Of a DNA stretch of 64,000 nt, positions 1-64,000 are shown in pieces; the stretch's first letter is position 1, and the number at the start of each line of letters is the position of its first letter. Origin of the DNA: Microcoleus sp. bin38.metabat.b11b12b14.051. GTDB taxonomy: Bacteria; Cyanobacteriota; Cyanobacteriia; Cyanobacteriales; Microcoleaceae. Below the pieces are notes generated by a model. The model made no database searches. It saw only the letters and a list, made by a program, of their open reading frames with translations, and was not told where the DNA came from. Made by a program: the position numbers and the translations under genes. The DNA lies in assembly GCF_013299165.1 (NCBI RefSeq), contig NZ_JAAFKD010000003.1, positions 247,381 through 311,380 of the forward strand, written 5' to 3'.

Positions 1-1
1 A

Positions 2-2398
2 CAAGAATTACCTGAATTGCGTCGCTATCGAGTTGTATTGATTGATGAAAGTCACAACCTCAGAAACCGAGACGGGAAGCGTTATCGAGCCATTCAGGAA
101 TATATTAAAACCAACGAAAGTAAATGTATTCTACTTTCGGCAACTCCTTACAACAAAAGCTATTTAGATTTATCATCCCAGTTGCGGTTGTTTGTTCCAG
201 AAGACGAAAATTTAGGATTGCGGCCCGAAGCTTTGCTGAATGAATTGGGTGGTGGGAGTCAAGGAGAATTGGAATTTATCAAACGCCATCAATGTTCGGT
301 GCGCTCTTTAGCAGCCTTTGAAAAAAGCGAACATCCCGATGATTGGCGAGACTTGATGAAGCGCTATATGGTGAGACGAACTCGCTCGTTTATTAAAGAT
401 AATTATGCCGTAACTGATGCAGAAACCGATCGCAAATATCTAGAGTTTCCAGATCGCACTCGCTCCTATTTTCCCAGCCGCATCCCAAAAACCATCAAGT
501 TTAGCTTAGACAACTCCGCAGCCAGCTTGTCGCCCCAGCCTGACTTTCAGGAAATTGTCGCAGTCATTAATGCCCTGAATCTGCCGCGTTACGGGCTGGG
601 AAACTACATCGCCAAAAAGCCCAAACCAGCACCGACAGAAGCCGAACAGCGACAGTTAAATGCCCTTTCCCGCGCCGGCCGCCGCTTAATGGGTTTTTCG
701 CGCACGAACTTGTTTAAACGGCTGGAAAGCAGCGGTAGTGCGTTTATTCAGTCACTTGAGCGACATATCTTGCGGAATTTTGTGTACTTATATGCGATCG
801 ACAATCAGTTAAATATCCCGATCGGCACCCAGGATGCAGACTTGCTAGATATTCGTAACATCGATGAAGATGCAGATTCTGTGATTGCTAACAGTTTTGA
901 GACCGAAGAAATCGACGACGAGGCAGGCGAAACCTTAGATATCGAAGCCCAATTGCTATTAAGCGAAAAAGCTTTCAAACAGCGAGCAGAAGTTGTCTAC
1001 CAAGAATATCAAAATCGTTACCAGCGCAGATTTAAATGGCTCAGAACCCACTTGTTCGACACCAAGAAGCTAAAACGGGATTTGCTAGCAGATGCTAGCT
1101 CTGTCATGCAAATTTTGCAAAAATGTGGCAACTGGCACTCTCAACCAGATGAAAAATTAGCAGCTTTAGTTAAATTGATCGCAGAAACTCATCCCGATGA
1201 AAAAGTATTAATCTTCACTCAATTTGCCGATACAGTGCGGTACATAACCGATAACTTGAAAGCCTTAAATATTACCAGAGTTGCTGCGGTGACAGGTCAA
1301 ACAAAAGACCCCACAGAACTTACATTGAGGTTTAGCCCTGGTAGCAGCGGTAAGCGGCATACAATCTCGCCCGATCGAGAATTACGGATCTTAATTGCTA
1401 CGGATATTCTCAGTGAAGGTCATAATTTGCAAGACTGCGGCATCATTGTTAATTATGACTTACCTTGGGCAATTATTCGGTTAATTCAGCGGGCGGGAAG
1501 AGTCGATCGCATCGGACAACAAGCTGAGCAAATTTTGTGTTATTCATTTTTGCCTGCGGAGGGAGTAGAAAAGATTATTAATCTGCGGGAAAGACTGCGG
1601 CGCCGATTGCAAGAAAATGCCGAAGTTGTGGGAACCGATGAATCATTTTTTGAAGATGATGCACCTCAAGTTATACTCGACATTTATAATGAAAAATCTG
1701 GCATCTTAGACGGAGAAGAAGATGCCGAAGTTGATTTGACTTCCGAAGCTTTTCAAATTTGGAAAAATGCGACTGACAACAATCCAACTTTGAAAAAAAC
1801 CATTGAATCAATGCCGAATGTAGTTTATTCAACTCGCGCCCACACTCCCGCACCGATGCAGCCAGAAGGCGTTTTATTGTACATGAAAACAGCCGAGGGA
1901 AATGATTCGTTAGTTTGGGTCGATCGCAATGGAAATAGTGTCACTCAGTCGCAACTCGCCATCTTGAGAATTGCAGCTTGCGATGAATCTACGCCAGCCA
2001 TTCCTAGAGATAAACAACATCACGAATTAGTCAAAAAAGGGGCAGAATTAATCGCAGAAGAAGAACAAAGTGCTGGCGGACAATTGGGGCGGCCTTCCGG
2101 TGCTCGGTTCCGAACTTACGATCGCCTAAAAAAATATGCACAGCAAATGCAGGGTACAATATTTGCATCAGAGGAATTGGTAAAGGCGATCGACCAAATC
2201 TACGGCTATCCCCTGCGCCAGTCAGCCATTGACACATTAAACCGACAGCTAAAAAGCGGTATTAGCGACAACCAGTTGGCAGAATTAGTCGTAAGTATGC
2301 GCCGCGATGACCGTTTGTGCATCGTCAGCGAAGACGACGAAAAACGCGAACCGATGATTATTTGTTCCTTAGGTTTGTTCGAGGGAACAGAAAGCTAG
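2..2398 (+). CDS. SNF2-family DEAD/DEAH-type helicase, 5' truncated by window edge
   Basis: This is the C-terminal ~800 residues of a superfamily 2 ATP-dependent helicase/translocase. The frame is open from base 2, so the real start and the Walker A motif lie upstream of the window. Visible motifs in order are LIDESHN (motif II, the first complete motif), LLSATPYNKS (motif III), KVLIFTQFADTVRYI (start of the second RecA lobe), LIATDILSEGHNLQ and QRAGRVDRIGQQ (motif VI). The spacing between lobes and the RVDRIGQ motif fit the SNF2/HepA-like group. It lies 200 bp upstream of a large adenine methylase on the same strand, a pairing seen in restriction and DISARM-like defence loci. The role in defence is inferred; the helicase class is clear. 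Confidence 0.9.
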   Translation, partial: QELPELRRYRVVLIDESHNLRNRDGKRYRAIQEYIKTNESKCILLSATPYNKSYLDLSSQLRLFVPEDENLGLRPEALLNELGGGSQGELEFIKRHQCSVRSLAAFEKSEHPDDWRDLMKRYMVRRTRSFIKDNYAVTDAETDRKYLEFPDRTRSYFPSRIPKTIKFSLDNSAASLSPQPDFQEIVAVINALNLPRYGLGNYIAKKPKPAPTEAEQRQLNALSRAGRRLMGFSRTNLFKRLESSGSAFIQSLERHILRNFVYLYAIDNQLNIPIGTQDADLLDIRNIDEDADSVIANSFETEEIDDEAGETLDIEAQLLLSEKAFKQRAEVVYQEYQNRYQRRFKWLRTHLFDTKKLKRDLLADASSVMQILQKCGNWHSQPDEKLAALVKLIAETHPDEKVLIFTQFADTVRYITDNLKALNITRVAAVTGQTKDPTELTLRFSPGSSGKRHTISPDRELRILIATDILSEGHNLQDCGIIVNYDLPWAIIRLIQRAGRVDRIGQQAEQILCYSFLPAEGVEKIINLRERLRRRLQENAEVVGTDESFFEDDAPQVILDIYNEKSGILDGEEDAEVDLTSEAFQIWKNATDNNPTLKKTIESMPNVVYSTRAHTPAPMQPEGVLLYMKTAEGNDSLVWVDRNGNSVTQSQLAILRIAACDESTPAIPRDKQHHELVKKGAELIAEEEQSAGGQLGRPSGARFRTYDRLKKYAQQMQGTIFASEELVKAIDQIYGYPLRQSAIDTLNRQLKSGISDNQLAELVVSMRRDDRLCIVSEDDEKREPMIICSLGLFEGTES

Positions 2399-2399
2399 A

Positions 2400-2573
2400 C
2401 TCAAGAAACCGGGTTTTTTACCTAATCTCGTGACTCCGCCCAAAATTCTGGGAAAAACCCGGTTTCTGGCCACCCCTACAAACCTAAACTCAAGAAACCG
2501 GGTTTTTTACCTAATCTCCCGACTCCGCCCAAAATTTTCGTAAAAACCCGGTTTCTGGCCACCACTACTAACC
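2400..2573. repeat. Two 89-bp copies of an inverted-repeat unit carrying AAACCGGGTTTTTT arms
   Basis: Two near-identical copies begin at about 2401 and 2490. Each has a left arm reading GAAACCGGGTTTTTT and a right arm reading AAAACCCGGTTTCTGG, so each could fold as a hairpin. The same arms recur at many other places in this window. They fill the gap between the helicase and methylase genes and could attenuate transcription between them. Confidence 0.85.
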
Positions 2574-2599
2574 TTTAATCCCAAATCTTAAATCATATT

Positions 2600-5500
2600 A
2601 TGTCCCTAAACATTCAACAAGCCCGCCAACTCATCCAAGACTTTGACTTTAGCAACTTATTCATCCGCGAACTCGGTTGGTCAAATCCAGCTTCCCATAA
2701 AACCGCATCCTTATCAGTAGACGGCGACACCTACACCCGCAAGCAAATCGCCCAACTTTTAGGAGTAGTTGTATTTGAAATTACCGCAGCCAACGGTCAA
2801 ATTCCTAATAGCACCAAAAGACTCACAATTTATCGTGAAATCGTCCAAATATCCGGCGAAAACCTCTTGATATTTGTAGACAAAAACCGCACCCAAAGCC
2901 TGTGGTATTGGGTGAAGCGAGAGGGAACAAAACTGTATCCCCGCGATCATGTATATGTCAAGCGCGAACCCTGCGATTTGCTGTTGAGTAAAATCAGCAG
3001 TTTGAAAATTTACTTAGCTGAATTAGAAACTGTTTCGGTAATTGATATTGCCCAAAGATTGCAAGCTGGACTGGATGTCGAACGAGTTACTAAGAAGTTT
3101 TTTGAAGACTTTCAAAAGCAGCACATTGAATTTTTGAAAGTTATTCAAGGCATTGACAAAGAAAGCGATAGACGCTGGTATACTTCCGTTTTGCTCAACC
3201 GCTTGATGTTTGTTTATTTCTTGCAGCGCAAAGGATTTATTGACAACGGAAAAATGCTGTATTTGCAGGAAAAGTTAGCCGCCAGCAAGCAGCGGGGAAC
3301 CGATTTATTTTACTCGGAATTTCTGAACGCACTGTTTTTTGAAGGATTTGCCAAACCCCTTGATTTGCGGCAGCCTGATGCTCAAAACTTGATTGGGGAA
3401 ATTAAATATTTGAACGGCGGACTGTTTCTGCAACATTCCATCGAACAAGATTATCCCAATATTGCTATCCCCGATGCTGCTTTTGAGAAAATATTTGATT
3501 TATTTGAGCGATACTCTTGGAATCTCGACGATACAGTGGGCGGGAAAGAAAACGAAATTAATCCGGCCGTTTTAGGATACATCTTTGAAAAATACATTAA
3601 CCAAAAAGCTTTTGGTGCTTATTACACGCGGCCGGAAATCACCGAATATTTGTGCGACAGGACAATTAATAAACTAATTCTCGATAAAATCAACCATGCC
3701 CTTAACTCTTCTTCCCATGCCCAATCCCCCATGCCCGATGCCCAATTCCCGATTACCCGTCAATTTGAAACAATCACCGAACTCCTGACTAATTTAGACG
3801 CGAATCTCTGCCGCCGCTTGCTAGAAGAAATATTACCAAACTTAAGTTTATTAGACCCAGCTTGCGGTTCCGGCGCGTTTTTAGTCGCGGCGATGAAAAC
3901 GCTAATTTACATCTATTCAACTGTCATAGCGAGCAGCATTTTTGTAGCAGACGATTACCTCAAAAACTTACTCAAACAAATAGAGTCCGAACATTTGTCG
4001 CTCAACTATTATATCAAAAAACGAATTATTAGCGACAATCTCTACGGCGTGGATATCATGCCCGAAGCCGTGGAAATTGCTAAACTGCGCTTGTTTTTAG
4101 CTTTGGTTTCGGCGGCGCACGATGTCAGCGAGTTGGAACCGCTGCCGAATATTGATTTTAATATTATGTCGGGCAATTCCTTAATTGGATTGATTCGGGT
4201 AGACGAAGCAAGATTTGATACGGTGGGAGGTTCGCTGCAAGGAAATTTGTTGCAACCTTTAGCAGCCCAGGATTATCAGAAAATTTTAGCCGAGAAGAAT
4301 CAATCGATTGATTTGTACAAAAAACACGCTTTTTTGTCGGGGGAAGAAGAGGGAACTTCTCAAGAATCGCGGCTGTTAAATTTGCGGCCGCATATTGAAC
4401 AGTTAAATCGGGAGTCGCAAGCTAAGTTAAATCAGTTGTTGTTGAATGACTTTATCCGGCTGGGAATTAAGTATGAAGATGTGCAGTTATCGGGGAAACC
4501 TAAGAAACGAGCTTTGACGATTGATGATATTGCAAAGTTGCAACCGTTTCATTGGGGATATCATTTTGATCGAGTGTTAGCACGGGGCGGGTTTGATGCG
4601 ATTATTGCTAATCCGCCTTGGGAAACTTTTAAGCCAATTGCTAAAGAGTTTTGCTATAAATTCGATCCTAATATTGAAAGACGCAACACTAATATTAAAG
4701 ATTTTGAATCAAGATTTGCTGAGCTTATCAAAAATCCTAAAATTAAGCAGCAATACTTAGAATATCAAAGCAAATTTCCTCATCTCAGTGCTTACTATCG
4801 GTGTGCTGAACAGTACAAAAATCAGATTTCAATTGTTAATGGCAAAAAAGCAGGAACAGATATTAATTTGTATAAGTTGTTTGTAGAACTATGCTTTAAT
4901 TTACTTCGCGATGGTGGTGACTGTGGGATTGTGATTCCTAGCGGTATCTACACCGATTTGGGGACTAAGCAACTGCGAGAAATGTTGTTTGAGCAAACTA
5001 ACGTCACGGGTTTATTTTGTTTGGAAAATCGGCACACAATTTTTGAAGGTGTTCATCGCAGTTTTAAAATTGTTGTTCTCACTTTTGAAAAAGGTGGGAT
5101 AACAACCGAGTTTCCGTCGGCTTTTATGCGGCTAGATGTGCAGGAACTTCAAGGATTTCCCAATGACGAGAGTTTAAAAATTAGCGTTGAATTGGTGCGG
5201 AAGCTATCTCCTGACTCTCTGTCGGTGATGGAGTTTAAAAATCTGGGAGATATTCGGATTGCTGAGAAAATGCTCCAATTCCCTTTACTTGGTGAAAAGA
5301 TTGATGGTAAGTGGAATCTGCGGCTGACTCGTGAATTTGACATGACTAATGACAGTCATTTATTTAAGCAAGAAGCGGGGAATGGGAGACTGCCACTTTA
5401 TGAAGGAAAGATGATTCATCAGTTTACCCACCTATATGCCGATCCCAGATACTGGGTGGATGAACAGGAAAGTAGAAAGGCTTTATTAGGGCGAGGTGGT

Positions 5501-6085
5501 ACTGATGACAATCAAAAATTAGATTATCAATATTACCGTTTAGGTTTTAGAGCAATTACTGGTAAGACTAATACCAGAAGTCTTATTGTCGGAGCCATTC
5601 CAAAAAATGTATTTTGTGGTAATTCCATCCTAGTATCATCCGACATGGATAAAATATCTAGCCAAGAAATTATATTAGCTCAAACAGTTTTTAATTCTTT
5701 TGTGCTTGATTTTTATATTAGACAAATGATATCTACGAATATCAATATGTTCTACATATACCAGCTACCGATGCCGAGATTGAGTGCAGGCGATAAATAC
5801 TTCTGGGACATCGTACAACGCGCCGCCAAACTCATCTGCACTACGCCAGAGTTTGACGAATTAGCGGCAGAAGTCGGCTTAACTTCCCACAAAGAAGGCG
5901 CTACCGATGAAACAGAACGGGCTAAATTGCGAGCAGAATTAGACGGAATTATTGCTCACCTTTACGGCTTAACAGAAGCGGAATTTGCTCACATTCTTAC
6001 CACTTTTCCGATTGTGGAAGAAACCGTCAAACAAGCAGCTTTAGAAGCTTATCGCACCTTTGCACTGAAAACCGCTTGGGGATGA
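2600..6085 (+). CDS. Eco57I/type IIG-like N6-adenine DNA methyltransferase (restriction-modification)
   Basis: Large protein of 1161 residues. The SAM-binding motif I is DPACGSGAFL (from residue 419) and the catalytic motif IV is NPPW (671-674), the pattern of N6-adenine methyltransferases of the Eco57I family. About 360 residues precede the methylase core and about 480 follow; the C-terminal part probably holds target recognition (around IYQLPMPRLS). No clear PD-(D/E)XK nuclease motif was picked out in the N-terminal part, so methylase-only and type IIG enzymes are both possible. Residues ~369-384 (SSSHAQSPMPDAQFP) look like a translated short tandem repeat (CCCATGCCC-type) inserted in frame. 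Follows the SNF2 helicase in the same orientation. The final codons abut an 85-bp tandem repeat. Confidence 0.88.
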   Translation: MSLNIQQARQLIQDFDFSNLFIRELGWSNPASHKTASLSVDGDTYTRKQIAQLLGVVVFEITAANGQIPNSTKRLTIYREIVQISGENLLIFVDKNRTQSLWYWVKREGTKLYPRDHVYVKREPCDLLLSKISSLKIYLAELETVSVIDIAQRLQAGLDVERVTKKFFEDFQKQHIEFLKVIQGIDKESDRRWYTSVLLNRLMFVYFLQRKGFIDNGKMLYLQEKLAASKQRGTDLFYSEFLNALFFEGFAKPLDLRQPDAQNLIGEIKYLNGGLFLQHSIEQDYPNIAIPDAAFEKIFDLFERYSWNLDDTVGGKENEINPAVLGYIFEKYINQKAFGAYYTRPEITEYLCDRTINKLILDKINHALNSSSHAQSPMPDAQFPITRQFETITELLTNLDANLCRRLLEEILPNLSLLDPACGSGAFLVAAMKTLIYIYSTVIASSIFVADDYLKNLLKQIESEHLSLNYYIKKRIISDNLYGVDIMPEAVEIAKLRLFLALVSAAHDVSELEPLPNIDFNIMSGNSLIGLIRVDEARFDTVGGSLQGNLLQPLAAQDYQKILAEKNQSIDLYKKHAFLSGEEEGTSQESRLLNLRPHIEQLNRESQAKLNQLLLNDFIRLGIKYEDVQLSGKPKKRALTIDDIAKLQPFHWGYHFDRVLARGGFDAIIANPPWETFKPIAKEFCYKFDPNIERRNTNIKDFESRFAELIKNPKIKQQYLEYQSKFPHLSAYYRCAEQYKNQISIVNGKKAGTDINLYKLFVELCFNLLRDGGDCGIVIPSGIYTDLGTKQLREMLFEQTNVTGLFCLENRHTIFEGVHRSFKIVVLTFEKGGITTEFPSAFMRLDVQELQGFPNDESLKISVELVRKLSPDSLSVMEFKNLGDIRIAEKMLQFPLLGEKIDGKWNLRLTREFDMTNDSHLFKQEAGNGRLPLYEGKMIHQFTHLYADPRYWVDEQESRKALLGRGGTDDNQKLDYQYYRLGFRAITGKTNTRSLIVGAIPKNVFCGNSILVSSDMDKISSQEIILAQTVFNSFVLDFYIRQMISTNINMFYIYQLPMPRLSAGDKYFWDIVQRAAKLICTTPEFDELAAEVGLTSHKEGATDETERAKLRAELDGIIAHLYGLTEAEFAHILTTFPIVEETVKQAALEAYRTFALKTAWG

Positions 6086-6087
6086 GA

Positions 6088-6462
6088 TTTCTGATTTGTC
6101 GTTGCGTGGCCGAGAAACCGGGTTTTTTACCAAGTTTGTGGGTGAAAACGCCAGATTGTCGGAAAAACCAGGTTTCTGATTTGTCGTTGCGTGGCCGAGA
6201 AACCGGGTTTTTTGCGAAGTTTGTGGGTGAAAACGCCAGATTGTGGGAAAAACCAGGTTTCTGGTTTGTCGTTGCGTGGCCGAGAAACCGGGTTTTTTGC
6301 GAAGTTTGTGGGTGAAAACGCCAGATTGTGGGAAAAACCAGGTTTCTGATTTGTCGTTGCGTGGCCGAGAAACCGGGTTTTTTACCAAGTTTGTGGGTGA
6401 AAACGCCAGATTGTCGCAAAACCCGGTTTCTGATTTGTCGTTGCGTGGCCGAGAAAATGTAA
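6088..6462. repeat. Tandem array, 85-bp unit, about 4.5 copies
   Basis: The marker TTGTCGTTGCGTGGC occurs at 6096, 6181, 6266, 6351 and 6435, giving a period of 85 bp (the last interval is 84). Each unit contains GAGAAACCGGGTTTTTT and AAAACC(A/C)GGTTTCT arms facing each other. Open frames run through the array on both strands because the unit lacks stops in some frames, but nothing suggests a real protein. It fills most of the 428-bp gap between the methylase and crtP. Confidence 0.92.
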
Positions 6463-6513
6463 CGAGTTGTAACGTATAATTAAGGCGAAGCGAACAGAGG
6501 GCAGTAGTATTAA

Positions 6514-7887
<1,374 letters not shown>

Positions 7888-7913
7888 AAAATTAAGAATT
7901 TTTCATAAAGACT

Positions 7914-8022
7914 GGGACTGACGCACGGGCGACCAGAAACCGGGTTTTGAGCCAAAATATTTGCTTAAAACCCTCAATCTCGGTTCAAAAACCCGGTTTC
8001 TTTGTTCAGATGCGTAAGTCCT
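7914..8022. mobile_element. MITE-like palindromic element, 109 bp
   Basis: The outer ends are GGACTGACGCA (left, slightly diverged) and TGCGTAAGTCC (right), an inverted pair. Inside are AGAAACCGGGTTTT and AAAACCCGGTTTCT. A better-preserved relative of 108 bp lies at 47252-47359. There is no coding capacity. It separates crtP from crtB. Confidence 0.75.
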
Positions 8023-8095
8023 CAAGACGTAAAAGAATCTCCCGTTGTCTCAACGAGAGAATGTCAGTTCTAATCTTTAAATTTCTTATTCTCGG

Positions 8096-9025
8096 ATGCT
8101 GCAACTGTCAAAACTCCAGTGCATGAGAACTCTGGCCTCTTTGGATGAATCCTACGAACTGTGCCGCCAAGTCACAGCGAGTTATGCCAAGAATTTTTAT
8201 TTAGGCACTCAACTCATGCCCGAAGCCAAGCGTCGGGCAATCTGGGCGATTTATGTCTGGTGCCGCCGCACCGACGAACTCGTAGATGGGCCGGGTTCTG
8301 AGGCTACGACTCCTGAAACTCTAAATTTGTGGGAAAAACGTCTAGAATCGGTGTTTGCGGGCCATCCCCACGACGATTATGATGTGGCGTTGGTAGATAC
8401 GTTGTCTCGTTTCCCGATCGACATTGGGCCGTTTCGAGAGATGATTGCGGGCCAACAAATGGACTTGTACCGCAGCCGCTACGAAACTTTTGAAGAGCTC
8501 AATCTTTACTGTTATCGAGTAGCCGGCACTGTGGGGATGATGTCAATGTCTGTGATGGGCGTAGACGAATCGAACTCCGCCGCTAGCTGGAATTGGCACT
8601 GGGGAAACAAAATTCCCAAAGAAGAAGCGATATCTCTCGGTATTGCCAAGCAGTTAACTAACATTCTGCGGGATGTCGGAGAAGATGCGCGTCGCGGCCG
8701 GATTTACCTTCCTTTAGAAGACTTAGCGCTGTTTAACTACACCGAAGAAGATTTATTTAACGGTGTAATTGACGAACGCTGGCGGGAATTGATGAAGTTT
8801 CAGATTCAGCGAGCTCGCAAATTATACACCAGCGCCGAACCGGGAATTAAAGTGCTCAGTCCCGATATCCGCTGGACAGTTTGGGCTGCGACGATGTTGT
8901 ACAGTAAGATCTTAAATGCGATCGAACGCAATCAGTACGACGTGTTTCAGAAGCGGGCCTATGTTACCAATTCTCAGAAACTGCTGTGTCTCCCCGCAGC
9001 TTGGATGAAGTCAAAAGTGCTTTAG
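8096..9025 (+). CDS. crtB: Phytoene synthase
   Basis: Condenses two geranylgeranyl diphosphates to phytoene. The two Asp-rich substrate/Mg2+ sites are DELVD (60-64), within WAIYVWCRRTDELVDGP, and DVGED (193-197), within LTNILRDVGEDARRGR. YAKNFYLGT near residue 30 is the conserved early motif. The 309-residue length is typical. The ATG at 8096 gives MLQLSKLQCMRTL, the family's usual N-terminus. It is the downstream partner of crtP; an operon is likely, although the 208-bp spacer holds an inverted-repeat element that could reduce read-through. Confidence 0.96.
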   Translation: MLQLSKLQCMRTLASLDESYELCRQVTASYAKNFYLGTQLMPEAKRRAIWAIYVWCRRTDELVDGPGSEATTPETLNLWEKRLESVFAGHPHDDYDVALVDTLSRFPIDIGPFREMIAGQQMDLYRSRYETFEELNLYCYRVAGTVGMMSMSVMGVDESNSAASWNWHWGNKIPKEEAISLGIAKQLTNILRDVGEDARRGRIYLPLEDLALFNYTEEDLFNGVIDERWRELMKFQIQRARKLYTSAEPGIKVLSPDIRWTVWAATMLYSKILNAIERNQYDVFQKRAYVTNSQKLLCLPAAWMKSKVL

Positions 9026-9167
9026 CAGCGGGCAATTTGGCTGGCGATTCGGCAACAGGTAAGGGGTCTTTGTCAAGTTACAAATTATGTCATGTCCAGC
9101 AAATTGCATATTAGATGTGTAGGGACGCGGCAGTGCCGTGTCCTTAACTGTCGCGTGTTAATCTAAG

Positions 9168-9647
9168 TCAAGTTGGTGGTGTAGTGGGTGAATTTTTCAA
9201 TTGGGCGATCGCGCGATCGAGCAATTCCTTTTCCTGTTGTAGTTTTGCCTCTAAATTTTGAATTTGTTCGCGGCGGGCTTCAACTTCTACCGATCGGCGA
9301 GACAATTCTTGACTCTGCAAAGTGAGAGATTGCCGCCACTTTTCGGCGTTGTGGGCTTCTTGCTGCAAAAAATCGGGAGTAAAACCCGTTGTTAAATACT
9401 TCTGAACTAATTCTAGCACCCAGTTTGTAGCTAATTGAATATCCAAGACCTGGCTATTTTTGCCAATATCTGCTAATACTAGCATCCCTTCATTTAAAAT
9501 ATTTTGAGCCAAATCTGGCGGTAGCCTCAACACAGTTTCTTCAAGAAGCATAGTCCAAGTATCATCAGAATTTTGGCAAGCCAGTAATTGCAGACTTGTC
9601 TCACCTGAAATTTCCTTTTTTTGGACTTGGGCAAAATATAGCATCAC
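9168..9647 (-). CDS. Hypothetical protein with C-terminal coiled coil
   Basis: 159 residues, not recognised as an enzyme. The first ~95 residues are mixed alpha/beta. From about residue 105 to 150 there is a strong heptad-like coiled coil rich in Gln/Glu/Arg (for example RREQIQNLEAKLQQEKELLD), then a short Pro/Thr tail. The N-terminal part resembles the cyanobacterial Rpn/transposase-like accessory proteins that end in coiled coils, but it is too short to place with confidence. Transcribed away from crtB. The upstream side is a 101-bp tandem repeat array. Codon use looks like its neighbours. Confidence 0.6.
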   Translation of the reverse strand: MMLYFAQVQKKEISGETSLQLLACQNSDDTWTMLLEETVLRLPPDLAQNILNEGMLVLADIGKNSQVLDIQLATNWVLELVQKYLTTGFTPDFLQQEAHNAEKWRQSLTLQSQELSRRSVEVEARREQIQNLEAKLQQEKELLDRAIAQLKNSPTTPPT

Positions 9648-9696
9648 GGTAATTGGGAATTCCTAATTGGTGATTGGTGATTGGTAATTTCGGCAA

Positions 9697-10082
9697 TAAC
9701 CTCAGAAACCGGGTTTCTTTCGAGATGTCTCGTGACTCAACAGAAAATTTCTCAGAAACCCGGTTTCTCACCCCACCCGTGAATGAGTGGGCTGTCATAA
9801 CCTCAGAAACCGGGTTTCTTTCGAGATGTCTCGTGACTCAACAGAAAATTTCTCAAAAACCCGGTTTCTCACCCCACCCGTGAATGAGTGGGCTGTAATA
9901 ACCTCAGAAACCGGGTTTCTTTCGAGATTTCTCGTGACTCAACAGAAAATTTCTCAAAAACCCGGTTTCTCACCCCACCCGCCAATGAGTGGGCTGTCAT
10001 AACCTCAGAAACCGGGTTTCTTTCGAGATTTCTCGTGACTCAACAGAAAATTTCTCAGAAACCCGGTTTCTCACCCCACCCG
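9697..10082. repeat. Tandem array, 101-bp unit, four copies
   Basis: CTCAGAAACCGGGTTTCTTT starts at 9701, 9802, 9903 and 10004, an exact 101-bp period. Each unit has AGAAACCGGGTTTCT on the left and AGAAACCCGGTTTCT on the right, plus a GTGAATGAGTGGGCTGT spacer. Copies differ by only a few bases. Short ACAGTCA repeats follow to 10130. This occupies essentially the whole 491-bp gap between the coiled-coil gene and the 3' end of valS. Confidence 0.93.
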
Positions 10083-10138
10083 CGACAACTGCCAACAGTC
10101 AACAGTCAACCGTCAACAGTCAACTGCCAAATAACTCC

Positions 10139-13012
10139 TTAAAACAACTTTAGTCGATCGCGCAAAATCTCAGCTTGTTTTTCCGATTCAGCCAAAGCAT
10201 CCCTCGCGCCCTGAACCACATCAGGAGTAGCCTTATCCACAAACTTCTGATTAGTCAAACGCGCCGCAGTGTGCTTAACTTCAGCTTCCACCTTCGCCAG
10301 CTTCTTCTCCAACTTACCACGCAAAGCCACCAAATCAACCACTCCAGCCAAAGGAATCAAAACTTGGACAGTACCGACAACCCCAGCAATTGACCCCCCT
10401 TGCCCCCCCTTACCAAAGGGGGAATTAAGGGGGGGTTCTGCATCCAAACTAGCTGTCACCGTCAGATTTTCGACTTTCGCCAAATCTTTGATATAAACGC
10501 TTCCATCCAAGAGAATTTGGCATTCCTTCTCATTTTCGCTTTGCAAAATCGCCGTCACCTTCACACTCGGTTTGATATCAGAATCTGCCCGCAAATTGCG
10601 AATAGTGCGAATTGTCCCGAACAATAACTCAAACTGCTGTTCTAATTCAGGATTAATTAGCGATGTCTCTGGTTCAGGATAAGCCTGCAAAGCCAAACAT
10701 TGATCGTCACCTGTTTGAGTCAGAGTGTGCCAAATCTCCTCAGTAATGTGCGGCATAAAAGGATGCAGTAGTTTTAGAATCCCTTCCAACACAAAAGCAA
10801 AAGTTTGCTGCGCTACTTTCTTAGAATTGGGTTCAGCATCTTGTTGGAGGCGAGACTTGACTAACTCAATATACCAGTCACAAAAATCGCCCCAAATAAA
10901 CTCGTAAAGTCCCTTCGCCGCTTCTCCCAAACCGTAATTTTCCAAAGAAGTGCGAGTTTGTTGTACAACTTGATAGTAGCGAGAAAGAATCCAGCGATCG
11001 CTAAGGTTTGTAGTAAGGTTTGTAGTAAGGACTTCAGTCCTTCCTAAATGCGGACTAAAGTCCTCACTACGAACCTGGTTTGTAGTAAGGACTTCAGTCC
11101 TATCGCCCTGCGGACTAAAGTCCTCACTACGAACCTGAGTGAAGGGTTTACCCAACTGCTGCGGAGTCTGTCCCTCCAGATTCATCATCACAAACCGGGC
11201 TGCATTCCACAACTTATTCGTGAAATTCCGGGAAGTCTCGACTGATTTAGATTCATCAGTTTTGCGATCGTACTCCATGCGAATATTCTGCCCGGCCCCA
11301 ATCACTTCCTTAACCAAAGTGTAGCGCAAAGCATCAGTTCCGTACTTCGCAATCAACAACAGCGGATCGATACCGTTATTTTTGCTCTTAGACATTTTAT
11401 GACCGTTTTCATCCAACACCAAACCGTGAATGTAAACAGTCTCAAACGGCATCTTTCCGGTAAAATGTCCAGCCATCATCGTCATTCTAGCCACCCAGAA
11501 AAAGATGATATCAAAACCTGTCACTAAAGTAGTTGTCGGATAGTAAAAATCCAAATCTTTAGTTTCGTCCGGCCATCCGAAAGTTGAGAAAGGCCACAAT
11601 CCAGACGAAAACCAAGTATCTAATACGTCTGGATCTCTTGCTAATTCGACATCCTTACCAAACTTAGCCTCTGCTTTTTCCCTAGCTTCAGCATCAGTTT
11701 TTGCCACCACAAACGGCGTCGTATCAGTAATTTCGCCCTTAGTTTCGCTAACAGCATACCAAGCTGGGATTTGATGTCCCCACCACAATTGCCTAGAAAT
11801 ACACCAATCTTTTAGCTTCACCAACCAATCGCGATAAACCTTTGTCCATCTGTCAGGAACAAACACTGGTGAGTTACTTTGATCTAAGGCTTCCAAAGCG
11901 CGTTGAGAAAGCGGATCGATCTTCACAAACCATTGCGTAGATAGCAATGGTTCGACGGGAACTTTGCCACGTTCGCTGTAGGGAACTGTATGTTTGTAAT
12001 CTTCGATTTTAACTAAAACACCGTCAGATTCTAAACGTTTGATGACATTTTTTCTGGCAACAAATCGGTCTTGTCCGTTGAACTCTCCGGCATTTTCATT
12101 TAAAGTGCCGTCCTTATTCATGATATTGATAAACGGCAAATTGTGACGCTTACCCATCTCGAAGTCATTCGGATCGTGGGCGGGAGTCACCTTGACACAG
12201 CCGGTTCCGAAAGTCGCATCAACTAACTCATCGGCAAAAATGGGAATTTCGCGATTGGCGATCGGCAAAGTGACAGTTTTACCGATAAGATGCTTATAGC
12301 GATCGTCCTGTGGATTCACAGCCACCCCAGTATCGCCCAACATCGTCTCCGGCCGAGTCGTCGCCACCTCCAAATAACCAGAACCATCCGTCAAAGGATA
12401 GCGGAAATGCCACAAATGCCCTTCAACTTCCTGCTGGTCAACCTCCAAATCCGACACAGCAGACTGACTCGCCGGACACCAATTCACCAAGTAATTGCCG
12501 CGATAAATCAGTCCCTCATCGTAGAGGCGGACAAAAGCTTCTAAAACCGCAGCGGATAAACCTTCATCCATCGTAAAGCGTTCCCGCGACCAATCGACAG
12601 ACACGCCCAAACTGCGGAGTTGATTAGTAATAGTATTACCAGACTCAGCTTTCCATTCCCAAGCCCGTTCTAAGAATTTTTCTCGACCTAAATCGTGGCG
12701 AGTTTTGCCTTCTGCTTTGAGTTGTTTTTCGAGAATAGTTTGAACTGCGATACTAGCATGATCCGTTCCCGGCAACCACAGAGTATTGCGTCCAATCATG
12801 CGGTGATAGCGGACGAGGACATCGATGAGGGTTTCTTCAAAAGCGTGTCCCATGTGGAGGCTGCCGGTCACGTTGGGCGGCGGAATAACGACGCAGTAGG
12901 GTTCGCCGCCTGCTTCGGGGTCTGCTTTGAAGGTTTGGTTGTCTTCCCAGTATTTTTGCCACTTGGTTTCGGTGGCGCAGGGGTCGTATTGGGGCGGTAG
13001 GTTTGCGGTCAT
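10139..13012 (-). CDS. valS: Valyl-tRNA synthetase with two in-frame repeat insertions
   Basis: Charges tRNA-Val in the cytosol. Class I signature [14 protein letters not shown] with HMGH at residues 53-56, and KMSKSKN around residue 538. The editing (CP1) domain with [15 protein letters not shown], the [10 protein letters not shown] segment and the anticodon-binding region (SDRWILSRY) are all present, and a C-terminal coiled coil ends the protein. At 957 residues it is somewhat long. Two stretches do not look like ValRS: residues ~626-670, reading (Q)[16 protein letters not shown] twice, are the translated GTAGTGAGGACT palindromic repeat, and residues ~858-873 ([14 protein letters not shown]) are a translated C-rich/G-rich palindrome. 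Both keep the frame and lie between folded domains. Confidence 0.96.
10391..10438. repeat. C-rich/G-rich palindromic repeat inside valS
   Basis: Contains CCCCCCTTGCCCCCC facing AAGGGGG/TTAAGGGGGGG. The same kind of element is intergenic at 33667-33750. Here it is read in frame by valS just before the C-terminal coiled coil, giving a Gly/Pro-rich loop. Confidence 0.8.
11003..11137. repeat. Two copies of the GTAGTGAGGACT palindromic repeat inside valS
   Basis: Two adjacent units of the TTTGTAGTAAGGACTTCAGT / ACTAAAGTCCTCACTACGAA family lie in the valS frame. The same family is intergenic at 27511-27844, 29298-29822, 42517-42576, 53664-53831 and 61471-61530. A partial third arm (AAGGTTTGTAGTAAGG) precedes them. 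The insertion adds about 45 residues between the catalytic and anticodon-binding domains. Confidence 0.9.
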
Positions 13013-13076
13013 GGTGGCTTTGGATTTGTCTCTTATCCAGATTGTGCCACATCGGGGGGGGAAGAGAAGAGTTTTT

Positions 13077-13600
13077 AACCGCAGAGGGCGCAGAGGGCGC
13101 AGAGGGAAGAGTGTTGCGAGGGTTTTGGGTTATTATTTTGATATTGGTTTGAGAAGAGGATGGAAGAGTGTTGGAAGAGAATCTGAATGAGTTGACTTAT
13201 GCTGTGATTGGGGCGGCTATGGAGGTTCACAAGGAGTTGGGGCCGGGGTTTTTGGAAGCGGTATATGAGAATTCGTTGCGTGAAGAACTCGCTCTCCGGG
13301 GAATTCCTTTTGATCCTCAACCTACAGTGAATGTCCATTACAAGGGTGTTGTGGTTGGGGAAGGCAGATATGATATGCTGGTTGCCAACACTCTGGTTGT
13401 TGAATTAAAGTCAGTCCAAACCATACTTCCTATCCATGAAGCTCAAGTTATATCATATCTGAAAATGACTGGTCATCCTCTAGCCCTTCTCATCAACTTC
13501 AACGTCCGCTTTTTAAAAGAAGGAATCCGCCGCCTCATCCTCTCCTAACAAACCTTCTAATCCCTCTCCCCTCTGCGCTCTCTGCGCCCTCTGCGGTAAA
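13077..13600. mobile_element. Inverted-repeat-bounded element carrying a GxxExxY gene
   Basis: The left arm AACCGCAGAGGGCGCAGAGG (from 13077) is answered by a right arm ending CTCTGCGCCCTCTGCGGT (to about 13597). Between them lies only the GxxExxY gene. A second copy with the same arms but nearly all of the gene deleted lies at 13702-13820. The arrangement resembles a gene-carrying element and its MITE derivative. No transposase is encoded. Confidence 0.65.
13168..13548 (+). CDS. GxxExxY family protein (PD-(D/E)XK nuclease-like fold)
   Basis: 126 residues. The defining motif is GPGFLEAVYE, giving G-x-x-E-x-x-Y near residues 29-35. The nuclease-like core GRYDMLVANTLVVELKSV follows, with Asp and the E-x-K pair expected for a PD-(D/E)XK fold, and then AQVISYLKMTG with the Q-x-x-x-Y helix. 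Biological role of the family is unknown. The start is GTG at 13168 (or the adjacent TTG at 13171); the ATG at 13160 is out of frame. It is bounded by CGCAGAGGGCGCAGAGG inverted repeats. Confidence 0.88.
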   Translation: MLEENLNELTYAVIGAAMEVHKELGPGFLEAVYENSLREELALRGIPFDPQPTVNVHYKGVVVGEGRYDMLVANTLVVELKSVQTILPIHEAQVISYLKMTGHPLALLINFNVRFLKEGIRRLILS

Positions 13601-13701
13601 ATCCTCTTAATCTCTATTTCACCTCTTTATAATCCACAGTTTCTCTCGTTTTGCTCGAATTGTATTAAATTGTGCAACAGGTGAGGGAAGAGAAGAGTTT
13701 T

Positions 13702-13820
13702 TAACCGCAGAGGGCGCAGAGGGCGCAGAGGGAAGAGTGTTGGAAGAGAATCTTAATGAATTAACTTATTCCGCCGCCTCATCCTCTCCCCTCTGTGCTC
13801 TCTGCGCCCTCTGCGGTAAA
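13702..13820. repeat. Internally deleted copy of the GxxExxY element
   Basis: Same left arm and same GTGTTGGAAGAGAATCT gene start as the upstream element. After about ten codons (LEENLNELTY) the sequence jumps straight to CCGCCGCCTCATCCTCTCC, the last codons of the gene, and then the right arm. About 350 bp of coding sequence is missing relative to the full copy. Confidence 0.85.
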
Positions 13821-13833
13821 ATCCTCTTAATCT

Positions 13834-15486
13834 CTACTTCACCTCTTTATAATCCACCCCATAACTCGTATCTCTCCCCGACAGATAAGTAGTTTTCCCC
13901 GTTAAAGTCTCTAAAGTTTCTCTCGTTTTACTCGAAGTAATCGTATTCAGCGGCACTCCCAACTTGCTAGCCAAACCCGCCGCCACGCCCACGCCTTGTC
14001 CTTGATAAATATTCACTGTGGCAATTCGCCCGACTGATACCGCCATACCGACATATCCGGACGATCGCCCGACGATCGCCAAATTACTCACTTTACTAGC
14101 CAAAGCGCTCTCTATCCCAAAATTATACGTCGGCAGTGGCGGAATTCTCGAACCTAAATCCTTGACTCCGCCCCGCAAGTCGAAATCATAGGAAAAACTG
14201 CCGATCGACTTTTCAGGTAATGTTCCCCCTTGAATAATCTCCTTCCCCGTCAGCGGATCTACTACATCGCGGACATTCAATGTTTGTCTGATATAAATCT
14301 CTTCCGGGATAAACACTCTGGCATCTTTACCAGACTTCTTTTGTAGCCATTCTTGGAGGTGCGACATTTCTTTCACCATCTCGGGAGTCGGTTTTCTGCC
14401 GTTAGCTTCCATCTTCATCAATTCGTCAACTTGGTATTTAAATAAAAACCCGTTCCACGACATGGAATTATCTTTGTAAACACAAACATTGGCTTTGTCA
14501 AAGAAGAATCCTTTATCTTGAGTAAAGGGCAAGTTTCTGTCTACGTGATATGCTGCTCCTATCGCTACACTTCTGATATTGTAGCCATCTTGATACGCTT
14601 GATAGATTGGACTCAAGAAATTTCTCATCCAGAATTCTGTACTTGCTGGATCTTTATATTTGGCAATGCTTTGTTTAATCTTTTCTACTAAAGGAGTATT
14701 GTAGAGAATCTCATCTTCTATTTTGCGGAAATCTCCCATTGTTAGCCCCGTAATAGTCGGCACTACAGATACTGCTAAAGTTTCATTTTTTGATTTGATA
14801 TTTTGCGATTCATATCCTGTATAATAAGATAATCCTGCTTTTCTGGCAAGTTCCGCGTCTTGAGTTACATCAATGAAAGAGTTAGCTTGAATTTTGATAT
14901 TGCTCTCTTTGACTTCGGCATATTCTATTTTTTGATTGACTACATGAGGAGTAAGAGTTGAATGGGAAATAACTTTAACTCCGGCTTCCGCCAGCATTTC
15001 TTTAAGAGCTTTGTCTGCAGTTTTTGGTTCCAAGCAAGATTCAGGAACATTTGCTTTATCTAGGAATTCCCGGAAACATTGGGCGTAGGGTTGGCGGTAC
15101 CAATCGGGGATTTTATCTAAATCGACGTAGCCTAAGCCGCCGCGGGTGAGTACGCCGCCTAACATTGCGGTTTCATGGTTCGATCGCACAACAGCAACTT
15201 TACCCTTTTCACCTAAAGTCTTTTTTGCCCATATAGCCGCGCATATCCCCGGCACTTCATCACCATATACTACTACATCGAACTTTTGATCCGGTGATTT
15301 CTGCGGTTCTGTGGTGGCGGGGCTGCTGGCTTTTTGTCGCAGAGTTTCGGTATCTGATGTGGCATTTGCTGGGTTTCTGTGTGTGATATCATTGGCAGCT
15401 TTTTGGAACTGCGGAGAGTCAACTAAAAGTTTTATGACTACGAAGAAGATTGCGATCGAAGCTAATTTCTTGAAAGTAAAGGGCAT
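13834..15486 (-). CDS. FAD-dependent oxidoreductase, membrane-anchored or exported
   Basis: 550 residues. An N-terminal hydrophobic segment (IAIFFVVIKLLVD, residues ~11-23) suggests a signal peptide or membrane anchor. After a polar linker, FDVVVYGDEVPGICAAIWAK starts the FAD-binding fold; the usual GxGxxG is replaced by GDEVPG. AMLGGVLTRGGLGYVD and FIDVTQDAELARKAGLSYY resemble the FAD_oxidored family (PF12831), often found with secreted or polysaccharide-related enzymes. The substrate is unknown. Its 3' end is partly duplicated: bases 13612-13668 repeat the last codons with an internal deletion, next to the GxxExxY element. Confidence 0.82.
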   Translation of the reverse strand: MPFTFKKLASIAIFFVVIKLLVDSPQFQKAANDITHRNPANATSDTETLRQKASSPATTEPQKSPDQKFDVVVYGDEVPGICAAIWAKKTLGEKGKVAVVRSNHETAMLGGVLTRGGLGYVDLDKIPDWYRQPYAQCFREFLDKANVPESCLEPKTADKALKEMLAEAGVKVISHSTLTPHVVNQKIEYAEVKESNIKIQANSFIDVTQDAELARKAGLSYYTGYESQNIKSKNETLAVSVVPTITGLTMGDFRKIEDEILYNTPLVEKIKQSIAKYKDPASTEFWMRNFLSPIYQAYQDGYNIRSVAIGAAYHVDRNLPFTQDKGFFFDKANVCVYKDNSMSWNGFLFKYQVDELMKMEANGRKPTPEMVKEMSHLQEWLQKKSGKDARVFIPEEIYIRQTLNVRDVVDPLTGKEIIQGGTLPEKSIGSFSYDFDLRGGVKDLGSRIPPLPTYNFGIESALASKVSNLAIVGRSSGYVGMAVSVGRIATVNIYQGQGVGVAAGLASKLGVPLNTITSSKTRETLETLTGKTTYLSGRDTSYGVDYKEVK

Positions 15487-15776
15487 TTAGTTGACTCGTT
15501 GATAATTTTGGCATACCTGAAGGCGCTGTTCAGGGTTTACGCAGTTGAATATAGCACTTTTAGGTAAGTTTGGCATAACTTTCGGATGTTTGTCAGGCTG
15601 CGTGCTTGTGGTTTGAGAAGGCAAGTCGTGGCGGTGGAGGCGATCGCACTTTTGACTCTCTGACTCCCCAATTTACTGGTAATGTGATATGTAGTGGCAT
15701 AAAAGGGCGATCGCGACTTAGCTCAATACTGTCTAATAATGCAGCTACCTGATTAATTTGAGAGAACCGTAAGACA

Positions 15777-17876
15777 ATGACAAAATATATACAGATAACG
15801 ATCCAAGAAATTGACCATACATCCCCCCATTTAGAAACTGTTATAGCCCTAGGTGATGCCAATAAAAAAACTCTGGGCTTTTTTACAGAAGGTGCTTTTC
15901 GCGAAAGTGCAAGAGATCGCGTGATACTTATAGCACTCAATCCTCAAAAAAATTGCATTGGCTATCTGCTTTACCGACCAGTGCGTCGCAGCAACATTAT
16001 TGTTATGGTTCATCTCTGCGTCGATCCTGCATATCGCGGTCGGGGTGTTACTAAACAGCTAGTCAATTCCCTCAGCCAAAAAACTCAGAATTTTTATGGA
16101 ATTCAACTCAAATGCCGTCGCGATTATGGAATAGACAGAATGTGGGAAACACTGGGTTTTATTCCTCTCAACGATCGGCCTGGAAGAAGTAAGGAGGGTA
16201 AACTGCTTACTGTTTGGTGGCTAGAACACAATCATCCTACCATATTTTCTTATGCTGCTAATCAGAAGCTTGAATCTAAACTTTGTGCAGTCATTGATAC
16301 CAGCGTTTTCTTTGAATTGCATGAAGATGAAGAGCTTAAAACTACAGAATCGGATTCTCTGCTCGCTGATTGGTTGCAGGATGACTTGGAGTTGTGCATT
16401 ACCGATGAAATATTTAAATCAATAAACAAAATTGATTGTGCTAGCTTAAGAGATAGCAAGCGTTGGCTGGCCAATAGTTTTACTCAGTTAGTACATAATA
16501 AAACCCGAATAGAAGGTATTTTAAATACTCTCAATCAAGTGTTTGCAAAGCAAGCTTCAACTCGCGACGTATCCCTAATAAATCAGTTAGCTATAACCAT
16601 CGCTTCTGATGCTCAAGTTTTTGTCACTCGTAACATAGAAGTCTTGAATTTAGCTGATGAAATTTATAAAAAATTCACACTGGAAGTAATTAGTCCAACA
16701 AATTTAATTTTAAAATTCGATGATATTCGCACAAATGTTGAATATCAACCTGTTCGCTTGGCAGGTACATCTATAAAGCTGAAACTCATCCAGAGATTTG
16801 AACAATCTCGCTTGATTGATAGTTTTAATGCTAGTGAAAAGGGCGAAATAGAGGGAGAGTTTCAACAACGGCTGCGCCACATTATTGCTAATCCCGATAA
16901 GTTTCAATGTTATGTTTTTTTAGAAAATGAAAATACACCCCTTGCTTTAATTGTTTTTGATCGACAGCAAACTTACGAACTAAAAGTGACAATTATGCGA
17001 GTTCGTCCAGGCGCTATAGCGGCTACGCTGGCACGGTATTTGGTTTTCTATTCTATATCACTCTCAGCCGATGAAAAGCGACAATTTACCAGAATTATTG
17101 ACCCCTATCTGGAAGAAACTGTTTTACAAGCTATTCAAGAAGATGCTTTTGTTCGAGTCGATAATGGGTATTTGAAGGCGAATCTTGCTGTTGCACAAAC
17201 ATCCACAGAACTATCTAAGTACCTTACGGAATTAGGTAAGATGGGATCAGAATATAATTTTTGCATTCAGCTCGCAGAAACTCTTACTATCAGCGAATCA
17301 ACTCAAGATATAAAGACTATATCAGAGATAGAACGTCACCTTTGGCCTGCTAAAGTTATTAATGCTGACTTGCCTACATTCATTATTCCTATTCAACCCA
17401 GATGGGCAAAAGATTTGTTCGACAAAGAGTTGGCTAACCAGTACCTCTTGGAATCTCAAACTGATCTAGCACTAAGACGCGAACTGGTGTACTATAAGCG
17501 AAATAATGGCAGTCTAAAACCTGGTGTTATTGGTAGAATTTTATGGTATGTTAGCTCCGATACAGCATTTACTGGGACACAAGAGGTTAAAGCTTGCTCT
17601 AAGTTAGATGAAGTTATCATAGACAAACCAGAAAAACTATATAGACAGTTCCGCCACCTAGGTGTATATAAATTAAAAAATTTAATGACAATAGCAAACA
17701 ACAAACCGGATGAAGATATTATGGCTCTAAGATTTAGTTACACCGAAATTTTCAATAAACCGCTGACATTAAAGAGGATTCGAGAAATACGGGAAAATCA
17801 AACAACGGTTCAAAGTTTATTTAAGATTTCAAAGGAACAATTCGCAATCATATATAATGAAGGAACCGCGACCTAA
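15777..17876 (+). CDS. Multidomain protein: GNAT acetyltransferase - PIN nuclease - GNAT-like - PUA-like
   Basis: 699 residues. Residues ~1-150 are a GNAT fold with acetyl-CoA loop RGRGVTKQL (87-95). Residues ~165-320 look like a PIN RNase: VIDTSVFFEL with D174, ELCITDEIFKSI, then ASDAQVFVTRNIEVLNLAD and VISPTNLI at the end. Residues ~340-480 resemble a second, degenerate GNAT domain (LALIVFDRQ ... MRVRPGAIAATLARYLV). Residues ~570-690 (GVIGRILWYVSSD ... FRHLGVYKL ... ALRFSYTEIFNKPL) look like a PUA/ASCH-type nucleic-acid-binding domain. The next gene is an ASCH protein 17 bp away, then mcrB and mcrC. The first GNAT and PIN are well supported; the last two domains are inference from pattern. 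Confidence 0.75.
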   Translation: MTKYIQITIQEIDHTSPHLETVIALGDANKKTLGFFTEGAFRESARDRVILIALNPQKNCIGYLLYRPVRRSNIIVMVHLCVDPAYRGRGVTKQLVNSLSQKTQNFYGIQLKCRRDYGIDRMWETLGFIPLNDRPGRSKEGKLLTVWWLEHNHPTIFSYAANQKLESKLCAVIDTSVFFELHEDEELKTTESDSLLADWLQDDLELCITDEIFKSINKIDCASLRDSKRWLANSFTQLVHNKTRIEGILNTLNQVFAKQASTRDVSLINQLAITIASDAQVFVTRNIEVLNLADEIYKKFTLEVISPTNLILKFDDIRTNVEYQPVRLAGTSIKLKLIQRFEQSRLIDSFNASEKGEIEGEFQQRLRHIIANPDKFQCYVFLENENTPLALIVFDRQQTYELKVTIMRVRPGAIAATLARYLVFYSISLSADEKRQFTRIIDPYLEETVLQAIQEDAFVRVDNGYLKANLAVAQTSTELSKYLTELGKMGSEYNFCIQLAETLTISESTQDIKTISEIERHLWPAKVINADLPTFIIPIQPRWAKDLFDKELANQYLLESQTDLALRRELVYYKRNNGSLKPGVIGRILWYVSSDTAFTGTQEVKACSKLDEVIIDKPEKLYRQFRHLGVYKLKNLMTIANNKPDEDIMALRFSYTEIFNKPLTLKRIREIRENQTTVQSLFKISKEQFAIIYNEGTAT

Positions 17877-17893
17877 ATAAAGGATTGTAACCC

Positions 17894-18331
17894 ATGTCAA
17901 GCATCTTGCTATTATCTATTCGACCGGAATACGCCAACCAAATATTCGACAGTAATAAAACTGTTGAATTGCGGCGCGTCCGCCCTCGATTATTGAACGA
18001 AGGCGATTTGGTATTAATTTACATTTCTTCCCCGACTAAAGCTGTATTCGGTTCATTCAAAGTGGATACTATCATAGAAAAACCAATTGCGGAACTTTGG
18101 GAGGAAGTTGAAGACAAAGCGGGCATTTCATCTGAAAAATTTTATGATTATTATCAAGGTACAAAAACAGGTATTGGAATTTTTCTTAAAGATATTCACA
18201 GGTTTAGCCAACCAGTAGACTTACACCGTTTAAGAAAAAAGTTGCCTGAGCTTAAACCACCACAAAGTTATCGTTACATCACGGATAAACAGTTGAGAAT
18301 AGTCTATTCTCTAGGAGAGTGTTCGAGATAA
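17894..18331 (+). CDS. ASCH-domain (PUA superfamily) protein
   Basis: 145 residues. The opening LLLSIRPEYANQIFDSNKTV, then ELRRVRP and DLVLIYISSPTKAVFGSFKV, is the ASCH/PUA-like pattern: a small beta barrel binding RNA or modified bases. The family includes RNA-binding regulators and some nucleases. It is tightly spaced after the GNAT-PIN gene (17 bp) and 45 bp before mcrB, so it is almost certainly co-transcribed. The partner roles (modified-base reader, or antitoxin to the PIN domain) are hypotheses. Start is the ATG at 17894, close behind an AAAGGA ribosome-binding site. Confidence 0.8.
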   Translation: MSSILLLSIRPEYANQIFDSNKTVELRRVRPRLLNEGDLVLIYISSPTKAVFGSFKVDTIIEKPIAELWEEVEDKAGISSEKFYDYYQGTKTGIGIFLKDIHRFSQPVDLHRLRKKLPELKPPQSYRYITDKQLRIVYSLGECSR

Positions 18332-18376
18332 ATATTTACCACAATAATTTAGTAATCAATAGTTGGCAAGAGCAGT

Positions 18377-19990
18377 ATGCTAGCGGAAAAAAAAGCTGAG
18401 TTCGTCAGGCTATTTCAGGAATTTGTCAGTTCATATCCCTACACTCCAGATGGGTTACGTCATAGGGCGGCTTACGACGAGCAGCGTCAGCAGGGACGTA
18501 GAAATTTTGAAGCGATCGCTTCTGCTGCTGAGTCTGGAAAAGATGTGACGGAATCCGTAATCTGGCAACTTCTACCTTACGAAGACTCTCATACTAATAG
18601 ACAAAAAGGGGCCTGGGTTCATATTAATCCGTGCACAACACAAGGGTTATTATGGACTTCAAAATTGTCTAAAGATTTGTCATTAATAACACCAGTAAGA
18701 ATTTCCCAATTAATTATCTATTTAGTCTGCTGTTGTAACGACGATCCGAGTCAGCTATCTTCTGCCTGTAGAAACTTTTCCGAAGAAATGCCAGCCTCCT
18801 TGTTCGGCGAGATAGGAATCTTAACACCTATCCTGAATGCTCTCCGTCCCGATGACTTTCTTGCGATTAATCACAAGTCAATACAGGTTATTAACTATTT
18901 CGCCAATACTTCGTATAGCAAAAAGCTAATAGACTACTCCTCTGCTAACTTCACCGGACACGAGCTGATTGAAGAATTAACCAAAGAAATGCACCAAAAT
19001 GGCGCTCCATCTATTCGAGATGACGATCTATTTGATATGTTCTGCCACTGGCTTGTCGAAATAAAAAAATATGACTTTCCTTGTAACGAAGTGCCACTCG
19101 TAGATGAGGAAATTGTGTTTGAATACGCAGTAGAAGAAGTAAAGTTACAGCCGGAATATTCTTTGAACCAATGTGCCGAAGAAACTGGTTTTCAAACAAC
19201 CCAACTAGCCCAATGGATACACACCATTAACCGCAAAGGCCAAACCATCATCCAAGGCCCGCCCGGAACCGGAAAAACATTCCTCGCCCAAAAACTTGCC
19301 CAACACTTAATCGGCGGCGGTGACGGTTTCTCAGACATTATCCAATTTCATCCAGCTTATACTTACGAAGACTTTATCGAAGGCCTCCGCCCAATAACTC
19401 AAAACGGACAATTAACCTACTCCATAGTTCCCGGTAGATTCCTCGAATTTTGCAAAAAAGCCGAAGCCCGTGAAGATACTTGCGTTCTCATTATTGATGA
19501 AATTAATCGCGCAAATTTATCTCAAGTCTTTGGCGAGTTAATGTATCTTCTAGATGACCGACAAGATACAAAACGTTTTATTACACTAGCTAGCGGTCAA
19601 AAGTTTAGAATCCCTACAAATGTCCGCATCATCGGTACAATGAACACCGCAGACCGTTCTATTGCCCTAGTCGATCAAGCCCTCCGCCGCCGCTTTGCAT
19701 TCATCTCTCTTTCTCCTAACTATGAACTGCTACAAAACTATCATAGTAGAGAAGAAACAGGTTTTCCAGTTGATAAATTAATTCGTATTCTAGAAAATGT
19801 CAATCGGGCCATTAACAACAAACATTATGAACTAGGCATCTCTTTCTTTTTGACAAAAACCTTAGCTGGAGATATCCAAGACATTTGGAAAATGGAAATT
19901 GAGCCATACCTTGAAGAATATTTCTTTGATAATCAGGAAAAAATGGATGAGTTTCTCTGGGATAATGTGGCTCTCCTGATTTTGTGGTGA
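18377..19990 (+). CDS. mcrB: McrB-type AAA+ GTPase of a modification-dependent restriction system
   Basis: 537 residues. The C-terminal half is the McrB AAA+ motor: Walker A GPPGTGKT (294-301), DFIEGLRP, Walker B VLIIDEINRANLSQVFGEL (from ~370) and the McrB signature MNTADRSIALVDQALRRRF (from 422). In this family GTP hydrolysis drives translocation and activates McrC. Residues 1-240 form the target-recognition part; no known DNA-binding domain was recognised there. Its order after the ASCH gene suggests that modified-base recognition may be shared. mcrC follows after a 274-bp gap instead of the usual overlap. Confidence 0.93.
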   Translation: MLAEKKAEFVRLFQEFVSSYPYTPDGLRHRAAYDEQRQQGRRNFEAIASAAESGKDVTESVIWQLLPYEDSHTNRQKGAWVHINPCTTQGLLWTSKLSKDLSLITPVRISQLIIYLVCCCNDDPSQLSSACRNFSEEMPASLFGEIGILTPILNALRPDDFLAINHKSIQVINYFANTSYSKKLIDYSSANFTGHELIEELTKEMHQNGAPSIRDDDLFDMFCHWLVEIKKYDFPCNEVPLVDEEIVFEYAVEEVKLQPEYSLNQCAEETGFQTTQLAQWIHTINRKGQTIIQGPPGTGKTFLAQKLAQHLIGGGDGFSDIIQFHPAYTYEDFIEGLRPITQNGQLTYSIVPGRFLEFCKKAEAREDTCVLIIDEINRANLSQVFGELMYLLDDRQDTKRFITLASGQKFRIPTNVRIIGTMNTADRSIALVDQALRRRFAFISLSPNYELLQNYHSREETGFPVDKLIRILENVNRAINNKHYELGISFFLTKTLAGDIQDIWKMEIEPYLEEYFFDNQEKMDEFLWDNVALLILW

Positions 19991-20264
19991 TAAGCAAACC
20001 GCATATCCTTACTCAGAGCGCATCACAAAATCGCGAACAATTATGCTTTATACCGTATACACCATAAACCCAGGAGAGCCGATAAAGTCAAAGAGAAATT
20101 GAGCGATTGAGAATCTAACGCTATTATCAATAATACGGCGTCACAGCATCTATGAAACAATACGGGTAAGTTTAAGACAGTTCTTGAGGGAAAAATGTGT
20201 GAAAAATAGATACTGCGATTGCTTCGTTCCTCGCAATGACAACTACTAACTTAATCGTATTCCT
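19991..20264. other. Gap between mcrB and mcrC
   Basis: 274 bp without a convincing gene. It contains GCGATTGCTTCGTTCCTCGCAATGAC near 20215, a common cyanobacterial short inverted repeat (GCGATTGC/GCAATGAC partial), probably inserted between genes that normally abut. There is no sign of extra McrB or McrC codons. Confidence 0.5.
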
Positions 20265-21446
20265 ATGAAACGAGAATTACCCCTAATTATTGAACTCACA
20301 GAATATCAATTAGCAATCTTTGACAGAGAGGCAATCCCGGAATTGGTAGGAGAGAAAATCTACCAGAATTATGCCAAGGAAATAGATATAGAGTTTCCCA
20401 ACCCTAAAACTAAATATAAATGGCAATTAAAATCTAGAGGCGTTGTTGGCAATATTCCCATCACTCCAGAATTTCACATTGTCATCAAGCCAAAAGTTCC
20501 GATCGCAAATTTATTCGGAATGCTTGAGTATGCCTACGAACTTAAGATAAATTTTCCGAAAGGACAGATAGAGTGCGAATCTTTGGAACAAGTATATGAA
20601 CGATTAGCTAACATCCTTGCTCATAAAATTCTCGAACGCTGTCGCAAAGGATTATATCGCGATTACTTACCCAAAAGAGAAAACCTTTCCTATATTCGCG
20701 GTCGGATTGATGTCCGGGAAGCTGTGCAAAAACCTTGGGAAGTTAAACTAAAATGCCACTATAACGAACAAACAGGCGATATCGAAGATAATCAAATTAT
20801 GGCTTGGACACTTTTCATTATTGGGCGTAGCGGTTTGTGCCGCGAATCTGTCTCATCGACGGTGCGAAAAGCTTTTCATGCACTTCAAGGATTTGTTACT
20901 CTAAAATCTTTTAAACCTCAAGCTTGTATCGATAGAAATTATCACCGTTTGAATCAAGATTATCAAATATTACACGCCCTCTGTCGCTTCTTTCTGGAAA
21001 ATACTGGGCCAAGTCATGAAAAAGGCGATCGCGAAATGCTACCTTTTCTGATAAACATGGCTAGTTTATACGAACAATTTGTCGCTGAATGGCTCAAGGC
21101 AAATACACCAAAAGGCTTTTTTGTCCAGCAACAACGGCGAGTCATACATGACGAAAATTATTCCGATCGCATTGACTTACTTCTGTGCGATATTGAAACA
21201 GCACAAGTTCAATACGTCCTCGATACCAAATACAAAGCTCCCGATCGAGTAGCCAGTAGTGACCGTCATCAAATAATTGCCTACGCAACAGCAGTAAACT
21301 GTAAAAATGCAATTCTCATTTACCCGCAAGACCTCAAACAGCCACTAGACAAGAAATTTGGGGATATCCAAGTTCGCAGTCTAAAATTTTCCCTAGATGA
21401 CGATCTCAATGAAGCCGGAAAAACATTCTTAACCTTTCTACGTTGA
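20265..21446 (+). CDS. mcrC: McrC-like nuclease subunit of the McrBC system
   Basis: 393 residues. The N-terminal part (residues ~1-140) matches McrC: KYKWQLKSRGVVGNIPI and IKPKVPIANLFGMLEYAY, followed by YIRGRIDVREAV. The C-terminal PD-(D/E)XK nuclease core is visible: SDRIDLLLCD with D304 and YVLDTKYK with D320-T-K322, followed by HQIIAYATAV. In McrBC systems this subunit cuts DNA when the McrB ring has bound modified targets. It completes the four-gene cassette that starts with the GNAT-PIN protein. Intact by length and motifs. Confidence 0.9.
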   Translation: MKRELPLIIELTEYQLAIFDREAIPELVGEKIYQNYAKEIDIEFPNPKTKYKWQLKSRGVVGNIPITPEFHIVIKPKVPIANLFGMLEYAYELKINFPKGQIECESLEQVYERLANILAHKILERCRKGLYRDYLPKRENLSYIRGRIDVREAVQKPWEVKLKCHYNEQTGDIEDNQIMAWTLFIIGRSGLCRESVSSTVRKAFHALQGFVTLKSFKPQACIDRNYHRLNQDYQILHALCRFFLENTGPSHEKGDREMLPFLINMASLYEQFVAEWLKANTPKGFFVQQQRRVIHDENYSDRIDLLLCDIETAQVQYVLDTKYKAPDRVASSDRHQIIAYATAVNCKNAILIYPQDLKQPLDKKFGDIQVRSLKFSLDDDLNEAGKTFLTFLR

Positions 21447-21460
21447 AACATTCTCTCCTA

Positions 21461-21560
21461 ATACCATTTTTATAAAGATGTGCTGATGAAGTCTTAGCCC
21501 CCCCAAAGCATCGGGGGGGTTGGGGGGGTAATATCTAGCGCTACTTTATGAAATTGGTAT
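21461..21560. mobile_element. MITE-like element, about 100 bp
   Basis: The ends ATACCATTTTTATAAAG (21461-21477) and CTTTATGAAATTGGTAT (21544-21560) are inverted repeats with two mismatches. The centre has a C-rich/G-rich hairpin (CCCCCCCAAAGCATCGGGGGGG). It is followed at 21566-21604 by four TCTGCG(C)CC units of the CGCAGAGGGCGCAGAGG family. Confidence 0.75.
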
Positions 21561-21615
21561 AACTCTTCTCTGCGCCCTCTGCGCCCTCTGCGCCCTCTGC
21601 GGTTCATTTTCTCAC

Positions 21616-21642
21616 AAAAAAAGAGGCGCACTGGCGCCTCTC
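21616..21642 (-). terminator. Rho-independent terminator of prk
   Basis: On the minus strand the stem GAGGCGC, loop CAGT and stem GCGCCTC are followed by a run of seven T. It lies about 20 bp past the prk stop codon. Confidence 0.85.
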
Positions 21643-21662
21643 AAATCTTTCATGTCAGAGTT

Positions 21663-22667
21663 CTAAACACTAACAGCTACTTTTGATTCCTTCGCAGTCA
21701 ACTTCTCGTAAGTCGCCCGCATCTTCAATCCCACCAATACTTGGAACAAACCAGTTCCATTGTTGGAACCGGGATATTCGCGGTGTTGGAGTAACAGGTG
21801 AGTCAACTCGCCTTCGTATTTCGCAGAAGTCTTGCTCAAATGGCTTTCGATGTAAATCACTTCTTCGAGATTCTCGAACTGGCCGTCTACTTCCAAAATC
21901 GAGACTTCGTGGCCGTAGAAAGCATCTGGGCCGTAGTACATCTTAATTCCGGGATAGGAACAAGTCAGTTTGCGGCCGCAAGGAACCCAGTTGATTGTGG
22001 AACCTTCGTCAAACAAGTACGCAGGTTCAAAGTTGGCGATGCCTTCGCGCTGGATCATTTGGACGCGCAGAACCTTCCGTTCTTTGTCATCTTTGATCAA
22101 GTTGGTCGGCAATACTTGAATTACCACGTCAGCATATTGCTTTTGTGGGTCGATGTAAGCCGTGAAATCTGGTTTGCGAGCATTGATCGCAAACAGCACG
22201 TCTTCGTAACGGTGGCCCCGTTCCGCCATGTCGCGCTGGATTTTCCAAGCAATTTTTACTTCGTCGCTGATGTCGAGGTAGACGCTGAAGTCGATGAGAT
22301 TTCTCACTCGTTCATCGTAAAGGGGGTGCAACCCCTCAATCACAATCACGTGATTCGGCTCTACCCGCTCAGGAGGATCGAGCAGACCGGTTTCGTGGTT
22401 GTAAATCGGCTTGTCTATTCCCCGACCTTCTTTGAGCGCCTTCATTTGCTCGGCCATCAGGTCAAAATTGTTCGCTCTGGGGTCAAGGGCGGTAATCCCT
22501 GTTTCCTTGCGTTGCTTGCGATCGAGACAATGATAGTCATCGAGGCAGATTACAGTCACGAAATCTTCCCCGAACAAATCTGTCAATCGGCGCAAAAAAG
22601 TAGATTTTCCGCAACCGGAGTCTCCGGCTACGCCAATTAAAACCACGCGATCCGGCTTACTGGTCAT
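21663..22667 (-). CDS. prk: Phosphoribulokinase
   Basis: Phosphorylates ribulose 5-phosphate to the Rubisco substrate RuBP. 334 residues. The P-loop GVAGDSGCGKST (12-23) contains Cys19, and VICLDDYHCLDR contains Cys41; these are the two cysteines that form the thioredoxin-controlled disulfide in cyanobacterial/plant-type enzymes and allow dark inactivation in the CP12-GAPDH complex. IVIEGLHPLYDERVR and KIQRDMAERGH are further family motifs. It stands alone with its own terminator. Confidence 0.97.
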   Translation of the reverse strand: MTSKPDRVVLIGVAGDSGCGKSTFLRRLTDLFGEDFVTVICLDDYHCLDRKQRKETGITALDPRANNFDLMAEQMKALKEGRGIDKPIYNHETGLLDPPERVEPNHVIVIEGLHPLYDERVRNLIDFSVYLDISDEVKIAWKIQRDMAERGHRYEDVLFAINARKPDFTAYIDPQKQYADVVIQVLPTNLIKDDKERKVLRVQMIQREGIANFEPAYLFDEGSTINWVPCGRKLTCSYPGIKMYYGPDAFYGHEVSILEVDGQFENLEEVIYIESHLSKTSAKYEGELTHLLLQHREYPGSNNGTGLFQVLVGLKMRATYEKLTAKESKVAVSV

Positions 22668-24784
<2,117 letters not shown>

Positions 24785-25172
24785 TGTTTCAGTCAGTTGA
24801 CTGTTGACTGTTGACTGTTGACTGTTGAGGGTGATCTCTCCCGGTCAGGAAGACGATTAGACTAATGAATAGTCTGATTTTAATTTCTCCTTACAAGGGA
24901 GAGGCTTTAAACCAATTCTTTCTGGTAAGGTGATTTAATCTGATTTGTAGGGCGGGCTTTGGCTCGCCCTATAATTTTTGCAATTGTTTTGAATTTCGAT
25001 GCTAACTTCAGGTTGGCTGCGCCCTGAAAGTCGATCGATCTTTAATTTCTCCCTCTCTTCCCTTTTTGACTCATAGAGTGTTTTTTTAACCCGGATTTAG
25101 GATCGCGGGCTGATTCACCCAATACAAGTGTAAAATATACAGTAAGCTCACCGAAACAGGGAGATAACTGAA
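24785..25172. other. 388-bp gap: heptamer repeats and a hairpin
   Basis: Bases 24796-24828 hold TTGACTG repeated in tandem, a heptamer repeat typical of cyanobacteria. TAGGGCGGGCTTTGGCTCGC followed by CCTATAATTTTT at 24947-24978 is a strong hairpin with a T-rich tail, possibly the petH terminator. The remainder before the Uma2 gene shows no coding potential. Confidence 0.55.
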
Positions 25173-25928
25173 ATGGTTCTAATTTCTACTCAAAAACTCA
25201 CTTTTGAAGAATATCTGAACTATCAAGGAGAGTCAGGTGTTTGTTATGAATTATATCGGGGAAATTTGATTGAAATTCCAACACCTACAGGAATCCACAT
25301 TAAAACTTGTCAATTTTTGGTTTACCAATTCCGGCGCTTCTTTGCGACACATAACCTACCGCTAGTGGCAATTGTGACTACCGCAGTCCGAACTGAGGAA
25401 AACTCTTCCCGCATTCCTGATGTGGTGATTTGCACTCACAGTCTGTGGGAACAAGTCTGCGCGCAACCCGGTTCTGCCGTGCTGGACTTTGAAGAAAAAC
25501 CGCTATTAGTCATCGAAGTTACCAGTCAAAATTGGCGGGATGACTACATCCGCAAACGGGCAGAATATGACTTAATTGATATCCCTGAATATTGGATTGT
25601 AGACCCCACTAGACCGAAAATACGAGTATGCAGCCGTCCCGACAATGAAAGCAGTTATTCTCATCAGGAATTTTTGCCGGGAGATCAAGTCCAGTCTGTA
25701 CAGTTCGCTGAATTTATTTTATCGGTGAATCAAGTGCTATATCCGCCCTTAGTAGAAGATTTAATTAGAGAAGAACAAGCACAGCTACAGCAACTAGAAC
25801 AGCAAAATGAACAATTAGAACAGCAAAATGAACAACTAGAACAGCAAGTTAATTCAGAAAGGCAGCGTGCCGAAAGATTGGCGCAAAAGCTCCGAGATTT
25901 GGGGGAAGAGATCGATACAGAACTTTAA
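25173..25928 (+). CDS. Uma2 family (DUF820) restriction-endonuclease-fold protein
   Basis: 251 residues. The N-terminal ~190 residues match the very abundant cyanobacterial Uma2/DUF820 family with a PD-(D/E)XK fold: TFEEYLNYQGESGVCYELYR, SRIPDVVICT, PLLVIEVTS (D and E-x-x active-site strands) and YDLIDIPEYWIVDP. A C-terminal coiled coil follows, with QLEQQNE repeated and then an Arg/Glu-rich heptad region to the end. Biochemical role is not established; many copies per genome are usual. AGGGAG is a good ribosome-binding site ahead of the ATG. Confidence 0.88.
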   Translation: MVLISTQKLTFEEYLNYQGESGVCYELYRGNLIEIPTPTGIHIKTCQFLVYQFRRFFATHNLPLVAIVTTAVRTEENSSRIPDVVICTHSLWEQVCAQPGSAVLDFEEKPLLVIEVTSQNWRDDYIRKRAEYDLIDIPEYWIVDPTRPKIRVCSRPDNESSYSHQEFLPGDQVQSVQFAEFILSVNQVLYPPLVEDLIREEQAQLQQLEQQNEQLEQQNEQLEQQVNSERQRAERLAQKLRDLGEEIDTEL

Positions 25929-25981
25929 ATTGCCATGCAAAGTCTGGATGAATTAGTGATATAGTATCCAAAGAATAAAAC

Positions 25982-26016
25982 AGGTTTGTAGTGAGGACTT
26001 TAGTCCGCATTTAGCA
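25982..26016. repeat. Half copy of the GTAGTGAGGACT palindromic repeat
   Basis: GGTTTGTAGTGAGGACTTTA then GTCCGCAT: only one arm is present, the return arm is missing. It lies in the 255-bp gap between the Uma2 gene and hom, which otherwise shows nothing. Confidence 0.7.
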
Positions 26017-26183
26017 AAAACTCGCATTCCGAACGATGGAACGGTTTATATTAGGAGTGATTGACCTGACATGATATGAGATAGAGTCAGATTTTTTAAA
26101 GAAGTCGAGCCTGTGGATATTCGGTGAATGCGCGCTTGTCATACAATGATGGTAGATTAAGTGATTTTCTACGGGTCAAAGTC

Positions 26184-27500
26184 GTGGTTTTCAAAATTGG
26201 TTTGCTAGGTTTAGGTACAGTTGGCGCGGGAACAGCAGAGATTTTGCTCTCTCCAGACGGCCGCCATCCGCTGTTGCAGGAATTGGAAATCTATCGGGTG
26301 GGAGTGCGCGATATTTCTCGAACTCGGTCTTTACAATTGCCAGAAAATGTGCTGACAACTGACCTAGAGGCGATCGCCACTGACCCGGAAATTGATATTG
26401 TAGTAGAACTGATTGGCGGATTGGAACCGGCGCGATCGCTCATTTTGCAAGCGATCGCCAACGGGAAGCACGTAGTCACCGCCAACAAAGCAGTTATCGC
26501 CCGCTACGGTAATGAAATCTTCGACGCTGCTAACGCCAAAGGCGTTTATGTAATGCTAGAAGCTGCTGTCGGCGGCGGCATTCCAGTGATTCAAACCCTC
26601 AAACAATCTTTAGGTGCAAACCGGATCAAAAGTGTCACCGGCATCGTTAACGGGACAACTAATTACATCCTGACGCGGATGCAGACAGAAGGTGCAGACT
26701 TTGCCGAAGTCCTGGCGGACGCTCAGCAATTAGGTTATGCTGAAGCTGACCCTACAGCAGATGTCGGTGGATTGGATGCGGCTGATAAAATTGCTATTTT
26801 AGCCTCGCTGGCTTTTGGGGGACGCATCAAATTAGCAGATATTCATTGCGAAGGTATTACACAAGTTAGCGCGGCTGATATTGACTACGCCGATAAGCTG
26901 GGATTTGTAATTAAGTTGTTGGCTATTGCTACAGAAACTAGCAAGATTTCCGAGCAAAATGGAAATGCAGAAGGGGAACTTCTCTCGATTCGCGTGCATC
27001 CTAGTTTTGTGCCGAAAGCTCATCCGCTGGCGAGTGTTAATGGGGTTTATAATGCCATTTTAGTTGAAGGAGATGCGATCGGGCAATTGATGCTGTACGG
27101 ACGCGGTGCGGGGGCTGGGCCGACTGCGAGTGCGGTGGTATCGGACATTTTGAATGTGGCTGCTATCCTGAAAACTGAAACTGTGCCGATTCCCCATCCT
27201 TTGCTGAGTTGCTCTCACCAACATTACTGCAAAATTGCCGAAATGCAGGAACTTGTGACTCGCTTTTATGCGCGTTTCCTGACGCGGGATACTCCGGGGG
27301 TAATTGGTAAACTCGGTACTTGTTTCGGGAACCACAAAGTGAGTTTGGAGTCAATTGTGCAAACGGGAATTCACGGCAATTTAGCAGAAATTGTCGTTGT
27401 GACTCACGATGTTAGGGAAGGGAATTTTCAACAAGCACTTGATGAAATTCGGGCGATGGAAGCAGTGGATAGTATTGCTAGTACGTTGCGAGTTTTGTAA
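26184..27500 (+). CDS. hom: Homoserine dehydrogenase with C-terminal ACT domain
   Basis: Reduces aspartate semialdehyde to homoserine on the way to threonine and methionine. The frame is open from 26124, but the conserved protein begins KIGLLGLGTVGAGTAEIL, so the GTG at 26184 (M-V-F-K-I-G) is the best start, giving 438 residues. Motifs: the NAD(P) Rossmann loop GLGTVGAG, ITANK-like VVTANKAVIARYG, GIVNGTTNYILTRM and ADPTADVGGLDAADK. Residues ~355-438 form an ACT domain (TPGVIGKLGTCFGNHKVSLE), the usual threonine feedback site. Followed by four hairpin repeats that could act as terminators. Confidence 0.95.
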   Translation: MVFKIGLLGLGTVGAGTAEILLSPDGRHPLLQELEIYRVGVRDISRTRSLQLPENVLTTDLEAIATDPEIDIVVELIGGLEPARSLILQAIANGKHVVTANKAVIARYGNEIFDAANAKGVYVMLEAAVGGGIPVIQTLKQSLGANRIKSVTGIVNGTTNYILTRMQTEGADFAEVLADAQQLGYAEADPTADVGGLDAADKIAILASLAFGGRIKLADIHCEGITQVSAADIDYADKLGFVIKLLAIATETSKISEQNGNAEGELLSIRVHPSFVPKAHPLASVNGVYNAILVEGDAIGQLMLYGRGAGAGPTASAVVSDILNVAAILKTETVPIPHPLLSCSHQHYCKIAEMQELVTRFYARFLTRDTPGVIGKLGTCFGNHKVSLESIVQTGIHGNLAEIVVVTHDVREGNFQQALDEIRAMEAVDSIASTLRVL

Positions 27501-27510
27501 GGATTGCGCG

Positions 27511-27844
27511 AGGTTCGTAGTGAGGACTTTAGTCCTTCTTCATACGGACTAAAGTCCTCACTACAAACCTTTTTTAGTTTGTAAGAATTCCGTGAGGTTC
27601 GTAGTGAGGACTTTAGTCCTTCTTGATGCGGACTAAAGTCCTCACTACAAACCTTTTTTAGTTTGTAAGAATTCCGTGAGGTTCGTAGTGAGGACTTTAG
27701 TCCTTCTTGATGCGGACTAAAGTCCTCACTACGAACCTTTTTTAGATTGTTTTTAGTTGAGTATGAGATCAATAAAATTGGATGAGGTTCGTAGTGAGGA
27801 CTTTAGTCCTTCTTGATGCGGACTAAAGTCCTCACTACGAACCT
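27511..27844. repeat. Four 60-bp GTAGTGAGGACT palindromes, mostly 84 bp apart
   Basis: Units at 27511-27570, 27595-27654, 27679-27738 and 27785-27844. Each is AGGTTCGTAGTGAGGACTTT facing AAAGTCCTCACTACGAACCT, a near-perfect hairpin of about 26-bp stem, followed by TTTTTTAG. Starts are 84, 84 and 106 bp apart, so this is a local tandem expansion. The T-runs after each hairpin make them plausible terminators for hom. They fill most of the 381-bp gap. Confidence 0.93.
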
Positions 27845-27881
27845 TTTTTAGATTTTTTTAGTTTATTATGGATCAATACAA

Positions 27882-28718
27882 TTGGATTTTGTCGATCGCC
27901 CTACGGGAAGGCACTTGCTAGATTCTCTCTACGAAAAGTTTGCTAAACCCCAACTCCACGATACTCAGCAGCCCAGCAATCCGTCAATTTATGTTCGGCA
28001 CGAACCGGGGCAAGTTGTTGATGGAAATTATACCATAGAAAAAGTCTTTGAAGATACTCGCAGTGGTTTTTATGCTGAAAGTCGCTTTCCTATTTCTGGG
28101 AATAATCCGCCCGTGCTGGTGATTCGCGGTTACGGTTCGTGGTATCCTTTCGATCGCGTTTTGGAAGATACGCCAGATGTATTTATCGCCAAAGTACAAC
28201 GCCAGTTAACATCGGCGGAGACTAGCGGCGCTATTGATTGGCTGAAACAGCAATTTGACAGCGGAAATCCGGCTGATGTCATCGGAGAAAGTTTGGGCGG
28301 CAAGGTTGCTCAACAGATTGTAGCAAAATACCCGGATTATTTGCGATCGACTGTAACGTTTAATTCTTTGGGCGTTTCCCAAAAGTTAGCTGCAACTTCC
28401 ACGGCTACCAATGTTTTTCACTACTTTACTTTAGGCGAAAGGTATGCTTTCTGGGCAAATGGAGGCGATTACATACCGGGAACGATTTTTGTGATTTCTC
28501 AGAAAGGGAACAACTGGTGGTATAAAATCGAAGAGGCGATCGTCCGCATGGCTCATTTTGAACGCAAGTTTCGCAAAAGGCGAGTCCTGGTGGTAATATT
28601 GGCTCAGTGGCTGTTGTTGAATCGGCATAATGCGATCGTCCTCAACCAGAAAAAGCCGGTAGTCGTTGAGATCGATCGCGCGCAACTGCAAATTTTCCGA
28701 AAAAACCGCTTTACCTAA
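27882..28718 (+). CDS. Lipase-like alpha/beta-hydrolase fold protein
   Basis: 278 residues, no exact family recognised. VLVIRGYGSWYPFDRV and DVIGESLGGKVAQQIVAKYP, with the nucleophile-elbow pattern G-E-S-L-G, suggest a serine hydrolase. The C-terminal ~50 residues are hydrophobic then basic (RRVLVVILAQWLLLNRHNAI). The start is uncertain: TTG at 27882 opens this frame, whereas an ATG at 27868 reads MDQYNWILSIALREGTC in a different frame and stops, so a small frameshift near 27920 is possible. The 3' end overlaps the convergent next gene by 4 bp. Confidence 0.6.
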   Translation: MDFVDRPTGRHLLDSLYEKFAKPQLHDTQQPSNPSIYVRHEPGQVVDGNYTIEKVFEDTRSGFYAESRFPISGNNPPVLVIRGYGSWYPFDRVLEDTPDVFIAKVQRQLTSAETSGAIDWLKQQFDSGNPADVIGESLGGKVAQQIVAKYPDYLRSTVTFNSLGVSQKLAATSTATNVFHYFTLGERYAFWANGGDYIPGTIFVISQKGNNWWYKIEEAIVRMAHFERKFRKRRVLVVILAQWLLLNRHNAIVLNQKKPVVVEIDRAQLQIFRKNRFT

Positions 28719-29212
28719 ACGCCTACCAAAGCCTTTGATACTGCCGGCGACTGATTTTCCCGCGCTGCGGCGGCGAGTACCAGACAAAGGGCTGCGATCG
28801 CTTTTTCCCACTCTTGCTTGACGGCGGTGGGTTGAACTTCATTAAAAGCACCAACCAAGGGAGGAATCGCTTTTTCTAATGCTTTGCTGGGAATCGATTT
28901 GTGCATTTCAACCAAACGAGTTAAACTTTCTTGATTCTTCAGAAAGCCGACTACCCATTTGGTAGCATGATCGGGACTGTCGGGGACGTTTTTAATTCCT
29001 AATTCAGTTTGCAACCAGTCATAAAAAGCTGGGAGTTTTTGGGATAAGACAGCGCCAGCAGTTGGCAAAGTTTCTTTTAGCAAACCAGTATCCAGACTTC
29101 CCAAGAGTTGATTTAATTCCGGTGAATGGATCAAGCTGGTTAATGAAAGTGAAAGCAGGGCTTCGGAAGCGTCAGGGGATAAGTTTAAAGTCCGTGCAAA
29201 TGTTGGTATCAT
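28715..29212 (-). CDS. Hypothetical helical protein
   Basis: Not recognised. From the ATG at 29212 (MIPTFARTLNLSPDASEALL) the protein has 165 residues; an upstream ATG at 29260 would add 16 residues that look like leader sequence. It is predicted mostly alpha-helical, with an Ala-rich C-terminus (ALCLVLAAAARENQSP). No catalytic motif, signal peptide or clear membrane segment. It converges with the lipase-like gene, their stop codons overlapping, which suggests a long-established arrangement. Confidence 0.6.
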   Translation of the reverse strand: MIPTFARTLNLSPDASEALLSLSLTSLIHSPELNQLLGSLDTGLLKETLPTAGAVLSQKLPAFYDWLQTELGIKNVPDSPDHATKWVVGFLKNQESLTRLVEMHKSIPSKALEKAIPPLVGAFNEVQPTAVKQEWEKAIAALCLVLAAAARENQSPAVSKALVGV

Positions 29213-29297
29213 GATAAAGTATCTGGTAGAGATGACCTTTTTACTATGCCAGTGACACACAGGAATGAATATGAGCTAGCTCATATTAAGCTCAATA

Positions 29298-29860
29298 GGT
29301 TCGTAGTGAGGACTTTAGTCCGCAACGAAGAAGGACTAAAGTCCTCACTACGAACCTATATATGAACCTGTATTTGATGATTTTAAATAAATTTTCCTTA
29401 AAAAGAAGGACTGAAGTCCTCACTACGAACCTATATATGAACCTGTATTTGACGATTTTAAATAAATTCTCCTTAAAAAGAAGGACTGAAGTCCTCACTA
29501 CGAACCTGTATTTGACGATTTTAAATAAATTCTCCTTAAAAAGAAGGACTAAAGTCCTCACTACGAACCTGTATTTGACGATTTTAAATAAATTCTCCTT
29601 AAAAAGAAGGACTAAAGTCCTCACTACGAACCTGTATTTGACGATTTTAAATAAATTCTCCTTAAAAAGAAGGACTAAAGTCCTCACTACGAACCTGTAT
29701 TTGACGATTTTAAATAAATTCTCCTTAAAAAGAAGGACTAAAGTCCTCACTACGAACCTGTATTTGACGATTTTAAATAAATTCTCCTTAAAAAGAAGGA
29801 CTAAAGTCCTCATTACGAACCTATATATGAACCTATATTTGAATATTTTAAATAAATTCT
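29298..29860. repeat. Tandem array, 63-bp unit plus two 75-bp variants, next to phzF
   Basis: GAAGGACT starts at 29330, 29405, 29480, 29543, 29606, 29669, 29732 and 29795: two 75-bp steps, then five exact 63-bp steps. Each unit combines one arm of the GTAGTGAGGACT repeat (AAGTCCTCACTACGAACCT) with TTTTAAATAAATTCTCCTT, which is the phzF 3' end (last codons and stop). The first unit (29298-29357) is a complete palindrome. Because 63 is divisible by 3, long frames of ~170 codons stay open on both strands; they are most likely not genes. Confidence 0.92.
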
Positions 29861-30732
29861 CCTTTCGCTACCATTAACACTTTACCTCCGACCAAAATTT
29901 CTATTTCTTCCTGATTTCTTTCTGCTTTCAACAACAGCAACGAAGGTCTACCAATTTCATAACCTTGTTCGACTCTCACATCAATCTCTGATTCCCCGCA
30001 ATAAGTATATTCTACCAAATATCCAGCTAAACAGCCATTGGCACTCCCCGTTGCTGGATCTTCGGGAATTCCTAAGGAATGGGCGAAAACTCGGACGTTT
30101 AAATCGTTAATGTCGCTGTAAGTTTCTGGACAAAATATTAAGATTTCTTTCGCTTCTGTGGTTTTAATTAGTTCAAAGTATTTGTCTAGGTTGACTTTGG
30201 CTTTTTTGAGCGATGCCAGGGTTTTCAGCGGTACAATTATAAACGGTACTCCGGTAGAAACTTCTTGGCTTGGAAATCTAGAATCAATTTCATCGAGTTC
30301 TAAATTTAGGACGGTTGCGAGGCTTTCGGCTGATAAAACTTGACCGAATGTTGGTGGGTTTTGTCGCATCCACAAGATATCTGCGGATTCGTTGCGATAG
30401 TTAAAGGTGACTGGAATTTGACCAACTGCTAAATTGAGAATTACCCGATCGACCTTTTGGCCAATTATCTCTTGTTGTAACACAAACGCCGTCCCCAGCG
30501 TCGGATGACCGGCAAACGGCAATTCCTTCTTGGGCGTGAAGATTCGCACGTCGTAGCCGTTATTTTGGAGGAAGGGCGATCGAATAAACGTGGTTTCCGA
30601 ATAATTGATTTCCTTTGCTATCAGCAGCATTTCGGCCTCGGAGAGCTCCGCAACTCCCGCACCGCAAAACACAGCTAGCTGATTGCCAGCATACTTTGAC
30701 TCGGCAAACACATCAACTATATAAAAATTCAT
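29848..30732 (-). CDS. PhzF family isomerase-like protein
   Basis: 294 residues, full length. The family comprises PhzF of phenazine synthesis and many isomerases/epimerases of diaminopimelate-epimerase fold. Motifs: DVFAESKYAGNQLAVF near the start, NYSETTF with the putative catalytic Glu47, GHPTLGTAF (75-83) and DPATGSANGCLAGYLVEY near the C-terminus. No phenazine genes are nearby, so the substrate is unknown. Its terminal codons (GEFI then stop) are the seed of the adjacent tandem array. Confidence 0.9.
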   Translation of the reverse strand: MNFYIVDVFAESKYAGNQLAVFCGAGVAELSEAEMLLIAKEINYSETTFIRSPFLQNNGYDVRIFTPKKELPFAGHPTLGTAFVLQQEIIGQKVDRVILNLAVGQIPVTFNYRNESADILWMRQNPPTFGQVLSAESLATVLNLELDEIDSRFPSQEVSTGVPFIIVPLKTLASLKKAKVNLDKYFELIKTTEAKEILIFCPETYSDINDLNVRVFAHSLGIPEDPATGSANGCLAGYLVEYTYCGESEIDVRVEQGYEIGRPSLLLLKAERNQEEIEILVGGKVLMVAKGEFI

Positions 30733-30754
30733 ATTTCCCTCTTTTAAGATTAGA

Positions 30755-30900
30755 ATACCGGGCGATTGAAATCGCGTCTACAAAAGCAAAACCCGGATGG
30801 TGCGCGGGTTGAATACCAGGCGGTTAAAATTACGTTATCTTCTTCAGTCCGCGGAGGCGGACATCGTTTGTGTAGGGGCGATTTCAATCGCCGACTCTTA
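30755..30900. repeat. Degenerate GGCGGTTGAAACCGC-type repeats
   Basis: GGGCGATTGAAATCGCGTCT, GCGCGGGTTGAATACCAGGC and GGGGCGATTTCAATCGCC are diverged relatives of the 58-bp array at 49660-49925. They fill the 200-bp gap between phzF and trpE. Confidence 0.65.
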
Positions 30901-30933
30901 TCGACATCGACTCTTATTTTAAACCCAGACTTG

Positions 30934-32484
30934 CTACTTCAAACAGCGAATAGCCTGCAACATACCCCTGGCTTTATTGAGAGTTTCTTCATACTCCATA
31001 TCTGGGTTAGAATCAGCCACCAAACCAGCACCAGCTTGCACGGAAACCGAATGTTTGTCACCTCCCTGCGATTGAACAACCATAGTCCGAATTGCGATCG
31101 CACTATTCAACTGTCCCTCAAAATCATAAAATCCGTAAACCCCAGAATATGGGCCGCGGCGACAACCTTCCAACTCGTGCACGATTTCCATCGCCCGAAT
31201 CTTCGGAGCACCGCTAACAGTACCAGCGGGAAAACCAGCCTTCAACAAATCCCAAGCAGTCTTATCCTCTGCCAATTCTCCGATTACATTGCTCACAATG
31301 TGCATCACATGAGAATAACGCTCAATCCCCATTAATTCATCAACTTTTACAGTCCCGCTGCGGCAGACTCTACCTAAATCATTTCTGCCCAAATCAACTA
31401 ACATCACGTGTTCCGCAATTTCCTTAGGATCTTGCAGCAATTCCGCAGCCAAAGCATCATCTTGTTGAGGAGTTTTGCCCCGGCGGCGCGTACCAGCAAT
31501 CGGCCGCAAAGTTGCAATTCTTTTGCCGTCAGCAGTGTTTTCTGCTTTCACCATAATCTCGGGACTGGAACCGATAATCTGCCAATCTCCGAAATTGAAA
31601 TAAGCCATATACGGAGAAGGATTGATCAGGCGCAAAGAGCGGTAAAGTGCGAAAGGATCGCCGCTGTATTCAGCTTGCAGCCGTTGCGAAATTACTACCT
31701 GAAAAATATCTCCGGCTTTGATATAATCTTTCGCCTTCAAGACATTGGCACAATACTGTTCGCGAGTGGTATTGCTGCTGTAAGCTGATTCTGTATTCTC
31801 ACTTGTGGAACGGGCATCTTGCCCGTCGTAACTCGGCGGAGTCCATTCTAGGAGAGTAGATTGCTGTGAAAGTGGCGATTTTAGCTTATTTACTAACTGA
31901 GAAACCCGATCGCACGCCGCCCCATAAGCCTCTGCCAAATCCACACCAGTCTCGCGCAAATCCGCATAGCCTACAGCCCAGATTTTCCGCTTTACCTGGT
32001 CAAAAATCAGCAAATTATCAACCTGCATCCACAATCCATCCGGCAAATCATCCTCGCTCGCTGGATGCACCGGCACTCGCGATTCTATCCACTTAATTAA
32101 CTCATAACCCCAAAAACCGAATAACCCGCCAATTCCCGGCGGTAACTGCGGCAATTTCACCGGTTTGTAAGGCTGCAAACACTCGGTTAAAGCCGCAAAC
32201 GGATCGCCCGTAAATACTTTTTGGGAACCATCGCGGTAAACTTGAGTTGTACGATCGCCCCTAGCCTCCAAAATCCACAACGGATCGCAGCCTAAGAAAC
32301 TATAACGCCCAACCTTCTCCCCGCCTTCCACCGACTCCAGCAGAAAACTGTAGGGTTGACCCGCGCACACCCGATACCACGCAGATACAGGCGTATCCAA
32401 ATCAGCCACCCATTCTTGATACACGGGTACAAAATTGCCTTGTTTCGCCAGTTCCGAAAATTGTGAGAAATCGGGAAATATCAT
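30934..32484 (-). CDS. trpE: Anthranilate synthase component I
   Basis: Converts chorismate to anthranilate with the glutaminase subunit TrpG. The ATG at 32484 (MIFPDFSQF) starts the conserved protein, 516 residues. The frame stays open another 54 codons upstream, but those only translate a GAAGGAA microsatellite and are rejected. Motifs: [18 protein letters not shown] (feedback Trp-binding region with the LLES element), [31 protein letters not shown] and [11 protein letters not shown]. trpG is not adjacent; a candidate lies 15 kb away at 47526-48113. Confidence 0.95.
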
Positions 32485-32489
32485 AAAGT

Positions 32490-32632
32490 AGAAGGAAGAA
32501 GGAAGAAGGAAGAAGGAAGAAGGAAGAAGGAAGAAGGAAGAAGAAAGAAGGAAGAAGGAAGAAGGAAATAGAGAAAGAAGAAGAAGAAAGAACAAATAAG
32601 AAGAAGAAAGAACAAAGAAGAAATACACACCA
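32490..32632. repeat. GAAGGAA heptamer microsatellite in the trpE leader
   Basis: AGAAGGA repeated in tandem from about 32490 to 32570, then degenerate AGAAAGAAC units to 32632. On the trpE transcript this is a pyrimidine tract (CTTCTTCC) directly before the start codon. A matching heptamer tract lies right after trpG at 47480-47525. Confidence 0.9.
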
Positions 32633-32683
32633 ACCTTTTTATCCATACATATTGTATGTTTAATTAAGTTGATTTACTTACAA

Positions 32684-33547
32684 TCAATAAACAAAAGACG
32701 GAAACCAACAGCCCTCGGGTGGCCGGTACTCGCCAACTGCCATCACCGCCATCGGCTTGACGGCCCGCAGCCCGGATTGCAAGCACCAGCGAAACAAACT
32801 TGCGTACCTCAGCGGCAAGTGAAAAGCTAGCACATCTTCGGAACTGTACGCAGCAGCCCCCAAGAGCAAAACCTGCATATCTGTCTCGGTTTCGGCGACG
32901 CTGTGACCCAAAGTGGACACCGCACAAGTATAAGCCACAATCCGACCTTGCTGGCAAGCAACCAAGGGAGAATAGTTATTCAGGGCGTATTCAATCTCGG
33001 AAGTTCGATCGCACCCACAGACTTTTTCGCACAAAGCCACGCATTCGCCAACATCCTCACTAGCCATCGGCCGTACCTCAAACCCATACTGTGGCGGGCT
33101 GTGAAACTTCCCCTCCATTAACACGAAAGGTTCCTTCACCTCAAAACCCAGAGAAGCGTACAGCGACAGCGAAGCCATGTTGAAAGATTCTTGCACCAAA
33201 CGGATGCCCAGAGCGTCTTTTCCCTGTTCCAGTAAGGCTTTCATGATTTCGCGCCCTGCGCCGCGGCCTTGAAAAGTGCGATCGACACTCACAGGCCCAA
33301 TACCGCGAATCGGGTTGCGTTCGTCCATAAACCCGCAGCCGACAACCGCACCCTCACTCTCGGCTACAACGCCGAAATACGAAGGACTTTCGATCCAAAA
33401 CCGAGTGATTTCGGCAGCCAGCTCTACTGTCAGAAAATCTGTATGAGGGAAGCAGTGGCGATCGGAAATATCTTTAAAAGCTTCATAATTAATGCGAGCG
33501 CAAACATCGATATCAGAAATCTGCGATCGCCTGATTGCGACATTCAT
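32684..33547 (-). CDS. GNAT acetyltransferase with two tandem domains
   Basis: 287 residues from the ATG at 33547 (MNVAIRRSQISDIDVC); a longer frame to 33679 would add 44 basic residues without family character. The first GNAT domain (residues ~1-150) carries VSVDRTFQGRGAGREIMKAL, the acetyl-CoA loop QGRGAG. The second (residues ~155-287) has ASEDVGECVALCEKVCG and lacks a clear loop in its C-terminal part, so it is probably a degenerate partner domain. The substrate is unknown. Independent of trpE, 199 bp away. Confidence 0.83.
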   Translation of the reverse strand: MNVAIRRSQISDIDVCARINYEAFKDISDRHCFPHTDFLTVELAAEITRFWIESPSYFGVVAESEGAVVGCGFMDERNPIRGIGPVSVDRTFQGRGAGREIMKALLEQGKDALGIRLVQESFNMASLSLYASLGFEVKEPFVLMEGKFHSPPQYGFEVRPMASEDVGECVALCEKVCGCDRTSEIEYALNNYSPLVACQQGRIVAYTCAVSTLGHSVAETETDMQVLLLGAAAYSSEDVLAFHLPLRYASLFRWCLQSGLRAVKPMAVMAVGEYRPPEGCWFPSFVY

Positions 33548-33666
33548 TTTTAATTTAACGATTAACTTTTTAATTAAATTCGATGTTTGCAGTAGCAGTC
33601 GGGCGCGGCCCATTCCTTTCAACTTAACCCTAAAACCATTGATAAATCTCGCTTTTCTCCGAGTCC

Positions 33667-33750
33667 AGATCCCCCTCAATCCCCCTTAAGAAGGGGGAGG
33701 AAAGAGAATACTCTTGTCCCCCCCTTCCTAAGGGGGGCTAGGGGGGATCT
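33667..33750. repeat. Palindromic AGATCCCCC element
   Basis: AGATCCCCCTCAATCCCCCT then TAAGAAGGGGGAGG on the left, and CCCCCCTTCCTAAGGGGGGC then TAGGGGGGATCT on the right. The outer ends are inverted repeats. The same family has invaded valS at 10391-10438. Confidence 0.85.
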
Positions 33751-33811
33751 GTCTTAACTAAGCAGTTCGAGGCAATATTACCTATGTCTTGCTCAGCAAT
33801 GCAGCGATCGC

Positions 33812-34237
33812 TTAAGGATCGTAAGTCTTCTTACCAGTAAACTTCACCTTAATCGGATTTGGATTGCTGCCAATATTGCGAGGGACACTACCGTTGGCAA
33901 CACGACCTTCGTTCACCTTCTCAGGGAACACGCCATCCTTGGGATGCAGGTACTCATTAGAACCGTCGGGAAATACGCGGTAGATTTTGTAGTTCGAGAT
34001 TTTGAATTTCGCCCGCAGTTGCTGGCCGCCCAAAGCGATGCACTGCTCCTTCCGGGGCAGATACAGCAAATTGTCGCCTTGACGCATAATCGCAGCGCCA
34101 CCCGAAGGCATTTCAAACACTTGTTCCTTGGGGCTAGTCCAAGTGATAGCATACTTCTCTTCAACTAGCGCCTTGGTCAGCAAGCCGCCGGTGCTGCCGC
34201 CGAAGATGGGGGGTTGTCCAGTCAGTTCTTCTGCCAT
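33812..34237 (-). CDS. psaD: Photosystem I reaction centre subunit II
   Basis: Stromal-side (cytoplasmic) PSI subunit that docks ferredoxin. 141 residues from the ATG at 34237 ([20 protein letters not shown]), the conserved start; the frame extends 12 codons further upstream without family similarity. Diagnostic stretches are [27 protein letters not shown]-like [11 protein letters not shown] and [20 protein letters not shown], which provide the basic ferredoxin-docking surface. Monocistronic as seen here. Confidence 0.97.
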
Positions 34238-34662
34238 AGATATATCCAAAGGATTTTCCAGGCATCGTATCATCGAGACTGTACCCTGTTCTCGAAATTG
34301 TAAGGAAAATTAACAGTTTTTTGGCGATCGATCTTTTTTGATAATTGGTAATTAGTAATTAATAATTGATACTTGGTAATTTATAGCAACCTTATAAAAT
34401 AAAATTCTCGCGTTGCGAATCAGCCCAAAATATCGCCAAAAACATGAATGCTTCGGATGCGCTACCAGCACCCGAAGCATCCCACATTCCCGCAACTCCC
34501 CCCACACACGCGATCGCACAAATATCGCCCCATCTTCAATGCAAAAATCGAAAATCCTATCAACCCTAAGGAATGAAAATTTAATAACTTGCACAAGTTT
34601 GTGGGGTGGGCGGGAGAGCCCGCCCCTCTTACAAGGGCGGGCGGGACACCCCACAATAACAA
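34238..34662. other. psaD upstream region with hairpin and MITE
   Basis: 425 bp. The psaD promoter should be in the part next to 34237, which is AT-rich (TAATTGGTAATTAGTAATTA around 34345). ATGCTTCGGATGCG facing ACCCGAAGCAT at 34448-34480 is a modest hairpin. From 34569 the region is a MITE-like element (separate entry). No gene seen. Confidence 0.5.
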
Positions 34663-34694
34663 TTAAAATTGTAAGTTATTTAATTTGCGATCCT
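34569..34694. mobile_element. MITE-like element, 126 bp, overlapping the end of the next gene
   Basis: Left end AAGGAATGAAAATTTAATAA, right end TTAAGTTATTTAATTTGCGA-type with TCCT; imperfect inverted repeats of about 26 bp. The centre is a GC-rich hairpin (GGGCGGGAGAGCCCGCCC and GGGCGGGCGGGACACCCCAC). A 118-bp relative lies at 57121-57238. Its right end supplies the last codons and stop of the peptidoglycan-binding gene at 34663. Confidence 0.8.
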
Positions 34695-35193
34695 CAGTCA
34701 AGAACCAATTCGGGTCATAGCCGCGCGGAATTTGACTCAAAGCAGCCCAAGTTTGCCGATCGACAATCCCGTCGGCCTTGAGCCCAAAGCTTTTTTGAAA
34801 TGCGCGAACAGCCCCATCAGTCAAATTAGAAAACACGCCGTCAATCGAGCCGCCGTAGTGCTTGGAAACCTTCAGCACTTCCTGAACAGTAGCGACTGCT
34901 TCCCCAGAACAGCCCAATTTTACTACCGGCATATTAACAGGACTTTCAGTATAAAGCGCCTCCCAAGTCAGCGGCCCGACAATCCCGTCCGGCGACAAGA
35001 AAACCCGAAACTGAAATAATTTCACAGCAAAATCAACTGATGAGTTAAAAATTCCTTTCGCAGGTTGGCGGTAAACGCGCAACTTGGTTAGCATTTGTTC
35101 GAGTTCCAATACTGCTTGACCTTGAGAACCTAATTGCAGTTGCGGTTTGTTGGCGATTGCTCGGGTAGATTTCATCTTGGTTATCAATGACAT
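34663..35193 (-). CDS. Peptidoglycan-binding protein with two PG_binding_1 domains
   Basis: 176 residues. Two repeats of the helical peptidoglycan-binding domain: residues ~19-80 (GSQGQAVLELEQMLTKL ... SPDGIVGPLTWEAL) and ~92-160 (GCSGEAVATVQEVLKV ... KADGIVDRQTWAAL). No catalytic domain and no clear signal peptide. The last ~7 residues (KLNNLQF) and the stop come from the end of a MITE-like element, so the original C-terminus has been replaced or trimmed. Confidence 0.88.
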   Translation of the reverse strand: MSLITKMKSTRAIANKPQLQLGSQGQAVLELEQMLTKLRVYRQPAKGIFNSSVDFAVKLFQFRVFLSPDGIVGPLTWEALYTESPVNMPVVKLGCSGEAVATVQEVLKVSKHYGGSIDGVFSNLTDGAVRAFQKSFGLKADGIVDRQTWAALSQIPRGYDPNWFLTEDRKLNNLQF

Positions 35194-36221
35194 AATAAAT
35201 TTTGCTCACCTCTAGGTTTGAGTATTCCGATCGCAAAAAACTCTTTCCGGGCCAAATATTGGCATTCTCAACTTTTCACGAATCCACACTAGCGCCCGCC
35301 CGTGTCTCAACAGATTCGATCGACTTTTACCCTCTCAGGAGTTCTGCGCCTCAGACTTCTCCTCAAAATATCCCCGTACTCCATTCGTATCAAAACCCTA
35401 AATTTTGCCTGAAAACTGGGTTTAAGAGGCAAACGCATCTTACATCTGCTTCAAGATTTTTCAATCCTAATACCCAACACCGCCCGATCGCATCACCTGC
35501 AAGGCCGATATCGCAGCGCGAGTCGATTTGAGCTTTGAGATATCAGATGATGCGAGCCCGCAGATTAATCTGCCGCTAGCAACAGGCGCCAGCCCCTCGT
35601 CCGTCGTTGAGTCGAAAATTTGGCGCTATTGACGGCTTTTGTCGCACAGCAAGAAGTATCCGTTGCTTGGGCGGAGGCGATAGGGATATGGTGGCGGCGG
35701 GTTTTAGTGTAAAAAATTTTCTGTGGTATCCTGCATCGATCGAGAATTACGCTCCCAAACGCTCTAAAACCAGGTTTTTTAACTTAATTACACGCTTTTA
35801 ATCAAGTATTCTCCTTAAAAAAGCGAGTTTTTTCGCAATTGTTATTAAGCAAGCGCCACGAACTGCCGACAACCAGAGTTTTTAGCTAAGTAATCTCACC
35901 AGCATCCACCAGAAAAGGAGATTTTACACCTAAGTAATATCCGCAGCATACACCTAGAATTATATGATTAGGCAAACAAAGCGCCCTTCAAGACTCGTAT
36001 AATAATAAGCTATTTATGTGATTACTTGTGGTGTCAAGCAATCTGCCAATTCTGCAATTGCTTGCGGCACCTCGCCACGACTAGCTCCCGATCTATGCGC
36101 TCAGTTTATATTCTAAAAGTTTAATAAAATAATTTACAACAATCCGCAGGATGTTGTACTATTTCAGTTAAATCCTGTAACACTTCCCCAGGGGGAAAGA
36201 AAAATCAAGGGTTGCAACTTC

Positions 36222-36237
36222 TAGGTCGAGCGACCTA
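36222..36237. promoter_or_regulatory. Inverted repeat TAGGTCG-N2-CGACCTA
   Basis: Perfect 7-bp arms around a 2-bp spacer, about 180 bp ahead of the kinase gene. Could be an operator; function inferred from symmetry and place only. Confidence 0.3.
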
Positions 36238-36282
36238 TTCAAACAAAAACACCTGTCAATACGTAAGTAATTTTAAATTTGT

Positions 36283-36302
36283 GCGATGTATCGATACATC
36301 GC
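36283..36302. promoter_or_regulatory. Perfect 20-bp palindrome GCGATGTATCGATACATCGC
   Basis: Fully symmetrical, without spacer, 118 bp before the start of the large kinase gene. Suited to a dimeric regulator. No known regulon motif was recognised. Confidence 0.4.
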
Positions 36303-36420
36303 TTCAATCTCCTTTTTTGCTACTTGTTTGCCACATTGCGATCGGCGCTATTCATCTGGGTTCCATCTGTGCCATTCTAGAATTGGAAATTAATTTATAA
36401 TAAACCGGGAAAAATCAACT

Positions 36421-39400
36421 ATGCTGACAGCTTCAGAGCTTTTTGGTTACAAATTACAAGAACTAATTCACCAAGGAACTAACACAGTTATCTATCGGGG
36501 CATATCCACAGCAGAAAAACAATTAGTCATTCTCAAAGTTTTAAACACCGACTGTCCAACACTAGAACAGGTCGCCCGTTTTAAACACGAATATCAAATC
36601 ACCGAACATCTCGACAGTGAGTATGTCATCAAAGTTCACCGACTGGAAGCTCATCAAAATAACTTGGTATTAGTGTTAGAGGATATGGGAGGTATCTCGC
36701 TGAAACAATGGATAAACACGCTAGCAAAAAAACCGCAATTTTCCTGTATACCAACCAATAGTCCAGCAGACAAGCCCCAAAATTATTCCTTATCCACAAA
36801 CGATTTTTTAGACACGGCTTTACCCTTGGCAAAAGCTTTAGTATTCCTGCATCAAAATCAAATCATTCACAAAGACATCAAACCGCATAATGTTATCATA
36901 AATCCGCAAACAAAGCAAGTAAAACTTGCTGATTTTAGCATCGCTTCCCGGTTAAGAAAAGAACAAACAGACCTAAAAAATCCTGATCGCCTAGAAGGAA
37001 CCCTCGCCTATATGTCGCCCGAACAAACCGGGCGCATGAACCGCCATTTAGACTACCGCAGCGATTTCTACTCTCTCGGTGTCACGTTTTACGAATTGCT
37101 GACAGGACAATTACCATTTACCAGCAGTGACCCGTTAGAAATGGTGTACTGTCACATAGCCAAACAACCCCCTCCCCTGCAACAATTAAACCCACAAATT
37201 CCGCCAGTTTTGACTCTGATTGTAGCAAAACTCATGGCAAAAAATGCCGAAGATAGATATCAAAGTGCCACAGGATTGTTAGCAGATTTAGAACTCTGCC
37301 AAAATCAAATCGATAATTCAGGTACAATTTCTAACTTTATCCCCGGACAACTAGATGCCCTGAGTCAGTTGTCAATTCCTCAGAAACTCTACGGGCGAGA
37401 AACGCAAATAGCCCAACTATTACAAATATTCGATCGCGCCAGCAAAGGCAGCAGCGAAATTGTCCAGATCGGCGGCTACTCCGGCACCGGGAAATCTGCA
37501 TTAGTACATGAAATTGTCCGCGATATAACGCGAAAACGCGGCTATTTCATCTCCGGTAAATTCGACCAATTTAAGCGAAATGTTCCCTACGCTTCTTTCA
37601 CTCAAGCTATCGGTAGTTTTGTGCAGCAAATCTTAATGGAAAGCCCTACTCAGCTAGCAGCATGGCGGCAAATACTCCTAGATGCTTTGCAGGAAAATGC
37701 TCGAATAGCGATCGATGCTATCCCGGAATTACAATTAATTTTGGGCGAGCAACCTCCCGTACCAAAACTCGGTGCTATTGAGTCTCAAAAGCGCTTCAAC
37801 CGAGTCATGAAGAAGTTTATCCAAGCAATTGCTACAGCCGAACATCCCTTAGTAATGTTTCTCGATGACTGTCAGTGGATAGATGCTGCCACAGTCAACT
37901 TATACCAACACAATTGCACCCAAAAAAACCCTTATTTGCTGGTTATTTTTGCTTGTCGAGATCACGAAATCAGTCCGACACATCCCTTCATGCTGTTAAT
38001 TGAGACAATTCGTACCGCAGGAATTTCGATCGCAAATATTGACCTAGAACCCTTAGCAACTTTTGAGGTAAATCGATTAGTTTCAGAGACTTTAAATTGT
38101 TGTCCAAGAAAAGCGGCCTTTTGGGAAAAATTGCTGGTAGAAAAAACTCACGGAAATCCCTTTTTTTTAAAGCAGTTATTCAAATCGCTATATCAAGAAA
38201 AATTGCTGACGTTTAACGTCAATGCTGCCGAGTGGGAGTGGGACATCCAACAAATTAAGCAGCACGATCTTTCGGAAAACGTGGTGGATTTAATGGTGAA
38301 AAAAATTCAGCATTTGTCAGAGCCAACTCAGAAAATTTTACAGTTAGCGGCCTGTGTCAACAACCAATTTACTTTAGAGATATTGTCAGTATCAAGCGAA
38401 CAATCTTTGACTAAAACAGCACAAGATTTGTGGGAAGCGCTGGAAGTAGGATTGATTTTGCCTGTAGATGGCGCCTATCGATTACCGCAAGTATTGGAGC
38501 AGCAAGAATTAGAAAAATTAGGTAAAATAGCGAGCAAAGTGCGCTACAAGTTCTTGCACGATCGAGTACAACAAGCTGCTTATCTGATGATTCCTGACTC
38601 GCAAAAACAATCCGTGCACTGGAAGCTGGGACGCTTGTTGTTGCAAGCAAGCAATGAAGCGCAACGTCAAGAACAGATTTTTGATATTGTCAATCATTTG
38701 AATTTTGGTCGCAATTTGATTGCAAATCCTGAAGAGTTGTATGAATTAGCAGAATTGAATTTACTAGCAGGTAAAACTGCAAAAGTGGAAGCAGCTTTTG
38801 CCGATGCACTTACTTTTTTTCAAGCCGGGTGCGACTGTTTACCTGTGTCAAGTTGGCAAGATAATTATGCCTTAATTTTCACCCTAAATTTAGAACTGGG
38901 CGAAGCGGAATATTTAAACGGCAATAATGATGCAGCCCTAGCCATTTTAGACAGGATTTTACCCCAAACCCAGACTTTGTTAGAACAATCTGCGATCGCT
39001 GAATTAAAAATAACTTGTCTGCGGATGAAGAATGATTTATTGGCAGCTTATCAGCTAGGGATTCACACATTGAAAATTTTGGGGGTTGAGATTGAACCTT
39101 ACCCAGATGATGACTTTTTAGCCGGGGAATTAGTTCAGACTAAGAGGATGATTGGCAGCTCCGTCAATAGATTAGCAGATTTACCAGAACTTACCGAGCC
39201 GCTGCAACTCGCAGCTCACCGCATTTTGAAAGAACTTTTCCCGATCGCCTATTTTACCAGTCCCAACGCTCAATATCTCTGCGCCATGAAGTTTGTACAA
39301 ACGAGCATTCAATACGGCAATTCCCAACTTTCCGCCTTTGGTTACACTTTGTATGCGTTTACTTTGGTCAATAAATACCGCGAAATCGAGGCCGGTTGCG

Positions 39401-42303
39401 CCGCCGGAGAACTCTCGCTCAACCTCTACGAAGGCTGCGACAATAAAGAGTTAGGTGCTTGTATTTTCCATATGTGGGGCGCTTTAACTTTACATTATAT
39501 GAAATATATCGACGAATGCAAGCCTTTTATGCTAAAAGCTTTCAATAGCGGTTTAGAAACAGGTGCTTATCAATGGTCGGGATATGCTTCGATTAATTAT
39601 CTGTGGGTCTGCTTTTTTGGGAACGAATCTTTGAGCAAAGCTACAGAAATTTCAGATAAATTTATTCCCGTGCTCTCAAAGGTCGATCGCAATATGCTAG
39701 CTTATCACTTGCTGAACAAAAATGCGATCGCCCAACTCACTAGCCCGCCCGAAACCTTTGCAAATCCCGAAACCTTCATCAACGAAGAGCAGCTTTTAGA
39801 ATTTGCACAATCCTCTGCCGATCTGACCACTGCTTTTGTAATTTATCTTTACAAGCTCACCCTTGCTAATTGGTTTGGCGAGGTCGATCGCGCCTTAGAA
39901 TATGCTCTAACAGGCGCGCAATTTTTGAAAGGGGGCGCCGGACATTTTGTCAACCCGGTTTTTCAGTTCCATCACGCGATCGCCCTAGCTGCTGCTTGCA
40001 CAACAGCCGGTGATAGCGAGTCCCAACTCTACCGAGAAGAGCTAAATATTACTCTAGAGAAGTTTCGAGATTTAGCAGAGCATTGTCCTGCAAATTATCT
40101 GCACAAGTATTCACTAATTCAAGCAGAAATCGCGCGGCTCTCAGGAGACAGTTACACAGCAGCACAACATTATGATTGGGCGATCGCCTCCGCCCTCAAA
40201 AATGGCTTCGTCCAAAATGCTGCCCTAGCCAATGAACTAGCTTCCCGATTTTTCCTAGCACAAAATCGTTCCAATCTCGCTAAAATTTATCTGAATGACG
40301 CCCGGTTTTGCTATATGGAATGGGGTGCAACTGCCAAAGTTCATCAATTAGAACAATCCCATCCGGATTGGTTTAACACAATCAGCGACGAGCAGATAAC
40401 CATAACTACAACTGCAAGTACGGCCGCCGATACCAACATTTTTGATTTAAAAACAGTAATCAAAGCATCTCAGGCGATTTCCAGCGAAATCGTCTTAGAA
40501 AAATTGTTAAAAAAACTGCTGCATATTATTTTAGAAAATGCAGGCGCCCAAAACGGATGTATTCTTTTAGAACGAGACGGGTACTTATTCGTCGAAGTGT
40601 CGGATACCGACCCGCAGGATTATGCAATATTTGAAGAATTGCAGCCTGTAAAAAAGAACTGTCAAGTGCCTCTTTCTATCGTCAATTACGTGGCCAGAAC
40701 TCAGGAACCTTTGGTTTTAGTCGATGCAACTCAAGAAACACTTTACCAATTCGACACTTACATTCAAAATACTCAACCCAAGTCAGTTTTGTGCGCGCCC
40801 ATGATATATCAAGGAAAGTCCATGGGTATAGTTTATTTAGAAAACAACTTAGTAGCAGGAGCTTTCACTCGCGAAGGTTTGACACTTTTGGAAATACTCG
40901 TAGCACAAGCAGCAATTGCGATCGCAAATGCGCGCTCCTACGCCAGCGAACAAGATAAATCCCGCCAGCTAGCAGAATCCCTAGAAAACCTGCAACAATC
41001 TCAAGTCGAACTCACCCAAAAAGAAGAAGAGTACCGCACTATTTTTGAGAGTGTAGCAGACGGACTTACCTTAGTAGATTTGGAAACAGGAAAAATCGTG
41101 GCAGCAAACCCCGTAGTCTGCGAAATGTACGGTTATTGTCGGGAGGAATTCTTGAGCTTAAATCCCTTAACTCTCCTGCACCCAAACTACCTACATCTCT
41201 TCGACGAGTTTATCGCAACCGTCAGCTCGCGCCAAGAATTTTATTCTCAAGCTGTGGTGCGGCGCAAAGACGGTACGGAATTTGACCTTGAGGTAAGAGC
41301 AAAATTTTTTGAATACCGAGGTAAACCCCATGCTTTGTCAATTTGTCGCGATATCAGCCAGCGTAAAGCATGGGAACAAACTCTACAAACATCAGAAGCT
41401 CAACTGAGAGAAAAAGCTGAAAATTTAGAAGCCATCTTGATCGAACTGCAACAAACTCAAGCACAATTAGTTCAAACTGAAAAAATATCCCAACTCGGAC
41501 AACTGGTGGCTGGAGTTGCTCACGAAGTTAACAATCCTATTGGCTTTATTTCTGGGAACTTGCACCACGTTCAAGAATATATTGCTGATTTAATTAAGTT
41601 GGTGAATCTTTATCGAACAACTTTTCCCGAAGCTGGTATAGAAATTGAAGAGGAAATTGCATCGATCGAGCTAGAATATCTATTAGCCGACTTGCCCAAA
41701 ACTACGGCGTCCATGAAGATGGGAATCGATCGCATCCGCGACATTATGCAATCTCTGCGAAACTATTCCCGCACCGACAGTCTGGACAAAAGAGCAGTTG
41801 ACATCCACGAAGGCATGGAAACTACTTTAATGATTCTGTCTCATCGGCTCAAAGCGAAAAACAGCAGACCAGCAATTCAAATTATTAAACATTACAGTAA
41901 TTTACCACAATTAGAATGCCATCCGGGACAAATAAATCAAGTATTTATGAACTTGATTGCTAATGCGATCGATGCTTTGGAAGAATCTAACGCGGGCAAA
42001 ACCTACGCTGAAATTGAACAAAATCCGAATACGATTACAATTTGTACTGCGGGTGTTTGCCAGCTAGAACCGGACATCATCGACACAATTGTGATTCAGA
42101 TTGCTGACAACGGACTGGGAATGACGGAATCAGTCATAGAAAAATTGTTTACACCATTTTTTACAACGAAAGCAGAAGGGAAAGGTACGGGATTGGGACT
42201 GTCTATTTGCTATCAGATAGTCACTGAAAAACATGGGGGAACTTTAAACTGTTTGTCTTCCCTAGACACTGGGACAGAGTTTGTCATTGCTCTGCCGATG
42301 TAG
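36421..42303 (+). CDS. Giant hybrid Ser/Thr kinase - AAA ATPase - GAF - PAS - histidine kinase
   Basis: 1960 residues. Order: Ser/Thr kinase domain (residues ~8-275; [15 protein letters not shown] catalytic loop, LADFSIAS in place of DFG, [28 protein letters not shown]); predicted AAA ATPase with P-loop GYSGTGKSA (~351-359) and [12 protein letters not shown]; a long TPR-like helical region to ~1320; GAF (~1340-1510); PAS (~1535-1650, [17 protein letters not shown]); and histidine kinase with H-box [12 protein letters not shown] (H1701), N-box [10 protein letters not shown] and G-box [10 protein letters not shown]. This architecture is known from filamentous cyanobacteria. The signal is unknown. 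It faces a second histidine kinase gene tail to tail. Confidence 0.95.
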   Translation: [1960 protein letters not shown]

Positions 42304-42622
42304 TCAGTTGTCAGTTGTCAGTTGTCATTTGTCATTTGTCAGTTGTCATTGGTCATTAGACCTCTTGCAAAAGTCTTTTTGATCAACTTTAGGAACAGGC
42401 TCTTCGGCCCGTTCCACAAAAAAAATATCTTTGTGGAACAGGCATCTTGCCTGTTCCTAACTATTTTTGCAATCTTGTCTATTGGTCATTTTTCTTGAAT
42501 TACCAATCATAAAAACGGTTCGTAGTGAGGACTTTAGTCCGCACAATCAGAGGACTAAAGTCCTCACTACGAACCTATTTTATTATCGTCGAGCGATCGG
42601 ACTAAATACGATCGCTGATTAG
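42304..42622. repeat. Gap between two kinases: heptamers, hairpin and palindrome
   Basis: Begins with tandem GTTGTCA units (42305-42350). A hairpin follows with GGAACAGGC(T/A)TCTT arms facing GCCTGTTCCTA (42392-42462). Then comes one complete GTAGTGAGGACT palindrome at 42517-42576. Either hairpin could terminate the convergent transcripts. Confidence 0.8.
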
Positions 42623-44614
42623 TCAAACCATTGGAATGGTAAAGTGAAATTCACTTCCTCGGTCTTTTCCTGGGGAATCTACCCAAATTTTACCGCCCCA
42701 GCCGGCGACAATCTGCTTGCAAATTGCCAATCCCAAACCCGTACCGCCGGCGCTGCGCCGCAAGGCTCCTTCTTCTTGATAAAATCGATCGAACACTACT
42801 TTGAGACTGCTCGCCTCTATTCCCCTCCCCGTATCGGCTACCAGCACTTCCACCATCCGAGAACCGTTGCATTTTGCTCGCACCCTCACGCTTCCCTGCG
42901 GTGTGGTGAATTTGCAAGCGTTGTCTAGCAGTTTGGACAGCACCTCCACTAGCCACTCGCCGTCTGCTTGCACTAATGGCAATTCTGAGGACACTTCGGC
43001 GATAATTTCTGGTAACTGGCGATCGACTCCGCCGCGCGATCGCACGCTGCTGAGGGCCAAGTCCACGCATTCTTGCAGTGTCAGCGATTCTACATTCCAT
43101 TTAACTCGCCCGCTTTCTAAGTGAGAAAGTGTTAAGAAATCTTGCACGAGTTTCCGCATTCGATCTGCATCGCCTAGGGCTGTTTCTAACATGATTTTCC
43201 GCAATTCTGCGGGCATATCAGGTTCAGAATTCAAACTTTCTAAGCACACTTGAATCGTAGAAAGTGGTGTGCGGAGTTCGTGACCGGTGATGGCAATTAG
43301 ATTGCTGCGAGTGCGGTCTAATGCTTCTAATTGTTGGTTGAGTTCTTCTAAGTGAGCGTAGGTTTCGGCTTGAATTAACGCTGCTCCGAGTTGGGTGGCG
43401 ATCGCCTCTACGAGAGCAATTTCGTCTTCTTCCCAAGGCGAAGTCGATCGGCACTGGTGCAGTTCCACCATCCCCAAAACCCGCCCCTGATAAAGCACTG
43501 GCACCATCAACCAAGAAACTATTTGCCAATTTTTTACAGTTTCTGCAAGGGATTTTGTCTTGACAATCTGCGGGTGTTGTGCTGTTTGTTGGATGTAAAC
43601 TCGCTCTTCTCGCGCTACTGCGTCACTCCATATGGGATTTTCCTGCAACGGCCAAGTCTGATTTATTAGAGAAATAGTCCCCTGACGCAAAAACTCGCGA
43701 TCGATTTTGACAGAAATATCTGTAGCTTTGCAGCGATAAATCAAACAGCGGCTTGCTGACAAAGCTGTTCCCAATTCTTGGACTGCAACTTCGACGATTT
43801 CTTGCGGGTTGAGAGACTGCCGCATGGCGGTTGTGATTAAGTTGATCAGGCGTTCTTTGCGCTCTTGGGCGGCGATCGCGCTGTATGCTTTCAGCAGTTT
43901 GTGCTGGCCTGATTGCAAGTAGGTGACTAAGCGTTGGGTAAAAGCATCGCTCAATTTGGGATTGGGAATTTTTGAGTCTTTTGGCGCAGGTTTCTCGGGT
44001 TTGGCCGCTTTGGAAGCTGCCGATTTCCGCGTTTTTTTCGGTTTTTTACCCAAATTGTAAGTTGTGCGCGCTCGATCGATCTTTTCTGCCAATTCCGGGC
44101 GATATTTGACAATTTTGTCGAGCAACAATTCGGCAGCTTTGCAGCTTACCTCGCGATCGAACGTCCAGATTCCTTCAAATCTGCGACCTTGATCCATCAA
44201 CTCCCCGCGATCGTCTTGGTTGTCGATCGGCACAATTTTTTCTTGACAAATCAGACAAGTTGAGTAGTGTTGCCCGAGTACCACTAAGTGCCACTCTTTA
44301 CTTAATGCGTCCTCCGGTGCAAACGCCACAGTTTCGTGAGATTCGGAGGAATTTTTAAACTCAGTTTCCGGTGCTGCTAGCACGTATACCTGAGACGAGC
44401 GATCGGCAATGCGCCGATAGCGGTGAGCTTCTTGGCGGTAGAAGCGCTCTTGCTGAAAGCTAGCAATCACTAGGGGTTCGTCGTCCGAGCCCACCAAAAC
44501 CAAATCTTCCATCGCGTGAGACAGCGCTGTCATGGAAGATTTGTAATAAATTTGTGCCCGCAGTTGGGGCAAAGCTTGCAGAAGTTCTGCCAGTAACGAA
44601 ATTGGGACGATCAT
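42623..44614 (-). CDS. DICT-GAF sensor histidine kinase
   Basis: 663 residues. The N-terminal ~170 residues (SMTALSHAMEDLVL ... QERFYRQEAHRYRRIADRS) match the DICT sensory domain, known mainly from cyanobacteria and often linked to light or c-di-GMP signalling. A basic Lys/Ala/Pro linker (~185-215) follows, then a GAF domain (~250-400), the HisKA domain with ITGHELRTPLSTIQ (His445), and the catalytic ATPase domain with LDNACKFTT and GTGLGLAICKQIVAGWGG. No transmembrane segment, so cytoplasmic. No response regulator gene is adjacent. Signal and partner unknown. Confidence 0.92.
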   Translation of the reverse strand: MIVPISLLAELLQALPQLRAQIYYKSSMTALSHAMEDLVLVGSDDEPLVIASFQQERFYRQEAHRYRRIADRSSQVYVLAAPETEFKNSSESHETVAFAPEDALSKEWHLVVLGQHYSTCLICQEKIVPIDNQDDRGELMDQGRRFEGIWTFDREVSCKAAELLLDKIVKYRPELAEKIDRARTTYNLGKKPKKTRKSAASKAAKPEKPAPKDSKIPNPKLSDAFTQRLVTYLQSGQHKLLKAYSAIAAQERKERLINLITTAMRQSLNPQEIVEVAVQELGTALSASRCLIYRCKATDISVKIDREFLRQGTISLINQTWPLQENPIWSDAVAREERVYIQQTAQHPQIVKTKSLAETVKNWQIVSWLMVPVLYQGRVLGMVELHQCRSTSPWEEDEIALVEAIATQLGAALIQAETYAHLEELNQQLEALDRTRSNLIAITGHELRTPLSTIQVCLESLNSEPDMPAELRKIMLETALGDADRMRKLVQDFLTLSHLESGRVKWNVESLTLQECVDLALSSVRSRGGVDRQLPEIIAEVSSELPLVQADGEWLVEVLSKLLDNACKFTTPQGSVRVRAKCNGSRMVEVLVADTGRGIEASSLKVVFDRFYQEEGALRRSAGGTGLGLAICKQIVAGWGGKIWVDSPGKDRGSEFHFTIPMV

Positions 44615-45505
44615 CTAGCCTTAAACGTGCATTTTTGCCGATGATAAAACAGGATCGATAGGAGGTTTAGATCGATCCCTTTTTAGTATCTGATACATTG
44701 ATGCCTGATGATGCAACTTTTGAAGTTTTATCATGCTAGCAATAGCCCTTAGGCGAATCTAAGCTGAGGTATTTTTCAAAGACCTTGAGTTAGTCCCAAA
44801 GTCACTCATAAACCAATACGGTTCGGTTAACGTTTTTTGTGATAGACAGCTCGCCCGCTCCTTCGTAGCGAGCTGTCTATCGCAGCCATCGCAGTATCTG
44901 TTTTTCACAGGTATTGCCTCCAGCACAGTCTTCTCTCAAGCGTATTGACTTACAAACACCTGTGTTTGCGTCTTGGTTTTGACGCTCACCGATCTATTCA
45001 GACCGACTTCGGCCGCAAAACCGTCCCAGCATTGAGACTGGTTAGGCGCCCCACTGCGTATCTCTTGCACTATTATACTATCCTAGAGCTATTTGATATC
45101 GTGCCACAGGTATCGGTTGTTGGCTTTTGATATCGCGATCGCGGTTGCTGTTTTTCTTCAACGGTGGCGATCGCCTGGAGTTTTTCTCGACGGATAGCAG
45201 CACTCGCGCTGGCTGCTATCCGTCATATTTTCGATTTGAGCCTGAAGGATGACTGCATCAAACGTGGGAAACACTCGCGGGCGGGGTGGCATTCTTTTTT
45301 TGCAATTCTTTTTTTGCAACGGTATCAGCAGAGCCAATGCTTCTGGGAAGCTACCGCAGCGCCGACTCAAAATGCCACTAAAGCTGAAGTTCCGCTCTCG
45401 GGGAACCTCAGCTTCAGCTAACACTTTCCTAAAAGTATGCCGCCGTCTCCTTAAGTTGCGTTCATTTCACCAAACCGATCTCATTTGATGCAAACAACGC
45501 CAGTC
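44615..45505. other. 891-bp gap with three strong hairpins
   Basis: Hairpin 1, 44841-44881: GATAGACAGCTCGC facing GCGAGCTGTCTATC (14-bp perfect arms). Hairpin 2, 45189-45224: GACGGATAGCAGC facing GCTGCTATCCGTC (13-bp perfect arms). Hairpin 3, about 45380-45418: GCTGAAGTTCC facing GGAACCTCAGC with one mismatch. Short open frames exist (for example 61 codons at 44945-45130), but none has protein-like character or a convincing ribosome-binding site. Small RNAs or decayed elements are possible. Confidence 0.5.
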
Positions 45506-46135
45506 CTACTTAGCATCAGCCGGAAGCAGCACCTTGTCAATTACGTGAATAACGCCGTTGCTAGCTTTGATATCAGCTTTGACAACATTAGCGCCGCCGA
45601 CAGTAACTTTACCTGGTGCAACTACCACTTTCAGCGAGGAACCTTCCACACTTTTAACATCACCAGATTTCAGGCTAGTAGATAAAACCGCACCAGGAAC
45701 AACGTGGTAAGTCAAAATCTTAGTAAGTTTGGCTTTGTTGGCTGGTTTGAGCAAATCATCCAAGTCTGCTTTTGGCATAGCAGCAGCAAATGCCGCGTCT
45801 GTCGGTGCAAACACAGTGAAAGGCCCTTTTCCTTGTAAAGTTGTCACCAAACCTGCTGCTCCCAAAGCCTTCGTCAATGTCTTGAATTGAGCGTCGCCAG
45901 ATGCAATTGCGACAATATCCTTAGCAGCGCCAGTAGATGCCGGCGAAGCAGTTGGTTTTGGTGAAGCAGCGATTTTCACATTTTCTGCAACTTGTTGAGT
46001 TGGAGTCGTATTAGCAACAGTTGTGTTGGAGTTGATGTGAGCCCAAGCGGGGAAACCTATCAACGCGCTAGCGCCGATTACTCCTGCGCAACCTGTGAGT
46101 TGTTTCATCCAGCTAGGTACGTTTTGATTTTTCAT
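45506..46135 (-). CDS. Secreted fasciclin (FAS1) domain protein
   Basis: 209 residues. A signal peptide with hydrophobic core [14 protein letters not shown] and likely cleavage after PAWA (residue ~32). A Thr/Pro/Ala-rich linker follows to ~70, then one FAS1 domain: [38 protein letters not shown] and the C-terminal [13 protein letters not shown], the H2 motif. FAS1 domains mediate adhesion to surfaces or matrix; in cyanobacteria these proteins are exported to the periplasm or outside. Single gene with its own upstream region. Confidence 0.93.
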
Positions 46136-46303
46136 TGCGCTTGCTTTTCCTTATGACAATAAAACAGTGAACATGAATTCTTATGTTAGCCAAATTTTCT
46201 CAAAAGGTAAGGTTGGGAAAGGCTAAGATAGACAGAAAAATTTCTCGGATTGTCGATCGGCTCACAACTCCCTAACTATAGCGCAAGCTAACGGATAGTC
46301 GCC

Positions 46304-47086
46304 TCAACCGTTAAATCTGTAACTCAAAACCTCAATCACCGAACCAGTTGGCGGTAAGTCAGTAGATTTGACCGAAATCGTGTCATTATCCAAGCGGCGC
46401 ATCGGCGTGCCCTGCATCAGCCCCAAGAATTCATCTACGGGCACCAAATCGCACGCAGCAGCATCGGCGGCTTGGGTTTTGAAGTGCGTGGGAATCACCA
46501 TTTTCGGTTTGAGAAGTTGCACAGTTTGCTTTGCTTCCGCCGGAGTGTAAGCTTTCGGCCCTCCGCCCACGGGAATTAGCAAAATATCCGGCCGCCCAAT
46601 CAGGATTTGTTCTTCAATGCCGATCGGGCCAGCGACTCCACCCAAGTGTAAAATCTTAACACCAGCTTGCTGCCAGAGCCAAGCCACATTCACCCCAAAC
46701 CGCCTTCCTCCCTCACGGTCTTTTTGCGTGCGAATGCCTTGAATCCGCAGCCCGTTCGATCGATAAGTGCCAGGTTCGTACAACAGACCGGGATTGCCCG
46801 AAAATCCGTCCACCGCCCCTTCATCGAGCAATCTGCTGCTAATCAGAATCAAATCAGTTGGCACCTTAGGAGAACGATAGCCTGCGGTACAGCCCAAGGG
46901 GCGAAAAGGATTCACCAGCACCCTCGCACCGCCACCGGCGAACAAGAAGCAAGTGTGGCCCAACCACTGAATCGACAAAGAACCAGCAGTTTGAGCTTGA
47001 TAGCTTTCCCATCCAGAAGGCAAACCAGCGAAGAAAGCTGCTAGCAAACCCGTCTGTGCGTAACGTATTAATTGTCGCCGTTTCAT
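46304..47086 (-). CDS. Exported metallo-beta-lactamase-fold hydrolase
   Basis: 260 residues. The N-terminus MKRRQLIRYAQTGLLAAFFA has twin arginines followed by a hydrophobic stretch, suggesting Tat export or a membrane anchor. The body matches the Zn-dependent MBL hydrolases of the UPF0173/L-ascorbate lactonase-like group: SIQWLGHTCFLFAGGGARVL at the start, ILHLGGVAGPI in the middle and MVIPTHFKT near the C-terminus. The classical HxHxDH motif is not clearly present, so catalytic competence is doubtful. Substrate unknown. Confidence 0.8.
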   Translation of the reverse strand: MKRRQLIRYAQTGLLAAFFAGLPSGWESYQAQTAGSLSIQWLGHTCFLFAGGGARVLVNPFRPLGCTAGYRSPKVPTDLILISSRLLDEGAVDGFSGNPGLLYEPGTYRSNGLRIQGIRTQKDREGGRRFGVNVAWLWQQAGVKILHLGGVAGPIGIEEQILIGRPDILLIPVGGGPKAYTPAEAKQTVQLLKPKMVIPTHFKTQAADAAACDLVPVDEFLGLMQGTPMRRLDNDTISVKSTDLPPTGSVIEVLSYRFNG

Positions 47087-47251
47087 CTTGTGGTTGGGTT
47101 ATCGGGTGTTGGTCGTTTGTTGTTATACCATAAAATGTCACAAGGTGCGAAATGTGCGATCGAGTTTTACAGTAAAGTGTGTATTGCGTACTCTACAAAT
47201 CTAGAGAAATTCAACTAAGGAACGACAATTTAATCACTTAAACACCTTATT

Positions 47252-47359
47252 AGGACTTACGCACGGATGGCCAGAAACCGGGTTTTTTGCGAAATACTTC
47301 GTTGGCGCTACGAGATTCGGTAAAAAACCCGGTTTCTTTGGTCTTGATGCGTAAGTCCT
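47252..47359. mobile_element. MITE-like element, 108 bp, outer ends AGGACTTACGCA
   Basis: The left end AGGACTTACGCACGGATGGC then CAGAAACCGGGTTTTTT is answered by AAAAAACCCGGTTTCTTTGG then TCTTGATGCGTAAGTCCT. The 12-bp outer arms are perfect inverted repeats. Relative of the element at 7914-8022 and of the degenerate pair at 50266-50456. Together with the rest of this 439-bp gap there is no coding potential. Confidence 0.85.
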
Positions 47360-47479
47360 GCTTATATATCCTTTTTGCTATAAGCTGCGAGGTAAAATGA
47401 GGCAGAGCCTCAAGATATTCGTTACCAGGCTCTGCCTGGTAACAAGAAATACGTATCGATAAAAAGCTGGCTGTGTCTT

Positions 47480-47525
47480 CTTCCTTCTTCCTTCTTCCTT
47501 CTTCCTTCTTCCTTCTTCCTTCTTC
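47480..47525. repeat. CTTCTTC heptamer microsatellite after trpG
   Basis: Six to seven perfect TTCTTCC units directly beyond the trpG stop codon. On the trpG transcript it reads GAAGGAA. The same heptamer in the opposite sense precedes trpE. Confidence 0.92.
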
Positions 47526-48113
47526 TTAAAGTCTTTCCAAGAAATTCCGTAATAATTGCTTTCCCGCAGTCGTCAAAATACTTTCCGGGTGAAATTGTAC
47601 GCCTTCAATGTGCGGATATTCCCGATGGCGCACGCCCATAATCGTGCCATCTTCCACCCAAGCCGTAACTTCCAAAACCTCCGGACAACTCTGTTTTTCA
47701 ATTACCAAACTGTGATAACGAGTTGCCAACATGGGAGATTCTACACCTACAAAAACTCCGACTCCTGCGTGTTCTACCTGAGAAGTTTTGCCGTGCATTA
47801 ATACTGGTGCAGACACAATTTTGCCGCCAAATACTTGACCGATACTTTGATGTCCGAGACACACGCCTAAAATTGGTAGAGTCGGCCCCAATTCTTCGAT
47901 TAATTTCAGAGAAATCCCCGCATCTTCCGGCCGCCCTGGGCCTGGAGATATCACCACTGCTGCGGGCTGCAATCGGCGAATGTCTGCTAAACTAATTTGG
48001 TCGTTGCGGTAAACTTGGACTTCACTAGCTACAGGCAAATCAGCACCTAGTTCTCCTAGATACTGTACCAAATTATATGTAAAACTGTCGTAGTTATCGA
48101 TGACTATAATCAC
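47526..48113 (-). CDS. trpG: Anthranilate/aminodeoxychorismate synthase glutaminase subunit
   Basis: 195 residues. Class I glutamine amidotransferase: [14 protein letters not shown] (oxyanion region), nucleophile Cys85 in [13 protein letters not shown], and His175/Glu177 in VQFHPESI. It releases ammonia from glutamine for TrpE (at 30934-32484) and may also serve PabB, as in many bacteria that have one shared subunit; pabA is the alternative name. Last gene of a trpG-dgkA-ybeY group read on the minus strand (ybeY first), an order that recurs in cyanobacteria. Confidence 0.94.
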
Positions 48114-48293
48114 GGGTTAACTGGGATTTTAGGTTTTAGAATTGTGATTTTAGATCGAGTCGCTGCCTGAATGCAATAGTTTGAAGATTTTAGATAGATG
48201 CCCAAGATTAAAATAGCTGCTATCTTGTTACGAATAAAACCAAAAATCTCAAATTGGTCATCTAAAACCTAAAATTTAGCTTGCTCAATCAGC

Positions 48294-48809
48294 TTAACGG
48301 ACGATCGCAATTTGAACCACTGTCCACAACGGAGGAAGCAGAAGCGCACCAGCAACGATTGTAGCAGCCATTGCCGATACCAGCACAGCTCCGGCAGCGC
48401 AATCTTTAGCAATTTTGGCTAGTTCGTGGTAAGATTGCCCCACGGTTAAATCTACCACCGATTCGATCGCCGTATTCAACAATTCCATTGCTAAAACTAT
48501 ACCAATAGTGACGCCGATCACTGATATTTCTACAGGTTTGAGGTGCAAAAATAGCCCGAGTCCGATCGCCAAAGTGCCTATAACAGTGTGAATCCGAAAA
48601 TTGCGCTGAGTTTCAAAAGCATAGGTTAACCCACCCCAAGCGTATCTAAAACTGGTAGCTAAGCTAGATGCGATTTTCCAGGACAACTCTCGCTTGTATT
48701 TCAAGGGTTTTTTAGGCTCGTGGACTGTCGGAGTGGCAGAGTCTTGAGGCATAATCGCAAACTTTGCAATGTTTGATGAAATTGACGGTTGATCTAGTGT
48801 CATAAACAA
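48294..48809 (-). CDS. dgkA: Diacylglycerol/undecaprenol kinase family membrane protein
   Basis: 171 residues, integral membrane. Family motifs ELLNTAIE (109-116), in which the Glu binds the metal, and AKDCAAGAV (134-142) are intact. Three hydrophobic helices: ~76-90, 95-112 and 140-168. A cytoplasmic N-terminal tail of about 40 residues is longer than in E. coli DgkA, and the precise start is uncertain (ATG at 48809, 48803 or 48752). The enzyme phosphorylates lipid alcohols. It lies between ybeY and trpG. Confidence 0.93.
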   Translation of the reverse strand: MFMTLDQPSISSNIAKFAIMPQDSATPTVHEPKKPLKYKRELSWKIASSLATSFRYAWGGLTYAFETQRNFRIHTVIGTLAIGLGLFLHLKPVEISVIGVTIGIVLAMELLNTAIESVVDLTVGQSYHELAKIAKDCAAGAVLVSAMAATIVAGALLLPPLWTVVQIAIVR

Positions 48810-48965
48810 CCAACTTTAAGTTACAGAGATTAACGAAAGCTAGACTTTGAAAATTTCCTTCATCAAGTCTAGTTAACTTTCCTCAGTTTTTACTAAAGTT
48901 TTGGTATGATTTCAGAAAGTTATGTTTTGCTAGACATGATTTGTTAACTGACGATCCCGCGTCAG

Positions 48966-49502
48966 TTATGCTGTTTGGATCTCTAGTCCGATCGCCCGCA
49001 GCAGTGTTTCTTGTCGATCGAGCATTTGAGTCAGACTCTCTTCATCCGGGTGATCCCACCCCAAAAGATGCAGAAAACCGTGGGCTGCGAGCCAAGCTAG
49101 TTCAGTCTTCAGGGGATGTCCTTGCTGCTGGGCTTGTCGCTGAGCCGTATCGATCGAGATAATGATATCACCCAAGTATAGAGGTTCCGATGACTGCATC
49201 TCCTCTAGCTGAGGACAGTCTACTTCCAAAGCTGCGAAAGCTAATACATCGGTCGATCGATCTTGTTGACGATACTGGGCGTTGAGGGCTTGGATCTCAG
49301 CATCGGCGGTTAAACGCAGACTGACTTCGTAGCCTGGGGCCTCTGGTAAATCTGCTTGTTGGTTTTCCAGCCAAATGCTAAACCAATTTTCCCAGGTTTC
49401 GGGTAAAATCTCACTGCTGGGTGTTGGCCCACGATGGTTAGAACTATCGATCGACTGCTGAGAAAGTCCATAACAATCTTCGACGTTCACCTCAATTAGC
49501 AT
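48966..49502 (-). CDS. ybeY: Endoribonuclease YbeY (16S rRNA maturation)
   Basis: 178 residues. Zn-binding H-x3-H-x5-H motif is HGFLHLLGWDH (His141, His145, His151). LGDIIISIDTA and RSTDVLAFA are the other conserved stretches. It matures the 3' end of 16S rRNA and takes part in ribosome quality control. The N-terminal ~25 residues include a Ser/Asn/Pro-rich insertion relative to short homologues. First gene of the ybeY-dgkA-trpG series. Confidence 0.95.
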   Translation of the reverse strand: MLIEVNVEDCYGLSQQSIDSSNHRGPTPSSEILPETWENWFSIWLENQQADLPEAPGYEVSLRLTADAEIQALNAQYRQQDRSTDVLAFAALEVDCPQLEEMQSSEPLYLGDIIISIDTAQRQAQQQGHPLKTELAWLAAHGFLHLLGWDHPDEESLTQMLDRQETLLRAIGLEIQTA

Positions 49503-49659
49503 TATCCGGCTCTCCTGTCAAGGGATATATTCAATTTTTCGACAATTGTAAGAATGGGCGATCGGGCTAATCGACTTTGTGGTTGTAGCAGGCAGATTAC
49601 AGGAATCTCTAGAAAATTGCAACAGGTCGATCGGGCGATCGAACAAAACAAAAATTTCA

Positions 49660-49925
49660 CCCCCCCACTCTTCAACCCGCGGAGGTGGTCGCTGAGCTTG
49701 TCGAAGTGCGGGTTTTGTCTGTGTAGACGCGGTTTCAACCGCCGGGTTTTCTTCAACCCTCGGAGGCGGGTTTCGTCTGTGTAGACGCGGTTTCAACCGC
49801 CGGGTTTTCTTCAACCCTCGGAGGCGGGTTTCGTCTGTGTAGACGCGGTTTCAACCGCCGGGTTTTCTTCAACCCGCGCACCATCCGGGTTTCGTCTGTA
49901 TCGACGCGGTTTCAACCGCCGGGTG
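49660..49925. repeat. Tandem 58-bp repeats, four copies
   Basis: GTGTAGACGCGGTTTCAACC recurs at 49721, 49779 and 49837 (58-bp steps) and in a variant form at about 49898. Each unit contains the palindromic word GCGGTTTCAACCGC and AACCCTCGGAGGCGGGTTTC. It fills most of the 442-bp gap between ybeY and the DUF3285 gene. Diverged relatives lie at 30755-30900. Confidence 0.9.
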
Positions 49926-49944
49926 TTGTATCGCCACATTGAGA

Positions 49945-50166
49945 CTAAGAATTGAAATATCGATCGAGAAAAGCCAAACCGACGAGTACGCCCAAAAGTC
50001 CAGCCGCCGTCAAAGCAAAATGAAACAGAGAAGTCGCCCGCTTGCGAACCATATTCCGCATCGCCAGCTTCACATAACTCGGTGGAGGCGCATTGTTTGT
50101 GGGCTGTGTCGCAGTTTCGGCGACGGACTCTTCGGGGGCGGGAGTTGTGGAGGGAGGTTGATTCAT
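49945..50166 (-). CDS. DUF3285 small membrane protein
   Basis: 73 residues. A Pro/Ala/Thr-rich N-terminal half is followed by PSYVKLAMRNMVRKRATSLF and one transmembrane helix (ALTAAGLLGVLVGLAFL, ~51-67). This matches the cyanobacteria-restricted DUF3285 family of unknown function. The start ATG at 50166 suits the family. Codon use is ordinary. Confidence 0.88.
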   Translation of the reverse strand: MNQPPSTTPAPEESVAETATQPTNNAPPPSYVKLAMRNMVRKRATSLFHFALTAAGLLGVLVGLAFLDRYFNS

Positions 50167-50265
50167 AATCGTTAGTTTAGGAGGTTAACAGAGGGGCTGC
50201 TGAGCACAGACTCGCCACGATGTTAACAAATATGTAACGTTTTGTGTAGGATTTTTTTGAGAACT

Positions 50266-50456
50266 TACTCACCAACAGTCAGAAACCGGGTTTTTCACGA
50301 AAATACTCGCCACACATCGCAAAAACCCCGAAAAACCCGGTTTCTTTGGCCCCCACAGCCAACTCAGAAACCGGGTTTTTCTCTAAAAATCCTTGATTGT
50401 CACCGACAGATTAGCTAAAAAACCCGGTTTCTTTGACCTTAATTGCACATCCTAGA
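50266..50456. repeat. Two inverted-repeat units with AAACCGGGTTT arms
   Basis: GTCAGAAACCGGGTTTTTC pairs with AAAAACCCGGTTTCTTTGG (50278-50349), and a second unit follows (50364-50441). The outer ends (GAACTTACTCACC and GCACATCCT) are decayed forms of the AGGACTTACGCA ends. It occupies the gap before the 3' end of the TPR gene. Confidence 0.8.
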
Positions 50457-50468
50457 TAAATCCCAAAT

Positions 50469-52181
50469 TCAACCATCAGCCATCTGCTGAACTCTAGCAA
50501 TAATTTCCTTCACTGTCTCCGCGTCGGGAGAATCCAAATGCTGTAAAATCTCCAAAGATTGCTGTAAATAATTCAAGGCTTGCTCAAAATTTCCCTGCGA
50601 TGCTAACAATTGTCCTAACATTGCGAAACTAGCAGCTTTCCCTTGAACATTGCCAATTTTTTCCTTAAGTTCGAGAGATTGTTGATAAAGTTCGATCGCC
50701 TCTTCTACATCCCCTCGATGGGCATAAATTCCTGCAAGACAGTGCAAACTAGCAGCTTTCCCTCCAACATCGCCAATTTTTTCCTTAAGTTCGAGAGATT
50801 GTTGATAAAGTGCGATCGCCTCTTCTACATCCCCTCGATTCGCATAAATTCCTGCAAGTTGGTGCAAACTAGCAGCTTTCCCTCCAACATCGCCAATTTT
50901 TTCCTTAAGTTCGAGAGATTGTTGATAAAGTGCGATCGCCTCTTCTACATCCCCTCGATTCGCATAAATTCCTGCAAGTTGGTGCAAACTAGCAGCTTTC
51001 CCTCCAACATCGCCAATTTTTTCCTTAAGTTCGAGAGATTGTTGATAAAGTGCGATCGCCTCTTCTACATCCCCTCGATTCGCATAAATTCCTGCAAGTT
51101 GGTGCAAACTAGCAGCTTTCCCTTGAACATCGCCAATTTTTTCCTTAAGTTCGAGAGATTGTTGATAAAGTGCGATCGCCTCATCTACATCCCCTCGATT
51201 CGCATAAATTCCTGCAAGTTGGTGCAAACTAGCAGCTTTCCCTTGAACATCGCCAATTTTTTCCTTAAGTTCGAGAGATTGTTGATAAAGTGCGATCGCC
51301 TCTTGTTTATTTCCCGAATCATTTTCAATCCAGCCTAATTCATATAAAGTATTGGCCTTTAAAGATATGAAATCTTCATCATCTTTCGCCAAATCTAACG
51401 CTTGTTTCAAATAGTATGTTGCTGTTTTATATTCACTCCGGGTGCGATAGGCAATTCCCAAATCATTCAAAACTCTAATGCGAGTTTTCAAATCCTCGTG
51501 AGTTTCCTCGCGTCCATTCGATGGAGTATATTCAATCAATAACCTTTTCAATAAATCGATCCGTTCCTGCTTTTCCGGCAACTCACAATAGCTAATCCCT
51601 TTGCTAGCATCCAGAGTTTGAGAAATCGCATCATCTCTAGTATTTGCAGGAGTCTTAAATACAAAAGTTCCCGAATTCCAGGCCCAGAAATCCGGCGCAA
51701 AATTAGCAACTCGCGTAATCGCATAATCCGGCAAACAAAACAGCATTAGATGCGGCACTTTAACCGGATAAGCATCTCGCACCCAATTAAAATCAACCAA
51801 CATCGGCGGGTATTCTCCCGTCATCCCGATCGCATTTTCCACCCCCCGCACTATGAAAATCAACTTCTTATCTGGTTGAACCTTGACTGTTGGCAAAACC
51901 TTCAGAATTTCATCCATCAAAAAGCGCATATCAGGATCGGGAAAATCCCAAATCTCAAACTGCATATCTTGACAATCGGGATGATTAATCAATGCCTGAA
52001 TAATCGCATCTCTATCCTTCGCAAAATTACTTTGGATAAATCCCAAATCAAAGGCATCGTCGGGAACAATATCAACAAATGTCAGCAATTCGTCAAAAGA
52101 TTGTTGATTGAGTTCAACAATCCTTTGTTGGTATATTTCAGGGATTTTCTTGGATTGATTTAAGGGCTTGTTGGAAAGCAT
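50469..52181 (-). CDS. TPR protein with N-terminal NTPase-like domain lacking a P-loop
   Basis: 570 residues. Residues ~1-220 form an unnamed domain: WDFPDPDMRFLMDEIL, KKLIFIVRGVENAIGM, PHLMLFCLPDYAITRVA and PDFWAWNSGTFVFKTP, which resembles the Walker-B/sensor half of a STAND/AAA-like ATPase, but no GxxxxGK[ST] is present. Residues ~235-555 are tetratricopeptide repeats; six consecutive 40-residue units (EAIALYQQSLELKEKIGDV) are almost identical, coded by an exact 120-bp DNA repeat. The start ATG at 52181 lies inside the 3' end of the upstream ATPase gene (44-bp overlap, different frame), so the two are translationally coupled. Function unknown. Confidence 0.85.
   Translation of the reverse strand: MLSNKPLNQSKKIPEIYQQRIVELNQQSFDELLTFVDIVPDDAFDLGFIQSNFAKDRDAIIQALINHPDCQDMQFEIWDFPDPDMRFLMDEILKVLPTVKVQPDKKLIFIVRGVENAIGMTGEYPPMLVDFNWVRDAYPVKVPHLMLFCLPDYAITRVANFAPDFWAWNSGTFVFKTPANTRDDAISQTLDASKGISYCELPEKQERIDLLKRLLIEYTPSNGREETHEDLKTRIRVLNDLGIAYRTRSEYKTATYYLKQALDLAKDDEDFISLKANTLYELGWIENDSGNKQEAIALYQQSLELKEKIGDVQGKAASLHQLAGIYANRGDVDEAIALYQQSLELKEKIGDVQGKAASLHQLAGIYANRGDVEEAIALYQQSLELKEKIGDVGGKAASLHQLAGIYANRGDVEEAIALYQQSLELKEKIGDVGGKAASLHQLAGIYANRGDVEEAIALYQQSLELKEKIGDVGGKAASLHCLAGIYAHRGDVEEAIELYQQSLELKEKIGNVQGKAASFAMLGQLLASQGNFEQALNYLQQSLEILQHLDSPDAETVKEIIARVQQMADG
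50641..51300. repeat. Coding 120-bp tandem repeat, 5.5 copies
   Basis: Units start at 50641, 50761, 50881, 51001, 51121 and 51241 with no length changes at all. Most copies differ by 0-5 bases. This is recent expansion or homogenisation within the TPR gene. Confidence 0.95.
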
Positions 52182-53493
52182 AGCTTTGTTTTACGAGTGG
52201 GTTGACATAATTCCACCGACTATTGCCGTTATATTCCAAAACGGAAAGATTGAATAATAACTGTTGTCCGATTTCGTCTTTAGCGATATCTTTGTCGATG
52301 CAAACTCGCGCTAATATAGTATAATATTCTGGTGTAGGAGTAGACCTTTCAAAATCAAATTGCTGTTGATTTAAAGCGTAAGTGACATCTTCAGCCAAAA
52401 TTTTACTGTGTTTGCGAGTAATGGCTGTGCGACAAGCCGATCGAGTCATCTGCATCAATTGTCGCACATGACCACCACTAGCTTTTGCCAAATCTAGTAG
52501 TCGTTGTCGATCGTCAAATACGGCACTAACATCAACCCGCTTCTCGATCAAACTGGCAACTCCCTCTAATTTTTGCTGATTATGATTTAAATCGCACTCA
52601 GTACGATTAGATTCATAAATATTCACCATTGGCACGATATTGGGATTGTTAAACAAGTTGCTAACATTTTTATTGGAATAAATCACCGAAATCGGCACTG
52701 TATAGATAATTGTAGAGTCTAATTCTTGAAGTTGAGGAGCGTAATCAAAAAACAAATGATTACCAACATTTGGAGGAATCCGGTCTAAGTTATCAACAAT
52801 TAGCAAAAATCCTTTTTCGTAGCGGCCTGAATATTTTCGTATCAGCTTTTCAAAAGCATTTTTCAATAACAAATTAATATCTGTTTGCAATCGGGACAAA
52901 TTACGCTGAAGAGTTTCCCGAATCACTTTTTTTTGTTGACTCGAACCTTTGATTTGACCGAGTAATTTCGCTGTCAACTTAGAAACAAACGGAATTTCTA
53001 AACCTGCGCTTGCTTCAGTTTCGAGGCTGACGGAAGATTGAACAATTTCTTCATTTTCTTGAGTAATATCTTTAAACCATGATTCAAAACTCTCTAAAAG
53101 TTTGGAGTCAAACTTCAATCCTAATTTAGTTAAATCATCAGCTACTTTGTTGATAACTAGCAAATACAAATCGGTATATTCAGCATCAAGAACATCTAGT
53201 TCCTGATCGAATTCTATATAAATCACCCGATATTCATTTTGCCATCGCGACTGAATCCGTTTTAATTCTGTACTTTTGCCGCATCCCCGATGGCCAGTAA
53301 ACAAAATTGTGCTAAATTCTCCCGATTCTTGAATATCCAAATCCGTGCTAACACCGTCGATCGCTACTGTGTTGCGTACTGCGGACAAATCCACATAATA
53401 TCGTGCAATATCATCGCCCGTTAGAGGCTTGACATCGCAAGCGCGGTAAGCTTCTTTAAGTGTTTTCGCGCGGTTGGTGGGGAGTGAAGTCAT
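52138..53493 (-). CDS. P-loop ATPase upstream of TPR partner
   Basis: 451 residues. Walker A is GHRGCGKST (67-75), Walker B GFLLIVDNLDRIPP (~228-241). The fold resembles AAA/ORC-like or KAP/STAND ATPases that carry an N-terminal helical region and a C-terminal winged-helix-like part (ASGGHVRQLMQMTRSACRTA ... AEDVTYALNQQ). It is preceded by a short N-terminal stretch with DDIARYYVDLSAVR. Not matched to a named family. The gene runs into the TPR gene with a 44-bp overlap. Similar ATPase-TPR pairs in cyanobacteria suggest a conflict or signalling module; this is inference. Confidence 0.85.
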   Translation of the reverse strand: MTSLPTNRAKTLKEAYRACDVKPLTGDDIARYYVDLSAVRNTVAIDGVSTDLDIQESGEFSTILFTGHRGCGKSTELKRIQSRWQNEYRVIYIEFDQELDVLDAEYTDLYLLVINKVADDLTKLGLKFDSKLLESFESWFKDITQENEEIVQSSVSLETEASAGLEIPFVSKLTAKLLGQIKGSSQQKKVIRETLQRNLSRLQTDINLLLKNAFEKLIRKYSGRYEKGFLLIVDNLDRIPPNVGNHLFFDYAPQLQELDSTIIYTVPISVIYSNKNVSNLFNNPNIVPMVNIYESNRTECDLNHNQQKLEGVASLIEKRVDVSAVFDDRQRLLDLAKASGGHVRQLMQMTRSACRTAITRKHSKILAEDVTYALNQQQFDFERSTPTPEYYTILARVCIDKDIAKDEIGQQLLFNLSVLEYNGNSRWNYVNPLVKQSYAFQQALKSIQENP

Positions 53494-53871
53494 GGGATGA
53501 GTCGGGTAAATGGGAATATTGGTAGATTTTAAGATTGATGGAACCTAATTTTAGCATGAGGTTTGGCTGCTGTGGCCAAGGAAATTTCTTGCTTATTTAA
53601 TTGCACAGTTTCGCCGTTGGTGCGGCTGGAAGCGAGAAACCCGGTTTCTGAATTCTGTGAAACGGGCGTCTCGATCCCGGTTTGTAGTGAGGACTTCAGT
53701 CCTTCTTAAAAGTTTGTAATCAAGAAGGACTGAAGTCCTCACACGGGCGTCTCGATCCCGGTTTGTAGTGAGGACTTCAGTCCTTCTTAAAAGTTTGTAA
53801 TCAAGAAGGACTGAAGTCCTCACTACGAACCTAATTTTATTGTTACTGTTCAAGCAGATACAATATTTAGC
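53494..53871. repeat. Gap with two 81-bp direct repeats of the GTAGTGAGGACT palindrome
   Basis: GGGCGTCTCGATCCCGGTTT starts at 53664 and 53745, so the period is 81 bp. Each unit has GTAGTGAGGACTTCAGTCCTTC facing its complement, around AAAAGTTTGTAATCAA. It ends at 53831 with CACTACGAACCT. An isolated GAGAAACCCGGTTTCTG sits at 53634-53650. The 3' end of thrS is 40 bp further; the hairpins could terminate it. The first 140 bp is the leader of the ATPase gene. Confidence 0.85.
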
Positions 53872-55695
53872 TTAAAAATCGCCATAACTACTAATCGCAG
53901 CCTGCAATCTCCCAAGAACTTCATCAACCGAAATCGACCCCAACTCCCCAGAAGCCCGAGTCCGAATATTCAAACTATTCGCCTCAACCTCCTTAGCGCC
54001 CACAACACACATCACCGGAATTTTATCCTTCTCAGCATTGCGAATTAACTTGCCCAAACGCTCGCTACTCTCAACTTCTGCGCGAATATTCAGCGCCTTC
54101 ATCCTCGCTTCTACTTCCTTAGCAAACGGCAAGAATTCCTCGCTCACAGGCAATAACCGCACCTGAATCGGCGCTAACCATATCGGGAAATCCCCCGCAT
54201 ACTGTTCGATCAAAATTCCGATCAAGCGTTCCAAAGAACCAAAAGGAGCGCGGTGAATCATTACCGGACGCTGGCGAGTCCCGTCTTCAGCAACGTATTG
54301 CAAATCAAAACGTTCTGGCAAATTGTAATCTACCTGAACAGTTCCTAATTGCCATTCTCTATCCAACACGTCTTGGAAAATGAAATCGAGTTTCGGGCCA
54401 TAAAAAGCGGCTTCGCCAATTCCCTCAAAATAATTCATGCCCAAAGTTTCCACCGCGCGGCGGATTGCACCTTGAGATTTTTCCCAAGCTTCATCAGAAC
54501 CGATGTATTTGTCAGATTCTGGATCACGAAAACTCAGTCTAACTCTGAAATTTTTTAGCTGCAAACTCTTAAATACGGACAGGGTTAAATCCACCACATT
54601 TAAAAATTCTTGATCCAACTGTTCCGGTGTCACGAACAGGTGGGAGTCATCCTGCGTAAATCCGCGAACTCGGGTTAAGCCTCCCAATTCACCTGACTTT
54701 TCGTAGCGGTAAACCGTGCCGAATTCTGCCAAGCGCATTGGCAGTTCTCGATAAGAACGCAGTTCGCTTTTGTAAATTTGAATGTGAAAGGGACAATTCA
54801 TCGGTTTGAGTACAAAACCCTGCTGTGATTCTGCCGCTTCTTCATCCTCTGCCATCAGCGGAAACATATCGTCTTTGTAGTAAGGCCAGTGTCCAGAGAT
54901 TTTGAACAAATCGACTCTGGCGATATGCGGGGTAACAACTTGCTGGTAGCCGCGTTTTACCTGTTCCTTTTTGAGAAAATCTTCTAAAATACTTCTCACA
55001 ATTGTGCCTTTGGGTGTCCACAAAGGTAAGCCGGGGCCCACCGGATCGGCAAAAATAAACAAGCCTAATTCTTTGCCGAGTTTGCGGTGATCTCGCCTTA
55101 AGGCTTCTTCTTTGCGGTGCTTGTATGCGGCCAATTGTTCGGGGGTTTCCCAGGCTGTGCCGTAAATCCGCTGCAATTGAGCTTTGGTTTCGTCGCCGCG
55201 CCAGTATGCGCCTGCGAGACTCTCTAGCTCGATCGCCCTTCCGTTCAACTCACTGGTATTATCCAAGTGGGGCCCAGCGCACAAATCCCACCATTCGTCA
55301 CCCAAATGGTACAGAGTAATCGGTTCAATCAAACCCGCCAAAATTTCTAATTTGTAAGGTTCGTTTATCTCCTCTATTCGGCGTTGGGCTTCCTCGCGGC
55401 TGACTTCTTCCCGAATTACAGGCAATTTGCGATTGATGATTTTGATCATTTCTTTTTTAATTGCCTTGAGATCCTTTTCAGTAAAAGGTTCGGGGCAATC
55501 AAAATCGTAATAGAAACCGTTTTCAATCCAAGGGCCGATTGTGACTTGGGCCTTGGGGAATAATTTCTGTACCGCCATCGCCATAACATGAGATGTGGTG
55601 TGGCGAATTTTTTTTAGTTGTTCCGACTCACTCGTGCGGGGCAACTCTATCTTAACGGACTCTTCTGGAGCGTTCATGGATTCTGAGCTAGACAT
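53872..55695 (-). CDS. thrS: Threonyl-tRNA synthetase without TGS domain
   Basis: 607 residues. The editing domain is present (HTTSHVMAMAVQ near residue 32 and CAGPH). Class II motifs: FGTVYRYEKSGELGGLTRVR (motif 2), APFGSLERLIGILIEQ (motif 3), and the Zn site MNCPFHIQIY. The anticodon-binding domain fills the C-terminus (VRLLPVSEEF ... VVGAKEVEANSLNIR). The usual N-terminal TGS domain (~60 residues) is absent; the protein starts directly before the editing domain, as in many cyanobacterial enzymes. The start is ATG 55695 or the ATG seven codons on. Confidence 0.96.
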   Translation of the reverse strand: MSSSESMNAPEESVKIELPRTSESEQLKKIRHTTSHVMAMAVQKLFPKAQVTIGPWIENGFYYDFDCPEPFTEKDLKAIKKEMIKIINRKLPVIREEVSREEAQRRIEEINEPYKLEILAGLIEPITLYHLGDEWWDLCAGPHLDNTSELNGRAIELESLAGAYWRGDETKAQLQRIYGTAWETPEQLAAYKHRKEEALRRDHRKLGKELGLFIFADPVGPGLPLWTPKGTIVRSILEDFLKKEQVKRGYQQVVTPHIARVDLFKISGHWPYYKDDMFPLMAEDEEAAESQQGFVLKPMNCPFHIQIYKSELRSYRELPMRLAEFGTVYRYEKSGELGGLTRVRGFTQDDSHLFVTPEQLDQEFLNVVDLTLSVFKSLQLKNFRVRLSFRDPESDKYIGSDEAWEKSQGAIRRAVETLGMNYFEGIGEAAFYGPKLDFIFQDVLDREWQLGTVQVDYNLPERFDLQYVAEDGTRQRPVMIHRAPFGSLERLIGILIEQYAGDFPIWLAPIQVRLLPVSEEFLPFAKEVEARMKALNIRAEVESSERLGKLIRNAEKDKIPVMCVVGAKEVEANSLNIRTRASGELGSISVDEVLGRLQAAISSYGDF

Positions 55696-55818
55696 CGGCT
55701 AAATTAGCAATTAATTTCTTTGCAGTTGCTTCTATCTTACTCAGAATGGGGCGACAAGCGCCGAATTCCGGCTGTGGAGGACTCTTATAAGAGTGGGAAT
55801 TTGTAGTGCTAACTAACC

Positions 55819-55887
55819 GTGGGGTGCGTCAGCGGGGCATTTTATTGAGTATGTGTCCGTCACTTTGGGCCCGCTGACGCACCCTAC
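55819..55887. repeat. Inverted repeat GGGTGCGTCAGCGGG, 15-bp perfect arms
   Basis: Left arm 55822-55836, right arm 55870-55884 (CCCGCTGACGCACCC). A widespread bacterial short palindromic repeat, lying in the 329-bp gap between thrS and the divergent DUF2605 gene. The rest of the gap is AT-rich and holds both promoters. Confidence 0.85.
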
Positions 55888-56024
55888 AATAACTGCTGAC
55901 ACTGTTAAATTTATTTACACCCACCTGCTAATTTTTGTGAAATTATTGAATTTTTATTAAAAATATGTTACAATTTGTAAAGCACGTTTAAGGTTAGAAT
56001 AAATAAATAACCCAATTTTAATCA

Positions 56025-56354
56025 ATGCTTAATTCCAATTTGCCAGAATCAGAATTGCTCAAATCCCTACTGGAACCGCTGTTAGAGGATTTTAAATACT
56101 GGTTCGAGCGATCGGCTACTCTATTAGAAACTGAGGAAATTCATTTTCTGAGCGGCGACGATCAATCCAACTTGTTGGCGCGAGTCAAACAGGCTCAGCA
56201 AGAAGTAGCGGCTGCTAAAGCTCTATTTCAAGCAACCGGAGGGCAAGTTGCCATAGAAACCGCAGCACTGATGCCCTGGCACAAACTGCTCGCCGAATGC
56301 TGGCAAGTATCGGCGCGCTTTCGCTCATCGCAGTCACATTCCCCTGGAATATAA
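56025..56354 (+). CDS. DUF2605 cyanobacterial protein
   Basis: 109 residues. ESELLKSLLEPLLEDFKYWF at the start, then SLLETEEIHFLS-like ATLLETEEIHFLSGDDQSNL, matches DUF2605, found only in cyanobacteria and of unknown function. All-alpha, soluble. It sits 159 bp ahead of a DUF2973 gene, its usual neighbour; the pair is probably one transcript. Confidence 0.85.
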   Translation: MLNSNLPESELLKSLLEPLLEDFKYWFERSATLLETEEIHFLSGDDQSNLLARVKQAQQEVAAAKALFQATGGQVAIETAALMPWHKLLAECWQVSARFRSSQSHSPGI

Positions 56355-56513
56355 AGAGGCGAGTTCAAGTTAAACCGGCAGTCAAATCCCAAACCTTGGG
56401 AAATGTCCCGCCTCGCTTGACAAGCTCGAACAGATTTCCAGTTAATAAGTTATTACTTGCTGAAACACTTTTGTAAATTGCTGTGTGGCTATCAGAGCCC
56501 GGAGGAGAAAATA

Positions 56514-56825
56514 ATGTTACACCTGCTTTATATTTTAGCTTTCACCGTTCTGGCATTTTTGGCTGTCGGTAACTTAATCCGCAGTCTTGTCACCGTAGGT
56601 ATGGAATCCCAACGCCCCCAACAATTCAGGGCAAACAATCGTTACGCATCCTATTCCCGCACCCAAACCGTACCCCATCCCGAATTGTTAGATGAATACG
56701 GAAACTTTGTCAACGAGCCGCTGTTAGTGATGCGCTCGCTGACTGTCCAAGACGCTCGCGAGCAATTAGATGCTCTCTACAAATCATCTCCCGGCGGTAG
56801 CGATGAAGAAGGCGAATTAGCCTGA
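56514..56825 (+). CDS. DUF2973 cyanobacterial membrane-anchored protein
   Basis: 103 residues from the ATG at 56514, chosen because GGAGGAG lies eight bases upstream; an open frame to 56457 adds only non-family residues. N-terminal transmembrane helix (LHLLYILAFTVLAFLAV, ~2-18), then a cytoplasmic tail with HPELLDEYGNFVNEPLLVMR, the conserved DUF2973 box. Function unknown. Downstream partner of the DUF2605 gene. Confidence 0.87.
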   Translation: MLHLLYILAFTVLAFLAVGNLIRSLVTVGMESQRPQQFRANNRYASYSRTQTVPHPELLDEYGNFVNEPLLVMRSLTVQDAREQLDALYKSSPGGSDEEGELA

Positions 56826-57120
56826 ACCAGGCACAGCCTGTATATTTGACATTGACTCGGAAAATGAATCAGGGAGCTTAAATAAAAGTCTAAATTTTAA
56901 GCCGCTTTAAAGATATTCTGTAGGGACACAACATTGTTGTGTCCTTATTTGTATAGCAACCGCCACGTCGGTGAGGACATAAATAACTTCATGAATAGAG
57001 CTGATACCCGTCAGTCATCAATGGTTTGATTCCCGTTATGCAACTGTCAACTGTCAACTGTCAACTGTCAACTGCTATATATCTGGCTATTCATATCATA
57101 TTCGGTCGATTGACCGCAAT
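56826..57120. other. Gap after DUF2973: heptamer repeats
   Basis: Contains TGTAGGGACACAACATTGTT facing GTGTCC (56920-56946), a short palindromic repeat, and five CAACTGT heptamers at 57043-57078. No gene. Confidence 0.6.
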
Positions 57121-57238
57121 AAGGAATGAAAATTTAATAACTTACACTTTTCTTCTTGTGGGATGGGCGTCTCGCCCGTCCCGAAAGGGCGGGCGAGACA
57201 CCCCACAAACTTGTGTAAATTATTTAATTCGCGATCCT
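57121..57238. mobile_element. MITE-like element, 118 bp (second copy)
   Basis: Left end AAGGAATGAAAATTTAATAA, right end TTATTTAATTCGCGATCCT; central hairpin GGGCGTCTCGCCCGTCC facing GGGCGGGCGAGACACCCCAC. Same family as 34569-34694. A degenerate GTAGTGAGGAC-type arm (GGACGCACTACGAACCG) follows at about 57287-57303. Confidence 0.82.
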
Positions 57239-57374
57239 AAGTAAGGATATGTACCCACGCAAATCCGCAGCATGAAAGCGGACGCCAGGACGCACTACGA
57301 ACCGTTTTTTTGGTGTTAATCGACTGGACACTATCTCGGAATTCGTATAGATAAAAATCTTACGCTGCTGGCAT

Positions 57375-58310
57375 TTATGAAAATCGCTGCCAACCTTTTT
57401 CTCCAAATCCCAAATCGAAGATTTCCGGATGCAGAATCTCTGCTAAAATTTCTAACGAATCAACTAATCTCGGCCCTGGTCGATTAAAGTAAGAATTGCC
57501 GTCAGTTATGTAAACTTTCCCGGTTTTTACTGCTTGCAAATCTTGCCATTCTGCGTATTGAGTTATCTGCATTGCTTCGCTGCGGGTGCGGTTTAAATCA
57601 AAGCCGCAAGGCATGAAAATAATTACATCGGGATTAGCTGCTACTAGCGATTCCCATTTTAACCAAGGCGAATGTTCCCCGACAATGCCAAACAGCGAAA
57701 TTCCTCCCGCCGTGGCTACCAATTCCGGAATCCAGTTTCCCGCAGCCATCAAAGGTTCTATCCACTCGATGCAGGCTACTGTCGGAAGTCTCTCTTTTGT
57801 GTTAAGAATAGATGATGCTGCTATTTTGGATGTAACAGCAGCGATGCGGGATTGCAAAAGTGCGATCGTACTTTTGGCATCTACACCCAAAGCAGCAGCA
57901 ACTCGCTCAATATCCGTCCAGATTTCTGCCAGCATATTTGGCTGCAAAGAAATAATTTGCGGCTGGCTATTTACCAGCGCCCTCGCAGCTTGTTCAACCT
58001 CTGCTAGAGAACAAGCGCAGACTTCACATTGAGCTTGCGTAATGATGTGAGTTGGCTGCAATTTTTCCAAAATATCTATTTCTACTTTATAGACGCTCAG
58101 CGCATTTTGCAACAATTGAGTCACGCGGTTGTGAATTTCGCTGCTACTTCCTTCGGGATTAAATTTTGGCTGAGTGCAAACAGGTAAATTTGGGATTTCC
58201 GAGGGATAGTCGCATTCGTGAGAACGGCCGACAAGGGCATCAGTTAATCCTAAAGCTGCTACAATTTCTGTGGCACTGGGAATGAGCGAGACAATTCTGA
58301 GTTGATTCAT
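57375..58310 (-). CDS. Cobalamin-binding (BtuF-like) periplasmic-binding-fold protein
   Basis: 311 residues. RIVSLIPSATEIVAALGL at the very start, VGRSHECDYPSEI and PTHIITQAQCEVCACS are diagnostic of the cobalamin-binding BtuF-like group (PF01497 fold). There is no signal peptide, unlike true ABC-transporter binding proteins, so it probably acts in the cytoplasm or has a different export route. No BtuCD transporter genes are adjacent. NSYFNRPGPRLVDSLEILAE near the C-terminus is conserved. Confidence 0.88.
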   Translation of the reverse strand: MNQLRIVSLIPSATEIVAALGLTDALVGRSHECDYPSEIPNLPVCTQPKFNPEGSSSEIHNRVTQLLQNALSVYKVEIDILEKLQPTHIITQAQCEVCACSLAEVEQAARALVNSQPQIISLQPNMLAEIWTDIERVAAALGVDAKSTIALLQSRIAAVTSKIAASSILNTKERLPTVACIEWIEPLMAAGNWIPELVATAGGISLFGIVGEHSPWLKWESLVAANPDVIIFMPCGFDLNRTRSEAMQITQYAEWQDLQAVKTGKVYITDGNSYFNRPGPRLVDSLEILAEILHPEIFDLGFGEKGWQRFS

Positions 58311-58514
58311 AATTTAACCCGATTTTTTGTTGATTATTCGTTCTGACTTGTGTTTAAGTAGATGAGTGGAAAAAAATCAATGTATGTCCGAAGAGAGCGA
58401 AGCGAAGCAATCGCAGAGGTTATGAAAGCTTTACGTTCTGTTACGTAACTAATTTATTTGCACCTACCTACTTACCCGCGAAATCGAAAAGCTTTCTTCC
58501 TGCTGTTGTAGTTG
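58311..58514. other. Short gap, no gene seen
   Basis: Contains GAGAGCGAAGCGAAGCAATC, a common cyanobacterial low-complexity word. Nothing else recognised. Confidence 0.4.
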
Positions 58515-61175
58515 TTAGATTTTCAATTTTTTTAAGAATTGCAAATCTTGCCACGCTTGGATGAGATTGCCTTGCATCAAAGCCGCTAAACCGTTTAAAA
58601 TTCTAATTTCCGGCAGGTTGGGGTTGAGGGCGAGAGCTGGTTTTAACGCTGTTTCGGCGGCTTTGGGATGCCAGCCGTAAATCTGGACGAAGGCGAGATA
58701 AGCATAAGCGTAGGGGTTTTGAGAGTCGAGTTGAGTAACTTTTTCTAAAGCTGCGATCGCACTTTCGACATTCTGCTGCAATACTCTAGAAAATGCCAAA
58801 GCATAAGCGAATTCTAGATTGTTCGGTTCCTGCTTCAGCCGATATGCTAACGCTTGTTCCGCTTGCACTGTATAATCTTGAATTGGATCGTACTGATTGA
58901 TCCGCCCAATCTGCTCGAACACAGGTTCTAAACCGGGCAATCCTTTCGGTAAATTAACCGCCATCTCGCGCAATTGAGTTACTAAATCTAATTCCGGCAC
59001 ATCCTCGTTTTTAGGCGCTGTTTCGGCAATTTTCAACTTTTTATCGTTTTGGGTCTCGGTTCGACTCTGGGAAGCAATGACCGCAGGCTCAGCGTCGATT
59101 TCAAATGTTATCTGCGGCACTTTCATCGGATAAGTTTCGCCGGTTTGGCGATCGAGATAAGTAGCTTGCAGGGCGTACCTTCCCGGTGCAATATTAGCAT
59201 CCGTCAGCATCGCCGTGCGATCGACAACTCGAAACCCCACCGCAAATTTATCCGCTTCCAGCATCCCCGGATGCAAAGTTGCCTGGGCGATCGCGCGATC
59301 GTGTAAAATCCTCACAGTCTTTCCCGATGCAATATCGCCAGACTGCTGATTTTGCCACGTTAGCAACACTAAACCAGACTGCAACTGCTGCCAAGGCCCA
59401 GACCAAATATAAGTCACCGGCAGCGCCACACCGGGAACGGGTTTTGCCAGGAGAGTCACTTGCTCTAATTGTACTTGCGATCGCGCTTCAGGCAACGGCT
59501 GTACTTCCACCAAGTGCGATCGCTTGCGATAAAGATTCAAATTCGTATTGTCAGGCAAAACCCAACTTTTTTGCAACTGAAACTTTCCACCAGTTTCAAT
59601 CGCCGCCACCGCAGCATTTTGAGCTTTTTTAATCCGTTCGCGAATCGAACCTTGCGGCCCCGTTTTAGTTAAAAACCAAGCTAGCGAGCGCACATCTTGC
59701 GGCACCTCTTTTAAATTAGTTCCCACCTGCCGCCCGTAAACCTGAAAATTCGCCAAAGCGCCGTAAAAATTCAAATTGTGCTGGTTAATTTCCGGCGTCG
59801 AAGGCAACACGCCCAAAGTCGATTGCAAATAAGGTTCCGTATCAATAATTTCGGCAATTACCTCTTCGTGCGGCCACTCTTTCCCCAAGTAAGGATAGCT
59901 GGAATTGCCCGGACTGACAACTTGAACTAAGCTATTGCCCAAACCACCTCCCAAAGGCCAAATATGAAATAGCATCGCCAGCATTCCTAAGCCAATTGTA
60001 CCCCAGCGAATTTGCCGCCCCCACCGAGCAGGCCACAGCGTTAAACAATAAGCTAAAAAGATGGCGACTATTGGCAAATAAGGTATCACATATCGGTCAT
60101 CTTTGTTGATATTTAGGGAATTAATTAAATAAGCTCCCACCCAGAAAACAGCCAACCACCGACAAGATTTAAGGTACAAGGCTGACTGACTGTCTGCTCG
60201 ATTTCGCCAATAAAAAAGTATAAATCCAACTAACGGAATTAGTAGCAGAGGCCAAGAAACGTGTTCGGGTAAGTGCTGAATATAGTAAATCCAAGCATCG
60301 ATGGTATTCAGGCCCGGATCTCCCTCGGCGATCGCAGAATCCAACGTCGCCCGTTTTCCCCCGGTCAAAATTAACAGCCAATTTGTTTTCGCCCAAGGCC
60401 CGAACACCGCCGCCGACAGCAACAAAGCACCAGCTAATTGACCTAATCTGCCCCAAGCTTTTTGCCGCACAGCACCAAAAGCCAACCACACAATCGGGGT
60501 AAATAAAAATAATACAGTAGTGTGTTTGACTAATATTGATAAACCCAGAGAAATCCCAAAGGCGATCGCCCAAAAGAAAGATGAGCGGGAGAGGGGGTGA
60601 GGGGGTGAGTTGGTGAGTGTTCCTTCTTCCGACTTCCCTCGGACTTCTTCCGACTTCCCTCGGACTTCTTCCTTCCACATTGTCAGACAATAGAAACAAA
60701 AAGTAATCGCAGCAGTCAGGGGGAAATCCAGCAAAAATTGCAAGCGAAACCGATAAAGTCCCGGCAACAAAACGCAAATTGCAGCAGCCCACAAACCCAC
60801 TTGTCGGTTAAATAATTTGACGCCCAGACTGTAGACTGAAGCGAGCAGAATAGCACTAAATAATAAATGAACGAGGGTTGCCCGATCGCCCCCAGTACCA
60901 AAAATATGCAGAAACGGCACCGTTAAGATGTACACCAAGGGCGGAATCTTCGTCGAAAGCAGCCAAAAGTTTGTCCACCACTCCCCCGAAAACCACTGAG
61001 GATGCTGCAACGCCTGCAAGTAATTCAGCGTGCTAGTGAGGTATTCTGCCTGATCCCAGGCGGGTACAGATCGATCGAACGCAAACCAGAGGCGATCGCT
61101 AATTGCCCCCAGCAGCCAAATTATGCCCAAGACAAGCAGACTCTTGTCCCCGCTGTCCCGATGTTGCTGTGCCAT
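58515..61175 (-). CDS. GT39/ArnT-like membrane glycosyltransferase with C-terminal TPR
   Basis: 886 residues. The N-terminal ~450 residues are a polytopic membrane part of PMT/ArnT type: the catalytic acidic loop SVPAWDQAEYLTS near residue 36, followed by about ten hydrophobic helices. These enzymes move a sugar from a lipid-phosphate donor on the outer face of the membrane. A beta-rich region (~550-690) and TPR-like repeats (~780-886) follow. Residues ~165-187 (EEVRGKSEEVRGKSEEG) translate a CCTCGGACTTCTTCCGACTT microsatellite and interrupt the membrane domain between helices. Substrate unknown. Confidence 0.87.
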   Translation of the reverse strand: MAQQHRDSGDKSLLVLGIIWLLGAISDRLWFAFDRSVPAWDQAEYLTSTLNYLQALQHPQWFSGEWWTNFWLLSTKIPPLVYILTVPFLHIFGTGGDRATLVHLLFSAILLASVYSLGVKLFNRQVGLWAAAICVLLPGLYRFRLQFLLDFPLTAAITFCFYCLTMWKEEVRGKSEEVRGKSEEGTLTNSPPHPLSRSSFFWAIAFGISLGLSILVKHTTVLFLFTPIVWLAFGAVRQKAWGRLGQLAGALLLSAAVFGPWAKTNWLLILTGGKRATLDSAIAEGDPGLNTIDAWIYYIQHLPEHVSWPLLLIPLVGFILFYWRNRADSQSALYLKSCRWLAVFWVGAYLINSLNINKDDRYVIPYLPIVAIFLAYCLTLWPARWGRQIRWGTIGLGMLAMLFHIWPLGGGLGNSLVQVVSPGNSSYPYLGKEWPHEEVIAEIIDTEPYLQSTLGVLPSTPEINQHNLNFYGALANFQVYGRQVGTNLKEVPQDVRSLAWFLTKTGPQGSIRERIKKAQNAAVAAIETGGKFQLQKSWVLPDNTNLNLYRKRSHLVEVQPLPEARSQVQLEQVTLLAKPVPGVALPVTYIWSGPWQQLQSGLVLLTWQNQQSGDIASGKTVRILHDRAIAQATLHPGMLEADKFAVGFRVVDRTAMLTDANIAPGRYALQATYLDRQTGETYPMKVPQITFEIDAEPAVIASQSRTETQNDKKLKIAETAPKNEDVPELDLVTQLREMAVNLPKGLPGLEPVFEQIGRINQYDPIQDYTVQAEQALAYRLKQEPNNLEFAYALAFSRVLQQNVESAIAALEKVTQLDSQNPYAYAYLAFVQIYGWHPKAAETALKPALALNPNLPEIRILNGLAALMQGNLIQAWQDLQFLKKLKI

Positions 61176-61305
61176 GGCGATTGTAGGATTGTGTGCAGCT
61201 TTTAGCTTACAGGCAGGCGGTTCCGGGCGCTCTAAAAAATATTTTGAAAAAATGCTTGCTAAATTCCGTATGTGTCTGCTAGTGTAGTTAAGCGCGAAAA
61301 AACAA

Positions 61306-61378
61306 GCCGAGATAGCTCAGTTGGTAGAGCAGTGGACTGAAAATCCACGTGTCCGGAGTTCAAATCTCCGTCTTGGCA
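61306..61378 (+). tRNA. trnF: tRNA-Phe (GAA)
   Basis: 73 nt. Acceptor arms GCCGAGA and TCTTGGC pair (with one G-T), followed by discriminator A. D arm GCTC...GAGC, anticodon stem GTGGA/TCCAC around loop CTGAAAA (anticodon GAA), T arm CGGAG TTCAAAT CTCCG. CCA is not encoded. Confidence 0.97.
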
Positions 61379-61382
61379 TCGC

Positions 61383-61413
61383 AAAGCCCTCACAATGTTG
61401 AGGGCTTTTTTTT
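61383..61413 (+). terminator. Rho-independent terminator after tRNA-Phe
   Basis: AAAGCCCTCA, loop, TGAGGGCTTT followed by a T run: strong stem four bases beyond the tRNA. Confidence 0.9.
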
Positions 61414-61470
61414 AAGGAAATGCGGGCTATGCAGTCATATCGTCTGCTGTCGATTGACCATAATAAGTAA

Positions 61471-61530
61471 GGTTCGTAGTGTGGACTTTAGTCCGCTCTC
61501 CGGCTGCGGACTAAAGTCCACACTACGAAC
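61471..61530. repeat. Variant palindromic repeat with GTGTGGACT arms
   Basis: GGTTCGTAGTGTGGACTTTA facing AAAGTCCACACTACGAAC. The same change (GAGG to GTGG, CCTC to CCAC) is present in both arms, so the base pairing is preserved: a compensatory change. Confidence 0.9.
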
Positions 61531-61567
61531 GGTTTTTGTGATGGTAATGGATCGGACGTGATATCAA

Positions 61568-62932
61568 TTATTTCTGAGTCAAAAACGCCGCTAATTCTGG
61601 AATTTCCCCAGCGCGCTGCCATTCGGCTTCGCCCCGCCGCACCTTGGTGCGATCGGTAATCTGCTGCACATCTCGCAACTGTCGCTTAGTATAAGGCCCC
61701 TCGGCTTTACCGCTGCGGAATACATACCACTTAGCCTGCTGTGACTTAGGCTTTTGAGTTGTTGACGCGGGTTTTCTGACAGCCCTCATCCGAACATCGC
61801 CTAACTCCGCTGCAAGCTGGTTGAGTTCGACTGCAACCGGATCGGCAGGAGGTAAATTACGATCGCGCGATCTCTTTTTACCTGAAGGTTCCCCGCTAGC
61901 AATTTCTACTTCGCGACGCCACCCCCCAAAATGCCACTGCGCCACCCAAACCAGCGCCACGGCAGATCCTAACATTTCTTCTTGTGTTTCTGACCATTTT
62001 GACGGTTCTCCAAACAGCACAAAAGCGATCGCACCACAGACGATCGCGATCAGATAGAAGTAAATGAAATAGGTAGTATCATTAGCCGCTAAATGCCAAC
62101 TGGTTGTATGCCGAACAAAAGATTGAGTGGCTGCTGTTTTGTTGTGTTTCCACGCTTTTCTAGCTTGAATCCGACTGTAACCAGGAGAGTCAGTCGGCCA
62201 CCATGTCGCGGCCCAATTAACTAAATGCGCTGACCAATATTGCAAAGCTGCATATCCGACTATTCCGCTCAGCAGTACCCAAACAACTAACAGAAATGTT
62301 GTCAGTGGTAGTAACTGTTGTGGTATAATTGGGGCCGTCGCAATAGTTAGCTTTAAAAACGGAGTACCCGTGATTGTTGGAACTAGCAGAAGTTCTAATA
62401 TCTTGAGCAAGTCTGCATAGAAAATCCAGAGGAATTTGACCAGAATTTTTAGCCGCTTGGCAAAGCCGAAGTGATACAAATAAGCAGATGCGATCGCAGT
62501 TCCGAGAATTAAAGCAACAATTGAGCTCGAAGAATCCCTGAGCGGCAGCATCAAAAAGGCGATCGCCGGAATCCCCATGACGATCGCAGCCGGCAGCGTG
62601 GCAAAGGCGATAATCCCTTCCCTCCAGTGCAGCCAAGGCGATACTGCTGCTGTCGGCGGTTGCTTGTGGCTGCGACTTTCCACCCACTCGGCAACTTTCG
62701 CTAATCCCCAATGGTAGAAAGCAAATAACGGTATCTGACACAGCCAAGCAAATGCGATCGCGCCTTCAAAATCAGAGCTGCTGATGCTGCGCCAGTACAT
62801 CGCGCTAAATCTGTAATAGTAGTAATAATATCCAGGCAGCAGTACCGAAACAATCAGCCAAAAACCGCTGCTTAATGCAAAACCTTTTGCCCACGATGCA
62901 GGATGGGGGAGGAACTTCGGCCAGTTATTCAT
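61568..62932 (-). CDS. Polytopic membrane protein with C-terminal GYF_2 domain
   Basis: 454 residues. Residues ~15-310 contain several hydrophobic helices (for example LSSGFWLIVSVLLPGYYYYY, IIAFATLPAAIVMGIPAIAF and YLIAIVCGAIAFVLFG). The C-terminal cytoplasmic part ends in a GYF_2/DUF4339 domain (~400-454): KWYVFRSGKAEGPYTKRQL, then VRRGEAEWQRAGEIPEL; such domains bind proline-rich or peptide ligands. SHKQPPTAAV lies in a loop. Function unknown. Confidence 0.85.
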   Translation of the reverse strand: MNNWPKFLPHPASWAKGFALSSGFWLIVSVLLPGYYYYYYRFSAMYWRSISSSDFEGAIAFAWLCQIPLFAFYHWGLAKVAEWVESRSHKQPPTAAVSPWLHWREGIIAFATLPAAIVMGIPAIAFLMLPLRDSSSSIVALILGTAIASAYLYHFGFAKRLKILVKFLWIFYADLLKILELLLVPTITGTPFLKLTIATAPIIPQQLLPLTTFLLVVWVLLSGIVGYAALQYWSAHLVNWAATWWPTDSPGYSRIQARKAWKHNKTAATQSFVRHTTSWHLAANDTTYFIYFYLIAIVCGAIAFVLFGEPSKWSETQEEMLGSAVALVWVAQWHFGGWRREVEIASGEPSGKKRSRDRNLPPADPVAVELNQLAAELGDVRMRAVRKPASTTQKPKSQQAKWYVFRSGKAEGPYTKRQLRDVQQITDRTKVRRGEAEWQRAGEIPELAAFLTQK

Positions 62933-63016
62933 GAGAGGAAGCTGGGGGGGATCTCAATATTGTCCCACTACACTTGAGCTTATGCAATTGCTTTAGCGTT
63001 CAGACAAAACATTGAC

Positions 63017-63287
63017 TCATTCCTGAACCTCTCGTGCTTTGCGAAACTTTTCTGGCAATTGCTCTCGCACCGTCTCTAAAGGAATTCCTTCACCCCTTGA
63101 AGAGTTCCGCCTCCGCTTGCTCAACGGACTCACGCACTTGTTCCTCCCAGTCCGAATAATGCTTCTGGGTTTGGGCCAAAGTCTGGAGGGCTTTGGTAAT
63201 CACTTCGGAGGCTGAACTAAAAGGCCCCTGCGCCAATTGCGCCTCGATCAATTGCATCTGTTCTGGACTTAAAGTAATATTCATCAC
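63017..63287 (-). pseudogene. ParD-like antitoxin gene broken by a one-base frameshift
   Basis: The open frame (63090-63287) gives 65 residues: MNITLSPEQMQLIEAQLA, SSASEVITKALQTLA, the ribbon-helix-helix ParD pattern, stopping at AELFKG. The next frame continues without interruption as EGIPLETVREQLPEKFRKAR to a stop at 63017, which is the normal ParD ending (GEGIPLE...). A GGGG run at 63093-63096 explains it: removing one G joins both parts into an 89-residue protein. It may be a real mutation or a sequence error. No ParE toxin gene is seen on either side. Confidence 0.8.
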
Positions 63288-63706
63288 ACGACCTCCCTTA
63301 GACAGATCCTTGTTTTAAGAATAGCGCTACATTCGCTCAGGGCGATCGCCCCGAAACCGTGCCGAAGAAGTTCAAATCCGATCGCCTGTCGCTGCTTTCG
63401 TCCTCGCCACAATTGCTAAATCAACAATTCAACCGCGCTATAACGATCGCAATTAATATCGCAACAAGTCCGATTTTGAGTCAACATAATTTTCCCGATC
63501 TTTCCCTAAAATCCTCGCAATCTCGATCGCACTCATGAAATACTCCGGTAAATTTTGATTGACAAATAGCAATATTTATAGTAGAAAGGCTCAAGAATAT
63601 TGTAAAAAGGATCTGGATACAGCAATCCCCCTGCCGGAAACAACAGGTTACAATCAAAAATAGATTCTATTTCGATAACAATACTGTTTATAGCTTGAAG
63701 TCCTCA
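63288..63706. other. 419-bp gap before ribBA
   Basis: Mostly AT-rich with several GCGATCGC-like sites. A minus-strand frame at about 63455-63535 reads MSAIEIARILGKDRENYVDS and could be a gene fragment, but it is too short to assign. No riboswitch fold was recognised. Confidence 0.4.
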
Positions 63707-64000
63707 GTGCCCTACAACAACAGCTCAACTCAATCTTTTCAATTTGACTCGGTTGACGGCGCCCTCGCAGACCTGAAAGCAGGTCGGATGCTGGTAGTAG
63801 TCGATGACGAAAACCGCGAAAACGAAGGCGACGTAATTTGTGCCGCCCAATTCGCCACCCCCGACAACATCAATTTTATGGCAGTGAACGCCCGGGGTTT
63901 GATCTGTCTGGCCTTGAGCGGCGACAGGCTCGATCGCCTGGAATTGCCCCTGATGGTCAGCAAAAACACCGACAACAATCAAACAGCCTTCACCGTCAGC
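63707..64000 (+). CDS. ribBA: 3,4-dihydroxy-2-butanone 4-phosphate synthase (RibB part), 3' truncated by window
   Basis: 98 codons are visible and the frame is open at the window end. SFQFDSVDGALADLKAGRM is the usual start, and VVDDENRENEGDVICAAQFA is the RibB active-site loop with the acidic residues that bind Mg2+ and ribulose 5-phosphate. NFMAVNARGLICLALS and SKNTDNNQTAFTVS follow. In cyanobacteria this domain is normally fused to GTP cyclohydrolase II (RibA), not visible here. The start is taken as GTG at 63707; TTG at 63695 is also in frame. First steps of riboflavin synthesis. Confidence 0.9.
   Translation, partial: MPYNNSSTQSFQFDSVDGALADLKAGRMLVVVDDENRENEGDVICAAQFATPDNINFMAVNARGLICLALSGDRLDRLELPLMVSKNTDNNQTAFTVS

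What the first reader, a model, noticed from the sequence alone, without database searches (positions are those of the whole stretch)
15777..21446. Four-gene GNAT-PIN-PUA / ASCH / McrB / McrC cassette
Four genes in the same orientation, the first three separated by only 17 and 45 bp. The McrBC pair has intact Walker and PD-(D/E)XK motifs. The first gene fuses a GNAT acetyltransferase (RGRGV loop) to a PIN RNase-like domain (VIDTS, D174), then a degenerate GNAT-like part and a PUA/ASCH-like C-terminus; the second is a free ASCH protein. PUA-superfamily readers, a candidate RNase and an acetyltransferase tied to a modification-dependent nuclease would make a layered defence system sensing modified nucleic acid and cutting RNA as well as DNA. 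Domains 3-4 and the functional link are inference.
Basis: partly seen in the sequence, partly recalled or inferred. Interest (0 to 1): 0.78.

Follow-up and report, generated by a model that had tools for sequence, protein, structure and literature searches.

The report
Swappable reader module for McrBC restriction
In cyanobacteria a DNA-cutting defence (McrBC) comes with two extra genes that look like readers of modified nucleic acid, and these genes plus one end of the enzyme are exchanged between relatives as a single block, which suggests a new way in which this defence is re-aimed.

Summary
The four genes are real and in the stated order. Genes 1-2 are an extended form of a catalogued pair, (PIN)-GNAT-EVE plus ASCH (Bell 2020; PADLOC PDC-M11), here with an extra N-terminal GNAT. 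The link to McrBC is not chance. Among 386 cyanobacterial genomes the N-terminal domain of this McrB (aa 1-248, no Pfam match) occurs in 13, each time beside gene 1-ASCH. In 79 loci of a second collection ASCH follows gene 1 in 77, and McrB in 39, always with this N-domain. In four lineages relatives carry the same chromosomal mcrBC locus without genes 1-2 and with an unrelated McrB N-domain; homology stops just before gene 1 and resumes at McrB residue ~255-271. So gene 1 + ASCH + McrB-N behave as one exchangeable block where McrB's recognition part normally stands. RNA cutting by the PIN domain is doubtful: the window lacks two of the PIN acids (S215, L267), and none of 40 McrBC-linked copies keeps all four, against 6 of 13 stand-alone relatives (and only 1 of 25 Streptomyces). 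Best reading: a type IV restriction variant with an outsourced, swappable reader module. Substrate, docking and the role of the GNAT are untested.

The parts
15777..17876 (+). gene 1, 699-aa GNAT / PIN-like / GNAT-like / EVE-like fusion
   Evidence: full-length relatives at 30-56% identity in 14 of 386 cyanobacterial genomes counting the window's own
15780..16235 (+). GNAT 1, aa 2-153; not covered by the PDC-M11A models
   Evidence: invariant Y63, L80, C113, R114, D116, W123, F128, W147 over 48 relatives
16272..16742 (+). PIN-like domain, aa 166-322, two acids missing (S215, L267)
16764..17333 (+). GNAT-like part, aa 330-519, by predicted secondary structure only
17334..17873 (+). EVE/PUA-like C-terminal domain, aa 520-699
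17894..18331 (+). gene 2, free ASCH protein (PDC-M11B 1.4e-35; relative of ZmASCH 5.1e-16)
18377..19990 (+). gene 3, McrB, 537 aa
18377..19120 (+). McrB N-domain, aa 1-248, found only in this cassette among 386 cyanobacterial genomes
19148..19972 (+). McrB AAA+ GTPase part, aa 258-532, like E. coli McrB (Z 25.8, rmsd 2.9, 270 aligned)
20265..21446 (+). gene 4, McrC with PD-(D/E)xK residues D304, D320, K322
15583..19183 (.). exchangeable block: replaced by another McrB N-domain at the same locus in sibling genomes (break points approximate)
19966..20253 (.). extra sequence between mcrB and mcrC relative to siblings L190 and L191, holding a genome-wide repeat; probably not part of the function

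Best explanation
It is a variant of McrBC (type IV) restriction in which target recognition is carried by an exchangeable block and not by a single McrB recognition domain. The block encodes (a) a GNAT / PIN-like / GNAT-like / EVE-like fusion, (b) a free ASCH protein and (c) a special N-terminal domain of McrB. SHOWN by sequence: gene order, exclusive company of McrB-N with gene 1-ASCH, replacement of the block at orthologous mcrBC loci, intact McrB and McrC motifs, missing PIN acids. INFERRED: the EVE-like and ASCH parts bind modified or otherwise foreign nucleic acid; McrB-N docks to them; the GTPase then translocates and McrC cuts DNA. GNAT 1 has a conserved putative pocket and may acetylate a nucleic acid or a partner as a licensing step; the PIN-like and second GNAT-like parts are probably mostly scaffold.
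For: McrB-N in 13 of 386 genomes, 13 of 13 beside gene 1-ASCH, whereas McrB homologues by any part (E<=1e-20) occur in 71 of 386. In 79 loci: ASCH after gene 1 in 77, McrB in 39 (all with the N-domain, all same strand), McrC in 37, both in 36; the next commonest neighbour family is in 11 loci. The block is replaced at orthologous loci in four lineages, the right break each time near the start of the AAA part; both alleles exist at the window's own locus. The alternative N-domains are unrelated to the cassette's. In known McrBC the McrB N-terminal domain is the recognition part (passages of PMC12707154 and PMC3874153). GTPase and nuclease residues intact.
Against: Gene 1-ASCH stands without a McrB or McrC hit in 38 of 79 loci, 25 of them Streptomyces, so the pair can act alone. 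Among 33 cassettes the distances of gene 1 track McrC (r 0.80) and McrB-AAA (0.76) better than McrB-N (0.66), so co-divergence does not single out McrB-N as its partner. The EVE assignment is below the Pfam cut-off. McrB-N has no known fold match, so 'docking' is inference. Nothing about binding, contact or restriction was tested.
Confidence: 0.68

Rival explanations
1. Gene 1-ASCH is an independent toxin-antitoxin-like or abortive defence pair that rides along with McrBC, and the exchanged block simply carries two neighbouring defence units with one crossover inside mcrB.
For: The pair stands alone in 38 of 79 loci and in G103 and G066; Bell 2020 proposes toxin-antitoxin roles.
Against: McrB-N never occurs without gene 1-ASCH in 386 genomes, and McrB next to gene 1 has this N-domain in 39 of 39 loci; four lineages show the same block limits.
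Confidence: 0.17
2. Gene 1-ASCH regulates or licenses McrBC (expression, self-protection, acetylation of McrB-N) while McrB-N itself is an unknown DNA reader.
For: McrB-N has the place of a reader domain and is divergent (mean distance 0.94 against 0.43 for the AAA part among 33 cassettes); GNAT 1 is well conserved.
Against: Two further PUA-superfamily domains in the same block are more easily read as readers; no direct test.
Confidence: 0.12
3. One reading: readers sense modified nucleic acid, PIN cuts RNA and McrBC cuts DNA.
For: PIN-like fold, D174 and D264 kept in the window; ASCH keeps the residues that matter for the weak RNase activity of ZmASCH, so RNA cutting by ASCH is not excluded.
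Against: None of 40 McrBC-linked rows keeps acids at 174, 215, 264 and 267 together, and acid at 215 is kept in 3 of 40.
Confidence: 0.03

Closest known systems
(PIN)-GNAT-EVE + ASCH operons (Bell et al. 2020, PMC7641849; abstract and passages seen)
   Same: PIN, GNAT and EVE-like parts in one protein with an ASCH gene in the operon; placed near restriction systems
   Different: Bell puts PIN at the N-terminus and reports type I RM neighbours; here a further GNAT precedes PIN, the PIN lacks acids and the partner is McrBC with its own N-domain. In the passages I saw, no McrBC partner is given for this class.
PADLOC candidate defence system PDC-M11 (A and B)
   Same: gene 2 matches PDC-M11B (1.4e-35), the C-terminus of gene 1 PDC-M11A (1.2e-10)
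   Different: PDC-M11A models are 376, 486 and 501 aa; the 486-aa model matches the PIN part of L060 and L114 and the C-terminal part of other members, none the N-terminal GNAT; McrBC is not part of the pair
E. coli K-12 McrBC
   Same: AAA+ GTPase and PD-(D/E)xK nuclease pair; AAA part aligns with Z 25.8
   Different: E. coli McrB carries its own DUF3578 methylcytosine reader (passages); here the N-domain matches no known reader and comes with two extra genes
Exchangeable restriction alleles: DpnI/DpnII/DpnIII cassettes and the E. coli immigration control region (passages of PMC12707154)
   Same: alternative restriction alleles at one chromosomal place
   Different: there whole enzymes are exchanged; here a block that ends inside mcrB, so that motor and nuclease stay
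Zymomonas mobilis ASCH (PMC5615036; abstract and part of the results seen; PDB 5gus)
   Same: sequence relative of gene 2; Tyr47, Lys53, Ser128 align with Y43, K49, S125
   Different: shown as a weak single-strand RNase in vitro; no McrBC link in what I saw

Membership tests
McrBC type IV restriction | McrB GTPase with Walker A/B and MNTxD-type signature | tested here: met
   K300, D374, E375, N423, D426 in all 37 copies that cover them, 2 of 39 do not
McrBC type IV restriction | McrC with PD-(D/E)xK nuclease residues | tested here: met
   PF10117 4.1e-44; D304, D320, K322 in 36 copies, 1 of 37 does not cover them
McrBC type IV restriction | recognised reader domain at the McrB N-terminus | tested here: inconclusive
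   no Pfam or PDB-sequence match for the N-domain; the structure search barely tested that part
McrBC type IV restriction | modification-dependent cleavage | not testable with these tools
   needs experiment
(PIN)-GNAT-EVE / ASCH pair (PDC-M11) | ASCH gene right after the fusion gene | tested here: met
   77 of 79 loci, median gap 20 bp; PDC-M11B 1.4e-35
(PIN)-GNAT-EVE / ASCH pair (PDC-M11) | EVE-like C-terminal domain | tested here: inconclusive
   PDC-M11A 1.2e-10 and Foldseek ZmASCH rows speak for it; Pfam EVE 0.014, below cut-off, 2 of 15 members
(PIN)-GNAT-EVE / ASCH pair (PDC-M11) | PIN domain with intact catalytic acids (the PIN part is optional in this family) | tested here: not met
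   window S215 and L267; bears on function more than on membership
CoCoNuT systems | NxD-type GTPase signature and long coiled-coils fused to McrB (from passages of PMC11090510) | tested here: not met
   signature is MNTADRS, i.e. NxxD; N-domain model shows separate helices of at most 29 residues; coiled-coil prediction itself not run

The most novel reading that the evidence does not exclude
Type IV restriction has its own counterpart of the exchangeable specificity subunit of type I systems: a separable reader unit, built from an acetyltransferase, a retired RNase fold and two PUA-superfamily domains, re-aims an unchanged McrBC motor and nuclease, with GNAT 1 chemically marking the target or the partner before cleavage.
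Probability: 0.4. Interest if true: 0.85.

Novelty: new variant of a known kind. Interest (0 to 1): 0.73.

Why it matters
Type IV enzymes are thought to recognise modified DNA by a domain fused to McrB. Here recognition seems to be outsourced to separate genes that move as a block together with the McrB N-domain. That gives the (PIN)-GNAT-EVE/ASCH family, called experimentally uncharacterised in Bell 2020, a defined partner and a testable job. It also supplies natural allele pairs (same locus, same motor and nuclease, different reader) in several cyanobacterial lineages, so the specificity conferred by the block can be measured by a direct swap.

Tried and rejected
Rejected: PIN RNase as the effector in this copy. 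My first count leaned on N286 as a lost acid; the recount shows Asn at that place in 12 of 22 genuine PIN_3 proteins, so I dropped that argument. Rejected: chance association.

Not accepted as proof: the contrast in PIN acids between McrBC-linked and stand-alone copies. Fisher p 2e-8 for position 215 ignores descent; treekit finds 1 to 3 independent pairs, no significance. Streptomyces copies, which have no McrBC here, keep the 264/267 pair in 1 of 25, and 7 of 13 other stand-alone copies lack it too, so PIN decay is not confined to the McrBC group. The AU test rejects the 40 McrBC-linked rows as one clade (p 0.024; tree), so a single gain of McrBC is not shown.

Led nowhere: viral-contig scan, 23 pattern matches, no relative; phage records, no match; PDB profile search with PIN segments, no PIN protein among 8 hits; two single PIN segments, none; PDB profile of the C-terminal domain, none; PIN_3 in the own genome, none. 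Structure comparison of the two models reached GNAT 1 and the McrB AAA part; no row for the PIN, second GNAT or McrB-N appeared, which is no evidence against them. The distance comparison did not single out McrB-N as the partner of gene 1.

Literature: 'PDC-M11' no paper; 'PIN-GNAT-EVE' only PMC7641849; in the listings (22 and 81 and 96 show only part of the hits) I saw no paper that ties this pair to McrBC; the library holds open-licence papers only. Iyer 2013 and Sibley & Raleigh 2004 were not opened; I know them here as citations.
Full report
OBSERVATION. The window lies in a 7.07-Mb genome; gene-1 relatives place it beside Microcoleus. The locus sits downstream of a FAD oxidoreductase gene and a valyl-tRNA synthetase gene on the other strand and upstream of a gene that I read by recall as phosphoribulokinase.

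GENE 1. Four parts. GNAT 1 (aa 2-153) is supported by Pfam and structure. The PIN-like part (166-322) is supported through relatives: PIN_3 in 12 of 16 segments and a profile alignment to 22 genuine PIN_3 proteins. The third part is GNAT-like in predicted secondary structure only, without a Pfam GNAT hit. The C-terminus is of the PUA/ASCH/EVE kind. Of 31 invariant columns over 48 relatives, 8 lie in GNAT 1, 2 in the PIN-like part, 5 between 323 and 458, and 16 from residue 519 on (my assignment to parts).

PIN ACTIVE SITE. In the 22 genuine PIN_3 proteins the columns opposite window positions 174, 215, 264, 267 and 286 hold an acid in 21, 15, 22, 22 and 9 (Asn in 12 at the last). The window has D174, S215, D264, L267, N286. 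Of 78 rows (window plus 77 of 79 loci; fragments L074 and L105 left out), acid at 174, 215, 264 and 267 together: 0 of 40 McrBC-linked, 6 of 13 stand-alone (cyanobacteria, Scalindua, Verrucomicrobia), 1 of 25 Streptomyces; acid at 215 alone: 3 of 40, 12 of 13, 17 of 25. So the PIN of the McrBC-linked group is probably inactive; that of many stand-alone copies, Streptomyces above all, is doubtful too. The contrast is between clades, not between independent events. A recalled acetyl-CoA loop pattern in GNAT 1 is kept in 27 of 40, 9 of 13 and 21 of 25, so GNAT 1 may be active in most but not all.

GENE 2. ASCH, a sequence relative of ZmASCH (5gus, 5.1e-16). K22, E25, R27 and Y43 are invariant in 77 of 77 copies; K49 is kept in 47 and S125 in 66. 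[quoted passage not shown] part of the results read). A weak RNase role of ASCH is thus not excluded.

ASSOCIATION. Of 386 cyanobacterial genomes 17 have a gene-1 match: 14 full-length, 1 split (G255), 2 partial (G101, G197). Of the 15, 13 have McrB with the N-domain beside gene 1-ASCH and 2 (G103, G066) have the pair without it. In 11 all four genes are found (the window and ten others, among them G255); the other two are cut by a contig end (G030) or have a broken McrB and no McrC hit (G340). In genome contigs 137 relatives were confirmed and the best 80 kept, 79 loci: ASCH follows gene 1 in 77 (median gap 20 bp), McrB in 39 (all with the N-domain, all on the same strand), McrC in 37, both in 36. 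The two without ASCH are L051 (deletion) and L074 (contig end). 38 loci have no McrB or McrC hit: 25 Streptomyces and 13 others. There, apart from ASCH, no neighbour family reaches more than 7 of 25 Streptomyces loci (a 383-aa family just upstream, same strand) or 6 of the 13 others (a 304-aa family, mostly on the other strand); I did not follow these.

McrB N-DOMAIN. McrB matches that include the N-domain occur only in cassette genomes; other McrBs, up to 86% identical in the same genus, match only from about residue 249. The N-domain alone is found in 13 of 386 genomes, 13 of 13 in the cassette. It has no Pfam match, no NCBIfam or PADLOC match (whole McrB scanned) and no PDB-sequence match, and is modelled as helical.

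EXCHANGE. I fetched the ten best non-cassette McrB loci by bit score. All ten lie at a place that also holds a cassette in a relative; nine share flanks on both sides, L193 only the left neighbour. Window versus L190 and L192: homology runs to 15582 and 15571 and resumes at 19184; L191 and L194 show the same (15582; 19184 and 19170) but have extra sequence downstream of mcrC; L193: to 15290, resuming at 19140. McrB-AAA is 80-85% and McrC 77-87% identical in protein. Three further lineages: L028 versus L196 and L198, L023 versus L197 and L199, L029 and L034 versus L195, left breaks about 50-260 bp before gene 1, right breaks at about McrB residue 258-271. Three other Microcoleus-type loci (L037, L038, L042) carry the cassette at the window's own place. 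The alternative N-domains form several groups (L190/191/192/194/196; L197/199; L195; L193 with TPR repeats; L198 short), and those compared, five, two and one sequences, show no relation to the cassette's by hhalign.

MECHANISM. In known McrBC the N-terminal part of McrB reads the modified base, the GTPase translocates and McrC cuts (passages of PMC12707154 and PMC3874153). The exchanged block covers that reading part plus gene 1 and ASCH. The simplest account is that the three form the reading unit. Binding of modified nucleic acid by the EVE-like and ASCH domains is inferred from their superfamily. What GNAT 1 acetylates, if anything, is unknown. Against a pairing of gene 1 with McrB-N in particular stands the distance comparison over 33 cassettes.

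MOBILITY. The cassette also lies on plasmid pCAL6303.01 of Calothrix PCC 6303 (typed mobilizable; beside a cytosine methyltransferase and an Eco29kI-family enzyme) and, with the broken McrB, on a plasmid of Nostoc CENA543; by record length these are the copies counted as G091 and G340. No relative in viral contigs or phage records at the sensitivity used. A 28.9% relative with ASCH but without McrBC hit lies in a Prevotella record.

NOVELTY. The pair is known as a family. The extra GNAT, the McrBC partnership, the McrB domain specific to it and the block exchange were not met in the listings and passages seen, a limited library. I file it as a new variant of a known kind.

Noticed in passing
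L036 8394-11054 (own genome, contig C41): UvrD-type helicase with an ASCH domain after it in one 886-aa frame (ASCH aa 554-632), next to a RecT gene and, further on, a phage-type integrase.
   Followed up: partly
window 19966-20253: Extra sequence between mcrB and mcrC relative to L190 and L191; 47 matches to the 303-base query in the own genome, most to its 3' part.
   Followed up: partly
L054 15686-17590, L058 15743-17800: Okeania: a further mcrB-like copy, in pieces, lies between the cassette mcrB and mcrC.
   Followed up: no
L193 8249-10492: McrB of 747 aa whose N-terminal part holds TPR repeats, at a place that shares its left neighbour with the window.
   Followed up: no
L031, L051, L034, L052: Decaying cassettes: McrB with stops and no McrC hit (L031), gene 1 cut and running into McrC (L051), gene 1 in two ORFs (L034), stop in gene 1 (L052).
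   Followed up: no
window 15777-21446 versus L042: Uneven similarity: McrB residues 1-360 are 95-100% identical per 40-residue stretch but 441-480 only 65%; ASCH 84%, gene 1 93%, McrC 89%, hinting at recombination within the cassette too.
   Followed up: no
L032 8204-10836 and L198: Genome G103 has a stand-alone gene 1-ASCH pair in one place and an mcrBC with another N-domain at the place where a relative (L028) holds the cassette.
   Followed up: partly
L065 12781-13929, L070 12902-14050: An extra 382-aa gene between ASCH and mcrB in two Scytonemataceae.
   Followed up: no
Streptomyces loci L087-L115, just upstream of gene 1: A 383-aa same-strand neighbour family in 7 of 25 Streptomyces loci.
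   Followed up: no
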